58,392 nucleotides of DNA from Solirubrobacteraceae bacterium. GTDB lineage: Bacteria; Actinomycetota; Thermoleophilia; Solirubrobacterales; Solirubrobacteraceae. This document shows positions 1 to 58,392 of this stretch, one piece after another (the first letter of the stretch is position 1; the number at the start of each line of letters is the position of its first letter). Under the pieces are notes generated by a model. That model was given only the letters and a program-made list of their open reading frames with translations. It had not been told where the DNA came from and did no database searches. Both the position numbers and the translations under genes were made by a program. The DNA is taken from contig JAICYC010000013.1 in the NCBI GenBank assembly GCA_025934395.1, positions 1 through 58,392 on the forward strand, in the 5' to 3' direction.

Positions 1-408
1 CTTTTCGATCGCGAACTGGCCGGTGACGGTCTCGTAAGCGCCCTTGGCGAGCCCCACGCAGTTGACCGCCCATCCGGGGATTTCGCCCGAGCACGAGAAC
101 GTGTCGGCGAGCTGCTTGCCGGCGGTGTCGCTCACCGTGGGTGGGCTCGACACGCCGGTGACCGGGACCTGTGACTGGAGCTGGTAGCCGGTGATCGGCC
201 CGTCGCAGTAGAACGAGTACCTGACCTGGGTTTCTTCGCTGCCCGGTTCCGGTTCGCCCTTGGTCAGGTTCCCGAGGCAGCTGTAGTTGTTGGGGTTCGA
301 TTCTTCGGCCTGGCTCAGCGCCGGCACGCTGAGCAGCATCATCACGGCGCCCGCGAGCGCCGCGAGCCGTCCGATCGCTTCGCGGCGGGCTGTCAGTGGT
401 GGGTGCAA
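1..408 (-). CDS. Secreted small protein of unknown function (3' end outside window)
   Basis: I do not recognise the family. The reading frame is open from a TTG at 408 to the window edge (136 codons), so the C-terminus is missing. The start fits a GGAGA a few bases upstream. Residues 1-34 look like a signal peptide: charged ARREAIGR, then a hydrophobic AALAGAVMMLLSVPAL core and an SQA cleavage site. The mature part has several Cys (YSCLGN, FYCDGP, FSCSGE, VNCVG), which suits an exported, disulfide-bonded protein. An ATG-only gene finder would miss it. It lies just downstream of, and on the same strand as, the phosphoesterase-like gene, with a 42-nt gap, so the two may be cotranscribed. Confidence 0.6.
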   Translation of the reverse strand, partial: MHPPLTARREAIGRLAALAGAVMMLLSVPALSQAEESNPNNYSCLGNLTKGEPEPGSEETQVRYSFYCDGPITGYQLQSQVPVTGVSSPPTVSDTAGKQLADTFSCSGEIPGWAVNCVGLAKGAYETVTGQFAIEK

Positions 409-450
409 CGTGTCTCCAGTCGTCGGTGGGTGGTCGTGGGTGGGTTGGTC

Positions 451-1557
451 TCAGTGCAGGAGCGCTTCGACGCTCTTCCTGGGTGAGCTCGGGTCGAACG
501 CCGTCGACGGCCTGGCGCCCGCCCTGGCGAACGGTGAGATCAGCAGCGCTCCCGCGGGCGGTTCGCTCGTGAGCGTCGCGCTGGAGCTGCCCGCGGCGAG
601 GCCCGCCAGCGTCGGCTGGGCGACGGTTGCGAACGTCACCACCACGAGCCCGTGTTCCCTGTAGGCGGGCGTCGCGGTGATCGTCGCCAGCGTTTCCTTC
701 AGGAAGGTGTCCGCGGCGGTGAGCTCTCCGGGGCTTTCCGGGGCGCAGCTCGCGCCGGCTGCCCCTTCCGGACACGGCGGCTGGACGATCGAGTGCAGCA
801 GCGGCGGCGGAGATCCGGTCGAAGGCGGTTCGAGCAACGCGGCCTCGCCCGCGAACGCGCTCGCCGAGAGCGCGGACCAGCCGCTGAGCAGCGTGCCCGA
901 GGCGATCGCCTGCCCGTCGATGTACGGGGCCGCGCTCGCCTGCGAGAGCGCCGCGGAGAACGTGGGCCCCGCAAGCTCGATCAGCCACACGTTCGTGACG
1001 GATGGAAGCTTCTTCCCGCCGCCCGACGGGCTCGAGGATCTCGATTCCGCTTCGCCGGCGGCGGTTTCGGTGCCGCTCGCCGGCGTCGCGGGCGCGGGCG
1101 CAGCCGCCGGCGTTGCCGGGGCGGGCGTGGGCGTCGAGGTGATCGCCGGGGGAGTTGCGGCCGCCTGGACCGCCTGAGCGGCCGCGGCGGCGGCTTCCTG
1201 CTGCGCGTGCTCGCGCACGGCGAGGCTCGCCACGAGCGCGGGGAGCTGCGCGGCGAGGGTGCCCGCGGCCGACGAGCTCTCCGGGCCGGGGCCGACCGCC
1301 GCCCCGACGGCAACGCCGATGCCGAGCATCACCGCTGCGAGCGTGGCACTCAAGCGCGCTCGCGGGAGGCGGGCGCCTCGCGGGAGGTCGCGCGCGGGGG
1401 CGCCCCGTCCGAGGTCGTGAGCGCCTGTCGGGTCCGCGTCGGGGCCCGCGGCGTGGGCGTCGGGTACCGCAGCGCGGGCGTCGGGGGCGGAGGTCTCGTC
1501 CATTGGTCTGGTGTCGGTGTCGTGGAACCGGCGCACGGGCGGAAGCCCATTGCGCAT
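451..1557 (-). CDS. Degenerate phosphoesterase-like membrane-anchored protein
   Basis: This 368-residue protein has a long Ala/Pro/Asp-rich N-terminus, one membrane segment near residues 69-90 (LSATLAAVMLGIGVAVGAAV), a low-complexity Ala/Pro/Thr linker, then a domain from about residue 185. The domain resembles the ends of bacterial phosphoesterases (PF04185/alkaline phosphatase-like): VWLIELAGPTF near its start, then TPAYREHGLVVVTF and GALLISPFARAG. The metal-binding positions look lost. The usual FDE after the VTF strand is FAT, the usual His-containing YNHYS stretch is FDPSSPRKS, and the middle of the domain is absent. It is probably not an active esterase. The start at 1557 is uncertain; an internal ATG at 1503 is possible. 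It is divergent from pstS, which hints at a phosphate link. Confidence 0.6.
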   Translation of the reverse strand: MRNGLPPVRRFHDTDTRPMDETSAPDARAAVPDAHAAGPDADPTGAHDLGRGAPARDLPRGARLPRARLSATLAAVMLGIGVAVGAAVGPGPESSSAAGTLAAQLPALVASLAVREHAQQEAAAAAAQAVQAAATPPAITSTPTPAPATPAAAPAPATPASGTETAAGEAESRSSSPSGGGKKLPSVTNVWLIELAGPTFSAALSQASAAPYIDGQAIASGTLLSGWSALSASAFAGEAALLEPPSTGSPPPLLHSIVQPPCPEGAAGASCAPESPGELTAADTFLKETLATITATPAYREHGLVVVTFATVAQPTLAGLAAGSSSATLTSEPPAGALLISPFARAGARPSTAFDPSSPRKSVEALLH

Positions 1558-1599
1558 AATTCAGCTTATCCTGATCTAATCGATGAGGATTATGGTATG

Positions 1600-1631
1600 T
1601 TCGCCCGGCGAACTTGTCAAACGACTGTCAA
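1600..1631 (+). promoter_or_regulatory. Candidate PhoP/operator region upstream of pstS
   Basis: The gap between the divergent phosphoesterase-like gene and pstS is AT-richer than its surroundings. It holds a palindrome TTCGCCCGGCGAA (1600-1612) followed by two TGTCAA hexamers at 1615-1620 and 1626-1631. The hexamers are exactly 11 bp apart, one helical turn. Streptomyces PHO boxes are also built from 11-bp direct repeats, although with a different consensus (GTTCACC). Binding by a PhoP-type regulator is inferred from position and spacing, not from a matching consensus. Confidence 0.35.
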
Positions 1632-1657
1632 CACACCCAGAACGGAGTCACCTGCAA

Positions 1658-2476
1658 ATGACACGCATCCGCCGTCTCTCCGCCGCCACCGCGGCGGTTG
1701 CCGCACTCGGGGTCGCGGCGCCTGCGGCCGCCTCCGCGGCAACCACGATCACGATCAGCGGGGCCACAGCGTCGTACCCGCTCGTGTCGCTGCTGGCGCA
1801 GAAGTACAACAAGGTCCACCCCAAGAAACTGAAGTTCAAGATCGCCCAGGGCGGCGCGCAGATCGGCGTCAACGACGTCGCCGCGGGGCGCGTGACGATC
1901 GGCGACGTCTCGCGCGATCCCGAAGCCAAGGACCCCGCGGGGCTGGTCTTCTACCCGATCGCCAAGTACGCGATCTGCGTGGTGACCAACAGATCGAACC
2001 CGCTCGGGAACCTCACGAGCGCCCAGCTCGCGTCGATCTTCACGGGCAAGACGAGATCCTGGAGCGGCGTCTCGGGCGCGAGCGCGTCGGGCACGATCGA
2101 CGTGATCAGCCGCACCTCGGTGGCGGGCGTCCTGACGAACTTCCAGACGATCCTGCTCGAAGGCAGGAAGGTCGTCGAATCCGCCACCCAGGAGGCGTCC
2201 GAGGGTCTGCTCAAGCAGCAGGTCGAAAGCGACCCGAACGCGATCGGCTTCACCTCCAGCTACCAGGCCGACAAAGGCGGCGTCAACGCGGTCGGCCTGA
2301 ACGGGGTGAGGTGCACCCGGTCCACGGCGGTCTCCGGGCAGTACTCCGGCGTGGCCCGCTTCTACGAGGTCACGAAGGGGAGGGCCACCGGTGCCGCATC
2401 GCAGTTCATCGGCTGGATCGAGAAATCGGCGGCCGCCAAGAAGATCATCAACACGCAGTGGATCACGATCAGCTGA
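1658..2476 (+). CDS. pstS: Phosphate ABC transporter substrate-binding protein PstS
   Basis: Binds phosphate outside the membrane and delivers it to PstCA. The chosen ATG at 1658 is preceded by GGAG and opens a classical signal peptide (TRIRRLSAATAAVAAL, then AAASA-ATTI). An in-frame ATG at 1583 would put 25 non-signal residues in front. The mature protein starts ITISGATASYPLVSLLAQKY, the PstS anion-binding loop, and has the PBP-like segments GGAQIGVNDV, GDVSRDPEA and AQLASIFTGKTRSW. At 272 residues it is shorter than typical PstS (320-370). Four bases separate it from pstC, and the gene order pstS-pstC-pstA-pstB supports the assignment. Confidence 0.88.
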   Translation: MTRIRRLSAATAAVAALGVAAPAAASAATTITISGATASYPLVSLLAQKYNKVHPKKLKFKIAQGGAQIGVNDVAAGRVTIGDVSRDPEAKDPAGLVFYPIAKYAICVVTNRSNPLGNLTSAQLASIFTGKTRSWSGVSGASASGTIDVISRTSVAGVLTNFQTILLEGRKVVESATQEASEGLLKQQVESDPNAIGFTSSYQADKGGVNAVGLNGVRCTRSTAVSGQYSGVARFYEVTKGRATGAASQFIGWIEKSAAAKKIINTQWITIS

Positions 2477-2480
2477 GACG

Positions 2481-3467
2481 GTGCGCAGCCGTCTCCTGAG
2501 CCCCTGGCCCGACCGCCGCGCCGAGCGTACGCTCGGCGCGGTGTCGCTCCTGATCGGCGTCGCCGTGATCGCGATGATCGCGTTCGTCGCCGTGCAGGCG
2601 TGGCCGACCCTCAGCCACAACGCCGGCATCGCGTGGCTGGGCTCGGGCGGCAAGCTCGAACGCCAGGTCGAAGCGATGAACAACGCGGGCACGGCGCCGT
2701 CGGCAGCGGCCTACCACCTGCGTGCCTGGCCGCTCGTCTACGGCACGCTTCTGACGACCGTCCTCGCGGTGGGGTTCGGGCTGATCATCGCGATCCTGTC
2801 CTCGATCTTCATCGTGGAGCTCGCGCACGATCGCCTGCGGAGCATCGCCGTCCCCGTGATCAGGTTGCTCGCGTCGGTGCCCTCCGTCGTCTACGGGCTG
2901 CTCGGGATCCTCGTGCTCGTCCCGTTCGTCGGGAACCACATCATCACCAGCTCCGAGAAGGCCAAGCACGCCGGCGAGCTGCAGCTCACCGGACAGGGGC
3001 TGCTCGTGACCGTGGTGATCCTCACCCTGATGGTCACGCCGATCATGGTCGCGCTGATCTGCCAGGCGCTGCAGTCGGTGCCGAACGCCTGGCGGGAGGG
3101 CGCGATCGCGCTGGGGGTCAACCCCGTGCGCGCGATCCTCGCCGTGACGCTGCGGGCTGCTCGTCCTGCGATCGTCGCCGCGGCCGTGCTCGCCACGGCG
3201 CGCGCGCTCGGCGAGTCGATCATGGTCGCGATGGTCTCCGGAGGCGTGTCGTTCGCGCCGCGGCCCTCGGACGGCTTCGCGGCGATCTTCGAGCCGCTGC
3301 GCACGCTCGCGTCGTTCATCGTCTCCTTCCAGGAAGGCACGGGCGCGACGGCGCTCAAGTCGAGCCTCTACGCGTTCGCGCTGCTGCTCCTGTTCAGCGC
3401 CCTCGTGCTCTCGATCGGCGGCTATCTGATCAAGCTGCCTCTGCGCCGCCACCAGGTGAAGGGGTGA
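2481..3467 (+). CDS. pstC: Phosphate ABC transporter permease PstC
   Basis: Inner-membrane permease of the Pst system; pairs with PstA. GTG at 2481 (4 nt after pstS) gives 328 residues, a normal PstC length. About six membrane segments are visible, the first at AVSLLIGVAVIAMIAFVAV. The cytoplasmic EAA-like loop (QALQSVPNAWREGAIALGVNPVRAI) and following ARALGESIMVAMVSGG are typical of PstC. A periplasmic loop near residues 165-180 is present. Codons 12-20 are overlaid by a perfect 26-bp palindrome (listed separately). The stop overlaps the pstA start by 4 nt, so translational coupling is likely. Confidence 0.92.
   Translation: MRSRLLSPWPDRRAERTLGAVSLLIGVAVIAMIAFVAVQAWPTLSHNAGIAWLGSGGKLERQVEAMNNAGTAPSAAAYHLRAWPLVYGTLLTTVLAVGFGLIIAILSSIFIVELAHDRLRSIAVPVIRLLASVPSVVYGLLGILVLVPFVGNHIITSSEKAKHAGELQLTGQGLLVTVVILTLMVTPIMVALICQALQSVPNAWREGAIALGVNPVRAILAVTLRAARPAIVAAAVLATARALGESIMVAMVSGGVSFAPRPSDGFAAIFEPLRTLASFIVSFQEGTGATALKSSLYAFALLLLFSALVLSIGGYLIKLPLRRHQVKG
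2516..2541. repeat. Perfect 26-bp palindrome inside the pstC start region
   Basis: Both 13-base arms are perfectly complementary; the centre reads CGAGCGTACGCTCG. In RNA it would fold into a very stable GC hairpin about 40 nt after the pstS stop codon and 35 nt after the pstC start. Such a structure could protect pstS mRNA or slow entry into pstC, giving more binding protein than permease. That role is an inference; the symmetry is seen directly. Confidence 0.7.
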
Positions 3468-4453
3468 GCGTGTACGCGCGGGAGCGGCCCGTGACAGCCG
3501 GCCCCGGCCGGCGCTCCTCGCCGCTGAGCTGGCGCTGGGTCGATCGTCTCGTGCTCGCGCTCGCGTGGGCCGTCGGCATCGGCCTGTGCCTCGTGACGGG
3601 TGCGATCGTGATCTACATGGGGGTGCGCGGGGTCCAGTACCTGCGGCCCGGACTGCTCTTCTCACGCCCTGCGTTCGGCACCACGCAGAACGAAAGCGGC
3701 GGGTTCCTGGACCCGATCGCGGGAACGGGGATCCTGACCGCGATCGGGATCTGCCTCGCGCTGCCGCTGGCGGTCGCGAGCGCGCTGTGGGTCGCCGAGT
3801 ACGGCCGGCCCTCGTGGCTCGCACGGGTCGTCGAGTCGAGCATCGAGGTCGTCGCCGGCACCCCCGACATCGTGTTCGCGCTGTTCGGCCTGGCCCTGTT
3901 CCAGACGCATCTGTTCGCGCCGTTCTCGTTCACCTCGTCCGGCGGCGGCGTGTTCGGTCGATCGTTCTTCGCCGCCGGGGCGATGATGTCGCTGATCGCG
4001 CTGCCGCCGATCTTCGTGGCCACCCGGGACGGGCTGGAGGCGATCCCGGTGCACGTACGCGAGGCGGCGTTCGCGCTCGGCAAGACGCGGATCGCGACCA
4101 TCCGGCGCGTGCTGCTGCCCACGGTGCGCTCGAACATCGCCACCGGCGCCACGCTCGGCGTGAGCCGCATCATCGGCGACACCGCGATCGTGGTGCTGCT
4201 GCTCGGCTCCACGCTGCGGCTGGAATCGCAGGGCAGCGTCCCCGGGATCGACGTCCTGCGGGGCACCGGGTCCACCCTCACGAGCTACGTGTTCGACAAC
4301 TCTCCGGCAGGCGAAGGCGCGGCGCCCGAAAAGGCCTACGCGGCCGCGTTCGTCCTGCTGCTCTGCGTGCTCGTCCTCAACCTCGCGCTTGCGCGCATCG
4401 GTCGTTCCTCGTCGGAGGAGACCGGCCTCACCGTGGCCCAGGGCATCGTGTGA
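3464..4453 (+). CDS. pstA: Phosphate ABC transporter permease PstA
   Basis: Second membrane subunit of the Pst importer. GTG at 3464 overlaps the pstC stop (GTGA); a second GTG at 3470 has AAGGGG five bases upstream and is an equally good start, changing the protein by two residues. About 329 residues. Membrane segments begin at LVLALAWAVGIGLCLVTGAIV. The permease signature loop (ATRDGLEAIPVHVREAAFAL, then GKTRIATIRRVLLP) and the following GVSRIIGDTAIVVLLLG are characteristic of PstA. The next gene starts 91 nt downstream, the only sizeable gap in the transporter operon. Confidence 0.92.
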   Translation: MSVYARERPVTAGPGRRSSPLSWRWVDRLVLALAWAVGIGLCLVTGAIVIYMGVRGVQYLRPGLLFSRPAFGTTQNESGGFLDPIAGTGILTAIGICLALPLAVASALWVAEYGRPSWLARVVESSIEVVAGTPDIVFALFGLALFQTHLFAPFSFTSSGGGVFGRSFFAAGAMMSLIALPPIFVATRDGLEAIPVHVREAAFALGKTRIATIRRVLLPTVRSNIATGATLGVSRIIGDTAIVVLLLGSTLRLESQGSVPGIDVLRGTGSTLTSYVFDNSPAGEGAAPEKAYAAAFVLLLCVLVLNLALARIGRSSSEETGLTVAQGIV

Positions 4454-4471
4454 CCGGTTCCGGCGGACCCC

Positions 4472-4500
4472 TTTACAAGACCGCCGCCGGCAGCTATCCT
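4472..4500 (+). promoter_or_regulatory. Sigma70-like promoter in front of pstB
   Basis: TTTACA at 4472-4477 and TATCCT at 4495-4500 are separated by 17 bp, close to the housekeeping consensus and notable in such GC-rich DNA. It lies in the 91-nt pstA-pstB gap. This suggests pstB can be transcribed independently of pstSCA. Confidence 0.5.
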
Positions 4501-4544
4501 CAGCAAATCGATGTGTAAAGGTATATCAATGGAGATAGTGGCCG

Positions 4545-5519
4545 ATGAGTCCTGAGACGATGCTGCTCGACCCGTTCACGCGTCCCGATCCGGCCGGCGT
4601 GGCCGGTGCAGGGACGACGGCCGGCGAGACCGGCGGCGAGGGGGAGCGCGTGACGCGAGGGCGCCCGGTACCGCCCGTCCGCACGATCGTCATCGATCGA
4701 CCACCGGTCCCGGTTGCGCCCCCGCACGCCCGCGAGGCCGTGCGCCCGGGGCGCTCTGCCGCCGGCCCCGAGCGCATCCGCGTCGAGGACGTGCACATCT
4801 CCTACGTGGAGCGCGACGCCGTCAGGGGCGTCTCGCTCTCGATCCACCAGGGCGAGGTGCTCGCGCTGATCGGCCCCTCCGGCTGCGGCAAGACGACGCT
4901 GCTGCGCACGCTCAACCGCCTCACCGAGCTGACGCCCGGCACCACGCGCAGCGGGAGCATCCTGCTCGACGGCGAGGACATCCACGAGCTCCCCGACACG
5001 ACCCTGCGCTCGCGCGTGTCGATGGTCTTCCAGCAGCCCAACCCGTTCCCGATGTCGATCTTCGACAACGTCGCGTTCGCGCTCCGCGAGCAGTCGCGCA
5101 AGCGCCCGGGCCGCAGGGAGCTCGAGCCGCTCGTCGTGGACGCGCTCAGGCGCGCCGGTCTCTACGACGAGGTCCGCGACGACCTCGACAAGCCCGCGCT
5201 GCGCCTCTCCGGCGGCCAGCAGCAGCGCCTGTGCATCGCGCGCGCGATCGCCGCGCGACCGGAGGTGCTGCTGATGGACGAGCCGTGCAGCGCCCTCGAC
5301 CCGATCTCCACGAACACGATCGAGAAGCTCATCGGTGAGCTGCGCCGCGACCTCGCCGTGGTGGTCGTCACCCACAACCTCGCGCAGGCGCAGCGGATCG
5401 CGGACAAGGTCGCGTTCATGTACCTCGGCGACCTGATCGAGTACGGAACCGCCGCCGACGTGTTCGACTCGCCGCGCGCGGAGCGCACGCGCGACTACGT
5501 GCGCGGGGCGTTCGGCTGA
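4545..5519 (+). CDS. pstB: Phosphate ABC transporter ATP-binding protein PstB with N-terminal extension
   Basis: Cytoplasmic ATPase of the Pst importer. The ABC domain starts near residue 76 (IRVEDVHISY) and has Walker A GPSGCGKTT, Q-loop VFQQPNPFPMSIFDNVAF (PQPNPFPM is a PstB hallmark), signature LSGGQQQR, Walker B VLLMDEP and the H-loop VVTHN. The protein is 324 residues against about 250-260 for most PstB. The extra 75 residues are Pro/Gly/Arg-rich and probably disordered. An internal GTG at 4650 with a strong GGGGGAG would trim 35 of them, so the true start is uncertain. No phoU follows within the window. Confidence 0.9.
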   Translation: MSPETMLLDPFTRPDPAGVAGAGTTAGETGGEGERVTRGRPVPPVRTIVIDRPPVPVAPPHAREAVRPGRSAAGPERIRVEDVHISYVERDAVRGVSLSIHQGEVLALIGPSGCGKTTLLRTLNRLTELTPGTTRSGSILLDGEDIHELPDTTLRSRVSMVFQQPNPFPMSIFDNVAFALREQSRKRPGRRELEPLVVDALRRAGLYDEVRDDLDKPALRLSGGQQQRLCIARAIAARPEVLLMDEPCSALDPISTNTIEKLIGELRRDLAVVVVTHNLAQAQRIADKVAFMYLGDLIEYGTAADVFDSPRAERTRDYVRGAFG

Positions 5520-5547
5520 GCGCCGCGCCGCGCCGGCCCGATCTGGA

Positions 5548-6192
5548 GTGAGCACCTTGAGCCTCGTCCCCGTGCCCGCCGAGCAGCCCGACACCGCGTG
5601 CAGCGCCTGCGGCGCAACGCTGCTGGGCGACCAGCGCTACTGCCTGGAGTGCGGGAACCCCGCATCCCCCGTGCGGCTGGCGTTCCTCGACGTGCTCGAG
5701 GCCGACCGGGCCCGCACCGTGCAGGAGGCGGACCGGGCGCCCGCTCCGCTGAGCGCCGGCTACGCGCCGGTGTACGACGGCCCCGGCGCGGCGGGCTGGC
5801 TGCGCCGCAACAACGCGGTGCTCACGCTGCTCGCGGTGCTCGCGCTGTGCCTGATCGCGGGGCTGCTCGTGGGTCACTGGGCGTCGGGCAAACAGGCGCC
5901 CGCCGCGCCCACGACGATCAAGGTCGAAGGGCTGGGCGCGGTTGCGGCCGGCCCCACCGGCGGCTCCACGAGCGCGCCCGCCGCGAGCACCACCGAATCG
6001 AGCAAGTCGAGCGCCAGGGAAGAAGCCGAAGCGGCGAAGGCTGCCGCCAAGGAAACCGCCGCCGAAAAGGCGCCGCCGCCGGCGCCCAAGAAGGTCACCA
6101 AAAGCGAACTGCAGAAACTGTCGAGCACCAGCGGGAGGAAGCACGACGAAGAAATCGAAGCGCACGGCGCGGAACCGATCGAAACGGGATGA
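5548..6192 (+). CDS. Zinc-ribbon, single-pass membrane protein with disordered tail
   Basis: No named family recognised. Residues 18-36 hold a zinc ribbon of the CxxC...CxxC type (CSACGATLLGDQRYCLECG). One membrane segment follows near residues 91-110 (VLTLLAVLALCLIAGLLVG). The rest is a Thr/Ser/Ala-rich, then Glu/Lys/Ala-rich charged tail that is likely disordered. The start is GTG 5548, but TTG 5557 has GGAG seven bases upstream and may be the real one. It begins 28 nt after pstB and its stop overlaps the next gene (ATGA), so it probably belongs to the pst transcript. A role in phosphate uptake is only suggested by position. Confidence 0.6.
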   Translation: MSTLSLVPVPAEQPDTACSACGATLLGDQRYCLECGNPASPVRLAFLDVLEADRARTVQEADRAPAPLSAGYAPVYDGPGAAGWLRRNNAVLTLLAVLALCLIAGLLVGHWASGKQAPAAPTTIKVEGLGAVAAGPTGGSTSAPAASTTESSKSSAREEAEAAKAAAKETAAEKAPPPAPKKVTKSELQKLSSTSGRKHDEEIEAHGAEPIETG

Positions 6193-6614
6193 CGGCGAGC
6201 ACGAGCCAGGAGGGCTCCGGGGGAGCGCTGCTGCCCGTCGGCGGGCTGGTTCCCGCCGCCCGCACGCAGGCGGGTGTCGGTTCGATGTCCGACCTGCGCC
6301 GCCGCCGGTACGAGCTCGCCGAGCGCGTGGCCTCGCTCACGTGGGACCTCGGCGGCCTGGCGTACGAGATGGCGATCCGCGACCACTACCGCCTCGACGT
6401 GATCGCTCGGAGAGCCGCCGAGCTGCAGCAGGCCGATGCCCAGCTCGGCGAGGTGCAACGGCTGCTCGCAACCGCCGAGGCGGGCATCCACGGGCAATGC
6501 CGCTCCTGCGGGGCGGTGCACAGCCGCGGTGCCGCCTACTGCTGGCATTGCGGGGCGCCGCTGATCGAGGAGGCGCGTCCCTCCGTGCTCCACGGCGATC
6601 AGCCAACCGTCTAG
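6189..6614 (+). CDS. Small coiled-coil protein with C-terminal zinc ribbon
   Basis: No named family recognised. The ATG at 6189 overlaps the preceding stop (ATGA) and yields 141 residues. Residues 33-100 are a charged heptad-like helix (SDLRRRRYELAERVASL, then ARRAAELQQADAQLGEVQRL), likely a coiled coil. A zinc ribbon with two CxxC knuckles follows (CRSCGAVHSRGAAYCWHCG). Its ribbon has the same spacing logic as the ribbon of the upstream gene. Two consecutive ribbon proteins after pstB suggest a functional pair, perhaps a scaffold or sensor; this is inference. Confidence 0.6.
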   Translation: MTASTSQEGSGGALLPVGGLVPAARTQAGVGSMSDLRRRRYELAERVASLTWDLGGLAYEMAIRDHYRLDVIARRAAELQQADAQLGEVQRLLATAEAGIHGQCRSCGAVHSRGAAYCWHCGAPLIEEARPSVLHGDQPTV

Positions 6615-6656
6615 CGCCGCCCGGCGGCACCCGCGCGCACGGCTAGCCTGCGCCGC

Positions 6657-7604
6657 ATGCCCAAGGTGACCCCGCTCGCCTCCGCCTGTGCGATCGCGCT
6701 GGCATGCGCGATCGCGCCGGCCGCCTCGCTCGCCCGCCCGCGGCACCACGCCGCGCCGCCTCCGCCGCGCGAAGCCGGGTGTGAGATGTTCCCGGCGGGC
6801 AACCCGCTCAACCGCGCCATCTCACACGCCCCGGTCGACCCACGCTCGGCGCAGTACGTGGCGAGCATCGGGCTGGGCGCGCATCTGCATCCGGACTTCG
6901 GCACCAACCCCGGGTACGGCATCCCTTACTCGATCGTGCCCGCCGCGCAGCCGAAGGTGCCGATCGCCTTCGACGGATACCCCTCGGAATCCGACCCCGG
7001 GCCGTATCCCGTCCCGCCGGGGGCGCCGGTGGAGGGGTCCGGCGACGAAGGCGACCGCCACGTGCTCGTGCTGCAGCGGGGCAGCTGCCGCGACTACGAG
7101 CTGTACGCTGCCGCCCGCAGCGCGCGGGGGTGGACGGCCGGCTCGGGCGCGGTCTTCAACCTGCGCAGCAACGCGCTCCGCCCCGAAGGCTGGACGTCAG
7201 CAGACGCCGCCGGGCTGCCGATCCTGCCGCTGCTCGTCCGCTATCCCGAGGTGCGGGCGGGTCGCATCGACCACGCGCTGCGCGTGACGGTCCCCCGCAC
7301 CCAGCGCGGCTACATCCATCCGGCCACCCACCTCGCATCCGCCAGCGAGGACCCCGGCCTCCCGCCGATGGGCCTGCGGCTGCGCCTGAAGGCCGGCTAC
7401 AGCCTCGCCGGCTTCCACGGTGAGTCGCTCGTCGTCCTTCGCGCGCTGAAGCGCTACGGCCTGATCGTCGCCGACAACGGGTCGCCGTGGTACATCACAG
7501 GCGCACCCGATCCGCGCTGGAACGACGACGACCTCGAGCAGCTGAAGCGCGTGCCGGGGTCGGCATTCGAAGCGGTGCAGAGCGGACCGATCCGCCGCGG
7601 CTGA
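6657..7604 (+). CDS. Secreted conserved protein of unknown function
   Basis: 315 residues with a clear signal peptide (ASACAIALACAIAPAASLA). It matches a widespread bacterial secreted family I know only as hypothetical. Recognisable segments are GSGAVFNLRSNALRPEGWTS, ADAAGLPILPLLVRYPEV, VPRTQRGYIHPATH, LPPMGLRLRLKAGY and the end ADNGSPWYITGAPDPRWNDD. No catalytic motif is evident. A TAGCCT box lies 7 nt before the ATG, so the mRNA may be leaderless. It is likely monocistronic, followed by the convergent tatA. Confidence 0.75.
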   Translation: MPKVTPLASACAIALACAIAPAASLARPRHHAAPPPPREAGCEMFPAGNPLNRAISHAPVDPRSAQYVASIGLGAHLHPDFGTNPGYGIPYSIVPAAQPKVPIAFDGYPSESDPGPYPVPPGAPVEGSGDEGDRHVLVLQRGSCRDYELYAAARSARGWTAGSGAVFNLRSNALRPEGWTSADAAGLPILPLLVRYPEVRAGRIDHALRVTVPRTQRGYIHPATHLASASEDPGLPPMGLRLRLKAGYSLAGFHGESLVVLRALKRYGLIVADNGSPWYITGAPDPRWNDDDLEQLKRVPGSAFEAVQSGPIRRG

Positions 7605-7638
7605 GCGGCCGCGCCGATTCCGCCCGTGCGCTCGCGGG

Positions 7639-7902
7639 CTACGCCGACGGCGTCGGCTCGGAGGGAGCCGGAGCCGGAGCTGTCTCGGCCTGCGCGGGCG
7701 GCGTCTGCGTGGTCGCGGACTGCTGCTGCGGGGGCGAGATCGATGTCTGCGCGGGCGCTTTCGAGTCGCCGGTGATCGAGTCCTTGAATTCACGCATCCC
7801 GGAGCCGAGCGAGCGCCCGATCTCGGGCAGACGGCGCGCGCCGAACACGAGCAGCAGGATGACCACGAGGAACGCGATGTGGAGTGGGTTGTCGAGTCCC
7901 AT
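7639..7902 (-). CDS. tatA: Twin-arginine translocase subunit TatA/TatE
   Basis: Pore-forming component of the Tat export pathway. The ATG at 7902 gives 87 residues: a short N-terminal membrane helix (HIAFLVVILLLVFGARRLP), the conserved FGxxRLPEIGRSLGSGMREF hinge and amphipathic helix, then a Pro/Gln/Ala-rich tail. A longer frame from 7938 is possible, but TAGACT eight bases before the ATG suggests transcription starts close to 7902. TatB/TatC are not in the window. Confidence 0.88.
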   Translation of the reverse strand: MGLDNPLHIAFLVVILLLVFGARRLPEIGRSLGSGMREFKDSITGDSKAPAQTSISPPQQQSATTQTPPAQAETAPAPAPSEPTPSA

Positions 7903-7944
7903 CACCGACCAGTCTAGGCGATCGGGTGGCCCTCGCAAGCGCGC

Positions 7945-8322
7945 TCAGCGACCACGCGGCCCCGCGGGCCGCAGCGTGCGATACGCAAGCTGCGCGGCCA
8001 CCGCGATCACGAGCGCCGCGAACGCGTCGCGCAGCACCCTCCCCGAGAGCGCGTTGGCGAGCGCGACGCCGAGCGCTGCGCCTGCGAGCGAGAGCAACCC
8101 GAGGAGCAGCGCGTCGCGGCGGACCACGTTGCCGTAGCGGTCCTGGCGGACCGCGCCCACGAGCGCCACGGGCACGATCGCCAGCAGCGACGTCGCCTCC
8201 GCCTGATGCTGGCTGAGGCCGATGAACAGGACCAGGCCGGGCACGAACAGCACGCCTCCGCCGACCCCGAGCAGGCCCGCCAGCACGCCCGCGGCGAGCC
8301 CGATCGCAACGGCGCCGATCAC
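7945..8322 (-). CDS. TauE/SafE-family exporter, C-terminal half as separate gene
   Basis: TauE/SafE (TSUP) proteins export sulfite, sulfonates or related organic anions. This 125-residue product equals one half of a normal 250-residue member: GVGGGVLFVPGLVLFIG then EATSLLAIVPVALVGA and two further membrane segments, about four in all. It starts with a GTG whose last bases overlap the stop of the upstream half (GTGA) and lies in a different frame. The two halves would assemble as a heterodimer, or they represent an old gene split by a frameshift. Confidence 0.75.
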   Translation of the reverse strand: MIGAVAIGLAAGVLAGLLGVGGGVLFVPGLVLFIGLSQHQAEATSLLAIVPVALVGAVRQDRYGNVVRRDALLLGLLSLAGAALGVALANALSGRVLRDAFAALVIAVAAQLAYRTLRPAGPRGR

Positions 8323-8699
8323 CGCGCGAGGAGCTCCACCGCGCTCGCCACCAGCACCACGGCGAACAGCAGCGACAGCACCCTGCCCTGCATACGCTGC
8401 GCCAGAGCGGTGCCGAGCACGACACCTGCGACCGCCGGCACGCCCACGAGCACCGCGTCGAGCACGCGCACGTTCCCGTAGAGCCCCTGCGCGCCGGCGG
8501 CGAACGCCGCGATGAACACGATCGCCGCCAGCGACGTCGCCGTGGCGGCGTGGGCCTCGTAGCCCAGCCACAGCACCAGCAGCGGCACCATCACCGCGCC
8601 ACCGCCCACCCCGAACACGCCGCTGAACAGGCCCGCGAGCGTCCCGATCGCCGCGAGCCTCGCCGGGCGCGCCAGAAGCGCCTCAGCGGGCTGACGCAC
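8319..8699 (-). CDS. TauE/SafE-family exporter, N-terminal half as separate gene
   Basis: First gene of the split pair. From GTG at 8699 it encodes 126 residues with about four membrane segments and the family repeat motif GVFGVGGGAVMVPLLVL followed by ATATSLAAIVFIAA. The parallel motif in its partner (GVGGG...ATSL) shows the two genes are the two internal repeats of a TSUP protein. The start is a best guess: the frame is open further upstream but would run into otsB on the other strand. Neighbours give no substrate clue, although a complete sulfate-reduction operon lies elsewhere in the window. Confidence 0.72.
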   Translation of the reverse strand: MRQPAEALLARPARLAAIGTLAGLFSGVFGVGGGAVMVPLLVLWLGYEAHAATATSLAAIVFIAAFAAGAQGLYGNVRVLDAVLVGVPAVAGVVLGTALAQRMQGRVLSLLFAVVLVASAVELLAR

Positions 8700-8739
8700 G
8701 GCTGCGCGGACGGGACATGGTGCGCGGCATACTAGACCC

Positions 8740-9540
8740 GTGTCACCCGCCGCAACCCTCGTGGAGGCGCTGGAGCCGCTCCGCGCGGACCCTTCCCACT
8801 CCGCCGTGCTGCTGGACATCGACGGCACGCTCGCGCCGATCGTCAGACACGCGGCGGACGCGCACGTGCCCGAGGCCACGCGCTCGCTGCTGATCGCGAT
8901 CTCCCACCGCTACGAGGTCGTGGGCTGCGTCAGCGGCCGCCGCGCCACGACCGCGCGGCAGATCGTGGCGATCGGGACGATCGCGTACGTGGGCAACCAC
9001 GGCGGGGAGCTGCTGCGCCCGCGCGCGACCGCGCCCGAGGTCGATCCCGAGCTGGCGGCGTGGACGGAGCGTGTGCGGAAGTTCTCCGCCGAGCAGTACA
9101 CCGCTGAGGCGCAGCGGCTGCGCGTCCGCACCGAGGACAAGGACGCGATCGCCGCGTTCCACTGGCGCGGCGCCCCGGACGAGGACGCCGCCGCGGAGAT
9201 GGTTCGCCGGATCGCCGAACGCGCGCAGGAGCGAGGCTTCGCGACCCACTGGGGGCGCAAGGTGCTCGAGGTGCGGCCGCCGGTGCCGCTCGACAAGGGC
9301 ATCGGGATCGCGATGCTGCTGCGCGGGACCGACGTCGCCGGCGCCCTGTACGTCGGCGACGACGCGACCGACCTGGATGCGTTCCGCGGGCTGCGCTCGC
9401 ATGTCGAGGAGGGCACGCTGCAGAGCGCTCTGTGCGTGGCGGTGGCCTCCGACGAAGCGCCGCCGGAGCTCGCCCGCGAGGCCGACCTCACGGTCGACGG
9501 CCCCGCGGGAGTGCGTGGTCTGCTCGAGGCGCTTCTCTAG
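8740..9540 (+). CDS. otsB: Trehalose-6-phosphate phosphatase
   Basis: Removes phosphate from trehalose-6-phosphate, the last step of OtsAB trehalose synthesis. HAD fold: motif I LLDIDGTLAPI (nucleophile Asp in DxDGT), VSGRR motif II, NHGGE signature of trehalose phosphatases, KGIGIAMLL and the metal-binding GDDATDLDAF motif IV. 266 residues is typical. Starts with GTG; CATACT lies six bases upstream. No otsA is visible in the window. The next gene begins 2 nt after the stop. Confidence 0.93.
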   Translation: MSPAATLVEALEPLRADPSHSAVLLDIDGTLAPIVRHAADAHVPEATRSLLIAISHRYEVVGCVSGRRATTARQIVAIGTIAYVGNHGGELLRPRATAPEVDPELAAWTERVRKFSAEQYTAEAQRLRVRTEDKDAIAAFHWRGAPDEDAAAEMVRRIAERAQERGFATHWGRKVLEVRPPVPLDKGIGIAMLLRGTDVAGALYVGDDATDLDAFRGLRSHVEEGTLQSALCVAVASDEAPPELAREADLTVDGPAGVRGLLEALL

Positions 9541-9541
9541 C

Positions 9542-10072
9542 GTGAGGTTCGTCGACTTCCTGCGCGCCACGGTGCTGCTGAGCGCAGCCGCTGCGACCGC
9601 GCTCGGCACCGTCACGGTGCTCGCCGGCGCGGGGAGCGCCAACAAGCTGCTCGTCCCGATCGCGATCGGCTGGTGGGTGATCGCGGCGGTGATCGGCGCC
9701 CGCATCGGGCGGCGCGCGCAGACCACGCCGCCGATCGCGAAACTGCTGGCAGGCGCGAAGGCGGTCACCACGCTGCCCGAGCACCGGCCGGGCGCTACGC
9801 TCGTGAACCGCCTGTGGCCGCTGCTGCTGTTCACGCTGCTGGCGGGCGGGCTCGCGTTCCTCGCGCCGCAGATCCCCGGCATCGCAACCGGCTTCGCGAT
9901 CATCTGGTCGCTCGCCTGGAGGCGCCAGGACGGCGCCGTCGCCGCGATCGAGGAGCGTGATGGCGCGTGCTTCTACGTGCGGCCCACCTCGCCCTTCCGC
10001 CCGATGGCGCTGGACCGGACGCCCGGCTTCAAGGCGCTGCGCAACGAACGGGTCGGCGGCGCCGTCACGTGA
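9542..10072 (+). CDS. Small integral membrane protein of unknown function
   Basis: 176 residues from a GTG two bases after the otsB stop, so cotranscribed with it. Three to four hydrophobic segments are visible: TVLLSAAAATALGTVTVLAG, LVPIAIGWWVIAAVIGARIG, LWPLLLFTLLAGGLAFLAP and IATGFAIIWSLAW. The C-terminal 45 residues are soluble (ERDGACFYVRPTSPFRPM, then LDRTPGFKALR). Family not recognised; similar proteins may be common in relatives. Confidence 0.7.
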   Translation: MRFVDFLRATVLLSAAAATALGTVTVLAGAGSANKLLVPIAIGWWVIAAVIGARIGRRAQTTPPIAKLLAGAKAVTTLPEHRPGATLVNRLWPLLLFTLLAGGLAFLAPQIPGIATGFAIIWSLAWRRQDGAVAAIEERDGACFYVRPTSPFRPMALDRTPGFKALRNERVGGAVT

Positions 10073-10109
10073 GGGGCCACGCCGGGGCCGGGGGGACGGC
10101 CGCCTGACG

Positions 10110-11153
10110 ATGTCCGACGTGCTGATCGTCTCGCTCGGCTCCACGCACGGGCTGCGCGTAGCCGACCAGCAGCTCGCCGAGGCGATCGAGGCGGCGGGCG
10201 CCACGGTGCGGCTGGCTCGCGCGCGGCCGCCACGCCCGGTGCGGACCCTCGCCGCAACGGACCTCGCATGGGCGATGGCCGCTCGGCGCGCGGCGCGTGC
10301 CGCGCTCGCGAGCGGCCCCGCGCCGCGCGCGATCGTCTACTCGAGCACCACCGCCGCGCTGCTCTGGCCCCGGCCCGGCGCGGTGCGCTTCGACGCGCCC
10401 GCCGCAGGCAACCGCCCCGGGCGCCACGGCGTCTGGCAGCGCCCGCTGGAGCGCCGTCGCCTGCGCGCTGCACCGCTGCTGCTGCCCTGGAGCGAGGGCG
10501 CCGTCGCGGAGCTCGGGCCGCACGCCCGGGGCGCCCCGGCCCTCGTGCTGCCCGTCGCGGTCGAGGCCTCCGGGGTGGCCGCAGGGCGCGACGTGGCGGT
10601 GCTCACGTACGCCGCCAACCCTCGCAAGAAGGGGCTCGACCGCGTGCTCGCGGCGTGGGCGCAGCTGCAGGACGCCAGACGCGCGGGCGAGGAGCTCCTC
10701 GTCGTCGGCACCAGCGAGCTCGAGTGCGCCGCCGCGGGCATCGACGTGCGCGTGCCGGGCGTGCAGATGCTCGGCCCGCAGTCGAGCGCCGACTACCGCG
10801 CGCTCGTGCGCCGGGCGCGCGCCTTCGCGTGCGCGCCGCGGCGGGAGGACTACGGGATCGCGCAGCTCGAGGCCCTGGCGGACGGCGCCCAGCTCGTCAC
10901 CACCCCGGCGCCCGGCCCGTACGCGGCGCTGCCGATCGCGCGCGAGCTCGATCCGAGGCTGGTCTCCGACGACCTAGCCGGCGCCCTGCGGTCCGCGCTC
11001 CGGGAGCCGCGCGCCGACTACGCCGAGCGGGCCGTCCGTGCGGTTGCGCCGTATCGCGTCGCGGCGATCCGCAGCCGCGTCGCCGAGGACCTACTTCCGC
11101 GCCTGCTTGCCGAGCCTCGCTCCCCGAGGCCGACGACCGAGCAGCTCGGCTAG
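10110..11153 (+). CDS. Glycosyltransferase, GT-B fold (group 1-like)
   Basis: 347 residues. The N-terminal half reads as the acceptor Rossmann domain (SDVLIVSLGSTHGLRVADQQ). The C-terminal half has the donor-domain layout of group 1 transferases: AVLTYAANPRKKGLDRVLAAW, the VQMLGPQSSADYRALVRRA stretch and the REDYGIAQLEALADGAQLVTT motif carrying the ExxxxxxxE-like acid pair. Substrate cannot be told. Its last 63 bp overlap the end of polX on the other strand, leaving no room for a terminator between them. Confidence 0.75.
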   Translation: MSDVLIVSLGSTHGLRVADQQLAEAIEAAGATVRLARARPPRPVRTLAATDLAWAMAARRAARAALASGPAPRAIVYSSTTAALLWPRPGAVRFDAPAAGNRPGRHGVWQRPLERRRLRAAPLLLPWSEGAVAELGPHARGAPALVLPVAVEASGVAAGRDVAVLTYAANPRKKGLDRVLAAWAQLQDARRAGEELLVVGTSELECAAAGIDVRVPGVQMLGPQSSADYRALVRRARAFACAPRREDYGIAQLEALADGAQLVTTPAPGPYAALPIARELDPRLVSDDLAGALRSALREPRADYAERAVRAVAPYRVAAIRSRVAEDLLPRLLAEPRSPRPTTEQLG

Positions 11154-12857
11154 GGGAAGCGTGTTGGCCACGTCGCCTGGGCCGAGCCACGCCCGCCGCG
11201 CGGTCGCGATCCCCCACCGCATGTTCGCCAGCGTCGCGATCCTGTGGGCATCGGAGTCGATCACGAGCGTCACGCCCGCGCGCGCCGCCGCGCGGGCGTT
11301 GACGTCCGAGAGGTCGCGCCGGTCGGGGTTCGCGTTGACCTCCAGCAGCGTGCCCGTGCGCGCTGCCGCCTCGAACACCGCGTCGAGCGCGAGCGCGTAG
11401 GGCGCCCGCTGCTCGATCTTGCGCCCGGTGGGGTGCCCGATCGCATCGACGAGCGGATGCTCGATCGCGGCGATCATCCGCTCGGTCATCGCCTGCTCGC
11501 TCATCGCGAACGACGTGTGCACGCTCGCGACCACCCAGTCGAGCTCCGCGAGCAGCTCGTCCTCGTAGTCGAGCGATCCGTCGGGGAGGATGTTCACCTC
11601 GCTCCCCGGCAGCAGCTCGATCCCGTCGATCGACGCGTTCGCCTCGCGCACGCGCTCGATCTGGACGCGCAGCTGCTCGGGCGAGACGGCGTTCCCGAAG
11701 CCGTGGCTCGCGGAGTGGTCGGTGATCGCGAGGTACTCGTAGCCGCGCTCGCGCGCCGCGGTTGCCATCTCGGCGATCGTGCTGTGGCCGTCCGAGGCGA
11801 TCGTGTGGCTGTGCAGGTCGCCGCGGATGTCGCCCAGCTCGACCAGCTCGGGTGCCTCGACGAGATCGAGCTCGCCACGGTCCTCGCGCAGCTCCGGCTC
11901 GAGAAAGGGCAGCCCGAGCCGGGCGTACACGTCCCGCTCGCTCGCGTGCGCCTCCGTGGCGCCGTTCGCGTCGTCGAGGATCCCGTACTCGGAGACGTGC
12001 AGGCCGCGGCGCACAGCGCGCTCGCGCAGCGCCGCGTTGTGCCGGCCCGAGCCCGTGAAGTGCTGGAGCAGGTTGCCCAGCTGCGCGGGATGGCCGATGC
12101 GCAGGTCGACCGCGGCGCCCGTGTGCGCCACCGCCCGCGCGCCCGCCTTGCCGGCCGTCCCAACCCGCTCGATCTCCGGGAGCCGCCCGAGGCTCTTGGC
12201 GAGCGTCGTGGGCCGCGTGGTGACCGCGACCAGGTCGATGTCCTTGACGCTGTCGGCCTGCCGCCGCAGCGAGCCCGCGGGGATCACCTGGGTGCCCTCG
12301 CCGCCCTGCTCGCGCAGGCCGCGGGCGAGCGTCTCCGCCAGCTCCAGCGCACGCGGAAGCAGGATGCGCGGCGCCCCCAGGTGCTCCGACTCCTCCAGGC
12401 GCGCCAGCGATGCGAGCACGCCCTCCTCGAAGCGCGCACCGAGGCCCCTGACGGTGCGCAGCCGGTGGGCCTCCGCGGCCGTGCGCAGCGCCTCCAGCGA
12501 GTCCACGCCCAGCTCCTCGAACAGCAGCCGCGCCCGCTTGGGCCCGAGGCCCTGCAGGCGCGTGATCGCCACGAGGCCGGGGGGGAACTTCGCGCGGAGC
12601 TTCTCCGCCGCGGGAATCGAGCCCGTGTCCACGAGCGCGAGGATCTTCTCGTGCAGGGTCGCGCCAACGCCCGGGAGCTCTGTCGTGCGGCCCTCGCGCG
12701 CAAGCTGCGCCACCGAGACGGGCGCCTCGCGCACGCTCTTCGCAGCGCTGCGGTACGCCAGCACGCGGTGCACGATCGCGCCGTCGAGCTCGTACAGGTC
12801 TCCCAGCTCGCCGAGCGCGTCCGCGATCTGGCCGTTGGAGGGATCGGCGCGGGGCAC
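11091..12857 (-). CDS. polX: Family X DNA polymerase with PHP exonuclease domain
   Basis: Bacterial PolX fills short gaps in base-excision repair. Domains in order: 8-kDa-like and helix-hairpin-helix region (LQGLGPKRARLLFEELGV, residues about 100-118), nucleotidyltransferase core (GSLRRQADSVKDIDLV with the metal-binding DxD, about 195-210), thumb, then a C-terminal PHP phosphoesterase starting near 345 (DLHSHTIASDGHSTI, ITDHS, SEVNI, DSDAHR) that supplies 3'-5' exonuclease activity. 588 residues is normal. The GTG start has TAGGCT six bases upstream. Confidence 0.93.
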   Translation of the reverse strand: MPRADPSNGQIADALGELGDLYELDGAIVHRVLAYRSAAKSVREAPVSVAQLAREGRTTELPGVGATLHEKILALVDTGSIPAAEKLRAKFPPGLVAITRLQGLGPKRARLLFEELGVDSLEALRTAAEAHRLRTVRGLGARFEEGVLASLARLEESEHLGAPRILLPRALELAETLARGLREQGGEGTQVIPAGSLRRQADSVKDIDLVAVTTRPTTLAKSLGRLPEIERVGTAGKAGARAVAHTGAAVDLRIGHPAQLGNLLQHFTGSGRHNAALRERAVRRGLHVSEYGILDDANGATEAHASERDVYARLGLPFLEPELREDRGELDLVEAPELVELGDIRGDLHSHTIASDGHSTIAEMATAARERGYEYLAITDHSASHGFGNAVSPEQLRVQIERVREANASIDGIELLPGSEVNILPDGSLDYEDELLAELDWVVASVHTSFAMSEQAMTERMIAAIEHPLVDAIGHPTGRKIEQRAPYALALDAVFEAAARTGTLLEVNANPDRRDLSDVNARAAARAGVTLVIDSDAHRIATLANMRWGIATARRAWLGPGDVANTLPLAELLGRRPRGARLGKQARK

Positions 12858-12979
12858 GCCCCCAGCCTATGCCGCGATCGCCTCGCGGGGGTCCAGGCGC
12901 CCTGCGCCGGCGTGCCGGGCGGCCGCGACGCGCCCGCCCCGGCGTGCCCGCGCGGGCGTGGCTAGGGTACGCCGACCAG

Positions 12980-13699
12980 ATGTCCGGCGTGCCCTGGCTG
13001 ATCCTGCCCACCTACAACGAGGCCGAGAACGTGCGTGCGATCGTGCTCGCCGCCGGCGAGGTGCTCGCGCGCGCGTCCGAGGACGGCTACCGCGTGCTCG
13101 TGGTGGACGACGGCTCGCCCGACGGCACGGGCGAGCTCGCCGACGCGCTCGCCGGCGAGCACGCATGGGTCGAAGTCCTCCACCGCAGCGAGAAGAACGG
13201 GATCGGGCCCGCCTACCTCGCGGGGTTCCGCCACGCGCTCGACCGGGGCGCGGGCTACGTGATGGAGATGGACTCCGACTTCTCACACGACCCAGCCGAC
13301 CTCGCACGCCTGCTGGCAGCGGCGCGCGGCGAGGCGGACCTCGCGCTCGGCTCGCGCTACGTGCCGGGAGGCGGCGTGCGCGACTGGGGCCTGCTCCGGC
13401 GCTTCGTCAGCGAGGGCGGATCGACCTACGCGCGCTGGGTTCTCGGGCTGAAGGTCCGCGACCTCACAGGCGGCTTCAAGTGCTTCCGGCGCGAGGTGCT
13501 CGAGGCGATCCACTTCGACAGCGTGCGCTCGCAGGGATACGCGTTCCAGGTCGAGCTCACGTACCGGGCCGTGCAGGCGGGCTTCCGCGTCCGCGAGGTG
13601 CCGATCACGTTCCGCGAACGCGAGCACGGGCAGAGCAAGATGTCCTGGCGCATCGCCGCCGAGGCGATGTGGCTCGTGCCGCGGCTGCGCTTCAGGTAG
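12980..13699 (+). CDS. Polyprenol-phosphate mannosyltransferase-like (DPM1/Ppm1 family GT2)
   Basis: Transfers a sugar, usually mannose, from its nucleotide to polyprenyl phosphate to feed lipoglycan or protein glycosylation. 239 residues: LILPTYNEAENV, VVDDGSPDGTGELAD, the catalytic DSDFSHDP, GSRYVPGG, and the DLTGGFKCFRREVLE and FREREHGQSKMS segments all match dolichol/polyprenol-phosphate mannosyltransferases. It lacks the fused acyltransferase found in some mycobacterial-type homologues. A TAGGGT box lies 11 nt upstream of the ATG. Confidence 0.88.
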   Translation: MSGVPWLILPTYNEAENVRAIVLAAGEVLARASEDGYRVLVVDDGSPDGTGELADALAGEHAWVEVLHRSEKNGIGPAYLAGFRHALDRGAGYVMEMDSDFSHDPADLARLLAAARGEADLALGSRYVPGGGVRDWGLLRRFVSEGGSTYARWVLGLKVRDLTGGFKCFRREVLEAIHFDSVRSQGYAFQVELTYRAVQAGFRVREVPITFREREHGQSKMSWRIAAEAMWLVPRLRFR

Positions 13700-13725
13700 C
13701 CACCGGCGCCGCCGATGCTGAGGCG

Positions 13726-14487
13726 ATGGATGCCTCGGCCTATGCGTTCGTGCACGGCGTGCGCCACACGCGCGCGACGCTGCGCAGCTGGCAGCGGGCA
13801 CCCGGGCGCATCGTCGGGCGCTGGGTGGCGGGCGCAGCCGCCGCCGCTGCAGCGCTGCTGATGGCCGTGTGGGGCGTCTCGCTCCTCGACCACGGCTACG
13901 AGCAGCTCCTGCGCCTGGAACCGCCGTTCGCCGTCGGCGGGATCTCCGACGTGCTCCGCGTCGTCCGGAGCAACATGCTCGTGCTCGCGCTCCACGCGAT
14001 GGCCTGTGTGGCGGGGTTCATCGCGGGCAGCTCCCTGCCGCTGCAGGCCGAGGGCAAGCGAGGCGTCTCGCGGTGGCTGCACGAACACGGCGGGCGCATC
14101 GCGATCGGGTTCGTCGTGTGCGCGACGGCCTTCTCGCTCAGCGCGCAGGCGTACGTGATCGGCCACTCGCTCGCCGGCGTCTCGCACTTCCTCGGCGTCG
14201 CGCCCGGCCTGCTCCTGGTGTCGGTGCTGCCGCATGCGCTGCCCGAGCTGATCGCGCTGTTCCTGCCGCTCGCCGCGTGGATCATCGCCAGCCGGCGCGG
14301 CGAGTGGGAGCAGCTGCTCGCCGCCACCGTCGTCACCCTCGCGATCGCCGTGCCGGTGGTCGTGCTCGCGGGGTTCGTCGAGGTCTACGTCTCGCCGCGG
14401 CTGTTCACCGCGGTCACCAACATCCACGCGCCGATCGTCCGGCACACGACGTTCGAAGGCGAGTCGTGGACCGTGACCGTGCGCTGA
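13726..14487 (+). CDS. SpoIIM-like (stage II sporulation protein M family) membrane protein
   Basis: 253 residues with about five membrane segments. The pattern LALHAMACVAGFIAG, then a long periplasmic or cytosolic stretch, and LPHALPELIALFLPLAAWII matches the SpoIIM/DUF95 family, whose signature is a His followed by Glu before an aliphatic helix. In non-sporulating actinobacteria its role is unknown. It starts 26 nt after the mannosyltransferase and is likely cotranscribed with it. Confidence 0.72.
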   Translation: MDASAYAFVHGVRHTRATLRSWQRAPGRIVGRWVAGAAAAAAALLMAVWGVSLLDHGYEQLLRLEPPFAVGGISDVLRVVRSNMLVLALHAMACVAGFIAGSSLPLQAEGKRGVSRWLHEHGGRIAIGFVVCATAFSLSAQAYVIGHSLAGVSHFLGVAPGLLLVSVLPHALPELIALFLPLAAWIIASRRGEWEQLLAATVVTLAIAVPVVVLAGFVEVYVSPRLFTAVTNIHAPIVRHTTFEGESWTVTVR

Positions 14488-14512
14488 CCGCGTCCGCGCG
14501 CTGACCGCGTCC

Positions 14513-14641
14513 TCAGCGGTCTTCGGGTTCCTCCTCGACCGGCACGCTCGCGTCGTCGCGCAGCAGGATCACCAGCAGCAGCACTGCGCCCCCGATCACA
14601 ACGCCCATGATCAGAGGGCCGCTCACGGCGAGAACGAACAT
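14513..14641 (-). CDS. Predicted 42-residue single-pass membrane protein
   Basis: Tiny open frame with one strongly hydrophobic segment (SGPLIMGVVIGGAVLLLVILL) and an acidic C-terminal tail (SVPVEEEPEDR). TATCGT lies eight bases before the ATG, the same arrangement seen upstream of many genes here, which supports real, leaderless expression. No family known. It occupies the gap between convergent SpoIIM-like and divergent trxA genes. Confidence 0.5.
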   Translation of the reverse strand: MFVLAVSGPLIMGVVIGGAVLLLVILLRDDASVPVEEEPEDR

Positions 14642-14711
14642 CGCTGGAGACGATAGCCGCCGCTCGGCCGGGGCCGCGCGGCGCCACCCCCGAGACCCTT
14701 CCTTCATTTTG

Positions 14712-14717
14712 TATAGT
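14712..14717 (+). promoter_or_regulatory. -10 element (TATAGT) of trxA
   Basis: TATAGT in a locally AT-rich patch 36 nt before the trxA start. No clear -35 is seen at the expected distance. Unlike many neighbours, this gene has a leader with a strong Shine-Dalgarno (AAGGAG). Confidence 0.4.
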
Positions 14718-14753
14718 AAGGGGTACGCGAACAAGGAGACCGAAGGAGATCCC

Positions 14754-15086
14754 ATGGCAGGCACGCTCATGCAGGTGACGGACACGAACTTCGACGCCGA
14801 GGTGATCGAGGCGGCAGAGCCCGTGCTGGTCGACTTCTGGGCGCCGTGGTGCGGACCCTGCCGAGTGGTCGCGCCGGTGCTCGAGGAGATCGCCTCCGAG
14901 CGCGAGGACCTTCGCATCGTGAAGCTCGACATCGACGAGAACCCCCAGACGGCAGCACGCTTCGGCGTCCTGTCGATCCCCACGATGATCCTGTTCAAGG
15001 GTGGGCAGCCCGCCGCGACGGTCGTGGGCGCCTATCCCAAGAAGAAGCTCGAACAGGAGCTCGAACCGGCTCTCAGCGCGGCGTAG
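14754..15086 (+). CDS. trxA: Thioredoxin
   Basis: Cytosolic disulfide reductase, 110 residues. Active site FWAPWCGPCR (CGPC), the cis-Pro loop VLSIPTMILF and the conserved DFWAPW strand are all present. ATG at 14754 follows AAGGAG with 5-nt spacing. No signal peptide, so cytoplasmic. Faces ileS convergently; a strong GC hairpin separates them. Confidence 0.96.
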   Translation: MAGTLMQVTDTNFDAEVIEAAEPVLVDFWAPWCGPCRVVAPVLEEIASEREDLRIVKLDIDENPQTAARFGVLSIPTMILFKGGQPAATVVGAYPKKKLEQELEPALSAA

Positions 15087-15102
15087 CGCGCCGCGTCGGG
15101 CA

Positions 15103-15127
15103 GGGCGCGGGGGGAGCCCCCGCGCCC
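15103..15127. terminator. Bidirectional hairpin terminator between trxA and ileS
   Basis: An 11-bp all-GC stem (GGGCGCGGGGG / CCCCCGCGCCC) with a 3-nt loop sits 16 nt after the trxA stop and 28 nt after the ileS stop. There is no T-tract on either side, which is common in GC-rich actinobacteria. Confidence 0.6.
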
Positions 15128-15155
15128 GACCTCCTCTACGAGGCGGGACGTACCC

Positions 15156-18100
15156 TCACCGCGGGGTGGCGCGCCGCAGGAAGATCCGGAGGGGGAGGCC
15201 CTCCAGCAGGGCCTGCTCTTCGTGGTCGGGCGCCCAGTCGCTCGGCCGGCTCTCGCCGTCGAAGGTGAGCTCCAGCGCGAGCGTCTCTTGCGCGACGTAG
15301 CCGCGGTGAGCCCGCGCGGCCTCGATCGCGCGCTCGTCCCCGGCGAGGGCGAGCTCGATCCGGTCCTCGACCTGCAGGCCTGCGCTCTTGCGCGCGTTCT
15401 GCACCGCGTGCACCACCTCGCGCGCGAGACCCTCCGCGTGCAGGTCCGCGTCGATCGTCAGATCGAGCGCGACCGCGTGGGACCCCTCACGCTCGACGCT
15501 GTAGCCCTCCGGCGCGCTCATCGTCGTGATCACGTCGTCCGTGGTGAGCGTGTGCTCGCGGCCTCCCACCGAGATCCCGATCGCGCCGCCGTCGCGGAGG
15601 GTGCGAGCCACCTTGTCGGCGTCGAGCGCCGCGATCGCCTCGGCTGCACCCGGCATGTCGGGCCCGAACACGGGGCCGAGCCGCCGGTAGTTGGGCTTGA
15701 CCGTGTAGGTCCCGAGCTCCTCGGCGCCCGCCACGAAGCGAATGCGGCGGACGTTGAGCTCCTCGCGCACGATCTCGGCGAGCCGTTCGAGCGCGAGGCG
15801 CTCGCGCTCGTCGGCGACGATCACCGCCTCGCCGAGCGGCTGGCGCACCTTGATCTTCGCCTGTCCGCGCGCGCCGAGGCCCAGCCGCACCGTCTCGCGC
15901 GCGAGCTCCATCGCCTGTTCGAGCCCGGGGTCGCGCTCGCCCACCTCGTCAGGGTCCGGGAAGTCGCACAGGTGCACGCTGCCGAGCGTCCCGTCGAGGT
16001 TGTCGTAGATCTCGTCCGCGATGAACGGGCAGAACGGCGCGAGCAGCCGCGCGATCGTCAGCAGGCAGGTGCGCAGCGTGGCGAAGGCGCGCGGGTCGCC
16101 GTCCCAGAAGCGCCGCCGCGAGCGCCGCACGTACCAGTTGGATACCTCGTCGAGCAGCTCCGCGATCGCGCGCCCCGCCGCGGTGGCGTCGTAGGCGTCC
16201 AGGCGCTCGGTGACGAGCTCCGAGGCGGCTGCGGTGCGCGAGAGCACCCAGCGGTCGAGGTCGTGCGCAGGGGGACCGCCGGCGTCCTCGGGCCGGCCCT
16301 CCAGCGCCGCCCGCGACGCGTTCGCGTAGAGAACGTGGAAGTAGTAGGTGGACCACAGCTGCTTGAGGAACAGCCGCACCCCCTCGCCGATCGTCTCGAC
16401 CGAGAAGCGATAGCCGTCCCAGGGCTGCTTGGAGGTGAAGAAGTACCAGCGGAACGCGTCCGCGCCGTGCGTGTCGAGCACCTGCCACGGCTCGACCGCG
16501 TTGCCGCGCGACTTCGACATCTTCTGGCCGTGCTCGTCGAGGATCAGGCCGAGGCACACCACGTTGCGATACGGCGCCGCGTTCCCGAGCAGCACCGACA
16601 CCGCGAGCAGCGAGTAGAACCAGCCGCGCGTCTGGTCCTGGGCCTCGCAGATGAAGTCGGCGGGGAACCGCTCCGACTGGAGCTCAGCGTTCTCGAACGG
16701 GAAGTGGTTCTGCGCGAACGGCATCGCGCCGGAGTCGAACCACACGTCGATCACCTCGGGCACCCGTCGCATCGGCTCGCCGCACTGCTCGCACGCGAAC
16801 GTGACCTCGTCGACATACGGCCGGTGGTGGTCGGACAGCCGGTCGCCCGAGAGCTGCTCCAGCTCCCCGTAGGAGGACACCACGTGCACGTGCCCCGCCC
16901 CGCACCGCCACACGGGCAGCGGGGTGCCCCAGTAGCGCTCGCGCGAGAGCGCCCAGTCGACGTTGTTCTTCAGCCAGTCCCCGAAGCGGCCGTGCTTGAC
17001 GTGCGGCGGATGCCACGCGACCGTCTCGTTGGCTGCCAGGAGCTCGTCGCGAAGCCGCGCCGTGGCGATGTACCAGGACGGTTTGGCGTAGTAGATGAGC
17101 GGGTTCCCCGAGCGCCAGCAGTGCGGGTAGGAGTGCTCGTAGTCCTCCACCCGCAGCAGCACGCCCGCCTCGCGGAGATCCTCGATCATCTCGACCGCGA
17201 GCGCGGGGTCCTTGACGTCGCGACCCTCGTAGGAGCGGCCGCCGTGGGTTCGCACGCGCCCGTCGTAGGTCCCGTCCACCCGCACGGGGTTGGGGAGCGT
17301 GGCGGGGTCGTCCGCCCGGAAGATGCCCGCGGCGGCGGCCACGCGGTAGTCGTCCTCTCCGAACGCGGGAGCGAGGTGGACGATCCCCGTGCCGTCGCCG
17401 GTGGTCACGTAGTCGTCGGCGAGGATCGGGAAGCCGCCGTCGAACGGCATGTCGAAGATCGGGCCGCGGTAGGAGCGATACCGCACCGCCAGCGCAGCGC
17501 CCGACATCGTCTCGAGCACCTCCGCGTCGTCGCCGAGCACCGCCGCGACACGGTCCTCCGCGAGCAGGAACGTCTGCTCGCCGAGTGCCGCGCGCGCGTA
17601 GGGCGCGCCGGGGGCGACCGCCACGGCCACGTTCCCGGGGAGCGTCCAGGGCGTGGTGGTCCACACCAGGAGCCGCTCCTCGCCGTCGCTCACCTGCAGC
17701 TTCAAATAGACGCTCGGATCGACGACCTCGCGGTACCCGAGCGCAACCTCGTGGGAGGACAGCGTGGTCTCGCAACGCGGGCAGTAGGGCACGACCTTGT
17801 GCCCCTCGTACAGCAGGCCGCGCTCGTGGATCTGCGCGAGCGCCCACCAGACGGACTCGATGTAGGTCTCATCGAGCGTGCGGTATGCCGCCTCGAGATC
17901 GATCCAGAAGCCGATCCGCTCGGTGAGACGGTCCCACTCCCTCAGGTACGCGAACACGGAGTCCCGGCATTCGCGGTTGAACCGCTCGATCCCGATGTCC
18001 TGCTCGATCTCCGCCTTGGATCTGATGCCGAGCTTCTCTTCGACCGCGATCTCCACAGGCAGCCCGTGGCAGTCCCAGCCGCCCTTGCGCTCCACGCGGT

Positions 18101-18371
18101 AGCCGCGCATCGTCTGGAAGCGCGGGTAGATGTCCTTGAAGACGCGTGAGAGCACGTGGTGAGAGCCCGGCGGACCGTTCGCCGTCGGGGGGCCCTCGTA
18201 GAACACCCAGCGCGGTGCGCCCTCGCGCATCCGCAGCGACTCCGAGAACACCTCGCGCTCGCGCCAGCGCGCGCCCACGTCGGCCTCGAGCGCAGGCAGC
18301 TCCTGGCGGGGATCGACGTCGCGGCGGGGGATCAGCGGATGTGGACAGTCGGCGCGCACGGGGCGCCCCAT
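15156..18371 (-). CDS. ileS: Isoleucyl-tRNA synthetase
   Basis: Charges tRNA-Ile. About 1,071 residues, the usual size. The class I HIGH signature appears as GSHHV, as in the actinobacterial GxHH form, after GPPTANGPP. Other landmarks are KGGWDCHGLPVE, editing-domain WTTTPWTLPGN, DVWFDSG and KMSKSRGN near residue 617, then an anticodon-binding domain (SNWYVRRSRRRFW) and a long C-terminal domain. A TAGAAT box overlaps the ATG at 18371, so an in-frame GTG at 18359 may be the true start. The short gap to the divergent gene has no room for a T-box leader. Confidence 0.95.
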   Translation of the reverse strand: MGRPVRADCPHPLIPRRDVDPRQELPALEADVGARWREREVFSESLRMREGAPRWVFYEGPPTANGPPGSHHVLSRVFKDIYPRFQTMRGYRVERKGGWDCHGLPVEIAVEEKLGIRSKAEIEQDIGIERFNRECRDSVFAYLREWDRLTERIGFWIDLEAAYRTLDETYIESVWWALAQIHERGLLYEGHKVVPYCPRCETTLSSHEVALGYREVVDPSVYLKLQVSDGEERLLVWTTTPWTLPGNVAVAVAPGAPYARAALGEQTFLLAEDRVAAVLGDDAEVLETMSGAALAVRYRSYRGPIFDMPFDGGFPILADDYVTTGDGTGIVHLAPAFGEDDYRVAAAAGIFRADDPATLPNPVRVDGTYDGRVRTHGGRSYEGRDVKDPALAVEMIEDLREAGVLLRVEDYEHSYPHCWRSGNPLIYYAKPSWYIATARLRDELLAANETVAWHPPHVKHGRFGDWLKNNVDWALSRERYWGTPLPVWRCGAGHVHVVSSYGELEQLSGDRLSDHHRPYVDEVTFACEQCGEPMRRVPEVIDVWFDSGAMPFAQNHFPFENAELQSERFPADFICEAQDQTRGWFYSLLAVSVLLGNAAPYRNVVCLGLILDEHGQKMSKSRGNAVEPWQVLDTHGADAFRWYFFTSKQPWDGYRFSVETIGEGVRLFLKQLWSTYYFHVLYANASRAALEGRPEDAGGPPAHDLDRWVLSRTAAASELVTERLDAYDATAAGRAIAELLDEVSNWYVRRSRRRFWDGDPRAFATLRTCLLTIARLLAPFCPFIADEIYDNLDGTLGSVHLCDFPDPDEVGERDPGLEQAMELARETVRLGLGARGQAKIKVRQPLGEAVIVADERERLALERLAEIVREELNVRRIRFVAGAEELGTYTVKPNYRRLGPVFGPDMPGAAEAIAALDADKVARTLRDGGAIGISVGGREHTLTTDDVITTMSAPEGYSVEREGSHAVALDLTIDADLHAEGLAREVVHAVQNARKSAGLQVEDRIELALAGDERAIEAARAHRGYVAQETLALELTFDGESRPSDWAPDHEEQALLEGLPLRIFLRRATPR

Positions 18372-18427
18372 TCTAGGTGCGCGCCCATGGGCGCTCTCAC
18401 CGGCGGCTCGCGGGGTATGTTGGCGCG

Positions 18428-19468
18428 GTGAGGGGTTCGGAGCATCGCGCACGCCCGCGCCGGTCTCGTCCGCGGCGGTCCGCCGCAGCCGCCGCGCTCG
18501 CCGGCCTGGCGGCGCTGGCGGTGGTCGCGGCAGGTGCAGAGGCCGACGGCGGTCACGCCCGCAGCGCCGGGGGCGAGGCGCCCGCCATGGCGTGCGGCAG
18601 CGACGCCCCGAGGGTCCTCGCGCACTCGGCGGCCGTGGTCGCGCGAAGGATCTACGAGCTCGAGCTCAACAGCGCAGAGGTTCGCGCCGACCGCAGGCAG
18701 GTCGAGACGAACCAGCGGCTGCTCACCGCGATCGCCTCCGGGGAACCCGCGGCGATCGAGGGCGCCGTGACCGCGCTCGTGTTCTCGGGCACGCACATCG
18801 TCCGCCTGCGCGTCAGCTCCGGCTCGCGGGTGCTGGCGGACGTGGGCGGGCCCTACATCATCGCCCCCGTCGGTGGGCCGCTGCGCCTGCACGGCCGCAC
18901 CGTCGGCCGCTACGTGCTCTCGGTGCAGGACGACCTCGGCTACGTCAAGCTCGAGCAGCGGTTCATCGGCGCACCCCTGATCCTGCGCGCCCGCGGCCGG
19001 CGGGTTCCCGTCGAAGGGACGCTGCCCACCGCAGCCGCGTCGCTGCCCGAGAACGGCGCGGTCACCTACGCCGGTCGGTCAGCGCAGGCCGTCAGCTTCC
19101 GCGCGGTCGCGTTCCCGTCGAGCTCGCTCACGGTCACGCTGCTGCTCGACACGCCGGCGACCTCGACGCTCCCGTGCATCGCGGTGGCGGATGCCGAGCT
19201 GGCGCGAGTCGGCGAATCGGTGTGGCGGCGCTATGTGACGGTCGGCGCTCCCGTCACCTCCTACCCGCACCAGCTCGGCAGCCTTACGGGCACCCTCTCG
19301 TTCGTGCGCTCCGGCTCCAGGCAGCTCGCGGGCAGCACGCGCGATGCACCGAAGCTGCGCGATAGCGGCACCGTCGACTACCACGGCACGACGTATCGGA
19401 TCTACTCGTTCCCGTCGCATCTCGGCGGGCACCGGGTGCGCGTCTTCCAGCTGCTGCCCGCGCGCTAG
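18428..19468 (+). CDS. Membrane-anchored or secreted sensor-like protein, unknown function
   Basis: 346 residues from a GTG with TATGTT six bases upstream. An Arg-rich N-terminus precedes a hydrophobic segment (AAAAALAGLAALAVVAAGAEA). The extracellular part has an alternating strand pattern (HIVRLRVSSGSRVLADVGGP, YVLSVQDDLGYVKLEQRF) that resembles Cache/PDC-type ligand-binding folds, then a second region ending SFPSHLGGHRVRVFQLLP. No kinase, methyl-accepting or cyclase domain follows, so any sensory role would need a partner. Family not recognised. Confidence 0.6.
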   Translation: MRGSEHRARPRRSRPRRSAAAAALAGLAALAVVAAGAEADGGHARSAGGEAPAMACGSDAPRVLAHSAAVVARRIYELELNSAEVRADRRQVETNQRLLTAIASGEPAAIEGAVTALVFSGTHIVRLRVSSGSRVLADVGGPYIIAPVGGPLRLHGRTVGRYVLSVQDDLGYVKLEQRFIGAPLILRARGRRVPVEGTLPTAAASLPENGAVTYAGRSAQAVSFRAVAFPSSSLTVTLLLDTPATSTLPCIAVADAELARVGESVWRRYVTVGAPVTSYPHQLGSLTGTLSFVRSGSRQLAGSTRDAPKLRDSGTVDYHGTTYRIYSFPSHLGGHRVRVFQLLPAR

Positions 19469-19511
19469 CCGCCGTCCCGGCGCGGCATCGCCTCGCGCCT
19501 ACGATGCGGGC

Positions 19512-20351
19512 ATGCGGCTGCGTCTCTACCACCACCCCGACGGCGCGCGCGTGGCATACCGCGAGGTGGGCGCCGGCCCGCCGCTCGCCCTGCTGCACTC
19601 GGGACTGCTGTCGCACATGGAGTGGGAGCCCGCCGTCAAGCAGCTGTCGGACCGCTTTCGCGTGGTGCTCCCCGACCTGCCGCTGCACGGCGACTCGGAG
19701 TTCCGCCCGCGCCATCCCTACACGCCGCACTGGTTCGCGGAGGTGCTCGGCGGGTTCGCGGCCGAGGTGCTCGGGCCGCAGGCGTGCGTGGCCGGCCACG
19801 GCGCCGGCGCGGAGCTGCTGCTCGGCGCGCTCGCAGCGGGCACGATGGCGCCGCGCAGGCTGGTGCTGATGTCCAACCGGCTCCATGGCGAGCCGGCTCG
19901 TCAGCGCGAGCGCACAGCTCTGCGCTGGGTCCTGCGCGCTGCGGCGGTGCCCGGGCTCGACGGCGCGCTGTCCTACGGCACGCGCGCGGTGTTCACGCCC
20001 AGGCGCGGCGTCGCGCTCTCGGCCCGCGCGAACCCCACGGCGGCGGACCTGATGCGCCACGCGTTCGCTGACGTTCCCGGCAACGCGAGCCTCGCGCGCT
20101 CGTGGGCCAAGTGCGCGCGCACGTGGCGCTGGGGCGCGCGCACCGACCTGCTCGACCTGTACCCGCGGCTGAAGATGCCCGTGCTGCTGCTGTGGGCCGA
20201 CGAGGATCCGATGCATCCGATCGGCCCCGCGGAAGAGGCGCTGCGGCTGCTCGGAGACGGGCAGCTGCGCGTGCTCGGGGGAACGGGGTTCCTGATGGCC
20301 TACGACGATCCCGTCGGGCTCGCCCGCGAGCTGGCCGCGTTCTGCGGATAG
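19512..20351 (+). CDS. Alpha/beta-hydrolase-fold protein lacking catalytic residues
   Basis: 279 residues with the fold clearly intact: LALLHSGLLSHMEWEP oxyanion region, RVVLPDLPLHGDSE, and the C-terminal VLLLWADEDPMHP strand-loop. The nucleophile elbow, normally GxSxG, reads GHGAG, so Ser is replaced by Gly. Near the end, where GxGH precedes the hydrophobic helix, GGTGFLMAYDDP has no His. Two of three triad residues are therefore missing and it is unlikely to be an ordinary hydrolase. It may bind a ligand or partner. A TACGAT box sits six bases before the ATG. Confidence 0.75.
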   Translation: MRLRLYHHPDGARVAYREVGAGPPLALLHSGLLSHMEWEPAVKQLSDRFRVVLPDLPLHGDSEFRPRHPYTPHWFAEVLGGFAAEVLGPQACVAGHGAGAELLLGALAAGTMAPRRLVLMSNRLHGEPARQRERTALRWVLRAAAVPGLDGALSYGTRAVFTPRRGVALSARANPTAADLMRHAFADVPGNASLARSWAKCARTWRWGARTDLLDLYPRLKMPVLLLWADEDPMHPIGPAEEALRLLGDGQLRVLGGTGFLMAYDDPVGLARELAAFCG

Positions 20352-20387
20352 GGTTCAGCGCCCGCGTAGACACTCACGAGGAGAGCC

Positions 20388-21713
20388 ATGCCAGAGAAGA
20401 AGCAGCTGTGGGGCGGCGAGACGAGCAAGGCCGTCGAGAACTTCCGGATCTCCGGCGAGCCGGTGCCCGTCGAGGTGATCCGCTGGCTCGCCCGCGTGAA
20501 GGGCGCCTCCGCTGCGGTCAACGGCGAGCTGGGTCTGCTGCCCAAGACGAAGGCCCGCGCGATCGAGCGCGCCGCGGCGGAGGTGGCCGCCGGCAAGCAC
20601 GATTCGCAGTTCCCGATCGACGTCTTCCAGACCGGCTCGGGCACCTCCTCGAACATGAACGCCAACGAGGTGATCGCGAACCTCGCAGGCGGCGGCGTGC
20701 ACGCCAACGACCACGTGAACATGGGGCAGAGCTCCAACGACGTGTTCCCGTCCGCGGTGCACCTCGCCGCGCTCGACGTCGCGCACGCCGAGCTGCTGCC
20801 CGCCCTGGGGCAGCTCGAGCGCTCGCTCGCGAGGAAGGCGAAAGCCTTCCGGAACGTGGTCAAGTCGGGCCGCACCCACCTGATGGACGCGGTGCCCGTG
20901 ATGCTGGGCGCGGAGTTCGCCGGCTACGCCGCGCAGATCGCGCTCGGGTCAGAGCGCGTGCGCGGCGCCCTCGTGCACGTCGGTCAGATCCCGCTCGGCG
21001 GCACGGCGACGGGGACCGGCTTGAACACGCACCCCCGCTTCGCGGAGAGGGTGCGCGCGCGGCTGCGCAGGGACAGCGGGCTCAAGGAGATCGCCGCGCC
21101 CCTGGACGCGTTCGAGGCGCAGGCGAGCCGCGACGCGCTCGTCGAGCTGTCGGGAGCGCTGAAGGTCCTCGCCGTCTCGCTCACGAAGATCGCCGGCGAC
21201 CTCGCGCTGATGGGCTCGGGGCCACGCGCGGGGATCGGAGAGCTGTTCCTGCCGGAGCTGCAGAAGGGCTCCTCGATCATGCCCGGCAAGGTCAACCCCG
21301 TGATCCCCGAGGTCGTGCTGCAGGTCGCCGCGCAGGTGATCGGCAACGACGCGGCCGTGACGATCGGCGGCATGCAGGGCCAGTTCGAGCTCAACGTGCG
21401 CATCCCGCTGCTCGCGCGCAACCTGCTGCAGTCCGAGCACCTGCTCGCGAGCACCTCTCGCACGTTCGCGGAGAAGTGCGTCGACGGGATCACCGCCAAC
21501 CGCAGCGGGACGGACGCCTCCGCGGGCGCCACGCTCGCCGTCGCCACCGCTCTGAACGGCGCGATCGGCTACGACAAGGGCACGCGGATCGTGCAGAAGG
21601 CGACCGAGTCCGGCCGCCCGCTGCGTGAGATCGCCCTCGAGGAGGGCGTCTCCGCGAAGCTCTACGACGAGACGATCGACCTCAAGAAGATCGCGCGCGG
21701 GAACCAGGCCTGA
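20388..21713 (+). CDS. fumC: Class II fumarate hydratase
   Basis: Interconverts fumarate and malate in the TCA cycle; iron-free homotetramer. 441 residues, with FQTGSGTSSNMNANEV, the substrate loop MGQSSNDVFPSAVH, SGRTHLMDAVPV (His), and the superfamily signature GSSIMPGKVNPVIPE holding the catalytic Ser. GAGGAG precedes the ATG. Sits 36 nt after the pseudo-hydrolase; independent or cotranscribed. Confidence 0.95.
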   Translation: MPEKKQLWGGETSKAVENFRISGEPVPVEVIRWLARVKGASAAVNGELGLLPKTKARAIERAAAEVAAGKHDSQFPIDVFQTGSGTSSNMNANEVIANLAGGGVHANDHVNMGQSSNDVFPSAVHLAALDVAHAELLPALGQLERSLARKAKAFRNVVKSGRTHLMDAVPVMLGAEFAGYAAQIALGSERVRGALVHVGQIPLGGTATGTGLNTHPRFAERVRARLRRDSGLKEIAAPLDAFEAQASRDALVELSGALKVLAVSLTKIAGDLALMGSGPRAGIGELFLPELQKGSSIMPGKVNPVIPEVVLQVAAQVIGNDAAVTIGGMQGQFELNVRIPLLARNLLQSEHLLASTSRTFAEKCVDGITANRSGTDASAGATLAVATALNGAIGYDKGTRIVQKATESGRPLREIALEEGVSAKLYDETIDLKKIARGNQA

Positions 21714-21747
21714 CCGGCCGACCGGCAGCTCGCGGAACAGGGCCCGG

Positions 21748-23601
21748 CTAGCCGAGGGGCAGCGACCCGAACAGGGACGCGACGGTGCGGGCGGCCGGCT
21801 TGGCGCGCCCGGCGCGCGTGAACAGCCCCTTCTGGTTGAGCCCTTCGATCAGGCGGACGTTGGGCAGCTTCGCATGGATCGAGCCGCCCTCGAACGTGGG
21901 GGTGAGCGGGTAGTCGCGCAGCAGCCAGATCATCATCCCCGAGAGGTGCGGGTCCGCCTCGTAGACGGCCACGTGCTGGGCGAGGAGGTGCGCCTGGAAG
22001 GCGTAGCCGCCGGGTGAGCCGCTCGGGTTCAGGCCGTTCGATTCGGCGCCGAACTCGCTGATCAGCAGCACCCTTCCCGGGAACGTCCGCGACATCGCCG
22101 CCAGGCGCCGGCGCATCATCGCGGCGAGCTGGGCGGGCGTGTCGCGGGGCGAGTCGTACCACCCCGAGTAGTCCGTCTCGGCAACCGCGTCCACGCCCGC
22201 GAACAGCCCTCCGGGGCGATGGGGCGGATGATCGCCCCACACGTCCACCGCGACCATCCGCCCGGGGTCGTGGAGGTGCAGCCAACGGGTGAGCGTCTGG
22301 ACGTAGGCGACCTCCTCGGCGTCGCGCCCGTTGCCGGCGACCTCGTCGACGAGGTTCCACGCGATCACCGACGGGTGCAGCCGCTCCGCCGCCACCGCGC
22401 TCCGCGCCTGTCCGATCGCCTGCGCGTTCAGGTGCGGGGTGTTCGAGAACCAGTTGCCCGCGCCTTCCACGGGGCCGATCCCCTGCCACACGACGATGCC
22501 CGCAGCGTCGAGCCTTTCCAGCAGCATCGGGTCGAGCGGATGCTGGGCGCGCACCGCGTTGGCGTGGATCGCCCGCAGCTCGGAGAGGAGGCGGTCGTCA
22601 TCGGAGGCGGTGAGCGCGTCCCCGTGCCCCGGGGCGTCCTCCTGCACGGTCACGCCGTGGAGCTTCAGGCGGGTGCCGTTGATGTAGAGGGACCCGCTGC
22701 GCCACGTGAGCTGGCGCAGTCCCACGTCGGCCACATACGTCGACTCGCCGGGGACGGCGAGCTGAAGCCTGTAGAGGCTGGGGGAGCGTGGCGACCAGAG
22801 GGCGGGCGCCTGCACCGTCGCCGTCGCGGTTGCGGTTGCCGTCTGCCCGGCTTCGAGCGTGAGCGGCGCGAAGCGCAGCGGCACGGAGGCGTCTTCGCGG
22901 ACCAGCGAGCCTTCGGGCGTGAGCGTCCGTTCGGGTCCTTCGTTGCGCACGCGCACCGACACGGTCACGCGTGCGCTCCCTTCGCCGAGCACCGTGTGGA
23001 TCGTCGGCTCGGACAGGTCGCTCGCGTCGATCCGCCGGGCTTCGACCTCGCCGTCGATGCCGCCCCAGTTGAACCACGTCCGATGGAAGCCCGCGCGCGA
23101 CTGCGCCCCGGGGTTGCGCCAATCGATCCGTACGACCACACGGTGGGCGCCCGCGGCGAGGTGGGTGCGCAGCTCGAAGGGAAGGTAGGAGCCCTGATGG
23201 CTGCCGAGCAGGCGCCCGTCGACCCACACCTGCGCGAAGAAGTTCGCCGACTGGAAGTCGAGCGCGTAGGTCCCCGCCACCGTGGCGTGGAGCGTCGCCT
23301 GGTACCACGCCACGGAGCCTTCGTAGTTGCGCGTCCCCGCGCGCCCCGAGAAGGCGTCGGGATGCATCACGCTCGGGACCGACGTGTGCCCGCCGGCGAA
23401 GCCGCCGCGCTGCCAGCCGAGGCTCACGCCGCGGTTCGCGGCGTCTTCGCGCACCGTCCAGCTCGTCAGCGCGACCCGTTCCCCCGCCCCAGCCGTGATC
23501 GCGGGGTGGGTGGGCGCTTCCGCTGCGGCGCTCGTCGCGAGCGACGCAGCGAGCGCCGCCAGCCCGACGAGCGCGTAGCGCCATCGCGAGCGTGCGCGCA
23601 T
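21748..23601 (-). CDS. Secreted glycoside hydrolase family 2 protein
   Basis: Exo-glycosidase of the beta-galactosidase/beta-glucuronidase/mannosidase type. From ATG 23601 it has 617 residues beginning with a signal peptide (YALVGLAALAASLATSAAAEA); another ATG at 23637 is possible. Domain order: sugar-binding jelly roll (WYQATLHATVAGTYALDF, WVDGRLLGSHQGSYLPFE), Ig-like sandwich, then TIM barrel from about residue 330. The acid/base Glu lies in VIAWNLVDE (about 417) and the nucleophile Glu in LLISEFGAES (about 516). Substrate cannot be told. It converges on fumC. Confidence 0.88.
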   Translation of the reverse strand: MRARSRWRYALVGLAALAASLATSAAAEAPTHPAITAGAGERVALTSWTVREDAANRGVSLGWQRGGFAGGHTSVPSVMHPDAFSGRAGTRNYEGSVAWYQATLHATVAGTYALDFQSANFFAQVWVDGRLLGSHQGSYLPFELRTHLAAGAHRVVVRIDWRNPGAQSRAGFHRTWFNWGGIDGEVEARRIDASDLSEPTIHTVLGEGSARVTVSVRVRNEGPERTLTPEGSLVREDASVPLRFAPLTLEAGQTATATATATVQAPALWSPRSPSLYRLQLAVPGESTYVADVGLRQLTWRSGSLYINGTRLKLHGVTVQEDAPGHGDALTASDDDRLLSELRAIHANAVRAQHPLDPMLLERLDAAGIVVWQGIGPVEGAGNWFSNTPHLNAQAIGQARSAVAAERLHPSVIAWNLVDEVAGNGRDAEEVAYVQTLTRWLHLHDPGRMVAVDVWGDHPPHRPGGLFAGVDAVAETDYSGWYDSPRDTPAQLAAMMRRRLAAMSRTFPGRVLLISEFGAESNGLNPSGSPGGYAFQAHLLAQHVAVYEADPHLSGMMIWLLRDYPLTPTFEGGSIHAKLPNVRLIEGLNQKGLFTRAGRAKPAARTVASLFGSLPLG

Positions 23602-23660
23602 GGTCAGGCCGTGATGCGTGGTCGCTCGGCGATGCATGTTCAAACAGGCGCGCGAGGCGT

Positions 23661-25973
23661 TCAGAGCGGCGCCGCCACCGCCGCGGGGGCGTCCGCCCGG
23701 AGCTCCTCCAGCAGGGCCAGGGCGCCCGCCTTCGAGAGCGGCTCGTTGAGGTTGCCGCACTTCGGCGACTGGACGCACGAGGGGCAGCCGCTCGCACAGC
23801 GGCAGCCTCCGATCAGGCGGGCCGCGTCGTCGCACAGCTCCTCGAAGCGCGCGAACGCCGTGCGGGCGATGCCGATCCCGCCCGGGTGCCCGTCGTAGAT
23901 GAAGATCGTCGGCGTGCCGGTCTGCGGGTGGTGGTTGGTGGACAACCCCCCGATGTCCCACCGGTCGCACATCGCGATCAGCGGCAGCACCGCGATCTGG
24001 GCGTGCTCGGTGGCATGCAGCGCTCCGAGCAGTGCCGCGAGCGGGATCCGCTCCGCCAGCGCGCCCGCGTCGAGCTCGTACCACAGCGCCTGCGTGGCGA
24101 AGCTCGTGGGCGGCAGCTCCAGCCCGTTCAGGTCGATCGGGACGTGATCGGCGATCCGCCTGCGCTGGTAGGCGAGCACCGTGTCGGTCACCTGCACCTC
24201 GCCGAACGACAGCGTCACGCCGCCGTGAGCTCGGCGGTCGAGCAGTCGCATGATCTCCGTATCGGTCTCGCGCTTGGGCTGGGTGTACCAGTCGCCCTCG
24301 AACGGCGCCACGAGCGCCCGGCGCGCATCGAGCTCGAGCTCGCGCACCTCATACGAGCGCCCGAGATGCATGTACACCGCTCCCGCGTGCACCGTCGAGT
24401 GCGCGCGCGCAGCCTCGGTGGTTCCCAGCAGCTCGCCCGAGGACACGTCCACGATCGCGAACGAGTCCGGCGAGGCGGAGCGCAGCGACACCTCCGCTGC
24501 GGGGTAGGAGCCCGGGCGGCGCAACACGAACGAGCCCGCGGTCGGCCGGCGACGCAGGTGGCCCTGCGCCTCGAGCTGCTCGGCGTGCGCCTCCCAGCGT
24601 GGACCGAGGAACTCCGCGTCGTGCACGTCGAGCGGGCCCTCGTGCGCCGCGCACAGCAGGTGCGCGCGGTGGATCAACGGGCTCTCGTGGTCGAGGATCG
24701 CGGCCTCCACGGGGCGTTCGAGGAACTCCTCCGGATGACGGCAGAAGAACTGGTCGAGCGCGTCCTCGCCTGCGACGTACACCGCCAGCCCGCGCCCGCG
24801 GCGCCCCGCGCGTCCCCACATCTGCCGCAGCGAGGCGACCGTTCCGGGGAACGTCACCACGACGGCCGCGTCGAGCTCGCCGATGTCGATGCCCAGCTCC
24901 AGCGCGTCGGTGGTGATCACGGCTCGCAGCTCCCCCCGCATCAGCCGGCCCTCGAGCTCGCGCCGCTGCTGGGGTGTGTAGCCCGCCCGGTAGGGCACCA
25001 CCAGCTCCGCCAGCTCGGGCGCGCTGCCCGCGAGCTCGGCGCGCACGACCTGGCTCAGCACCTCGACGCCCTTGCGCGACTTCATGAAGCAGATCGCGCG
25101 CGCCCCGTCTGCGACGAGCCGCGCGAGCAGCTCGCCCGCCTCGCCGAGCGCGGAGCGCCGCTCGCCGAGCGCCTCGTCGGTGACGGGCGGGTTCCACACC
25201 GCGATCCGGCGGCGGGCGTGCGCGGAGCCGTCGTCGTCGATCAACGCGAAGTCCTCGAGGCCGGTGAGGCGCTCGGCCAGCTCCAGCGGGTTGGCGATCG
25301 TGGCGGAGGCCATCAGGAAGCGCGGCTCGGTGCCGTAGGCCGCAGCCACGCGCCGCAGCCGGCGCAGCACGTTGGCCACGTGGGAGCCGAACACGCCGCG
25401 GTAGACGTGCGCCTCGTCCACCACCACCACGGCGAGGTTCGCGAACAGCTCGCCCCAGGCCGGGTGATTGGGGAGCACCCCCACGTGGAGCATGTCGGGG
25501 TTCGTGAGCACCACGTTCGCGTCGCGCCGGATCTGGGCGCGCGTCTCCCGTGGCGTGTCGCCGTCGTAGATCGCCGGGCGCACGCGCGCGCCGAGCCCGA
25601 GTCCCGCCAGCGCCCGCGCCTGGTCCTGGGCGAGCGCCTTCGTCGGATACAGGTACAGCGCGCGCGCACGCCGGTCGCGGCAGAGGACGTCGAGCGTGGG
25701 CAGGTTGAAGCACAGCGACTTCCCCGACGCCGTCCCGGTGGTGACGATCACGGGACCGTCCCACGCTGCATGCACCGCGTCGCGCTGGTGGGAGTAGAGG
25801 CGCTCGATGCCCGTGCGGCCGAGCGCCGCCAGCAGGTCCGGGTGGAGCTCGGAGGGGGGCGCGCACGGCCGCGCACGGCGCGGGCCCTCCGTCGACTCCT
25901 GCACGAGCCTGCCGTCACCGCGGGCCTCGTCGAGCAGCGCGCTCCAGGGCTCGATTCTGCGATCCAGGGCCAA
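23661..25973 (-). CDS. DEAH-box helicase with C-terminal DUF1998 zinc domain (MrfA/Hrq1-like)
   Basis: Superfamily 2 3'-5' DNA helicase. Relatives such as Bacillus MrfA and yeast Hrq1 act in repair of crosslinked or alkylated DNA. Motifs: SHQRDAVHAAW (Q region), TGTASGKS (I), VVVDEAH (II), MASATIANP (III), GIDIGELDAA (V), QMWGRAGRRG (VI), and a four-Cys cluster CRCASGCPSCVQSPKCG near residue 727 characteristic of DUF1998. The start is uncertain: TTG 25973 has TACTAT nine bases upstream and avoids overlap with gpgS. An ATG at 26045 would overlap that gene. Confidence 0.85.
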   Translation of the reverse strand: MALDRRIEPWSALLDEARGDGRLVQESTEGPRRARPCAPPSELHPDLLAALGRTGIERLYSHQRDAVHAAWDGPVIVTTGTASGKSLCFNLPTLDVLCRDRRARALYLYPTKALAQDQARALAGLGLGARVRPAIYDGDTPRETRAQIRRDANVVLTNPDMLHVGVLPNHPAWGELFANLAVVVVDEAHVYRGVFGSHVANVLRRLRRVAAAYGTEPRFLMASATIANPLELAERLTGLEDFALIDDDGSAHARRRIAVWNPPVTDEALGERRSALGEAGELLARLVADGARAICFMKSRKGVEVLSQVVRAELAGSAPELAELVVPYRAGYTPQQRRELEGRLMRGELRAVITTDALELGIDIGELDAAVVVTFPGTVASLRQMWGRAGRRGRGLAVYVAGEDALDQFFCRHPEEFLERPVEAAILDHESPLIHRAHLLCAAHEGPLDVHDAEFLGPRWEAHAEQLEAQGHLRRRPTAGSFVLRRPGSYPAAEVSLRSASPDSFAIVDVSSGELLGTTEAARAHSTVHAGAVYMHLGRSYEVRELELDARRALVAPFEGDWYTQPKRETDTEIMRLLDRRAHGGVTLSFGEVQVTDTVLAYQRRRIADHVPIDLNGLELPPTSFATQALWYELDAGALAERIPLAALLGALHATEHAQIAVLPLIAMCDRWDIGGLSTNHHPQTGTPTIFIYDGHPGGIGIARTAFARFEELCDDAARLIGGCRCASGCPSCVQSPKCGNLNEPLSKAGALALLEELRADAPAAVAAPL

Positions 25974-25981
25974 GGACTTGA

Positions 25982-25988
25982 GATAGTA
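25982..25988. promoter_or_regulatory. Superimposed divergent -10 boxes of gpgS and the helicase gene
   Basis: The same 7 bp read GATAGT rightward (7 nt before the gpgS ATG) and TACTAT leftward (9 nt before the helicase TTG). If both are used, polymerase can occupy only one promoter at a time. Confidence 0.4.
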
Positions 25989-25994
25989 GAGGCG

Positions 25995-26876
25995 ATGGCC
26001 GCCACCGCCGCCGAGGGCTGGGCGCAACAACGCTCCTTCCACCATTCGCGTTACACCGCCGAGCGGATCGCCGCCACGCGGGAGGTCTCGGTGACGGTGT
26101 GCCTGCCCGCACGCGAGTGTGCCGCGACGATCGGAGCCACCGTCGCGCAGCTCGCCGGCCTGCGCGAGCTCGGCGCGATCGATGACGTGCTCGTGGTCGA
26201 CGCCGCCTCGCTGGACGGGACGGCTGCGCTCGCAGCCGAGGCGGGCGCGCGCGTGGTGCAGGAGGGCGAGCTGATGCCCGCGCACGGGGCGGTGCTCGGC
26301 AAGGGCGATGCGATGTGGCGTGCGCTGGGCGCGATCGACAGCGATGTCGTGGTGTTCCTGGACGCGGACGTGACCGACTTCTCCGCCCACTACGCCGTCG
26401 GGCTCGTCGGCCCGCTCGTCGAGGAGCCGCAGGTGTCGTTCGTGAAGGCGTACTACGAGCGCCCGCTCACCCACCAGGGCCTCGAGGTTCCGGGCGGCGG
26501 TGGACGCGTCAACCACCTGCTCGCCCGTCCGGCGCTGGCGCTGTTCTACCCCGAGCTGGCGGGCATCCGCCAGCCTCTCGCCGGTGAGATCGCAGCGCGA
26601 CGGGAGCTGCTGCTGGCGCTGCCGTTCACCACCGGCTACGGCGTCGAGGTGGCGATGCTGATCGACGCGTGGCGGCGCATCGGCCTGGACGGGCTCGCCC
26701 AGGTCGACCTCGGGCTGCACCGCAACCGCAGCCAGCCGCTGCCCGCGCTCGCGCCGATGGCCGCCACGGTGCTCGCCACGATCGCGCGACGGGTCTCCGC
26801 CGAGGGCCGGTTGCACGGCGTGCCCGACGCGGCGCCGCCGGAGCGTCCTTCGCACGACTCGCTCGCGCTCGCGTGA
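25995..26876 (+). CDS. gpgS: Glucosyl-3-phosphoglycerate synthase
   Basis: Transfers glucose from an NDP donor to 3-phosphoglycerate, the first step to glucosylglycerate, a compatible solute and, in mycobacteria, the starter of methylglucose lipopolysaccharide. GT81 family, 293 residues: VTVCLPARECAATIGATV, VVDAASLDGTA, KGDAMWRAL, the metal-binding VVFLDADVTD, and the acceptor loop PLAGEIAARRELLLALPF, then GYGVEVAMLID. Its stop overlaps the phosphatase gene start by 4 nt, matching the two-step pathway. Confidence 0.9.
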   Translation: MAATAAEGWAQQRSFHHSRYTAERIAATREVSVTVCLPARECAATIGATVAQLAGLRELGAIDDVLVVDAASLDGTAALAAEAGARVVQEGELMPAHGAVLGKGDAMWRALGAIDSDVVVFLDADVTDFSAHYAVGLVGPLVEEPQVSFVKAYYERPLTHQGLEVPGGGGRVNHLLARPALALFYPELAGIRQPLAGEIAARRELLLALPFTTGYGVEVAMLIDAWRRIGLDGLAQVDLGLHRNRSQPLPALAPMAATVLATIARRVSAEGRLHGVPDAAPPERPSHDSLALA

Positions 26877-27691
26877 GCATCCGCTGTCTCTACCTGGACC
26901 TCGACAGCACGCTGTTGGGGCGCGGCGCCTCGATGCTGCACGACGGCGATGGGAACATCACGATCGACGGGGTGCGCGCGGTGCAGGCGTGCCTGCGCGC
27001 CGGGGTGGAGGTGCTGCTGATGTCGGGGCGCCGCCGCGCGCAGGTCCACGAGGACGCCCGCCTGCTCGGGCAGGGCTCGTTCATCTTCGAGTCCGGGGCG
27101 TGCCTGGTGCTCGACGGCGAGGAGCACTGGCTCACCGGGTCGCTGCTCCCGGGCGAGCTGACGATCGCCGAGCAGATCGATCAGGGCGGCGCGCCGGCGC
27201 TGCTGCTCGAGCGCTACGGGGGACGGCTTGAGTACCACGAGCCGTGGCACGTGCAGCGCGAGGTGTCGCATCTGTTCCGCGGGCTGGTCGACGCCGAGGA
27301 GGTCGACGCGCTGCTCGCCGCAGAGGGCTACCAGCACCTGCGCCTCGTCGACAACGGCGTCGTCAGCAGGCGCTCGGAGGCGCTCGCGGCGCTTCCGCAC
27401 GTCCGCGGCTACCACCTCGTCCCCGCCGGCGCCGCGAAGGTCGCCGCGGTGGCGCTCCACCGGCGTGCGCGCGGCTACGCGCGTGAGGAGGCGATCGCCG
27501 TGGGGGATTCGCGCGAGGATCTCGCCTGCGCGACCGAGGTGGGCTCGATGTGGCTGGTCGCCAACGCGGTACAGCGCGACCCTTCGATCGCCGAGGCGGT
27601 CGCGGCGTTCCCGAATGCGCGGGTCGCCGAGGCGGGACACGGCGCGGGCGTGTACGAGGCCGTGCTGACCGAGCTGATGGACGCGCGCTAG
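26873..27691 (+). CDS. HAD phosphatase, likely glucosyl-3-phosphoglycerate phosphatase
   Basis: Second step of glucosylglycerate synthesis is the probable role: dephosphorylation of glucosyl-3-phosphoglycerate. GTG start overlaps gpgS (GTGA). 272 residues with HAD motifs YLDLDSTLLG (DxDST), LLMSGRR, and VGDSREDLACA, plus a C2B cap like the mannosyl-3-phosphoglycerate phosphatase group. It differs from the histidine-type GpgP of mycobacteria, so the link rests on the operon and the MpgP-like fold. Confidence 0.8.
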   Translation: MSIRCLYLDLDSTLLGRGASMLHDGDGNITIDGVRAVQACLRAGVEVLLMSGRRRAQVHEDARLLGQGSFIFESGACLVLDGEEHWLTGSLLPGELTIAEQIDQGGAPALLLERYGGRLEYHEPWHVQREVSHLFRGLVDAEEVDALLAAEGYQHLRLVDNGVVSRRSEALAALPHVRGYHLVPAGAAKVAAVALHRRARGYAREEAIAVGDSREDLACATEVGSMWLVANAVQRDPSIAEAVAAFPNARVAEAGHGAGVYEAVLTELMDAR

Positions 27692-28821
27692 CCGGCGCTC
27701 GCCCGCTCGCGGCTCACGATCGACCGCCACAGGCGCCGCACGAAGCCGGGGCGCGGGCGCCGCCGCCAGAGCGCGGGCGGGGGCACCGTCGCGCGCACGA
27801 GCTTGACCCAGTCGTTCAGCGGCAGCTCTCCGGCTATCAGCCGGGCGAGGGCGGATGTGACGGGCGCGCCGACCTGCGCTGCGGCGAGCGCGGCGGCGAG
27901 CAGGGGCACCGACTCCAGAGCCTCCACCGCCTGCCCGATCCCGCTCGGGATCTCCGCGGCGGGCACGCCCTCCGCGAGCAGCTCGCCGGCGCGGCGGTTG
28001 CGGCTCTCGCGCGCGAGGGCCGTGGCGAGCAGGTCGCCCGCGCCCGCGAGCCCGATCATCGACTCCGGCCGAGCGCCGAGCTGAGCGGCGAAGCGCCACA
28101 CCTCGGCGAAGATGTGCCCCGCGGCTGCGCCGGCCGCGTTGAGGCCCTGTGCCTCTGTCGCCCCGGCGGCCAGCGCCGCCGCGTTCTTGGCCACGCCCGC
28201 GAGCTCGACCCCGACGGCGTCGTCGGAGCGCTCGCACACCACGCCCGCGCGCGTGAAGACCGCAGCCAGCGCGCTGGCCAGCTCTTCGGAGCTCGACGCG
28301 GCGACCAGGCCGGCACCGTGGTGGACCATCTCCTGTGCGTGCGCCGGGCCGCCGATGCAGGCCACGCGCTCGGCGCCGAAGCGCTCGCGCAGGTCCACGG
28401 TCGGTGGCAGCCCCGCGGGCGCGACGAGGCCCTTGGCCACCGAGACGATCGCCGTGCGCCGGCCAAGCTCGCCCTCGGCGAGGCGGCCGATCACGTCCGC
28501 GAGGCCCCGCGAGGGCACTGCGAGGAACACGTAGTCCGCACGCGCGACGCCTGCGCTGGCGGGCTCGATGCGCAGCGTCCCGGGGAGGGCCACGCCACGC
28601 AGGTAGACGCGGTTCTCGCGGTCCGCTGCAAGCGCGGCAGCCTGCTCGACGGTGCGCGTCTGGAGCGTCGTGCGCAGCCCGCCGCGGTCGAGCAGCACCG
28701 CCAGCGCGGTGCCGAACGAGCCGGCGCCGATCACCGTCGCACGGCGCGAGCCGGGGGTGGAGAGCGAACGTGCGCGGGGAGCGCGGACGGCCGTGCTCGC
28801 AGTAGGCTCGCGCTCGTCCAT
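27688..28821 (-). CDS. gpsA: Glycerol-3-phosphate dehydrogenase [NAD(P)+]
   Basis: Makes sn-glycerol-3-phosphate from dihydroxyacetone phosphate for phospholipid synthesis. 377 residues. N-terminal Rossmann motif VIGAGSFGTALAVLL after a 27-residue extension, VFLAVPSRGL, SVAKGL, GGPAHAQEM (usually GPSFAxE), VELAGVAKNAAALAAG with the catalytic Lys, and GAGDLLATAL. The C-terminal 45 residues are Arg/Pro-rich and extend beyond the usual end. The start lies only 3 bp from the divergent oxidase start. The stop overlaps the convergent phosphatase gene. Confidence 0.9.
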   Translation of the reverse strand: MDEREPTASTAVRAPRARSLSTPGSRRATVIGAGSFGTALAVLLDRGGLRTTLQTRTVEQAAALAADRENRVYLRGVALPGTLRIEPASAGVARADYVFLAVPSRGLADVIGRLAEGELGRRTAIVSVAKGLVAPAGLPPTVDLRERFGAERVACIGGPAHAQEMVHHGAGLVAASSSEELASALAAVFTRAGVVCERSDDAVGVELAGVAKNAAALAAGATEAQGLNAAGAAAGHIFAEVWRFAAQLGARPESMIGLAGAGDLLATALARESRNRRAGELLAEGVPAAEIPSGIGQAVEALESVPLLAAALAAAQVGAPVTSALARLIAGELPLNDWVKLVRATVPPPALWRRRPRPGFVRRLWRSIVSRERASAG

Positions 28822-28837
28822 CTGATGAGCGAGCCTA
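28803..28837. promoter_or_regulatory. Symmetric divergent promoter region of gpsA and the lactone oxidase gene
   Basis: The 9-mer TAGGCTCGC at 28803-28811 recurs as its exact complement GCGAGCCTA at 28829-28837. Each holds a TAGGCT -10-like box that would serve the gene on the far side, placing each promoter inside the other gene's first codons. The symmetry could also be one operator. Confidence 0.4.
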
Positions 28838-30159
28838 GCGATCACGACACGCGCGGAGCGGGGTGGCGCAACTGGGCCGGCGACCAGGTCTGCCGCCCGG
28901 TGCGCATGGCGAGCCCCGCAACGCTCGAGGAGCTGCAGGCGGCGGTGGCGGATGCTGCGGGTGCGGGCCTGCGGGTGCGCGTACGCGGCGCCGGGCATTC
29001 GTTCAGCGACATCACGCTGACGGACGGCGCGCTGATCTCGCTCGAGCGCATGCGTGCGGTGCTCGACGTCGACCGCGCGTCGGGGGCGGTGCGCGTACAG
29101 GCGGGCATCACGATCCGCGAGCTCGGCGTGCGCCTCGCGCGGGAGGGGCTCGCGATGGAGAACCTCGGCGACATCGACGTGCAGAGCATCGGCGGCGCGA
29201 TCGCCACCGCAACCCACGGCACGGGCGCGCGTCTCGGCAACATCCCCACCCAGGTCAGCGAGCTCGTGCTCGTGCTCGGCGACGGGTCGCTCGTGCGCTG
29301 CTCGGCGGCCGAGGATCCCGAGCTGTTCCGCGCCGCCCGGGTGGGCCTGGGCTCGCTCGGCGTGGTCGCCGAGGTCACGCTTCGCTGCGTGCCCGCGTTC
29401 ACGCTGCACGGCGTCGACGCGCCGGCGCCGCTCGCCGACACGCTCGATCGCCTCGAGGAGATCGCGCTCGCCAACGAGCACTTCGAGTTCTTCGTCTTCC
29501 CGCACGCGGACACGGCGCTCACGCGCACCAACAACCGCACCGAGAAGCCGCCCCGCCCGCGCAGCACGGCGAGCGCCTACGTGAACGACGTGCTGATGAA
29601 CAACCACGCGTTCGGGCTCTTCTGCCGGGCGGGTCGCCGAGCGCACGGGGCCATCCCCCGGATCAACCGGATGGTCACACGCCTCGCCGGACGAAGCGAG
29701 AGGGTCGAGAGCTCGGCGGCGATCTTCGCGAGCCCGCGGCTGGTGCGCTTCACCGAGATGGAGTACGCCGTCCCGCGCTCGCGCACCGCCGAGGCCGTCC
29801 GCCGCGTGATGGCGATGATCCCCGAGCGGGGCTTCGCGGTGCCGTTCCCGATCGAGGTTCGCACGGTCGCGGCCGACGACGCGATGCTCAGCACAGCCGC
29901 TGCGCGCGACAGCGGGTTCGTGGCGGTGCACATGTTCGAGGGGATGGAGTGGGAGCCGTACTTCCGCGCCGTGGAGGCGATCATGGACGAGCTGGACGGC
30001 CGCCCGCACTGGGGCAAGCGCCACTTCCAGACCGCTTCCAAACTGCGCTCGCGCTACGCCGAGTGGGATCGGTTCGCGCAGGTCCGCGCCCGCGTGGACC
30101 CCGACGGAGTGTTCGCGAACGAGTGGACCGACCGCGTCCTCGGGCCCGTCGGTGGCTGA
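28825..30159 (+). CDS. FAD-linked sugar-1,4-lactone oxidase (D-arabinono/L-gulonolactone oxidase family)
   Basis: Oxidises an aldonolactone using FAD, like plant and actinobacterial ALO/GLO enzymes. 444 residues: N-terminal FAD PCMH-type domain with VRVRGAGHSFSDI, where the His after GAG is the usual site of covalent FAD attachment, AGITIRELGVRL, and GGAIATATHGTG. The C-terminal ALO domain ends with the family motif PHWGKRH and RVDPDGVFANEW. The downstream gene overlaps by 8 nt, a pair seen in other actinobacteria. Confidence 0.88.
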   Translation: MSEPSDHDTRGAGWRNWAGDQVCRPVRMASPATLEELQAAVADAAGAGLRVRVRGAGHSFSDITLTDGALISLERMRAVLDVDRASGAVRVQAGITIRELGVRLAREGLAMENLGDIDVQSIGGAIATATHGTGARLGNIPTQVSELVLVLGDGSLVRCSAAEDPELFRAARVGLGSLGVVAEVTLRCVPAFTLHGVDAPAPLADTLDRLEEIALANEHFEFFVFPHADTALTRTNNRTEKPPRPRSTASAYVNDVLMNNHAFGLFCRAGRRAHGAIPRINRMVTRLAGRSERVESSAAIFASPRLVRFTEMEYAVPRSRTAEAVRRVMAMIPERGFAVPFPIEVRTVAADDAMLSTAAARDSGFVAVHMFEGMEWEPYFRAVEAIMDELDGRPHWGKRHFQTASKLRSRYAEWDRFAQVRARVDPDGVFANEWTDRVLGPVGG

Positions 30160-31369
30160 CGGGGCCGACGCGCGCCACGCGCGCCTGGATGCGGCCACGG
30201 CCTCGCTGCGCGCGCCCTTCGCGCTCGTGGATCTCGACGCGTTCGACGCCAACGCCGCCGACATGGAACGGCGCGCGGGCGGCAAGCCGCTGCGCCTCGC
30301 GAGCAAGTCGGTGCGCTGCCGCGCCCTGCAGCAGCGCGTGCTCGACCGGCCGGGGTTCGCCGGGACGCTCGCCTTCACGCTGCCGGAGGCCCTGTGGCTC
30401 GCCGACGGCGGCGCAGAGGACCTGCTCGTCGCCTATCCCACCGCGGACCGCGCCGGGCTCGCCCGGCTCGCGGGGCCGGCCGCCGAGCGCGTGACCGTGA
30501 TGGTCGACTCGACCGAGCAGCTGGAGCTGATCGCAGACGCGGTCGGTGACGGGGCACCGCGCTCGGTGCGGGTCTGCATCGACATCGACGCCCGCCTGCC
30601 CGTGCTCGGCGGGCGCGTGCGCGTGGGGGCCAAACGCTCGCCCGTCCACTCGCCCGAGCAGGCCGCCGCGCTCGCGCGCGAGATCCTCGCGCGGGCGCAG
30701 CTGAAGCTCGTCGCGATCATGGTCTACGAGGCGCAGATCGCAGGGATCGGCGATGCGCCGCCGCGATCCCCGGTGCGCGCCGCCGCGATCCGCGCGATGC
30801 AGAGGCGCTCGGTGGGCGAGCTCGCGGGCAGGCGCGCAGCGATCGTGGCCGCCGTGCAGGGCGAGCTCGCGCGCGCCTCCGAGCCGCCGCTGGAGCTCGT
30901 CAACGGGGGCGGCACCGGCAGCATCGAGAGCACCGCAGCGGAGGACGCGGTGACCGAGGTGGCAGCCGGCTCGGGCCTGTACGGCCCCACGCTGTTCGAC
31001 GCGTACAGCTCGTTCTCGCCGGCGCCTGCGGCCCTGTTCGCCCTGCCGGTGGTGCGCCGGCCGGGGCGTGGCGTGGTGACGGTGCTGGGCGGCGGCTATC
31101 TCGCGTCGGGCGCGGGCGACGCCGCGCGCCTGCCCACACCGCACCTGCCCGCGGGCCTGCGCCTCGATCGCCAGGAGGGCGCCGGGGAGGTGCAGACGCC
31201 CCTGCTCGGCGGCGCCGCCGACGGCCTCGCGATCGGGGCGCGCGTCTACATGCGCCACGCCAAGGCGGGCGAGCTGTGCGAGCGCTTCGACCGGCTGCAT
31301 CTGCTCTCGGGCGGCGCGATCGTGGACGAGGTGCCCACCTACCGCGGTGAGTCACAATGCTTCCTGTGA
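30152..31369 (+). CDS. PLP-dependent amino acid deaminase/aldolase (alanine racemase N-terminal fold)
   Basis: 405 residues from GTG, overlapping the oxidase stop. The fold-type III PLP barrel is recognisable: FALVDLDAFDANAADM, then LRLASKSVRC with the probable PLP-binding Lys, VCIDIDARLPVLGGRVRVG, and ELVNGGGTGSIESTAA, the phosphate-binding region. The C-terminal lid resembles D-threonine aldolase/D-serine dehydratase relatives. The substrate is unknown. The pairing with the lactone oxidase suggests a shared but uncharacterised pathway. Confidence 0.78.
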   Translation: MADGADARHARLDAATASLRAPFALVDLDAFDANAADMERRAGGKPLRLASKSVRCRALQQRVLDRPGFAGTLAFTLPEALWLADGGAEDLLVAYPTADRAGLARLAGPAAERVTVMVDSTEQLELIADAVGDGAPRSVRVCIDIDARLPVLGGRVRVGAKRSPVHSPEQAAALAREILARAQLKLVAIMVYEAQIAGIGDAPPRSPVRAAAIRAMQRRSVGELAGRRAAIVAAVQGELARASEPPLELVNGGGTGSIESTAAEDAVTEVAAGSGLYGPTLFDAYSSFSPAPAALFALPVVRRPGRGVVTVLGGGYLASGAGDAARLPTPHLPAGLRLDRQEGAGEVQTPLLGGAADGLAIGARVYMRHAKAGELCERFDRLHLLSGGAIVDEVPTYRGESQCFL

Positions 31370-32580
31370 GCTCCCGAGCCGCGAGCCCAGCAACCATGGA
31401 GGTGCTCCACGAGGTCGTCGAGCGGCTCGCGCCGATGCGGCGCAGGGCCTGCACCGACGGGGAGCGCGAAGCCGCCGACTGGCTCGCCGAGCGGTTTCGC
31501 CGCGTGCCGGGCGTGGAGGTGAGCGTCGAGGACGAGCCCTCCTGGGGCACGTTCCCGCCGACCGCCACCGGCCTCGGCGTGCTGGGGCTGACGGCGGGCG
31601 CGCTGGCGCTCGGACGCCGGCGCGGGGCGGCTGCGCTCCTCGCAGCCGCCACGATCGCCGGGGTCGTCGACGAGGCCCAGAACGGGCCCCGGGTGCTACG
31701 CAGGCTCATCCGCCGCAGGCGCACCACCCAGAACGTGCTCGCACGCGTTCCCGCGGAGGGCGCGAGCGCCGGCACGCTCGTGGTGCTCGCCCATCACGAC
31801 GCGCCGCAGACGGGCCTGATCTTCGACCAGACGATGCAGCAGAAGGTCTACGCGCGCAAACCGGAGCTGATCGAAGCGCACAAGACGCCGCCGCCGCAGT
31901 GGTGGCTCGGCCTGGCGGGCCCGGTGCTCACGCTCGCGACCGCCCTGACGGGCCGCCGCACGCCGGCGCGGGTGGGCCTCGCGATCGGTTCCGTGGCCAC
32001 GTTCTTCATCGCGGACATGTGGCGCAGCGAGACCGTGCAGGGAGCCAACGACAACCTCTCCGGGGTGGCGAGCCTCGTCGCCCTCGCCGAGCAGCTCGCC
32101 GCCGAGCCCGTGCCGGGGCTCGAGGTCCTGCTCGTCTCCTGCGGAGCGGAGGAGACGCTGCAGGACGGGATCCGCGCGTTCATGGCGTCCCATGGGCAGG
32201 AGCTCGACCGCGAGCGAACCTGGTTCGTGAACCTCGACACGGTCGGCTCCGCCAAGCTGGTGCTGCTCGAGGCAGAGGGCCCGGTGTGGATGGAGGAGTA
32301 CGCCGGCCCGTGGATCCGGGACCTCGTCGAGGACTCCGCCGAACGGGTGGGCGTCCCGTTCGAACGCGGCTACCGCGCGCGTGCGTCGACCGACAGCATC
32401 ATCCCGAGCCGTGCCGGGTACCCGATCGCGACCATCGTCTCGCTCCAGCCCTGGCGCTCGCCTGCCAACTACCACCTCGCCAGCGACACGCCGGAGAAGC
32501 TCGACTACGACACCGTCGCGGGGGCGGTACGGCTCGTTGCGGAGGTGGCGCGCTCGCTCGCCGCGCGCACGCCCGCCTGA
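31357..32580 (+). CDS. M28-family metallopeptidase-like membrane protein
   Basis: 407 residues, overlapping the previous gene by 13 nt. Two-zinc aminopeptidase ligands are in place: VVLAHHDAPQ (first His-x-Asp region), GANDNLSGVA (bridging Asp), CGAEETLQDG (Glu pair), NLDTVG (Asp) and YHLASDTPEK (His). Two hydrophobic stretches interrupt the soluble fold, near residues 68-100 and 185-220, so it is probably membrane-attached. It likely trims peptides; substrate unknown. The last shared operon member may be the glycosylase 7 nt downstream. Confidence 0.82.
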   Translation: MLPVSSRAASPATMEVLHEVVERLAPMRRRACTDGEREAADWLAERFRRVPGVEVSVEDEPSWGTFPPTATGLGVLGLTAGALALGRRRGAAALLAAATIAGVVDEAQNGPRVLRRLIRRRRTTQNVLARVPAEGASAGTLVVLAHHDAPQTGLIFDQTMQQKVYARKPELIEAHKTPPPQWWLGLAGPVLTLATALTGRRTPARVGLAIGSVATFFIADMWRSETVQGANDNLSGVASLVALAEQLAAEPVPGLEVLLVSCGAEETLQDGIRAFMASHGQELDRERTWFVNLDTVGSAKLVLLEAEGPVWMEEYAGPWIRDLVEDSAERVGVPFERGYRARASTDSIIPSRAGYPIATIVSLQPWRSPANYHLASDTPEKLDYDTVAGAVRLVAEVARSLAARTPA

Positions 32581-32586
32581 CAGCGG

Positions 32587-33363
32587 GTGCCCGAGGGCGA
32601 CACGATCCACCGCGCTGCGCTGCGTATCGGCGCAGCACTCGCGGGCACCGTTCCGGACGAGGTGCAGACGCCGCACCCCCGGCATCGGTTCGATCGCTGG
32701 CCCGAGCGTCTCGCCGGCAGGCAGCTGCTGGGGACGGAGGCGCGCGGCAAGCACCTGCTGATCCGCTTCGAGGGCGGCCTCGTGCTGCACTCGCACCTGC
32801 GCATGACCGGCGCATGGGGGGTCACCCGCACCGGCGAGCGCTGGCGCCGCGCCCGCTCACGGGCGTGGCTGGTGATGCGCGGCGGCGGCTTCGACGTCGT
32901 GCAGTTCGACGGCCCGGTGCTCGAGCTGCTCACGGATGTGCGCGCCCGCTCGCTTCCGCAGCTCTCGAGGCTCGGCCCGGACGTGCTCGGCGAGCGCTTC
33001 GACGCCGGCGCGTTCCTGCGCCGCATGCACGAAGACGATCCCACGCGCTCGCTCGGGGACGCGCTGCTCGACCAGCGAATCGTCGCGGGGCTCGGCAACC
33101 TGTGGAAGTCCGAGGCGTGCTTCGCCTGCCGCGCGGACCCGTGGCGACCGATCGGCGAGGTCACCGACGAGCAGGCGCTCGCGCTCGTGCGCTGGGCCCG
33201 CGAGCGGATGCTCGAGGCGGTCCGTGGCGGGGTGGGCGCGCGCCCCGCCGCTGTCTACCGGCGCGCGGGCATGCCCTGCCCGCGCTGCGGCGGCACGATC
33301 CGTTCACGTGGCCAGGGCGACAACAACCGCCTCACGTTCTGGTGCCCGGCCTGCCAGCGCTGA
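32587..33363 (+). CDS. Fpg/Nei-family DNA glycosylase (endonuclease VIII-like)
   Basis: Excises oxidised bases and cuts the abasic site. 258 residues from GTG. The N-terminus after Met is PEGDTIHRAA, where Pro is the catalytic nucleophile and EGDT marks the Nei branch. LLIRFEGGLVLHSHLRMTGAW carries the conserved strand, GLGNLWKSEACF the H2TH loop, and the C-terminal zinc finger CPRCGG...CPACQ is complete. It begins the DNA repair cluster that continues with a polymerase and a ligase. Confidence 0.9.
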   Translation: MPEGDTIHRAALRIGAALAGTVPDEVQTPHPRHRFDRWPERLAGRQLLGTEARGKHLLIRFEGGLVLHSHLRMTGAWGVTRTGERWRRARSRAWLVMRGGGFDVVQFDGPVLELLTDVRARSLPQLSRLGPDVLGERFDAGAFLRRMHEDDPTRSLGDALLDQRIVAGLGNLWKSEACFACRADPWRPIGEVTDEQALALVRWARERMLEAVRGGVGARPAAVYRRAGMPCPRCGGTIRSRGQGDNNRLTFWCPACQR

Positions 33364-33847
33364 GAACTCGGGCGAGCGTCCGCCCGACCGCGCGCAGCGA
33401 TCGCACGTCGTCCGCGAGCGCGATCTCCTGGAGATCGAGGATCCGCGCCGCGAACGAGTCGATCCCGCTCGCGCGCACCACGGCGAACGCCGGGACGCCT
33501 CCCTGGCGCGCCCGCGTGGCCAGCTCGAACGCCACGCTGCGGGCGAGCGTGCGCGGGGAAAGCCGCGGCTCGCAGATGACGAGCGCGCGGGCGACGTGCA
33601 GGCGGGCGTCGAAGTCGCCCTCTGCGAGCAGGGCGCGCAGCGCGATCTCCTCGCGCGCGCGTGCGGCCGGCAGGAGACAGATGTCCGGTTGCTCGGCGCC
33701 TTCCGCGAGCAGCCCGCGTGAGAGCGCGGTGAGCGACTCCTCGGCAGTGAGCCCGCCGCCGAGGCCGGTGCCTGCGAGCAGCGGCCCGGCGGGCATCCCC
33801 GCGATCTTGGCAGTGCCTGAGCGCACGATCGGGCATCCTTCCAGCAA
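33332..33847 (-). CDS. Miniature glycerate-kinase-like protein, probably non-catalytic
   Basis: 171 residues on the strand opposite the repair genes, overlapping the glycosylase end by 32 bp. GLGGGLTAEESLTALSRGL and DICLLPAA match the start of type II glycerate kinases, and LVICEPRLSPRTL, ATRARQGGVPAFAVV and DVRSLRAVGRTLARVL match their C-terminal part. The large central domain (about 200 residues) is missing. The start is uncertain: TTG 33847 shares a base with the polymerase ATG; GTG or ATG codons lie 7 and 17 codons inside. Kinase activity looks unlikely. Confidence 0.6.
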   Translation of the reverse strand: MLEGCPIVRSGTAKIAGMPAGPLLAGTGLGGGLTAEESLTALSRGLLAEGAEQPDICLLPAARAREEIALRALLAEGDFDARLHVARALVICEPRLSPRTLARSVAFELATRARQGGVPAFAVVRASGIDSFAARILDLQEIALADDVRSLRAVGRTLARVLSAGRPGTRT

Positions 33848-34872
33848 TGGCTCCCGCCAAGCGCGAACACGTGGCGCTCGAGGTCAGCGGCCAGGAGCTG
33901 CGCGTGAGCAGCCCCGGGAAGGTGTTCTTCCCGGAGCCCGGGATCACGAAGCTCGATCTCGTGAACTACTACATCGAGTGTGAGGCGGCGGTCGTCCTGC
34001 ACCTGCGCGAGCGCCCCACGGTGATGAAGCGCTGGGTCGACGGCGTCACCGGGGAGCCGTTCTTCCAGAAGCGTGTGCCGGACACCGCCCCGGGATGGCT
34101 GCAGACGACCACCGTCACGTTCCCGAGCGGGCGCCACGCCCGCGAGCTCGTCGCAAACGACGCCGCGCACCTGGTGTGGGGGGTCAACCTGGGCGTGATC
34201 GACTGGAACCCGTGGCCCGTGCGTCGCGCCGACCTCGACCACCCCGACGAGCTGCGCGTGGACCTCGACCCCGGCCCCGGTGTTCCGTTCTCGGAGGTGC
34301 GCGAGGTGGCCCTGTGCGCAGGCGATGTCCTGACCGAGCACGGGTTGCGGGGCTGGCCGAAGACGTCGGGCTCCCGTGGCATCCACATCAACGTGCGGGT
34401 CGAGCCCAGCGAGAGCTTCGAAGAAGTGCGCCGTGCGGCGCTCGCGCTCGCGCGCGAGGTGGAGCGGCGGATGCCCGGCCGCGCGACGAGCCGCTGGTGG
34501 AAGGAGGAACGCGAGGGCGTGTTCATCGACTACAACCAGAACGCGCGCGACCGCACCGTCGCCTCGGCGTACTCGGTGAGGGCCGTTCCCGACGCGCGCG
34601 TGTCGTGCCCGCTGGATTGGGACGAGGTGGGCGACGTGGAGCCGGCGGAGCTGACGCTCAAGACCGTCCCAGCGCGACTGCGCGAGCGTGGCGACCCCTC
34701 GGCGGACATCGACAGCCACGCGGGCAGGCTCGACGCGCTGCTCGAGCTCGCCGCACGCGATGAGCGCGATGGCCTCGGCGACGCCCCCTGGCCGCCGCAC
34801 TTCCGGAAGCGCAGCGGCGAGGCGCCCCGCGTGGCGCCGTCACGCGCCAAACGCGCCGAGGCGGGGTCGTGA
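33847..34872 (+). CDS. LigD-type DNA polymerase/primase domain protein
   Basis: Archaeo-eukaryotic-primase-like polymerase that adds nucleotides at breaks in bacterial non-homologous end joining. 341 residues, the size of a stand-alone PolDom. SSPGKVFFPEPGITKLDLVNYY, QKRVPDTAPGWL, ELRVDLDPGPG (catalytic Asp pair), KTSGSRGIHI and SCPLDWDEV are all conserved. The start overlaps the opposite-strand gene. The ligase gene overlaps the stop (GTGA), so polymerase and ligase, fused in LigD elsewhere, are separate here. Confidence 0.9.
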   Translation: MAPAKREHVALEVSGQELRVSSPGKVFFPEPGITKLDLVNYYIECEAAVVLHLRERPTVMKRWVDGVTGEPFFQKRVPDTAPGWLQTTTVTFPSGRHARELVANDAAHLVWGVNLGVIDWNPWPVRRADLDHPDELRVDLDPGPGVPFSEVREVALCAGDVLTEHGLRGWPKTSGSRGIHINVRVEPSESFEEVRRAALALAREVERRMPGRATSRWWKEEREGVFIDYNQNARDRTVASAYSVRAVPDARVSCPLDWDEVGDVEPAELTLKTVPARLRERGDPSADIDSHAGRLDALLELAARDERDGLGDAPWPPHFRKRSGEAPRVAPSRAKRAEAGS

Positions 34873-35828
34873 CGCTGCCGCTCACCCCGCCCCTGAAGCC
34901 CCAGCTGGCGCTCTCACGCCGCGAGCTGCCCACCGGCGAGGACTACTGCTACGAGGTCAAGCTCGACGGGTTCCGGTGCGTCGCGTTCGTCGACGGGGAG
35001 GAGGTGTTCCTGCAGTCGCGCAACGGCCGCCCGCTGGGACGCTACTTCCCCGAGCTCGTGCTGCCCGCGGGAGAGTACGTCCTCGACGGCGAGATCGTCG
35101 TGCGCGACGGTGACGGGCGCGAGGATTTCGACGCGCTCGGCCAGCGGATCCACCCGGCCGAATCCCGCGTGAAGATGCTCTCGGAGGAGACGCCCGCGGT
35201 GTACGTCGCGTTCGACCTGCTCGCAAACGACGGTGTCGTGCTGATGGACGAGCCGTTCACCGAGCGGCGCTCCGCGCTCGAGCGGCTGCTCGGCGAGCGG
35301 CGCTTCGCGAAGGCGTCGGTCGAGCTGATGGAGACGGTCGCACGGCCCGAGGACGCCCAGTTGTGGCTCGAGCGCGCGGAGGGCGCGATCGCGAAGGAGC
35401 GCTCCGCGCCCTACCGGCCGGGAGAGCGCAAGGGGATGGTGAAGGTCAAGCGGGTGCGCACGATCGATGCCGTCGTCGTCGGCTGGCGCCCGGGGAAGGA
35501 GAAGGGAACCGTGGGCGCGCTGATCCTCGGCCTCTACGACGGCGAGGACCTGCGCGTGGTGGGCCACTGCTCGGGGCTGTCCGCCTCGGAGAAGCGGCGC
35601 CTCGTGGGGTTCCTCGCCGACTACGAGACCGGCGAGCGCGGCTCGGCGGACCCCAGCCGCTGGAGCTCCGGGAAGGAGCTCGAGTGGATCGGGCTGCGCC
35701 CCGAGCTGGTCGTGGAGATCGATTTCGACCACGTATCCGCCGCGCGCATCCGGCACGGCGCCAAGCTGCGGCGCTGGCGCGAGGACAAGCCCGCCCGGGA
35801 GTGCCGGTTCGAGCAGCTCTACACCTGA
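34869..35828 (+). CDS. ATP-dependent DNA ligase (LigC/LigD ligase-domain type)
   Basis: Seals double-strand breaks or repair nicks with the adjacent polymerase. 319 residues from GTG. Motif I YEVKLDGFR holds the adenylated Lys, followed by EYVLDGEIVV (III), VAFDLL (IIIa), GAIAKE (IV-like) and GMVKVKRVRTIDAVVVGW (V). The OB-fold C-terminus ends with VEIDFDHVSAARIRHGAKL. No nuclease or polymerase domain is attached. Ku is not encoded within the window. Confidence 0.9.
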   Translation: MTLPLTPPLKPQLALSRRELPTGEDYCYEVKLDGFRCVAFVDGEEVFLQSRNGRPLGRYFPELVLPAGEYVLDGEIVVRDGDGREDFDALGQRIHPAESRVKMLSEETPAVYVAFDLLANDGVVLMDEPFTERRSALERLLGERRFAKASVELMETVARPEDAQLWLERAEGAIAKERSAPYRPGERKGMVKVKRVRTIDAVVVGWRPGKEKGTVGALILGLYDGEDLRVVGHCSGLSASEKRRLVGFLADYETGERGSADPSRWSSGKELEWIGLRPELVVEIDFDHVSAARIRHGAKLRRWREDKPARECRFEQLYT

Positions 35829-35847
35829 CGGTCTAGCATCAACCGCT

Positions 35848-36570
35848 GTGAGCGGCGACGGCGCAAACACGGCCACCGTGGCCGAGGAGGAGTACCTGCA
35901 GAGCCTGTTCTGGCTGCACGAGGCGGGCCTGCCGATGACCGGCGCGAACCTCTCGCGTGCGATGCAGCTGTCCGCCCCCACCGTGCACGAGATGATCGGC
36001 CGCCTGGAGCGCGACGGCTACATCACGCGCGCGAGCGACCGCGCGATCTCGTTCACCGACAGCGGCGTGGAGCACGCCGAGGGCATCGTCCGCCGCCACC
36101 GCCTGATCGAGCGCTTCCTGACGGATGTGCTCGGTGTGCCCTGGGACGAGGTGCACGAGGAGGCCGAGCGCCTCGAGCATGCGATGTCGCCCGTGCTGGA
36201 AGAGCGGATGCTCGCCGCGATCGGCGACGCGAAGACCTGCCCCCACGGACACCCGATCGTCGCCGGTGCCCGCCTCGCCGGCGTGCCGCTCGCCGACGTC
36301 GAGCTCGGCGCGCGCGTCGCGGTGCTGCGCTTCGAGAACGAGGCCGAGGACCTGCTCCGCTACCTGAAGGCGTCCGGGATCGAGCCCGGGATGGAGGGCG
36401 TGCTCGCCGAGCGCGAGCCGAGCCATGTGGTGCTCGAAACCGTCGACGGTCAGCGCATCGCGCTGACCACGAGCGTCGCCGAGACCGTGTCGGTGACCGC
36501 GGACCCGTCGCCGCCCCCGCGCACAGCGCTGCCGGAGCAGCTGGTGCTCGGTCAGCGCTACGGGCGCTAG
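35848..36570 (+). CDS. DtxR-family metal-dependent transcriptional regulator
   Basis: Represses metal uptake genes when iron or manganese is bound. 240 residues from GTG with TAGCAT eight bases upstream. Winged helix at residues about 10-70 (GANLSRAMQLSAPTVHEMIG), dimer and metal-binding domain with EEAERLEHAM and the signature CPHGHPIVAG, then a C-terminal SH3-like FeoA domain (LAEREPSHVVLE). IdeR and MntR cannot be separated by eye. Target genes are not obvious nearby. Its stop overlaps that of the convergent aminotransferase. Confidence 0.88.
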   Translation: MSGDGANTATVAEEEYLQSLFWLHEAGLPMTGANLSRAMQLSAPTVHEMIGRLERDGYITRASDRAISFTDSGVEHAEGIVRRHRLIERFLTDVLGVPWDEVHEEAERLEHAMSPVLEERMLAAIGDAKTCPHGHPIVAGARLAGVPLADVELGARVAVLRFENEAEDLLRYLKASGIEPGMEGVLAEREPSHVVLETVDGQRIALTTSVAETVSVTADPSPPPRTALPEQLVLGQRYGR

Positions 36571-38069
36571 AGCGAGCGGTAGGCGTCGGCCAGCCGCGCC
36601 ACGCCCTCGGTGATCTGCTCGGGCGTGACGCCCGAGTAGGCGAGGCGCAGGGCGTTCCCGCCGCCGTCCGTCATGAAATCGGTTCCCTTGACGAACGCGA
36701 GCCCGCGCTCGCCGGCGGCGTCGAAGAGGGCGTCCACGCTGGTCCCGGCGGGAAGCGTCACCCACAGGAAGTAGCCCCCCTGCGGCTCGACGAACTCCGC
36801 GTCGGGAAGCTCGCTTCGCAGCGCGTCGGCGAGCGTCCGGGCGCGCTCGGCGAGCGCCGTGCGGACGGTGTCGATCGAGCGCTCCAGCGCGCCGGAGGCA
36901 CAGAACTCGTACACGATCGCCTCGGAGACCATCCCCGGCGATATGTAGGTGTTGGTGGCGCGTTTGGCGATCCCCGCGATCAACTCGCGCGGGCCGACGA
37001 GGTACCCGACGCGAACGCCCGGACACACCGTCTTCGTGAACGACGACGCGTACACCACGCGGCTCGGCTCCAGCGAGAGCATCGTGGGCTGCGGCTCGCC
37101 GGTGAAGCGCAGGTCCGCGTAGGGGTCGTCCTCGAGGATGTAGAAGTCGTGCGCGGCCGCCAGCTCGAGCAGCGCGCGGCGCTTCTGCAGCGAGAGCGTG
37201 TAGCCGGCGGGGTTCTGGAAGTTGGGGATCACGTGTGCGAGCTTCGGGCGCGCGCCGCCCGCGAGCAGCCCGCCGAGCGCGTTCGTGTCGATCCCGTCCT
37301 GCTCGAGCGCGACGGCATGGACGACCGCACCGCGCTCTCTGAGGCCCAGCAGCGTGCGGTCGTACGTGGGGCGCTCCACCACCACCTCGGCGCCGCTGCC
37401 GACGAGGTGGTCGAAGAGGAACGCGTCCGCCTGCAGCGACCCGTTCGTCACGAGCACGCACTCGGGCTCGACGCCGTGGCGGTCCGCGATCCACGTGCGC
37501 AGGCGGGGGTACCCCACCGAGGTTCCGTACGCCGTGGCGCCTTCGGGATCCGCCTCGAATGCGCGAACCGCCGCGTCGCGCAGGCCCTGCACGTCGATGA
37601 TGTCCAGCGAAGGGACACCGCGCGCGAAGGAGATCGTGGAGCGGGGGCCGGCAGGCATAGCGGGGTAGCTTAGGCGTCCGAGCAGCGCGTCGTAGTCATC
37701 CCGCAGCTCGCGAGCCGTGGCCTCCAGACGCTCGCGGAAGCGCAGCAGCTCAGCCGCGCTCGGGGCCGAGGTGGCGGAGGAGGCGGGCTCCGGCGGCGCC
37801 GGAGACGGGGCGTGGGAGGGCGGAGGTGCGGCCGGCGGGGGCGGCGCGGCGAGGGGTGCCGGCGCGGGTGCGGAGGCGGTCGGAGGAGGGGGGGACGCGG
37901 CGGGAGCAGCCGCGGGAATCGTGATCGCTCCAGCGCCGCCCTCCACGGACTCGTCGACGATCCTGGTGGCGGCGGGTGGGACGGCCGATGAGAGCCCCGC
38001 GAGCGTGCGCTCGAGCGCATCGAGCTTTCGCTCCAGCTCGGCGAGGCTGGCTGCCACCTGCGGGTCCAC
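36567..38069 (-). CDS. Fold-type I PLP aminotransferase with coiled-coil/Pro-rich N-terminal extension
   Basis: 500 residues. The catalytic part begins near residue 137 and resembles the 2-aminoadipate/MocR-type aminotransferases: FARGVPSLDIID, ECVLVTNGSLQADAFLFDHL, HVIPNFQNPAGYTLS, ILEDDPYADLRF, and SSFTKTVCPGVRVGY with the PLP Lys. In place of a MocR GntR-type DNA-binding domain, residues 1-30 and 105-136 are predicted coiled coil (LERKLDALERTLAGL, RFRERLEATARELRDDYDAL) around a long Pro/Ala linker. GTG start with TACGCT six bases upstream supports the long form; an ATG at 37661 would give only the enzyme. Confidence 0.8.
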   Translation of the reverse strand: MDPQVAASLAELERKLDALERTLAGLSSAVPPAATRIVDESVEGGAGAITIPAAAPAASPPPPTASAPAPAPLAAPPPPAAPPPSHAPSPAPPEPASSATSAPSAAELLRFRERLEATARELRDDYDALLGRLSYPAMPAGPRSTISFARGVPSLDIIDVQGLRDAAVRAFEADPEGATAYGTSVGYPRLRTWIADRHGVEPECVLVTNGSLQADAFLFDHLVGSGAEVVVERPTYDRTLLGLRERGAVVHAVALEQDGIDTNALGGLLAGGARPKLAHVIPNFQNPAGYTLSLQKRRALLELAAAHDFYILEDDPYADLRFTGEPQPTMLSLEPSRVVYASSFTKTVCPGVRVGYLVGPRELIAGIAKRATNTYISPGMVSEAIVYEFCASGALERSIDTVRTALAERARTLADALRSELPDAEFVEPQGGYFLWVTLPAGTSVDALFDAAGERGLAFVKGTDFMTDGGGNALRLAYSGVTPEQITEGVARLADAYRSL

Positions 38070-38084
38070 GCGGCTAGCGTAGCC

Positions 38085-38980
<896 letters not shown>

Positions 38981-38981
<1 letters not shown>

Positions 38982-40168
38982 CAGCCGGCCACCCCGGCGC
39001 CCGCGTGTCCCTCCGCGGGGTGGGCGGCGAGCGCGACGACCTTCTCCGCAGCCTCGTTCATCGTGGCTGCGGGGTGGACGTTGGGGAGGTTCGCCTCGCT
39101 CAGCAGCCTCCGCCCCTCGGCGTCGTTGGTGCCGTCGAGCCTGACCACGAACGGGATCGCTTTCTCCTCCGGTCCGAGCTCGCCGAAGGCGGCGATCAGC
39201 CCGGTCGCGACCTCGTCGCAACGGGTGATGCCGCCGAAGATGTTGAACAGCACGGCGCGCACGGCGTGGTTGGCGAGGATCAGCTGGACCGCCTGCTCGA
39301 TCTTCTCCGCGTCCGAGCCGCCGCCCGCGTCGAGGAAGTTGGCGGGTGAGCCCCCGGCCTGCGCGACGACGTCCAGCGTGGACATCACCAGCCCCGCGCC
39401 GTTGCCGAGGATCCCGATGTCGCCGTCGAGCTTGACGTACTGGACGCCCTCTTCCTTGGCCCGGCGCTCGATCGGGTCTTCGTTCTCGGCGTCGGAGAGC
39501 TCCTGGTTCTCGGGGTGGCGGTAGAGCGCGTTGCCGTCGAGCGACACCTTGGAGTCGAGCGCTCGCACGTCGCGCTCGGGCGTGACGATCAGCGGGTTGA
39601 TCTCCGCGAGCGTGGCGTCCTCCTGGATCCAGACCTCGTACAGCGCCACGAGCGCATCGGCGACGCCGTCGATCACGTCGGCGTCGGCTTCCCCCGCCGT
39701 GGCGATCTGCACGGCCTGCTCGCGCGAGAGCCCCGCGAGCGGGTCGACGTGGCTGCGGACCAGCTTCTCGGGGGTCTTCTCGGCGACCTCTTCGATGTCC
39801 ACGCCGCCCTCGACGCTGAACATCACCAGCGGCTTCTTGGCGGACCGGTCGAGCAGCACCGAGGCGTAGTACTCCGAGGCGATGTCCGAGGCATGCTCGA
39901 TCCAGAGCGTGCGCACGATGTGGCCGCGGATGTCCATGCCGAGGATGTCGGTCGCGTGCTCGCGCGCCTCCGCCTCGTCGGATGCGAGCTTCACGCCGCC
40001 CGCCTTGCCGCGGCCGCCGATCAGGACCTGCGCCTTGACGACCACCGGGTAGCCGACCTCGCCCGCGGCGGCCACCGCGTCGTCCACGTTCGTGACCGCC
40101 CTGCCTGAGGACACCTTCAGTCCGTGCCGGGCGAAGAGCTGCTTGCCCTGATACTCCAGCAGGTCCAT
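38981..40168 (-). CDS. sucC: Succinyl-CoA ligase beta subunit
   Basis: Nucleotide-binding subunit of succinyl-CoA synthetase, 395 residues. ATP-grasp fold with [72 protein letters not shown] and [14 protein letters not shown]. First gene of the sucCD operon; TAGAGT lies 11 nt upstream of the ATG. A short Ala/Gly tail follows the core. Confidence 0.95.
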
Positions 40169-40269
40169 AGCGGCGCGGGACTCTAACGCAAGCGCGCCGT
40201 CGCCGGATCGCGCATCCCGCGTTGCGTGGCCGCGCCGTTCGAGCGCGTCGCGGCATAATGCCCGTCGGC

Positions 40270-40950
40270 ATGGCCCTCCCCAAAAACGTCACATTCGTCA
40301 CGTTCGACGTGTACGGCACCCTGATCGACTGGGAGACCGGCGTGTACGAGGCGTTCGCGGCGGAGGCGGCGCGCGACGGGATCGAGCTCGACCGCGGCGA
40401 GCTGATCCCGCTGTTCCACGAGATCTCGCGCGAGATCGAGAGCGGCTCCTACGAGCTCTACGCGGAGGTGCTGCGGCGCACCGCGATCGAGATCGCCAAA
40501 CGCCTCGAATGGCCGCTGGAGCCTTCGCGCTCGGGCTTCCTGCCCGACTCGGTCCAGCGCTGGCAGCCGTTCAGGGAGACGAACGCGCAGCTCGCGAAGT
40601 TCGCCAAGAAGTACAAGCTGGGCCTGCTCTCGAACATCGACGACAAGCTGCTCGGGCAGACCCGCCGCCACATCCCGATCGACTTCGACCTGGTCGTGAC
40701 CGCCCAGCAGGTTCGCTCCTACAAGCCCGAACCGCCTCACTTCACCGAGTGCGCGCGGCGCATGGGCGGCAAGCGGGGTTGGGTCCACGTGGCGGCGAGC
40801 CACTACCACGACGTGGTCCCGTGCGTCAAACAGCGCGTGCCGGTGGTGTGGGTGAACCGCAGCAAGGAGACGCTGGATTCCTCGCAGAAGAAGCCCACCG
40901 CGGAGGTCCCGAACCTCAAAGAGGCGGCGAAGCTCCTCGGCGTCGCCTAG
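40270..40950 (+). CDS. HAD-superfamily hydrolase, haloacid dehalogenase type II-like
   Basis: 226 residues. [13 protein letters not shown] (nucleophile Asp), [20 protein letters not shown] with the motif III Lys, and [12 protein letters not shown] are in the order seen in L-2-haloacid dehalogenase-like HAD proteins. Activity could be dehalogenase or phosphatase. An ATG at 40258 is also in frame, but a CATAAT -10-like box overlaps it, so 40270 is preferred. Confidence 0.8.
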
Positions 40951-40959
40951 ACCGCGGGC

Positions 40960-41766
40960 GTGCGCGCGGTCTCGCTGCATCGCGACGTGATCGTCGCAAC
41001 GAGCCGCGTGTGGGCGACGAACTGCACGATCGTTCGGGGCGCGGTCGCCGGGGCCGACGGCGCCGAGACGTTCGTGGTCGACTCGCCCGTGCTGCCCGAC
41101 GAGCTCGAGCTGCTCCCCGCGCTGCTGGGCCAGGCGGGGTTCGCCGAGCCGAGCGGCCTGCTGGCGACGCACGGTGACTGGGACCACCTGCTCGCGCCGC
41201 TCGCGTTCCCCCAGACGCCGCTCGGCTGCGCTGAGAGCACCTCCGAGCGGATCGCCGCCGAGCCGGGCGATGCGCAACGCAAGCTGCGCGGGTTCGACGA
41301 GACCTTCTACGTCGAGCGCCCGCGCCCGCTGGCGCTCGGGGCGTTGCAGGCGCTGCCGGTGCCGGGACGCTGCGAGATCGGCTCGCAGGAGCTGGAGCTG
41401 CACCCCACCGCCGGCCACGTGCGCGACGGGATGGCGCTGCTCGCGCCGTGGGCGGGGGTGCTGATCGCGGGCGACTACCTCTCGCCGGTGGAGATCCCCA
41501 CCCTCGCCGGGGGCGACCTCGACGGCTACCGCGAGACGCTCGAACGCCTGCGCGGGCTCGTGGGGCGCTGCGAGCACGTCGTCCCGGGGCACGGGCCGGT
41601 GCTCACGAGCGCCCGCGCGCTCGAGGTGCTCGAGCAGGACCTCGTGTATCTGCAGGCGCTCTCGAGCGAGGGCCACGACGCGAAGCTCCCGCGCGTGCAG
41701 CGCTCGGCCGAGCAGCGCCGCATGCACGCTCAGAACGTCGAGGCGCTCAGCTCTCGGGGCTCTTGA
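40960..41766 (+). CDS. MBL-fold metallo-hydrolase with altered metal motif
   Basis: 268 residues from GTG, 9 nt after the HAD gene. The metallo-beta-lactamase core is visible: TNCTIVRG, the metal motif THGDWDHLLAP, TAGHVRDGMAL, VLIAGDYLS and VVPGHGPVL. In the usual HxHxDH the second His is Asp here (HGDWDH), so zinc site 1 is changed. Substrate unknown. Its last 20 bp overlap the end of the carboxylase alpha gene. Confidence 0.78.
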   Translation: MRAVSLHRDVIVATSRVWATNCTIVRGAVAGADGAETFVVDSPVLPDELELLPALLGQAGFAEPSGLLATHGDWDHLLAPLAFPQTPLGCAESTSERIAAEPGDAQRKLRGFDETFYVERPRPLALGALQALPVPGRCEIGSQELELHPTAGHVRDGMALLAPWAGVLIAGDYLSPVEIPTLAGGDLDGYRETLERLRGLVGRCEHVVPGHGPVLTSARALEVLEQDLVYLQALSSEGHDAKLPRVQRSAEQRRMHAQNVEALSSRGS

Positions 41767-43564
41767 TCGTCGCGATCGGGGCGCCCGCCTGGATCGGCTC
41801 CCCTTCGGTGACCGGCAGCTCGACGATCGTGCCCGCCTTGTGGGCGGTGATCTCGTTCTCCATCTTCATCGCCTCGATGATGCAGAGCAGCTGGCCCTCC
41901 TCGACCGTGTCGCCCTGCTTGACGAGCACCTTCCACATGTTCCCCTGCAGGGGCGAGGGCAGCGTGTCTGCGCCGCCCGCGGAGCTGCTGGCGCCGCTGC
42001 GCTGCGAGCGCTTGGGGGCGGCGCGGCCGGCCGGGGCGGCGCTTCCGTTCGAGCCCGCGGCCGCAGCGCCGCCGAACGCGGGGCCCACGACGCGCACGTC
42101 GAAGCGCTTGCCGGAGACCTCCACCGCGTAGGTCTGCTCCACCTTCGGCTCCTCGTCGTCGGCCGGCGGCGCCTGCTGGGGCTGGGCGAGCGTCTTCAGC
42201 CACGCCTTGTCCTCGAGCAGCGCCCTGCACGTCGACCCGCGCGCCCAGTCCTCGGTCGCGAGCAGCGCCTTGTGGAACGGGATCAGCGTCTTCAGGCCCT
42301 CGATCTCGTATTCGTCCAGGGCGCGCAGCATCCGCTTCGTGGCCTCCTCGCGGTTCGAGTCCCACACGATCAGCTTCGCCACCATCGGGTCGTACATCGG
42401 CGACACCTCGCCGTTTTCCTGGACACCCGAGTCGACCCGCACGCCCGGCCCGGTGGGCTCGCGGTAGCGCCCGATCCTACCCGGCGCCGGCGCGAAGTTC
42501 TTGGAGGCGTCCTCGGCGTTGATGCGGCACTCGATCGCGTGTCCGCGCAGCTCGATGTCCTCCTGCGCGTAGGAGAGCTCCTCGCCCGCGGCCGCGCGGA
42601 TGCCCTCCTTGACGATGTCCACCCCCGTGGTCATCTCCGTGACGCAGTGCTCGACCTGCACGCGCGTGTTCATCTCCAGGAAGAAGTACTCCGGCTCGCC
42701 GGGCTCGTCGGCGTGCGTGGCGAACAGGCCCTCGATCGTGCCCGCTCCGACGTAGTCGACCGCCTTGGCCGCGTTCACCCCGATCTCGCCGATCCGCGCG
42801 CGGATCTGCGGGTCCACCACCCATTCGGGCGCGGGGGACTCCTCGATCACCTTCTGGTGGCGGCGCTGGATCGAGCAGTCGCGCTCGCCGAGGTGGATCA
42901 CGTTGCCGTGCCGGTCCGCGAGGACCTGGACCTCGACGTGGCGGGGGTCGTGCAGGTAGCGCTCGAGATACACGGTGGGGTCCGAGAAGAACTTCTCGCC
43001 TTCGCGGCTCGAGCCCTCGAACGCGCCCTCCAGCTCATCGGCGCCGAGCGCCACACGGAAGCCCTTGCCGCCGCCGCCCCCGGCCGCCTTCACGGCCACG
43101 GGGAAGCCGATCTCCGCTTCGGCGATCCGCAGCGCGTCGGCGGCGCTCGCCACCGGCTCGGTGGTGCCCGGCACGATCGGCACCCCCGCCGCGGCCATCA
43201 GCTCCCGCGCCCGCGTCTTGGAGCCCATCGCCTCGATCGCGCTCGCGGGCGGTCCGATGAACACGATCCCAGCCTCCTCGCACGCGGCGGCGAACGGGGC
43301 GTTCTCGGCCAGGAAGCCGTAGCCGGGGTGGATCGCCTCCGCCCCCGCGCGGCGCGCCACGTCGAGGATCTTCTCCACGTGCAGGTAGTTGTCCGCCGCG
43401 GGTCCGTCGCCGAGGTTGTACGCCTCGTCGGCCCGCCGCACGTGCGGCGCGCCGGCGTCGAGCTCGGAGTAGACCGCCACGCTCACGATCCCCATCTCCT
43501 GCAGCGCCCGCGCGATCCGCACCGCGATCTCGCCGCGGTTGGCTATCAGGACCGTGCTGAACAT
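41747..43564 (-). CDS. Acyl-CoA carboxylase alpha subunit (biotin carboxylase plus BCCP)
   Basis: Carboxylates its own biotin and hands the carboxyl to the beta subunit (acetyl- or propionyl-CoA carboxylase). 605 residues. Biotin carboxylase domain about 1-450: VLIANRGEIAVRIARAL, EAIHPGYGFLAENA, ATP-grasp GGGGGKGFRVA, and NTRVQVEHCVTEM. After a linker, the BCCP domain has the biotinylation site IIEAMKMENE near residue 566. TATCCT lies nine bases before the ATG. Beta and epsilon subunit genes lie 5-10 kb away. Confidence 0.93.
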   Translation of the reverse strand: MFSTVLIANRGEIAVRIARALQEMGIVSVAVYSELDAGAPHVRRADEAYNLGDGPAADNYLHVEKILDVARRAGAEAIHPGYGFLAENAPFAAACEEAGIVFIGPPASAIEAMGSKTRARELMAAAGVPIVPGTTEPVASAADALRIAEAEIGFPVAVKAAGGGGGKGFRVALGADELEGAFEGSSREGEKFFSDPTVYLERYLHDPRHVEVQVLADRHGNVIHLGERDCSIQRRHQKVIEESPAPEWVVDPQIRARIGEIGVNAAKAVDYVGAGTIEGLFATHADEPGEPEYFFLEMNTRVQVEHCVTEMTTGVDIVKEGIRAAAGEELSYAQEDIELRGHAIECRINAEDASKNFAPAPGRIGRYREPTGPGVRVDSGVQENGEVSPMYDPMVAKLIVWDSNREEATKRMLRALDEYEIEGLKTLIPFHKALLATEDWARGSTCRALLEDKAWLKTLAQPQQAPPADDEEPKVEQTYAVEVSGKRFDVRVVGPAFGGAAAAGSNGSAAPAGRAAPKRSQRSGASSSAGGADTLPSPLQGNMWKVLVKQGDTVEEGQLLCIIEAMKMENEITAHKAGTIVELPVTEGEPIQAGAPIATIKSPES

Positions 43565-43579
43565 CGGCCGCGGAGGATA

Positions 43580-43601
43580 CCGGCCCGCGGCCATGGGCCG
43601 G
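43580..43601. terminator. Hairpin after cysN, next to the carboxylase promoter
   Basis: CCGGCCC and GGGCCGG pair around an 8-nt loop, 22 nt after the cysN stop. It could end the cys operon and touches the -10 region of the carboxylase alpha gene. No T-tract follows. Confidence 0.4.
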
Positions 43602-43622
43602 GGCGGATGCGCCGGACGGGCG

Positions 43623-44915
43623 TTACGCGGCGGCCGCGACGGGAGCCGCGATCATGCCCGCCCCGACGGTGCCGTTGCTGGCCTCGTCGATCAGGATGAA
43701 GCTGCCCGTGCGGCGGTTGCTCGCGTAGCTGTCGAAGACCAGCGGCGCGCTCGTGCGCAGCCTCACCCGTCCGATGTCGTTCAGCGCGAGCTCGGATGGG
43801 GCATCGTCGGGTCCGCTGCGCTGGAGGGTGTGCACGTCGACGACGTCGTCGATCGCCTGCACCGCCGCCGTGACGTGATGCGAGGTGTGCTTGAGCACGT
43901 AACGGCCCCCGGGGCGCAGCGGCGCGTCGGTCATCCAGCACACGTCTGCGAGCAGCTCGCGTGCCACCTCGGGCGCCTCGTCGGGATGGCAGATCAGCGC
44001 GCCGCGCGAGATGTCGAGGTCGTCCTCGAGGCGCAGCGTGAACGACATCGGCGCGGTCGCCTCGTCGAGCTCCCCCTCGTAGGTGTCGATCGCGGCGATC
44101 CGCGTGCGGCCGCCGTCGGGCAGCACGGCGACCTCGTCGCCGCGGCGGAGCGCGCCGCTGGCGAGCTGGCCGGCGTAGCCGCGGTAGTCCTCCCCGGAGG
44201 CCGCCGGGCGCACCACCCACTGGACGGGGAAGCGCGCGGGCCGCTCGTCCGGGTGGTCATAGGCCACGTCCACCTGCTCGAGGTAGTCGAGCAGCACCGG
44301 CCCCTCGTACCACTCCATCCGGGAGGAGCGATCCACCACGTTGTCGCCGTTGAGCGCGGACATCGGGATGAACGACACATCGGTCGCACGGTCGCCGTGC
44401 GCGAGCCGCTCGGCGAAGCCGCCGAACTCCTCCACGAGCTCCTCGAAGCGCTCCCGCGAGTGGTCGACGAGGTCCATCTTGTTCACCGCCACGAGCATGT
44501 GCGGAATCCCGAGCAGCGCGCTGATGAACGCGTGGCGCTTGGACTGCTCCAGCACGCCCCTGCGCGCGTCGAGCAGGATCACCGCCACGTCGGCCGTGGA
44601 CGCCCCGGTCACCATGTTGCGCGTGTACTGCTGGTGGCCGGGGCAGTCGGCGATGATGAAGCGCCGCTTCGCGGTGGCGAAGTAGCGGTAGGCGACGTCG
44701 ATCGTGATCCCCTGCTCGCGCTCGGCGCGCAGGCCGTCGGTCAGCAGCGCCAGATCGAACGCCCCCTCGCCCCCGCGGCGCTCGCTCGCCTCCTGGACGT
44801 GCTCGAGCTGGTCCTCGAACACCTGCTTGGCGTCGTAGAGCAGACGGCCGATCAGCGTGCTCTTGCCGTCATCCACGGACCCCGCCGTGGTGAAGCGCAG
44901 CAGGTCAAGGGTCAT
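43623..44915 (-). CDS. cysN: Sulfate adenylyltransferase large (GTPase) subunit
   Basis: GTP-driven partner of CysD in making adenosine 5'-phosphosulfate from sulfate and ATP. 430 residues: G1 AGSVDDGKSTLIGRLL, DxxG region ADCPGHQQY, NKMDLVD (G4), then EF-Tu-like beta barrels (FPVQWVVRP). There is no fused APS kinase (CysC), consistent with direct APS reduction by the neighbouring CysH. It is separated from cysD by a 105-bp palindromic element instead of the usual tight spacing. Confidence 0.94.
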   Translation of the reverse strand: MTLDLLRFTTAGSVDDGKSTLIGRLLYDAKQVFEDQLEHVQEASERRGGEGAFDLALLTDGLRAEREQGITIDVAYRYFATAKRRFIIADCPGHQQYTRNMVTGASTADVAVILLDARRGVLEQSKRHAFISALLGIPHMLVAVNKMDLVDHSRERFEELVEEFGGFAERLAHGDRATDVSFIPMSALNGDNVVDRSSRMEWYEGPVLLDYLEQVDVAYDHPDERPARFPVQWVVRPAASGEDYRGYAGQLASGALRRGDEVAVLPDGGRTRIAAIDTYEGELDEATAPMSFTLRLEDDLDISRGALICHPDEAPEVARELLADVCWMTDAPLRPGGRYVLKHTSHHVTAAVQAIDDVVDVHTLQRSGPDDAPSELALNDIGRVRLRTSAPLVFDSYASNRRTGSFILIDEASNGTVGAGMIAAPVAAAA

Positions 44916-44922
44916 TTAGACG

Positions 44923-45027
44923 CTGAGATGGCCGTAGGCCGAGTCAGACAAGGACGCAGTGAGCGCCGCGTGCTTTGCACGCAAGCGAGCGAGGACGCCG
45001 TATGGCGAAGGCATACGGCCATCTCAG
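44923..45027 (-). repeat. 105-bp palindromic element between cysD and cysN
   Basis: The ends are a perfect 14-bp inverted repeat: CTGAGATGGCCGTA at 44923-44936 and its complement at 45014-45027. Inside are an 8-bp stem with 7-nt loop (GCCGTATG 44997-45004 / CATACGGC 45012-45019) and a 6-bp stem with a TTT loop (GCGTGC/GCACGC, 44968-44982). One end contains the cysD stop codon and the other is 7 nt from the cysN start. The inner right arm overlaps the outer repeat, so the long-range and local stems cannot form together. It may be a MITE/REP-like insertion or an RNA switch. Confidence 0.65.
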
Positions 45028-45941
45028 AAGTAGCCGGCCTTCTTGCGGTCCTCCATCGCCGCCTCCGACACCCGGTCGTCGGCGCGCGTCTCGCCGCGCT
45101 CGGTGATGCGCGTGGCCGCGATCTCGAGCACCACCTCGTCCAGCGTCTGCGCCTGCGAGACGACGCCTCCCGTGCAGCTCATGTCGCCCACGGTGCGGTA
45201 TCGGACGGTCTCGGTGGTGACCTCCTCGCCGTCGATCAGCTCGGCGAACGGGCTCATCGCGTAGAGCATGCCGTCGCGCTTGAACACCTCGCGCTCGTGC
45301 GAGAAGTAGATCGATGGCACCTCCAGCTGCTCCTGGTCGATGTACTCCCAGACGTCGAGCTCTGTCCAGTTCGACAGCGGGAACACGCGCACGTGCTCGC
45401 CGTTGTTGATGCGGCCGTTGTAGAGGTTCCAGAGCTCCGGGCGCTGGTTCTTGGGGTCCCACTGGCCGAAGTCGTCGCGGAAGGAGAACACGCGCTCCTT
45501 CGCGCGGGCGCGCTCCTCGTCGCGGCGCGCGCCGCCGAACGCCGCGTCGAAGCCGTGCTCGGCGATCGCATCGAGCAGGGTGACGGTCTGCAGCCGGTTG
45601 CGCGACGCGCGCGGGCCGGTCTCCTCGACGACGCGGCCGTTGTCGATCGACTCCTGCACGCTCGCCACCACGAGCCGCTCGCCCAGCTCCGTTACCCGGC
45701 GGTCGCGGAACTCGATCACCTCGGGGAAGTTGTGCCCGGTGTCGACATGCATCAGCGGGAACGGGAACGGTGCCGGCCGGAACGCCTTCTCGGCGAGCCG
45801 CAGCAGCACGATCGAGTCCTTGCCGCCGCTGAACAGCAGCACGGGCCGCTCGAATTCAGCGGCCACCTCGCGCATCACGTGGATCGCCTCCGACTCGAGC
45901 GCCCGCAGGTGACTCAGCTGTGGGCGCGCAGCAACGCTCAT
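45024..45941 (-). CDS. cysD: Sulfate adenylyltransferase small subunit
   Basis: Catalytic subunit of ATP sulfurylase, 305 residues. PAPS reductase/N-type ATP pyrophosphatase fold with VLLFSGGKDSIVLL, FPLMHVDTGHNFPEV, FGGARRDEERARAKERVFSF, and the standard C-terminal MEDRKKAGYF. The natural C-terminus coincides with the start of the palindromic element, so the element has not truncated the protein. It lies 7 nt after cysH. Confidence 0.95.
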   Translation of the reverse strand: MSVAARPQLSHLRALESEAIHVMREVAAEFERPVLLFSGGKDSIVLLRLAEKAFRPAPFPFPLMHVDTGHNFPEVIEFRDRRVTELGERLVVASVQESIDNGRVVEETGPRASRNRLQTVTLLDAIAEHGFDAAFGGARRDEERARAKERVFSFRDDFGQWDPKNQRPELWNLYNGRINNGEHVRVFPLSNWTELDVWEYIDQEQLEVPSIYFSHEREVFKRDGMLYAMSPFAELIDGEEVTTETVRYRTVGDMSCTGGVVSQAQTLDEVVLEIAATRITERGETRADDRVSEAAMEDRKKAGYF

Positions 45942-45948
45942 CGGGGCG

Positions 45949-46638
45949 TCAGGCGTGCTCTGAGGACGGGTCGACGACCTCTACGTGGATCCCGCACTCG
46001 GTCTTGTCGGTGCCCGCCCAGCGGCCTTCGCGGCCGGAGCCGGGCTGCGTGCAGGGCGCGCAACCGATCGACTCGTAGCCCTGGTCGTGCAGCGGGTTGT
46101 AGGGGAGGTCGCGCTCGTGGATGCGCCGCCACAGGTCCTTGTCGGTCCAGTGGGCGAGCGGGTTGTACTTCCACAGGCCGCGCACCTCGTCGCGTTCGAT
46201 CAGCTGGCTGTCGGCGCGGGTGGGGCCCTGCTCGCGGCGGATGCCCGTGATCCAGGCGTCCGCTGTGCTCAGCGACTGCTCGAGCGCTGCGACCTTGGCG
46301 GCGGAGCAGCAGTGCTCGGGCCCGCTCCACGGCGCCTCGGGGTTGCTCGCGTCGAACACCTCGATCTCCACGCCGAAGCGCTCCTCGAACGCGCGCCACG
46401 TCTTCATGGTCTCCTCGAAGAGGACGCCCGTGTCGATCGTGACGATGCGGACCGCGCGTCCGGTTCCCTGGTCGAGACGCAGGAGCTCGTCGATCAGGAC
46501 GGACTCCTCCTTCTGGAAGGAGCACAGCAACACAGAGCGCTCGCCGTGGCGAGCGGCCTCGCGAAGCGTGTGGGTGAGGCTCAGGGCCGGGTCGTGCTCC
46601 ACGGTCACCTCCGCTGCGTTGCTGTTTGCCGGTTCCAT
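45949..46638 (-). CDS. cysH: APS reductase (CysH family, [4Fe-4S] type)
   Basis: Reduces adenylyl-sulfate to sulfite using thioredoxin. 229 residues from ATG 46638 with AAGGA upstream. SVLLCSFQKEESVLIDEL, the paired Cys HCCSAAKV and GCAPCTQPG give the four-Cys [4Fe-4S] signature of APS-specific enzymes, WITGIRREQGPTRA is the substrate loop, and the C-terminal TECGIHVE carries the catalytic Cys. This agrees with the absence of cysC. Confidence 0.94.
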   Translation of the reverse strand: MEPANSNAAEVTVEHDPALSLTHTLREAARHGERSVLLCSFQKEESVLIDELLRLDQGTGRAVRIVTIDTGVLFEETMKTWRAFEERFGVEIEVFDASNPEAPWSGPEHCCSAAKVAALEQSLSTADAWITGIRREQGPTRADSQLIERDEVRGLWKYNPLAHWTDKDLWRRIHERDLPYNPLHDQGYESIGCAPCTQPGSGREGRWAGTDKTECGIHVEVVDPSSEHA

Positions 46639-46667
46639 GTCGTTTCCTTGCTTATCGCTTTCGGGTC

Positions 46668-48503
46668 CTAGACGGCGCACTCGCCCTCGCCGCGGATCAC
46701 TTCGAACGGCACGCTGCGGTTCCAATCGATGAATTCGTTCATCGTCTCCAGGCCGAAGTCGGCCGGGAGCGAGAGCTCCTTGACGCGCGCTTCGAGATCC
46801 TCGGCACCCACACGAGCGACGAACTCGCCCCATGACTCCTGATCGTTGCGCTCGGCTTCGTAGTGGCGCACCCAGCGGTCGATCGCCTCGGGGATGCGCT
46901 TGGCGGGAAGCCGCAGCTTCAGCCGCTGACCGAACTTCACGCTTCCGCCTTCGTCCACGCCGCCCACGTGCGGGATGTAGGCGGGGATCGTGTGCTCGCC
47001 GACTTTGATCGACGCGCCGTAGAAGCCGATGTCGGCGATGTGATGCTGGCCGCAGCCGTTCGGGCAGCCGCTCATCTTGATGTGGATGCGGCGGGCGAGC
47101 GCGTCGGTGATGTGCATCTCCTCCACGCGCTCCTGCACCGCCTGGTTCAGCCCCATCGAGCTGGTGATCCCGAGCTTGCACGAGTCGGTGCCGGGGCACG
47201 AGACCACGTCGGTGATCTCGCGCGAGCCGGGCTCGCCGAGTCCGAGCTCGCCGAGTGCCTGCCACACGTCGTAGATCGACTCCTCGCGCACCCAGCGCAG
47301 GACGATGTTCTGCTGCACGGTCGTGCGCGCGTAGCCTCCGCAGTGGTCGCGCATGATCTGCGCGAGGCCGCGGAACTGCTCCGGCGTCAGGTCGCCGCGG
47401 GTGACCTTCACCTCGACGGTGACGTAGCCGTCCTGCTTCTGCTCCTCCACGTTGGCGGAGCAGAAGCGCTCGTATGCCTGCAGGTCGCCGTTGGGGCTTC
47501 CGTAGCTCTGCGGCGGCGCAGGCGCCGACTCGCGCTCGTCGTCGACGAACAGGCGGTGCTCGAGCGAGAAGTCCCGTTCGGCCACCCAGTCGCCCTGGAG
47601 CTCCTCCTCGACCTGCTTGCGCAGCTCGTCGATCCCGTACTTGTCGACGAACACCTTGATGCGCGCCCGCGCGCGGTTCACGCGCAGCCACTCCTGGCGG
47701 TCGAACACGCGCATCACGGCCTCGGTGACGCGCAGGTACTCGCCGTTGTCGAGCTCGAGGAAGTCGTAGAGGACGAGCGCCTCGCGGGGCATGATCGAGG
47801 TGCCACCGCCCACGAGCATCTCCACGCCGCGCACCTCACCGGGGCGGGAGGGATCACTCGACTCGCGCACGCGCGCGCGGAACGCCACGTCGTGGATGCC
47901 GCTGATCGCGCGGTCCCGCGGGGAGCCGTCGAACGACGTCTTGACCTTGCGCGGCATCCCCTGCGTGGTGGGGTGGCGCACGAAGTAACGCACGTACGCG
48001 CCCGCGTACGGGGTGAGGTCGAACAGCTCGTCCTTGGCCACGCCCGCCCACGGATCGCCGGTGACGTTGCGCATCGTGTTGCCGCAGCCCTCGCGGCTGG
48101 ATAGGCCCGCCTCGCCGAGCTCGCGGATCAGCTGCTCGGCTTCGACCAGCGGCACGTGGTGCATCTGGATGTTCTGGCGGGTGGTGATGTGCCCCTTGCG
48201 CAGCGGCACGTACTTCTCCACCACGTCCGCGAACGCGTCCAGCTGCTCGGGGGTGACGCCTCCGAACGGGAGCTTCACGCGGACCATCTGCACGTCCGGC
48301 TGGCGCTGCCCGTAGACGCCCTGCTTGAGGCGGAACTTGATGAACTCGTCTTCCTCGGTGTCGCCGGCGAGGAATTTGGTCGCTTCCGTCTTGAAGTCGT
48401 CGTACTCCCGCTGCAGGATCGGGATCACGTGACCGGGCACGTTCTGGAGGACCTCTGGGTCCTCGAGAGTGCCGCGGTTGGCTTGGATGGAAGCTTGCTC
48501 CAT
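46668..48503 (-). CDS. sir: Ferredoxin-dependent sulfite (nitrite/sulfite) reductase
   Basis: Six-electron reduction of sulfite to sulfide; heme protein of 611 residues. Two ferredoxin-like half-domain repeats (FIKFRLKQGVYGQRQPDVQM, VTVEVKVTRGDLTPEQFRGL). The siroheme/[4Fe-4S] ligands lie in SCPGTDSCKLG near residue 440 and MSGCPNGCGQH near 478. The context cysH-cysD-cysN makes sulfite the substrate rather than nitrite. GGAGG precedes the ATG. First gene of the operon, with its own promoter. Confidence 0.93.
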   Translation of the reverse strand: MEQASIQANRGTLEDPEVLQNVPGHVIPILQREYDDFKTEATKFLAGDTEEDEFIKFRLKQGVYGQRQPDVQMVRVKLPFGGVTPEQLDAFADVVEKYVPLRKGHITTRQNIQMHHVPLVEAEQLIRELGEAGLSSREGCGNTMRNVTGDPWAGVAKDELFDLTPYAGAYVRYFVRHPTTQGMPRKVKTSFDGSPRDRAISGIHDVAFRARVRESSDPSRPGEVRGVEMLVGGGTSIMPREALVLYDFLELDNGEYLRVTEAVMRVFDRQEWLRVNRARARIKVFVDKYGIDELRKQVEEELQGDWVAERDFSLEHRLFVDDERESAPAPPQSYGSPNGDLQAYERFCSANVEEQKQDGYVTVEVKVTRGDLTPEQFRGLAQIMRDHCGGYARTTVQQNIVLRWVREESIYDVWQALGELGLGEPGSREITDVVSCPGTDSCKLGITSSMGLNQAVQERVEEMHITDALARRIHIKMSGCPNGCGQHHIADIGFYGASIKVGEHTIPAYIPHVGGVDEGGSVKFGQRLKLRLPAKRIPEAIDRWVRHYEAERNDQESWGEFVARVGAEDLEARVKELSLPADFGLETMNEFIDWNRSVPFEVIRGEGECAV

Positions 48504-48541
48504 GTACGTCCTCCAGTTGCGGGCGGTGTGCCGAACCCCCG

Positions 48542-48547
48542 ACTATA
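48542..48547 (-). promoter_or_regulatory. -10 element (TATAGT) of the sulfate-assimilation operon
   Basis: TATAGT read leftward, 38 nt before the sulfite reductase ATG. The matching -35 position is CTCCCC, far from consensus, so an activator is likely needed. Confidence 0.5.
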
Positions 48548-48581
48548 CGCCGCCTGCTGCCGCGGGGGAGAGTATTGACCT

Positions 48582-48597
48582 AAAGCCTAGCGGCTTT
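48582..48597. promoter_or_regulatory. Palindromic operator candidate upstream of the cys promoter
   Basis: AAAGCC-TAGC-GGCTTT is a perfect 6-bp inverted repeat, flanked by CCT and AGG that nearly extend it. It lies about 40-60 bp upstream of the predicted start of the cys transcript and touches the end of accE. It could bind a sulfur regulator or act as an accE terminator. Confidence 0.45.
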
Positions 48598-48800
48598 CAG
48601 GTGTTTATCCAGGGGTGCATCTCGCCGGCGTCGGGATCGCGCAACACGCCCTCGAGGAGCGCCGTCTCGCGCCAGCCGTCACGCTCGCCTGCGCTCTCCG
48701 CGGCGGCCCTCCCGGTGGCCCGCATGAACTGCTCGAGCGCCGCCACGACCGCGGCGGCCTCCTCGGGGGAGGCGGTGGGTGCGAGCAGTTCCAGCTTCAT
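48597..48800 (-). CDS. accE: Acyl-CoA carboxylase epsilon subunit
   Basis: Small accessory subunit that stabilises actinobacterial acyl-CoA carboxylases. 67 residues: an N-terminal ELLAPTASPEEAAAVVAALE helix and a C-terminal WRETALLEGVLRDPD, both typical of epsilon subunits (PF13822-like). It lies on the same strand as accD but 3 kb away; a rightward gntR-GMC cassette sits between them. Length and family fit support it despite a weak ribosome site. Confidence 0.75.
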   Translation of the reverse strand: MKLELLAPTASPEEAAAVVAALEQFMRATGRAAAESAGERDGWRETALLEGVLRDPDAGEMHPWINT

Positions 48801-48814
48801 CGCCGCCCATTGTT

Positions 48815-48952
48815 GCGCGAACGGTCCCCGACCCGCGCGAACGGCCCCCCACCCCCGCGAACGGTGCTGGCCCGCGCGAACATTCCCGACGGGGAGAAAC
48901 GATCCTGACCCGCGCGAGCGTCCCCCCGGGCCCGGCGCACGGTTGCCGGCCC
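48815..48952. repeat. Degenerate tandem repeat, about seven 19-22-bp units
   Basis: Units start near 48815, 48835, 48855, 48874, 48893, 48912 and 48934 and follow the pattern GCGCGAACGGTCCCGACCC. Units 1-3 are the best; units 5 and 6 have drifted. The lengths are not multiples of three and no open frame here looks like a protein. Spacing close to two helical turns would suit repeated protein binding on one face. It fills the space between accE and the gntR operator. Confidence 0.6.
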
Positions 48953-48969
48953 GCCGGTGTGGGGGACGA

Positions 48970-49003
48970 TTGTGTGACACAACTACACAATTGTGTGACA
49001 CAC
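48970..49003. promoter_or_regulatory. Double operator of the GntR regulator
   Basis: The near-palindrome TTGTGTGACACAA at 48970-48982 recurs as TTGTGTGACACAC at 48991-49003, 21 bp apart (two turns). The two are joined by the palindrome ACACAATTGTGT (48985-48996). A TACACT -10 box follows at 49007-49012, seven bases before the gntR ATG. Binding here would block its own promoter, the usual GntR autoregulation. Confidence 0.7.
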
Positions 49004-49019
49004 TGGTACACTTGCTCGC

Positions 49020-49694
49020 ATGGTCGCTCGGGAAACCGTCACGGACCAGGTTTTCGCGTCCCTGCGCGAGGAGATCCTCACCGGGCACCAGCAGCCCGGA
49101 GCAACGCTTCCCCCGCTCCGGAGGCTCGCCACCCGGTTCGGCGTGAGCGTCGCGGTGGTCCGAGAAGCGGTCGGGAGGCTCGAGCAGCTGCGCCTCGTGG
49201 AGGTCCGCCAGGGGTCCGGCATGGTCGTGCAGGACTGGCGCCGCGCAGGGGGGCTCGAGACGCTCGCTCTCGGCGGTCTGCCGGTCTCCGAGATCGCGGG
49301 CGACCTGTTCGAGGCGCGCACGCTGCTGCTCGTGGAGTCCGCGCGGCTCGCAGGCTCCCGGGCGAGCGCCGCCGCGCGGGTCGACGTCGCGATGGCGATG
49401 GGGGACGTTGCGCGGGCCGAAGGGATCAAGACCAGCCTGGTCGCCGACTGGGAGTTCATGGCGGCCGTGGTCGAGGCGTCCGGCAACCTCGTCTTCCAGC
49501 TGATCCTCAACTCGGTGCGCGAGCTGTACCTCCCCCACGCAGAGGCGTTCGCCGCGATCGTCGGAGGGCGCGACGAGCTGATCCCGATGTACGAAGGCGT
49601 GGCGAGCGCGATCCATGCGGGGGACGGAGACGCGGCAGCAGGGGCGATGCGCGAGCTCGCGCTCGCCCAGGGCCGACGGATCGCAGCGCGATGA
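49020..49694 (+). CDS. GntR-family transcriptional regulator (FadR/FCD subgroup)
   Basis: 224 residues. The N-terminal winged helix has VFASLREEILTGHQQPGATL, then PPLRRLATRFGVSVAVVREA and LVEVRQGSGMVV. The helical C-terminal domain resembles FCD ligand-binding domains (LFEARTLLLVESARLA, EFMAAVVEASGN). It probably senses a metabolite linked to the downstream GMC oxidoreductase. Its start overlaps no leader: TACACT lies seven bases before the ATG. Its stop overlaps the next gene (ATGA). Confidence 0.85.
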   Translation: MVARETVTDQVFASLREEILTGHQQPGATLPPLRRLATRFGVSVAVVREAVGRLEQLRLVEVRQGSGMVVQDWRRAGGLETLALGGLPVSEIAGDLFEARTLLLVESARLAGSRASAAARVDVAMAMGDVARAEGIKTSLVADWEFMAAVVEASGNLVFQLILNSVRELYLPHAEAFAAIVGGRDELIPMYEGVASAIHAGDGDAAAGAMRELALAQGRRIAAR

Positions 49695-49954
49695 GCGCAA
49701 CGGCCGGGATGGACGCCTTCCTGCGCGCCGCCCCCGCGCCCCAGCGCGCGGGGATGCGTGCGCTCCTGGCGCTCGCGGGCCGCCCCCGCGGCCGCCGGCT
49801 GCTCGACCGCGTGCCGCTGGCCAAGCAGGCCGCGTGGTCCCTGCTGGCGATGCGTCGCTACGACGACCCTGAGGTCTCGCGCGCGCTCGGCTGGGACGCC
49901 GCCGAGGTCGCCGAGCGCGGCCGCTCGCTGCGACGCGCCGAGGGCAGGCCGTGA
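49691..49954 (+). CDS. Small protein between gntR and the GMC oxidoreductase
   Basis: 87 residues, overlapping both neighbours by 4 nt (ATGA and GTGA). Basic and helical: MDAFLRAAPAPQRAGMRALL, RRLLDRVPLAKQAAWSLLAM, and YDDPEVSRALGWDA. No membrane segment or signal peptide. Its position suggests a small partner or assembly factor of the GMC enzyme; the family is not recognised. Confidence 0.6.
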   Translation: MSATAGMDAFLRAAPAPQRAGMRALLALAGRPRGRRLLDRVPLAKQAAWSLLAMRRYDDPEVSRALGWDAAEVAERGRSLRRAEGRP

Positions 49955-51453
49955 CCGACTCGGCGGACGTGTGCGTGGTGGGCGCGGGCGCGGGCGGCGC
50001 CGTGCTCGCCGCGGAGCTCGCCGAGGGCGGCGCACGCGTGACGCTGCTCGAGCAGGGCCCCGCGCACGACCCCGACGGCTTCACGGCGCGGCCGCCGGAG
50101 ATGATGGCCAAGCTCTACCGCGATGCGGGCCAGACGGCCACGCTCGGCTCACCGCCGATCCTGCTGCCGGTCGGCCGCGGCCTCGGCGGCACGACGCTCG
50201 TGAACTCAGGCACGTGCTTCCGCACACCCGCGCACGTGCTCGAGCGTTGGGCGCGCGAGTTCGCGCTCGACCTCGACGAGGCGTCGCTCGCGCCCTGCTT
50301 CGAGCGCGTGGAGAGCGCGCTCTCGGTCGCGGAGGTCGCCCCCGACCTCGCAGGCGAGAACGCCGCCGTTGCCCGGCGCGGGGCGGAACGGCTCGGCTGG
50401 TCGCATGGCTACCTCAGGCGCAACGCGCGCGGGTGCGTCGGGTCGGGGGTGTGCGCGTTCGGATGCCCCACATCTGCCAAGCAGCACACGGGCATCACCT
50501 ACATCCCGCGTGCGCGCGCTGCGGGTGCGCGGATCGTCACCGGCGCAGACGTCAAGCGCGTGATCGTGCGCAGCGGCCGCGCCGTGGGCGTGGAGGCGCA
50601 CGTCGCAGGCCGCGGGAGCGTGGAGGTGCGCGCGCCCGTCGTTGCGCTCGCGTGCGGCACGATCCACACGCCGGTGCTGCTCGACCGCAGCCGCGTGCCC
50701 GATCCCTCCGGCGAGCGCGGACGCAACCTGTCCCTGCACCCCGCCACCGCAGCGTTCGCGCTGATGGACGACGTCGTCGACATGGCGCGGGGCGTCCCGC
50801 AGAGCTTCTTCGTGGACGAGTTCGCGCGCGAGGGGGTCATGCTCGAGGGCGTCGCCGGGCCGCCCGCGTACGCAGCGATGGCGCTTCCGCTCACCGGCGA
50901 GCGCCACGACGCCGCGATGGCGAACTACCGGCACCTGGCTCAGTTCGGCCTGATGGTCAGCGACCAATCGCGCGGACGTGTGCGCACCGTCGGCCGCCAT
51001 CCCGTGATCCGCTACGACCTGTGCGCTGCGGATCTCGCGCGCTTCCGCGCGGGCCTCGGACGCCTGCGCGAGCTGTTCGAGGCGGCGGGGGCGCGCGAGG
51101 TCTACCTGCCGCTGCCCGCAGGCGTGGAGCCGGAGCACGCACAGCCGGGCGACCTCAAACTGATGGCCTTCCACCCGCTCGGCACCGCGCGTGCCGATGG
51201 GCGGCCGGGCCATGGCGTCACCGACGGCCGCCTGGCCGTCCGCGGCGTGCGCGGCCTCTACCTCGCTGACGGCTCGGTCGTGCCGAGCGCGCTCGGGGTG
51301 AACCCACAGCTGACGATCATGGCGCTCGCCACACGCCTGGCGGACACCCTGCTCGACCGCTCCGGCACGCCGTCCGCGCCGGGGGCGCGCGCCGGCACCG
51401 TTGCGCTCGCGAACGGGCATCTCAACACCAAGGAGGTTCTGTGTCCTTCCTGA
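49951..51453 (+). CDS. GMC-family FAD oxidoreductase
   Basis: Oxidises an alcohol or sterol-like substrate with FAD. 500 residues from GTG: Rossmann DVCVVGAGAGGAVLAAELAEGG, GRGLGGTTLVNSGTCFRTP, a Cys-rich stretch CVGSGVCAFGCPTSAKQ, VVALACGTIHTPVLL, and the C-terminal FHPLGTARA (catalytic His) with ADGSVVPSALGVNPQLTIMA. No signal peptide. Regulated with gntR; substrate unknown. Confidence 0.9.
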   Translation: MTDSADVCVVGAGAGGAVLAAELAEGGARVTLLEQGPAHDPDGFTARPPEMMAKLYRDAGQTATLGSPPILLPVGRGLGGTTLVNSGTCFRTPAHVLERWAREFALDLDEASLAPCFERVESALSVAEVAPDLAGENAAVARRGAERLGWSHGYLRRNARGCVGSGVCAFGCPTSAKQHTGITYIPRARAAGARIVTGADVKRVIVRSGRAVGVEAHVAGRGSVEVRAPVVALACGTIHTPVLLDRSRVPDPSGERGRNLSLHPATAAFALMDDVVDMARGVPQSFFVDEFAREGVMLEGVAGPPAYAAMALPLTGERHDAAMANYRHLAQFGLMVSDQSRGRVRTVGRHPVIRYDLCAADLARFRAGLGRLRELFEAAGAREVYLPLPAGVEPEHAQPGDLKLMAFHPLGTARADGRPGHGVTDGRLAVRGVRGLYLADGSVVPSALGVNPQLTIMALATRLADTLLDRSGTPSAPGARAGTVALANGHLNTKEVLCPS

Positions 51454-51800
51454 TCGACCCGCCCTGGCTGTTCGCCTCGGGCGTCGCCTACGGGCGCATG
51501 CTGCCGGAGCGCACGCGCGGCGCGCGCGCGCTGCACACCGCCACCGCGGCGACGTTCCTTCTCACGAGCATCTCGCTGTACCAGAACCGTCGCTGGACGC
51601 GCCCGATCTGGGAGGCGTGTCGCGCCGAGGACGGCCGCGACTGGATGCTCAACTCGGGCGTGTTCAAGTTCGACCACAAGCGTGCGGGCGTGCGCACGCA
51701 CGCCGTCTCCGCGCTGCTGTTCGCCACCTACCCGTGGTGGCTGTTGCTCGGCGAACGCGTGGGACGCAGGCGCGGTGGGGCGCGCAGCGCCGCTCCGTGA
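51441..51800 (+). CDS. Small conserved protein of unknown function
   Basis: 119 residues from GTG with a strong AAGGAGG four bases upstream; overlaps the GMC gene by 13 nt. WLFASGVAYGRMLPERTRG, LHTATAATFLLTSISLYQN and the hydrophobic VSALLFATYPWWLLLGERVG suggest one or two weak membrane segments. It ends the gntR cassette, converging on accD with an 8-nt gap. Family not recognised. Confidence 0.65.
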   Translation: MSFLIDPPWLFASGVAYGRMLPERTRGARALHTATAATFLLTSISLYQNRRWTRPIWEACRAEDGRDWMLNSGVFKFDHKRAGVRTHAVSALLFATYPWWLLLGERVGRRRGGARSAAP

Positions 51801-51808
51801 CGCTGCCG

Positions 51809-53449
51809 CTAGAGCGGGATGTTGCCGTGCTTGCGCTTCGGGCCGGGTTCGCGCTTGCCCTGCAGCGTGCGCAGGGCCACGATCAGCTTCGGGCGCGTCT
51901 CGTGGGGCACGATCACGTCGTCGATGTAGCCGCGCTCCGCGGCCGTGTAGGGGTTGGCGAAGCGCGCCTTGTAGTCCTCCATCAGCTTGCCGCGCCGCTC
52001 GTCGGGCGTGGGGCTGTCGGCGATGTCGCGGCGGTAGATGATGTTCACCGCGCCCTCCGGGCCCATCACGGCCACCTCGGAGGTGGGCCAGGCGAAGTTG
52101 AAGTCCGCGAGCATGTGCTTGGAGGCCATGACGTCGTAGGCGCCCCCGTAGGCCTTGCGCGTGATCACGGTGAGCTTCGGCACGGTCGCCTCCGTGAACG
52201 CGTACAGCAGCTTCGCCCCGTGGCGGATGATGCCGCCCCACTCCTGGCTCGTCCCGGGTAGGAACCCAGGCACGTCCACGAACGTGAGCAACGGGATGTT
52301 GAACGCGTCGCACGTGCGCACGAACCGCGCCGCCTTCGCCGAGGCGTCGATGTCGAGCACGCCCGCGAGCTGGTTGGGCTGGTTGCCCACCACGCCGATC
52401 GCGTAGCCGTCGAGCCGCGCAAAGCCGCAGATGATGTTCCTGGCGTGGTGCTCGTGCACCTCGAAGAACTCCTCGTCGTCGACGATCAGACGAACCACGT
52501 CGCGCATGTCGTAGGGCTTGTTGGGGTTGTCCGGGACGACCGTGTCGAGCGCGAGGTCCATGCGCTCGGGATCGTCGGTGGGAGCAACTCGCGGCGCCGT
52601 CTGCAGGTTGTTCTGGGGCAGGAACGAGATCAGGTAGCGGCAGTCCTCCAGGCAGGCGTCCTCGTCCTCGGAGGCGAAGTGCGCCACGCCGGACTTGGTG
52701 TTGTGCGACATCGCGCCGCCGAGCTCCTCGAACCCCACCTCCTCACCGGTGACCGTCTTGATCACGTCGGGGCCGGTGATGAACATGTGCGAGGTCTCCT
52801 TCACCATGAAGATGAAGTCGGTGATCGCAGGCGAGTAGACCGCACCGCCCGCGCACGGCCCCATGATCAGGCTGATCTGCGGGATCACGCCCGAGCAGCG
52901 CACGTTGCGCACGAACACGTCCCCGTAGGCGCCCAGCGACACCACGCCCTCCTGGATGCGGGCGCCGCCCGAGTCGTTGATCCCGATCACCGGGCAGCCG
53001 ATCTTCGCCGCCAGGTCCATGATCTTGCACATCTTCTCGCCCATCACCTCGCCGAGCGAGCCGCCGAACACGGTGAAGTCCTGGCTGAACACGCACACGG
53101 GGCGCCCTTCGATCGTGCCGTGGCCGGTCACCACCGCGTCGCCCCAAGGCCGGTTCTTCTGCATGTCGAAGTCGTAGGTGCGGTGGCGCACGAACGTGTC
53201 GAGCTCCTGGAAGGAGCCGGGATCGAGCAGCTTCTCCACCCTCTCGCGCGCCGTGTACTTGCCGCGTGCGTGCTGCTTCTCCTCCGCCTCCGGCGCGGAG
53301 TGCAGCGCCGCTTCGCGGAGCTCGTGCAGCTGCGCGAGCTTCTCGTCGTAGGTTTCCGGCGCCTTCTTGCGAGGCTCTTTGCGGTGGCCGCTGCGCGAGG
53401 TCGCAAGCAGCGCCGCGTCGGCCTGACGGTCGTGGGGAGAGCTCGCCAT
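51809..53449 (-). CDS. accD: Acyl-CoA carboxylase beta (carboxyltransferase) subunit
   Basis: Transfers carboxyl from biotin to acetyl- or propionyl-CoA. 546 residues of the AccD5/PccB type: [68 protein letters not shown], and the C-terminal [36 protein letters not shown]. The N-terminal 30 residues are a charged extension. TAACAT lies nine bases before the ATG. Confidence 0.94.
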
Positions 53450-53461
53450 CGGCGCGGGATG

Positions 53462-53917
53462 TTATCTGGGGCGCGCGTGCAGCCTGCGCCGCGAGCCCGT
53501 GATCTGCCACGGGCCGGGCGTCACGTCGAGCAGCACGTTCACCGCCCACACGATCACCGTCGCGCCCACGTAGGTCCAGAACCCCGAGATGTCGAACCCG
53601 CCCACGATCGCGCTCGTGATCACGAGCATCAGCAGCGACACGAAGAACCACGCCACGCCGAGCGTCAGCAGCGCCAGCGGCAGCGTCACGAACCGCAGCA
53701 CCGGCTTGAGCACCGTGTTGAGCACGCCGAACACCGCCGCCGCAGCGAGCACCGACAGCGCGCCGCTCGTGTGCACGCCGCTCAGCAGCGCCGCCACCAC
53801 CGCCAGCACGAGCGCGTTCGTGAGCCACGACAGCGCCAGGCGCGTCGTCAGTTTGGGGTGGCGGTCGTGACCGCCACGCACCAGATCGTCCACCACTTCT
53901 CCGCGCCGCGGGCTCAT
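53462..53917 (-). CDS. Phage holin family 4-like membrane protein
   Basis: 151 residues. After a charged N-terminus come four hydrophobic helices: SWLTNALVLAVVAALLSG, VLAAAAVFGVLNTVLKPVL (the family's LNxxLKPxL motif), FVTLPLALLTLGVAWFFVSL, and ATVIVWAVNVLLD. This PF04020-like family is widespread and not phage-restricted; function unknown. ATG has TACGCT seven bases upstream. It starts a separate transcript. Confidence 0.82.
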   Translation of the reverse strand: MSPRRGEVVDDLVRGGHDRHPKLTTRLALSWLTNALVLAVVAALLSGVHTSGALSVLAAAAVFGVLNTVLKPVLRFVTLPLALLTLGVAWFFVSLLMLVITSAIVGGFDISGFWTYVGATVIVWAVNVLLDVTPGPWQITGSRRRLHARPR

Positions 53918-53943
53918 GCGCCCCAGCGTACGACAGCGAGCGC

Positions 53944-55092
53944 TCAGGCGCGCGAGAACGGGCGGTGATGCGCTGCGCCGAGGCGGTCGAGCACGGAGGT
54001 CAGCAGCGCCGTCACCTCTGCGTCCGCCGCCTCCTCGGCCGCGCGCAGCTCCGCTGAGAGGTGGGCGGCGGTGTCGGCGTGGATCTCCGTCTCGGCGGGG
54101 ATCTCCGTCTCGGCCGGGATCTCGGTCGCAGGTTGAGCCTCGGCCTCGGGCTGCGCGTCCGCCTCGGCCTCGACCTCCGTACCGGAGACGGGGGTCGGCT
54201 CGGCGGCGGCCGGCTCGGGAATCGCGGGGCCGGTGATGCGCGCGCGCACGGGGGACTCGATCGCCTCCTCGGCGGCGGGGCCGCCCTCCTCCACCTCGAC
54301 CGCCTCGGTGTCCTCCGCGAGCGGTGGGTCGAACTGGCCCCACCACGCGTCGGCCTCGGCTGCTCGGGCGGCGGGGTCCTCGGCCATCATCTCGAGAGGC
54401 TCGACGAGCTTCGCGGGCTCGGCAGAAGAGCGTGCCGAGAAGCGGCCGAACAGGCGCGCGAAGAACCCGCGGCGCGGCAGCGTGTCGGGCTCCGGCGCGG
54501 ACGCGTGCTCGCGCTCCGCGCCGGCGTCGTCTTCGCCCGGCGGCTCCTCAGCCGTCACCGGCGCCTGATCGTCTGCGGGCGGAGGCTGCTCGGAGGACGC
54601 GAGGTCGTGCGCAAGCGCGCGCGCCGCCGCCGTGACGGGCTCGCCCGGCACCGGCTCGCCGCGGCTCCCCTCCGCGACGATCGCGGACGGCGCATCTTCG
54701 GCCTCTTCCGAGGGCGGCTCGGCGCCCGTTGCCTCGGCGGGCGCGGCTTCGGCGAGCGCGGCTTCGGCAAGCGCGGTTTCCGCGGTTGGTGGCTCGGGGA
54801 GCCCCGTGTCGGCGGGGGCGGGCTCCGGCGCGGGCGCCGGGTCGGATCGGGGCGCGCCGACCTCGTGCTCGACGGTGAGCGTCACGCGGGTGCCCCAGCC
54901 GGACGCCTTCAGCGCAACCGTGCCGGACGCGCCCTCTGCCTCCCAGGCGACGAGCTTCTCCGGTTCGACGCGGCTGATCCGGATCTCGCCGAGCGCGCCG
55001 AGGTGACGCGCGAGCGACTCGGGGTCGCTGAGCTCCGTCCACAGCTCGGGCGGGGACTTCACGAGCGTGCGCTGCACCTCGGTGGTGACCAT
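53944..55092 (-). CDS. SRPBCC-domain protein with long acidic disordered tail
   Basis: 382 residues. Residues 1-75 form a compact SRPBCC/polyketide-cyclase-like domain (VQRTLVKSPPELWTELSD, ASGTVALKASGWGTRVTLTV). Residues 80-350 are Ala/Glu/Pro-rich with short internal repeats (AEAALAEAAPAEA; PAETEIPAETEIHAD) and an island RRGFFARLFGRFSA. The C-terminal 40 residues (ALLTSVLDRLGAAHHRPFSR) look conserved. The domain may bind a lipid-like ligand; the rest is probably a flexible linker. Function unknown. Confidence 0.7.
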   Translation of the reverse strand: MVTTEVQRTLVKSPPELWTELSDPESLARHLGALGEIRISRVEPEKLVAWEAEGASGTVALKASGWGTRVTLTVEHEVGAPRSDPAPAPEPAPADTGLPEPPTAETALAEAALAEAAPAEATGAEPPSEEAEDAPSAIVAEGSRGEPVPGEPVTAAARALAHDLASSEQPPPADDQAPVTAEEPPGEDDAGAEREHASAPEPDTLPRRGFFARLFGRFSARSSAEPAKLVEPLEMMAEDPAARAAEADAWWGQFDPPLAEDTEAVEVEEGGPAAEEAIESPVRARITGPAIPEPAAAEPTPVSGTEVEAEADAQPEAEAQPATEIPAETEIPAETEIHADTAAHLSAELRAAEEAADAEVTALLTSVLDRLGAAHHRPFSRA

Positions 55093-55121
55093 CGACCCTC
55101 TGTTCGCGCGCGGGCGTCCCA

Positions 55122-55160
55122 CTCCTCCCGCTGGGCGGGCGCTGCCGCCCAGGCGAGGAG
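55122..55160 (-). terminator. Hairpin terminator downstream of asd
   Basis: Inner 8-bp stem CTGGGCGG/CCGCCCAG (55131-55152) with a 6-nt loop and an outer CTCCTC/GAGGAG (55122-55127/55155-55160). It begins 20 nt after the asd stop. No T-tract. Confidence 0.5.
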
Positions 55161-55180
55161 ATCGCTCGGCGGGCGTCGGG

Positions 55181-56227
<1,047 letters not shown>

Positions 56228-56281
56228 GTCAGGAGGGTAGCCGCAGCACGCCGCACGCGCTGCCGCCGCCCCTGCAGGCGT

Positions 56282-56296
56282 GGCGGCCGGGCCGCC
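56282..56296 (-). terminator. Short GC hairpin downstream of the DUF2269-like pair
   Basis: GGCGGC-CGG-GCCGCC, 14 nt after the membrane gene's stop. No T-tract; the terminator role is inferred from position. Confidence 0.35.
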
Positions 56297-56309
56297 CGCC
56301 GGGCGCAGC

Positions 56310-56807
56310 TCAGGGCTTGGCGGCCATGATCAGCACGGTCGCGAGCACGAGCAGCCACATCGCAGCGCCGCAGCCCTGCAGCCTGCGCACGATCGCGCGG
56401 TAGGCGGCGCTCGGCTGCGGGGGGCCCTCGCCGGCGGCGCCGAGATCCGCGAGCGCAGCCTGCTCGGCGCGTTTGGAGAGCGGGATCATCAGCGAGCCCG
56501 CCAGGCCGCCGAGCACCACGATCGCGCCGATCCCCCACTGCACGAAGAAGTCCCCCCAGTGGTGGCCGTCGATCGCCATGAAGATGCCCGCGCCGAGCAC
56601 CAGCGTCAGCGCGGGGTTCAGCAGCACGCGGGTGAGGGTGTATTCGATCCGGTGCAGCAGCGGCAGGCTCCGCGGGTCGCTGCGCGCTGCAACCGCGAAC
56701 ATCACCGGCAGCGCGAACGTCCAGCCGAAGGCGAGCACGACGCCGACGATGTGCACGCCGAGGACCCAGTCGTAGGCGGCGGCGAGCGCTGGCGCCGTCA
56801 CGTCCAA
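56310..56807 (-). CDS. DUF2269-like four-helix membrane protein (copy 2)
   Basis: 165 residues, four membrane helices: WVLGVHIVGVVLAFGWTFAL, VLLNPALTLVLGAGIFMA, FVQWGIGAIVVLGGLAGSLM, and MWLLVLATVLIM. The VHI...AFGxTFA and DFFVQWGIG segments are shared with the upstream paralogue. The start is a TTG at 56807; a GTG two codons inside is an alternative. Function unknown; heme or electron-transport links are sometimes proposed for this type but not shown here. Confidence 0.7.
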   Translation of the reverse strand: MDVTAPALAAAYDWVLGVHIVGVVLAFGWTFALPVMFAVAARSDPRSLPLLHRIEYTLTRVLLNPALTLVLGAGIFMAIDGHHWGDFFVQWGIGAIVVLGGLAGSLMIPLSKRAEQAALADLGAAGEGPPQPSAAYRAIVRRLQGCGAAMWLLVLATVLIMAAKP

Positions 56808-56826
56808 CAGGCGGACCGCGCCGACG

Positions 56827-57318
56827 CTAGGCGCCGGTCTGGGCGGTCATGAAGTAGATCGTCAGCAGGACGAGTCCCGCTGCCGCGTAGCCGACGAGCT
56901 CGACGCGTTTGCGCAGCGCGCTGTACTCCGCGCTCCACGCCACCTGGCCGTCGCCCGCTGCAGCGACGTCGCGCTCGGCGAGCTCGGCCAGCCTGCGCTC
57001 CTGCGGGGCGAAGAACGCGCCGCCGAGGCCCCCGAGCACGATGATCACGCCGAGCCCCCATTGGACGTAGAAGTCGCTCCACACGTGGAGTTTGCTCGCC
57101 AGGTAGATCCCGCACAGCAGCGCGAGCGCGAGGAAGGGCGTGATCACGGTCTTGCCGACCGTGTCCTGGATGCGGTGGATGCCCGGCATCGAGCGCGGCT
57201 CGCGTTTGATGCCCACCGCGTAGATCACGGGGTAGGCGAACGTCACGCCGAACGCGATCACGATCGAGGCGATGTGCACGGCCAGCACGAACGTGTAGAA
57301 CGTCACTGCGGGGACCAT
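56827..57318 (-). CDS. DUF2269-like four-helix membrane protein (copy 1)
   Basis: 163 residues with the same layout as its downstream neighbour: FVLAVHIASIVIAFGVTFAY, TPFLALALLCGIYLA, FYVQWGLGVIIVLGGLGGAFF, and YAAAGLVLLTIYFM. The pair arose by tandem duplication and has diverged in the loops. TAGATT lies six bases before the ATG. Probably cotranscribed, with the pair acting together in the membrane. Confidence 0.72.
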   Translation of the reverse strand: MVPAVTFYTFVLAVHIASIVIAFGVTFAYPVIYAVGIKREPRSMPGIHRIQDTVGKTVITPFLALALLCGIYLASKLHVWSDFYVQWGLGVIIVLGGLGGAFFAPQERRLAELAERDVAAAGDGQVAWSAEYSALRKRVELVGYAAAGLVLLTIYFMTAQTGA

Positions 57319-57367
57319 CGCCTCAATCTACGGCACCCCGCGGAGATCTCCTCCCCAGCCGCAGGCG

Positions 57368-57796
57368 CTAGCGGCGCGCGAGCACGACCACCGGGATCTG
57401 GCGGTCGGTGCGCTTCTGGTAGGCGTTGTAGTCGGGCCACACCTCGGCCATCAGGTCCCACAGTCGCGCGCGCTCCTCGCCCTCGGCCACGCTCGCGCGT
57501 ACGGGGATGCGCTCGTCGCGCACCTCGATCTCCGCGTCGGGCTCGGCCTGCAGGTTCTGGAACCACGCGGGGTCGTGATCGGAGCCCCCCTTCGAGGCCA
57601 CGACGACCCAGCGGTCCCCGTCGACCCGATGGATCAGCGGCATCGTGCGCGGCTCGCCCGTGCGGCGTCCGCGCGTGGTGAGCAGCAGGATCGTCGTACC
57701 GCGCCAGCGATAGCCGTGCTCGCCGCCGGTCTCGCGGTACACGCGCACGTGCTCGGGGCCGAACAGCGCGTCGTCGTCGATCCTCTCGTCGCTCAT
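57368..57796 (-). CDS. Deazaflavin (F420)-dependent nitroreductase family protein
   Basis: 142 residues of the Ddn/split beta-barrel group that reduce quinones or other compounds with F420H2. GTTILLLTTRGRRTGEPRTM, VVVASKGGSDHDPAWFQNL and EPDAEIEVRDERIPV match the family. F420 use is inferred from the family. It starts 3 nt after the mutase stop and may share its transcript. Confidence 0.82.
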   Translation of the reverse strand: MSDERIDDDALFGPEHVRVYRETGGEHGYRWRGTTILLLTTRGRRTGEPRTMPLIHRVDGDRWVVVASKGGSDHDPAWFQNLQAEPDAEIEVRDERIPVRASVAEGEERARLWDLMAEVWPDYNAYQKRTDRQIPVVVLARR

Positions 57797-57799
57797 CGC

Positions 57800-58392
57800 C
57801 TAGAAGGTGGGGGCGTACCTGCCGAACACGTCCTGCATCGCGCCGCACACCTCGCCGAGCGAGCAGCGGTCCCGCAGCGCCTGGCGGATCGCCGGCAGCA
57901 GGTTCTCCTGGCTGCGCGCGACCGCGCGCAGCTCCTCCAGCCGCCGCTCGACGAGCGCCCCGTCACGGTCGGCCTTGAACGCTGCGAGCCGCGCGAGCTG
58001 TTCGCGCTCGGACTCGGGGTCGACGCGGAGCAGGTCGGGCACCTCGATGTCCTCCTCCTCGTAGGAGTTGACGCCCACGACGATGTCCTGCCCGATGCGG
58101 TAGCGCTCCTGGTAGCCCCACGCCGACTCGTCGATCTCGCCCGTGATGAACTCGATCGCCCCGACCGAGCCGCCGAGCGCGTCCACCTTCTCGATCAGCT
58201 CGAGCGAGCGCGCTTCGATCTCGTCGGTGAGCGCCTCGACGAAGTACGAGCCCGCGAACGGGTCCACCGTGTCGGCGGCGCCGGACTCGTGCGCGAGGAT
58301 CTGCTGCGTGCGCACCGCGATTTTCGCGGCGCGCTCGGTGGGCAGCGCGAGCGCCTCGTCGAAGCCGTTGGTGTGCAGCGACTGGGTACCCC
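57800..58392 (-). CDS. Methylmalonyl-CoA mutase large subunit (5' part outside window)
   Basis: Isomerises methylmalonyl-CoA to succinyl-CoA. The C-terminal 197 codons are present: [51 protein letters not shown], and the end LREVCGAMQ-like [19 protein letters not shown]. No B12-binding domain follows, so the cobalamin-binding subunit is encoded elsewhere, as in split mutases. Fits with the carboxylase genes in a propionyl-CoA route. Confidence 0.9.

What the first reader, a model, noticed from the sequence alone, without database searches (positions are those of the whole stretch)
44923..45027. Palindromic element with mutually exclusive hairpins separates cysD from cysN
A 105-bp element is bounded by perfect 14-bp inverted repeats, one containing the cysD stop codon, the other 7 nt before cysN. 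A local 8-bp stem uses part of the right outer arm, so the RNA can fold either locally or end to end. CysD and CysN are normally made in equal amounts from tightly spaced genes, so a switchable structure here could tune their ratio, or the element may be a MITE/REP-like insertion.
Basis: partly seen in the sequence, partly recalled or inferred. Interest (0 to 1): 0.72.

Follow-up and report, generated by a model that had tools for sequence, protein, structure and literature searches.

The report
Gene-end hairpin family, oriented and stop-anchored
The odd palindrome between two sulfur-metabolism genes is one copy of a large, apparently undescribed family of DNA hairpins scattered through a class of environmental bacteria, usually sitting at the very end of a gene and facing the same way, so it is not a special switch for those two genes.

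Summary
It is not a cysD-cysN switch. It is one copy of a ~100-nt hairpin family: 29 matches below E 1e-4 in this genome, a match in 34 of 41 genomes of the order and in 79 of 199 of the class. Rfam has no match. In the cysD-cysN gap it occurs in 1 of 30 cysD loci, this one. Three features set the family apart. (1) The hairpin base sits on the upstream gene's stop codon: 89 of 137 copies on one side, 3 on the other; stop types match background, and tRNA 3' ends also serve. (2) Orientation to that gene is nearly fixed. (3) Wobble and G-A pairs lie on the strand antisense to the gene (201 G-T against 30 A-C; unfitted set 24 against 8). Best reading: a REP/MITE-like gene-end hairpin whose recognised form is the folded antisense strand. 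How it works is open.

The parts
44923..45027 (.). Whole element; the strand modelled in R1/R2 is the window plus strand, the transcript of cysDN carries the minus strand
44923..44940 (+). Distal outer arm (P1), complement of the stop-codon arm
   Evidence: covariation (helix 1)
44943..44949 (+). P2, 5' side of the plus-strand hairpin
   Evidence: helix 2
44950..44967 (+). Conserved left inner strand (AAGGACGCAG.GAGCG..)
44968..44982 (+). Apical hairpin P4, 6 bp with a 3-nt loop
   Evidence: helix 5
44983..44999 (+). Conserved right inner strand (AAGCGA.CGAGGACGCC)
45000..45006 (+). P2, 3' side
   Evidence: helix 2
45010..45027 (+). Proximal outer arm (P1), holds the complement of the cysD stop codon
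44997..45019 (+).
45024..45941 (-). cysD, the upstream gene whose stop codon anchors the element
43623..44915 (-). cysN, the downstream gene, start 7 nt beyond the element

Best explanation
The element is a lineage-specific copy of a class-wide dispersed family of imperfect hairpins that lodge at the 3' ends of genes. Shown: copies share a conserved inner core and apical hairpin; outer arms are copy-specific but complementary; in most copies the hairpin base coincides with the upstream gene's stop codon (in four copies a tRNA 3' end); orientation to that gene is nearly fixed; the mismatch pattern says that the strand antisense to the gene is the one kept foldable; copies come and go between species. 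Inferred: the family spreads and persists as a REP-like gene-boundary hairpin, and a host or transposition factor reads the folded antisense (template) strand, as ssDNA or as antisense RNA. Inferred for cysDN: the insertion separated genes that abut or overlap in several relatives; because the long stem brings the cysD stop and the cysN start within about 7 nt in space, ribosomes may still pass from one to the other, so no dedicated ratio switch is needed.
For: Family. Covariation: 21 of 32 pairs, 0 of 500 shuffles, slides of 1-3 columns drop pairing from 91.0% to 24-47%. Lineage-specific at cysDN: 1 of 30 loci. Stop anchoring and orientation: 112 of 137 copies have a same-strand gene ending near the proximal arm; stop's last base at arm positions 0-8 in 89 on the proximal and 3 on the distal side; outside the genus 26 against 2 of 80 at positions -1 to 8. 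tRNA ends. Stops TGA 66, TAG 42, TAA 4 against 34, 19, 2 for window genes. Strand: G-T against A-C 168:22 and 33:8, 24:8 in the unfitted alignment A1, 90:33 outside the genus; antisense strand folds better in 111 of 133 (RNA) and 120 of 133 (DNA parameters). Turnover: half-copies at nrdJ, tandem pairs, recent multiplication in G037.
Against: No transposase or recombinase was tied to the family: Y1/RAYT is missing from this genome and from 35 of 41. No target duplication in genus copies beyond shuffled pairs. A simple mobile element does not explain one orientation and precise stop anchoring. 24 of 79 upstream-gene clusters carry it in two or more genomes, which hints at inheritance and function. 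25 of 137 copies had no called gene at the proximal arm and 20 of 80 outside the genus. In G037 the recently multiplied long copies occur in both orientations.
Confidence: 0.55

Rival explanations
1. A conserved functional gene-end element rather than a mobile one: it marks or protects 3' ends (mRNA stabilisation, transcription boundary, or a barrier to antisense transcription entering the gene).
For: Stop anchoring, fixed orientation and arms kept complementary; tRNA ends; upstream genes such as dnaN, nusG, rpoZ, guaA, ffh, ftsZ; the same genes in several genomes; arms at shared sites more alike, 0.652 against 0.568.
Against: Copy number 0 to 29 per genome; the pairing strand is not the message strand; no promoter-like motif in the flank from which an antisense RNA would come; convergent neighbours not enriched, 36 of 101 copies against 18 of 55 window gene ends.
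Confidence: 0.3
2. An attC-like recombination site: a tyrosine recombinase acts on the folded antisense (bottom) strand after the gene's stop codon.
For: Same geometry: hairpin after the stop codon, antisense strand folded, arms variable but complementary. attC recombination by the bottom strand: abstract start of PMC2727003 in the listing.
Against: attC-type R boxes (motifs recalled) at both ends in 0 of 133 copies in either orientation; copies follow scattered housekeeping genes, not a cassette array; no integrase search was made.
Confidence: 0.08
3. The reader's cysDN-specific switch with two exclusive hairpins.
For: The local stem exists in this copy.
Against: Local stem not conserved and about 11 kcal/mol worse when forced; the element is found after many unrelated genes and in 1 of 30 cysD loci.
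Confidence: 0.03
4. Chance palindrome or assembly artefact.
For: The genome is a fragmented assembly (151 contigs).
Against: z of about -6; the same core with different arms in many assemblies, including the one-contig genomes G128 and G221.
Confidence: 0.01

Closest known systems
REP / BIME elements (GTAG and CGTC super-families; PMC3733652, outline with abstract and 12 passages read)
   Same: Dispersed palindromes, mostly downstream of coding regions, between same-direction and convergent genes; copy number varies between species.
   Different: About 100 nt instead of 20-40; GTAG just outside a foot in 3 and CGTC in 11 of 133 copies; RAYT-type transposase missing from 35 of 41 genomes; fixed orientation at the stop codon; arms differ in each copy.
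Integron attC sites (general features recalled; PMC2727003 seen in a listing only)
   Same: Hairpin after the stop codon, structure kept while arm sequence varies, folded strand antisense to the gene.
   Different: No R boxes (0 of 133); conserved core is inside, not at the ends; not in cassette arrays as far as seen.
MITEs
   Same: Non-coding, dispersed, hairpin-forming; in G037 a longer version has multiplied, 13 places at 84-100% identity, often with TA beside both ends (read by eye).
   Different: In the genus no shared terminal repeat (first 6 nt of stem: 101 distinct of 133) and no target duplication; no transposase identified.
Intrinsic transcription terminators
   Same: Stable hairpin at gene ends.
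   Different: No run of four T within 40 nt downstream in 0 of 109 copies, but also in 0 of 55 control genes, so this separates it from the textbook form only; large conserved internal motif; G-T and G-A pairs on the non-transcript strand.

Membership tests
REP (GTAG/CGTC) | unit of 20-40 bp | tested here: not met
   stem-to-stem lengths mostly 99-115 nt among 137 copies
REP (GTAG/CGTC) | unpaired GTAG or CGTC tag at one end | tested here: not met
   GTAG 3, GGAG 7, CGTC 11 of 133 copies within 8 nt of a foot
REP (GTAG/CGTC) | RAYT (Y1) transposase in the genome (GTAG type) | tested here: not met
   PF01797: none in G000, found in 6 of 41 genomes
REP (GTAG/CGTC) | dispersed, downstream of coding regions | tested here: met
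   112 of 137 copies
attC | R'' and R' boxes (RYYYAAC / GTTRRRY; motifs recalled) | tested here: not met
   0 of 133 copies in either orientation
attC | folded bottom strand, variable complementary arms | tested here: met
attC | integron integrase / cassette array | not tested
   no integrase search was run
MITE | shared terminal inverted repeats and target duplication | tested here: not met
   genus copies: 101 distinct first 6 nt of 133; flanking direct repeats as in shuffled pairs. The long G037 version may meet it (by eye)
MITE | related autonomous transposon | tested here: inconclusive
   only short end pieces and a core-less derivative seen in G037; other genomes not searched
intrinsic terminator | U-tract after the hairpin | tested here: not met
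   0 of 109; control genes 0 of 55
any Rfam 15 family | covariance-model match | tested here: not met
   none at E<=5 for window 44700-45250, both strands

The most novel reading that the evidence does not exclude
A new kind of gene-end element: a hairpin placed at the 3' end of genes as such (stop codons of any type, tRNA ends) and in one orientation, acting as a folded template strand or antisense RNA. It would spread by a route coupled to transcription or to RNA 3' ends rather than by DNA target sequence, and each copy would keep its own gene-specific arm by compensatory change.
Probability: 0.22. Interest if true: 0.87.

Novelty: new variant of a known kind. Interest (0 to 1): 0.6.

Why it matters
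A repeat family found in a large part of one bacterial class, placed precisely at gene ends with a nearly fixed orientation and with its non-standard pairs on the strand opposite the message, does not fit the REP, MITE, attC or terminator pictures. If confirmed it gives a handle on how sequences come to lie, or are kept, at gene 3' ends in bacteria, and the covariance model could be used to annotate it. For cysDN alone the matter is ordinary.

Tried and rejected
Rejected or led nowhere. (a) cysDN-specific switch: absent in relatives, local stem not conserved. One search also gave one weak match (E 5e-4) in L209 (G007), about 1.1 kb upstream of cysD and so not in the gap, and three matches of E 0.16 to 0.85. 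(b) Intrinsic terminator: no U-tract, but control genes lack it too. (c) Antisense RNA with its own promoter: no base bias or clear motif in the 5' flank of the modelled strand. (d) Barrier against convergent transcription: convergent neighbours 36 of 101 against 18 of 55. (e) RAYT-driven REP. (f) attC R boxes. (g) Target duplication in genus copies: as in shuffled pairs. (h) Orientation set by replication: in G128 the strand changes between the two halves of the contig (26 of 28), but that the contig starts at the origin was not tested; the two exceptions follow gene direction. (i) Plasmids and phages: no match with this copy. A 16-mer pattern hit 27 viral contigs; none of the 27 loci matched R2. 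(j) Named organisms: R2 gave 0 hits in 37 of the 80 named cysD loci; the class is inferred from the best CysD relatives (Thermoleophilaceae/Solirubrobacterales), not from a name of this genome. (k) Literature: searches listed no description of this family; only PMC3733652 was opened; subscription papers are mostly not held.

Cautions. Of the hits I fetched a part: 31 own matches, two of them short pieces, and 106 in 100 relative loci, mostly the best-scoring rows of a cut list. A4 holds 80 matches in 78 loci; of G037 it has only the 8 loci outside the recently multiplied version, and it includes about a dozen near-identical copies of G128. Gene calls come from my own codon-usage script. At least six of the 25 copies without a called gene are second copies of pairs or contig-end pieces. 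One search scored at most 21 candidates per genome and at most 10, so these are lower bounds. E-values of R1 and R2 are rough. An earlier count said 19 of 20 for G128; the recount is 18 of 21 (one opposite, two without a called gene).

Full report
What was checked. The 105-bp palindrome is in the sequence as described, with the cysD stop in one arm and the cysN start 7 nt beyond the other. Both strands fold far better than shuffled sequence. cysD and cysN are on the minus strand, so the transcript carries the minus strand of the element.

It is a family. A search of the same genome with 111 bases gave many partial hits sharing the inner part. Side by side they show one plan: copy-specific outer stem, AA opposite GCC, variable stem P2, two conserved strands facing each other across G-A mismatches, and a 6-bp apical hairpin with a 3- or 4-nt loop. 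Some copies carry a longer apical stem or an extra small hairpin. Fifteen simple copies were aligned (A1). Of 32 named pairs 21 have changes on both sides; 91.0% of cells pair against 73.6% in shuffles (0 of 500 as high) and 24-47% when partners are slid. A covariance model of the plus strand (R1) finds 30 matches at E<=1 in this genome, 29 below 1e-4, and a match at E<=0.01 in 34 of 41 genomes of the order, 0 to 29 per genome. A second model (R2) matches 79 of 199 genomes of the class at 1e-5 and 15 of 396 of the phylum at 1e-6, five of them from one family outside the class. Rfam has no match.

At cysD-cysN it is lineage-specific. Thirty cysD loci from 27 genomes were read past the stop codon and searched with R1; only this genome has the element in the gap. 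In several relatives the two genes abut or overlap (read: G011, G016, G018, G021); in others the gap holds unrelated sequence.

Where copies sit. Of 137 matches in the genus (31 here, 106 in 100 fetched relative loci), 112 have a gene on the transcript strand whose stop lies near the arm at the 3' end of the modelled strand. Counting only stops whose last base falls at arm positions 0-8, 89 copies are on that side and 3 on the other, two copies being in both counts. The stops are TGA 66, TAG 42, TAA 4, much like window genes (34, 19, 2), so no single stop sequence is the target. The distal arm usually carries the complement of the stop (listing). Outside the genus the rule holds more loosely: 60 of 80 copies have a same-strand gene ending near the proximal arm, and 26 against 2 have the stop at positions -1 to 8. 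In the one-contig genomes it is 18 of 21 examined loci of G128 and 8 of 9 of G221. Four copies follow tRNA genes in the same orientation. In this genome 19 of 26 upstream proteins match an NCBIfam model; among them are dnaN, nusG, rpoZ, guaA, ffh, ftsZ, lexA, sufB, nuoD, cysE, argC, cysD and nrdJ. No U-tract accompanies the element (0 of 109), but control genes lack one too (0 of 55), and no promoter-like motif was seen.

Which strand matters. In the paired columns G-T pairs on the modelled strand outnumber A-C 168 to 22 in A2 and 33 to 8 in A3, 24 to 8 in A1, which was not fitted to the model, and 90 to 33 in A4 from outside the genus. G-A plus A-G against T-C plus C-T is 120 to 4, 22 to 2, 13 to 3 and 130 to 13. 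The modelled strand folds better than the transcript strand in 111 of 133 copies with RNA and 120 of 133 with DNA parameters. These results point to the strand antisense to the upstream gene. Cells count sequences, not events, so shared ancestry inflates them.

Mobility and descent. Copies are gained and lost: none found in three species of the genus (G012, G016, G018, strict filter); half-copies at nrdJ in G002 and G019, read by eye; tandem pairs. Of 30 nrdJ loci searched, 7 hold a match below 1e-5. In G037 a longer version of roughly 180 bp has multiplied, with 13 places at 84-100% identity, often flanked by TA and in both orientations, and a core-less derivative exists. Yet 24 of 79 upstream-gene clusters hold the element in two or more genomes, and arms at such sites are somewhat more alike than elsewhere (0.652 for 29 pairs against 0.568; inner parts 0.819 against 0.801), so part of the set is probably inherited. 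Y1/RAYT transposases are missing from 35 of 41 genomes, this one included.

The local stem.

Judgement. The family fails defining tests for REP, attC, MITE (in this genus) and textbook terminators while sharing features with each. How it works is unresolved. I favour a REP-like gene-end hairpin read as the folded antisense strand, with a functional 3'-end element as the main rival; the two are not exclusive.

Noticed in passing
L192, L193, L196, L198, L200, L205 (cysD-cysN gaps of relatives): The gap after cysD in several relatives holds a different recurrent, apparently hairpin-forming sequence with a TTTTAGGGGCGCGC-like stretch, unrelated by eye to this family.
   Followed up: no
L462 positions 419-472 (G037): A 54-bp core-less derivative holding only the outer arms of the long G037 version.
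   Followed up: partly
L381, L383, L385, L387 (nrdJ 3' ends, family f4): Classic hairpin plus T-run terminators follow nrdJ here, whereas no run of four T was found after 55 window genes.
   Followed up: no
L010 1444-1560, L030 1428-1546, L022 1501-1592: Two recurrent internal variants: a CCCA-TGGG mini-hairpin inserted in the left inner strand, and a long extension of the apical stem.
   Followed up: partly
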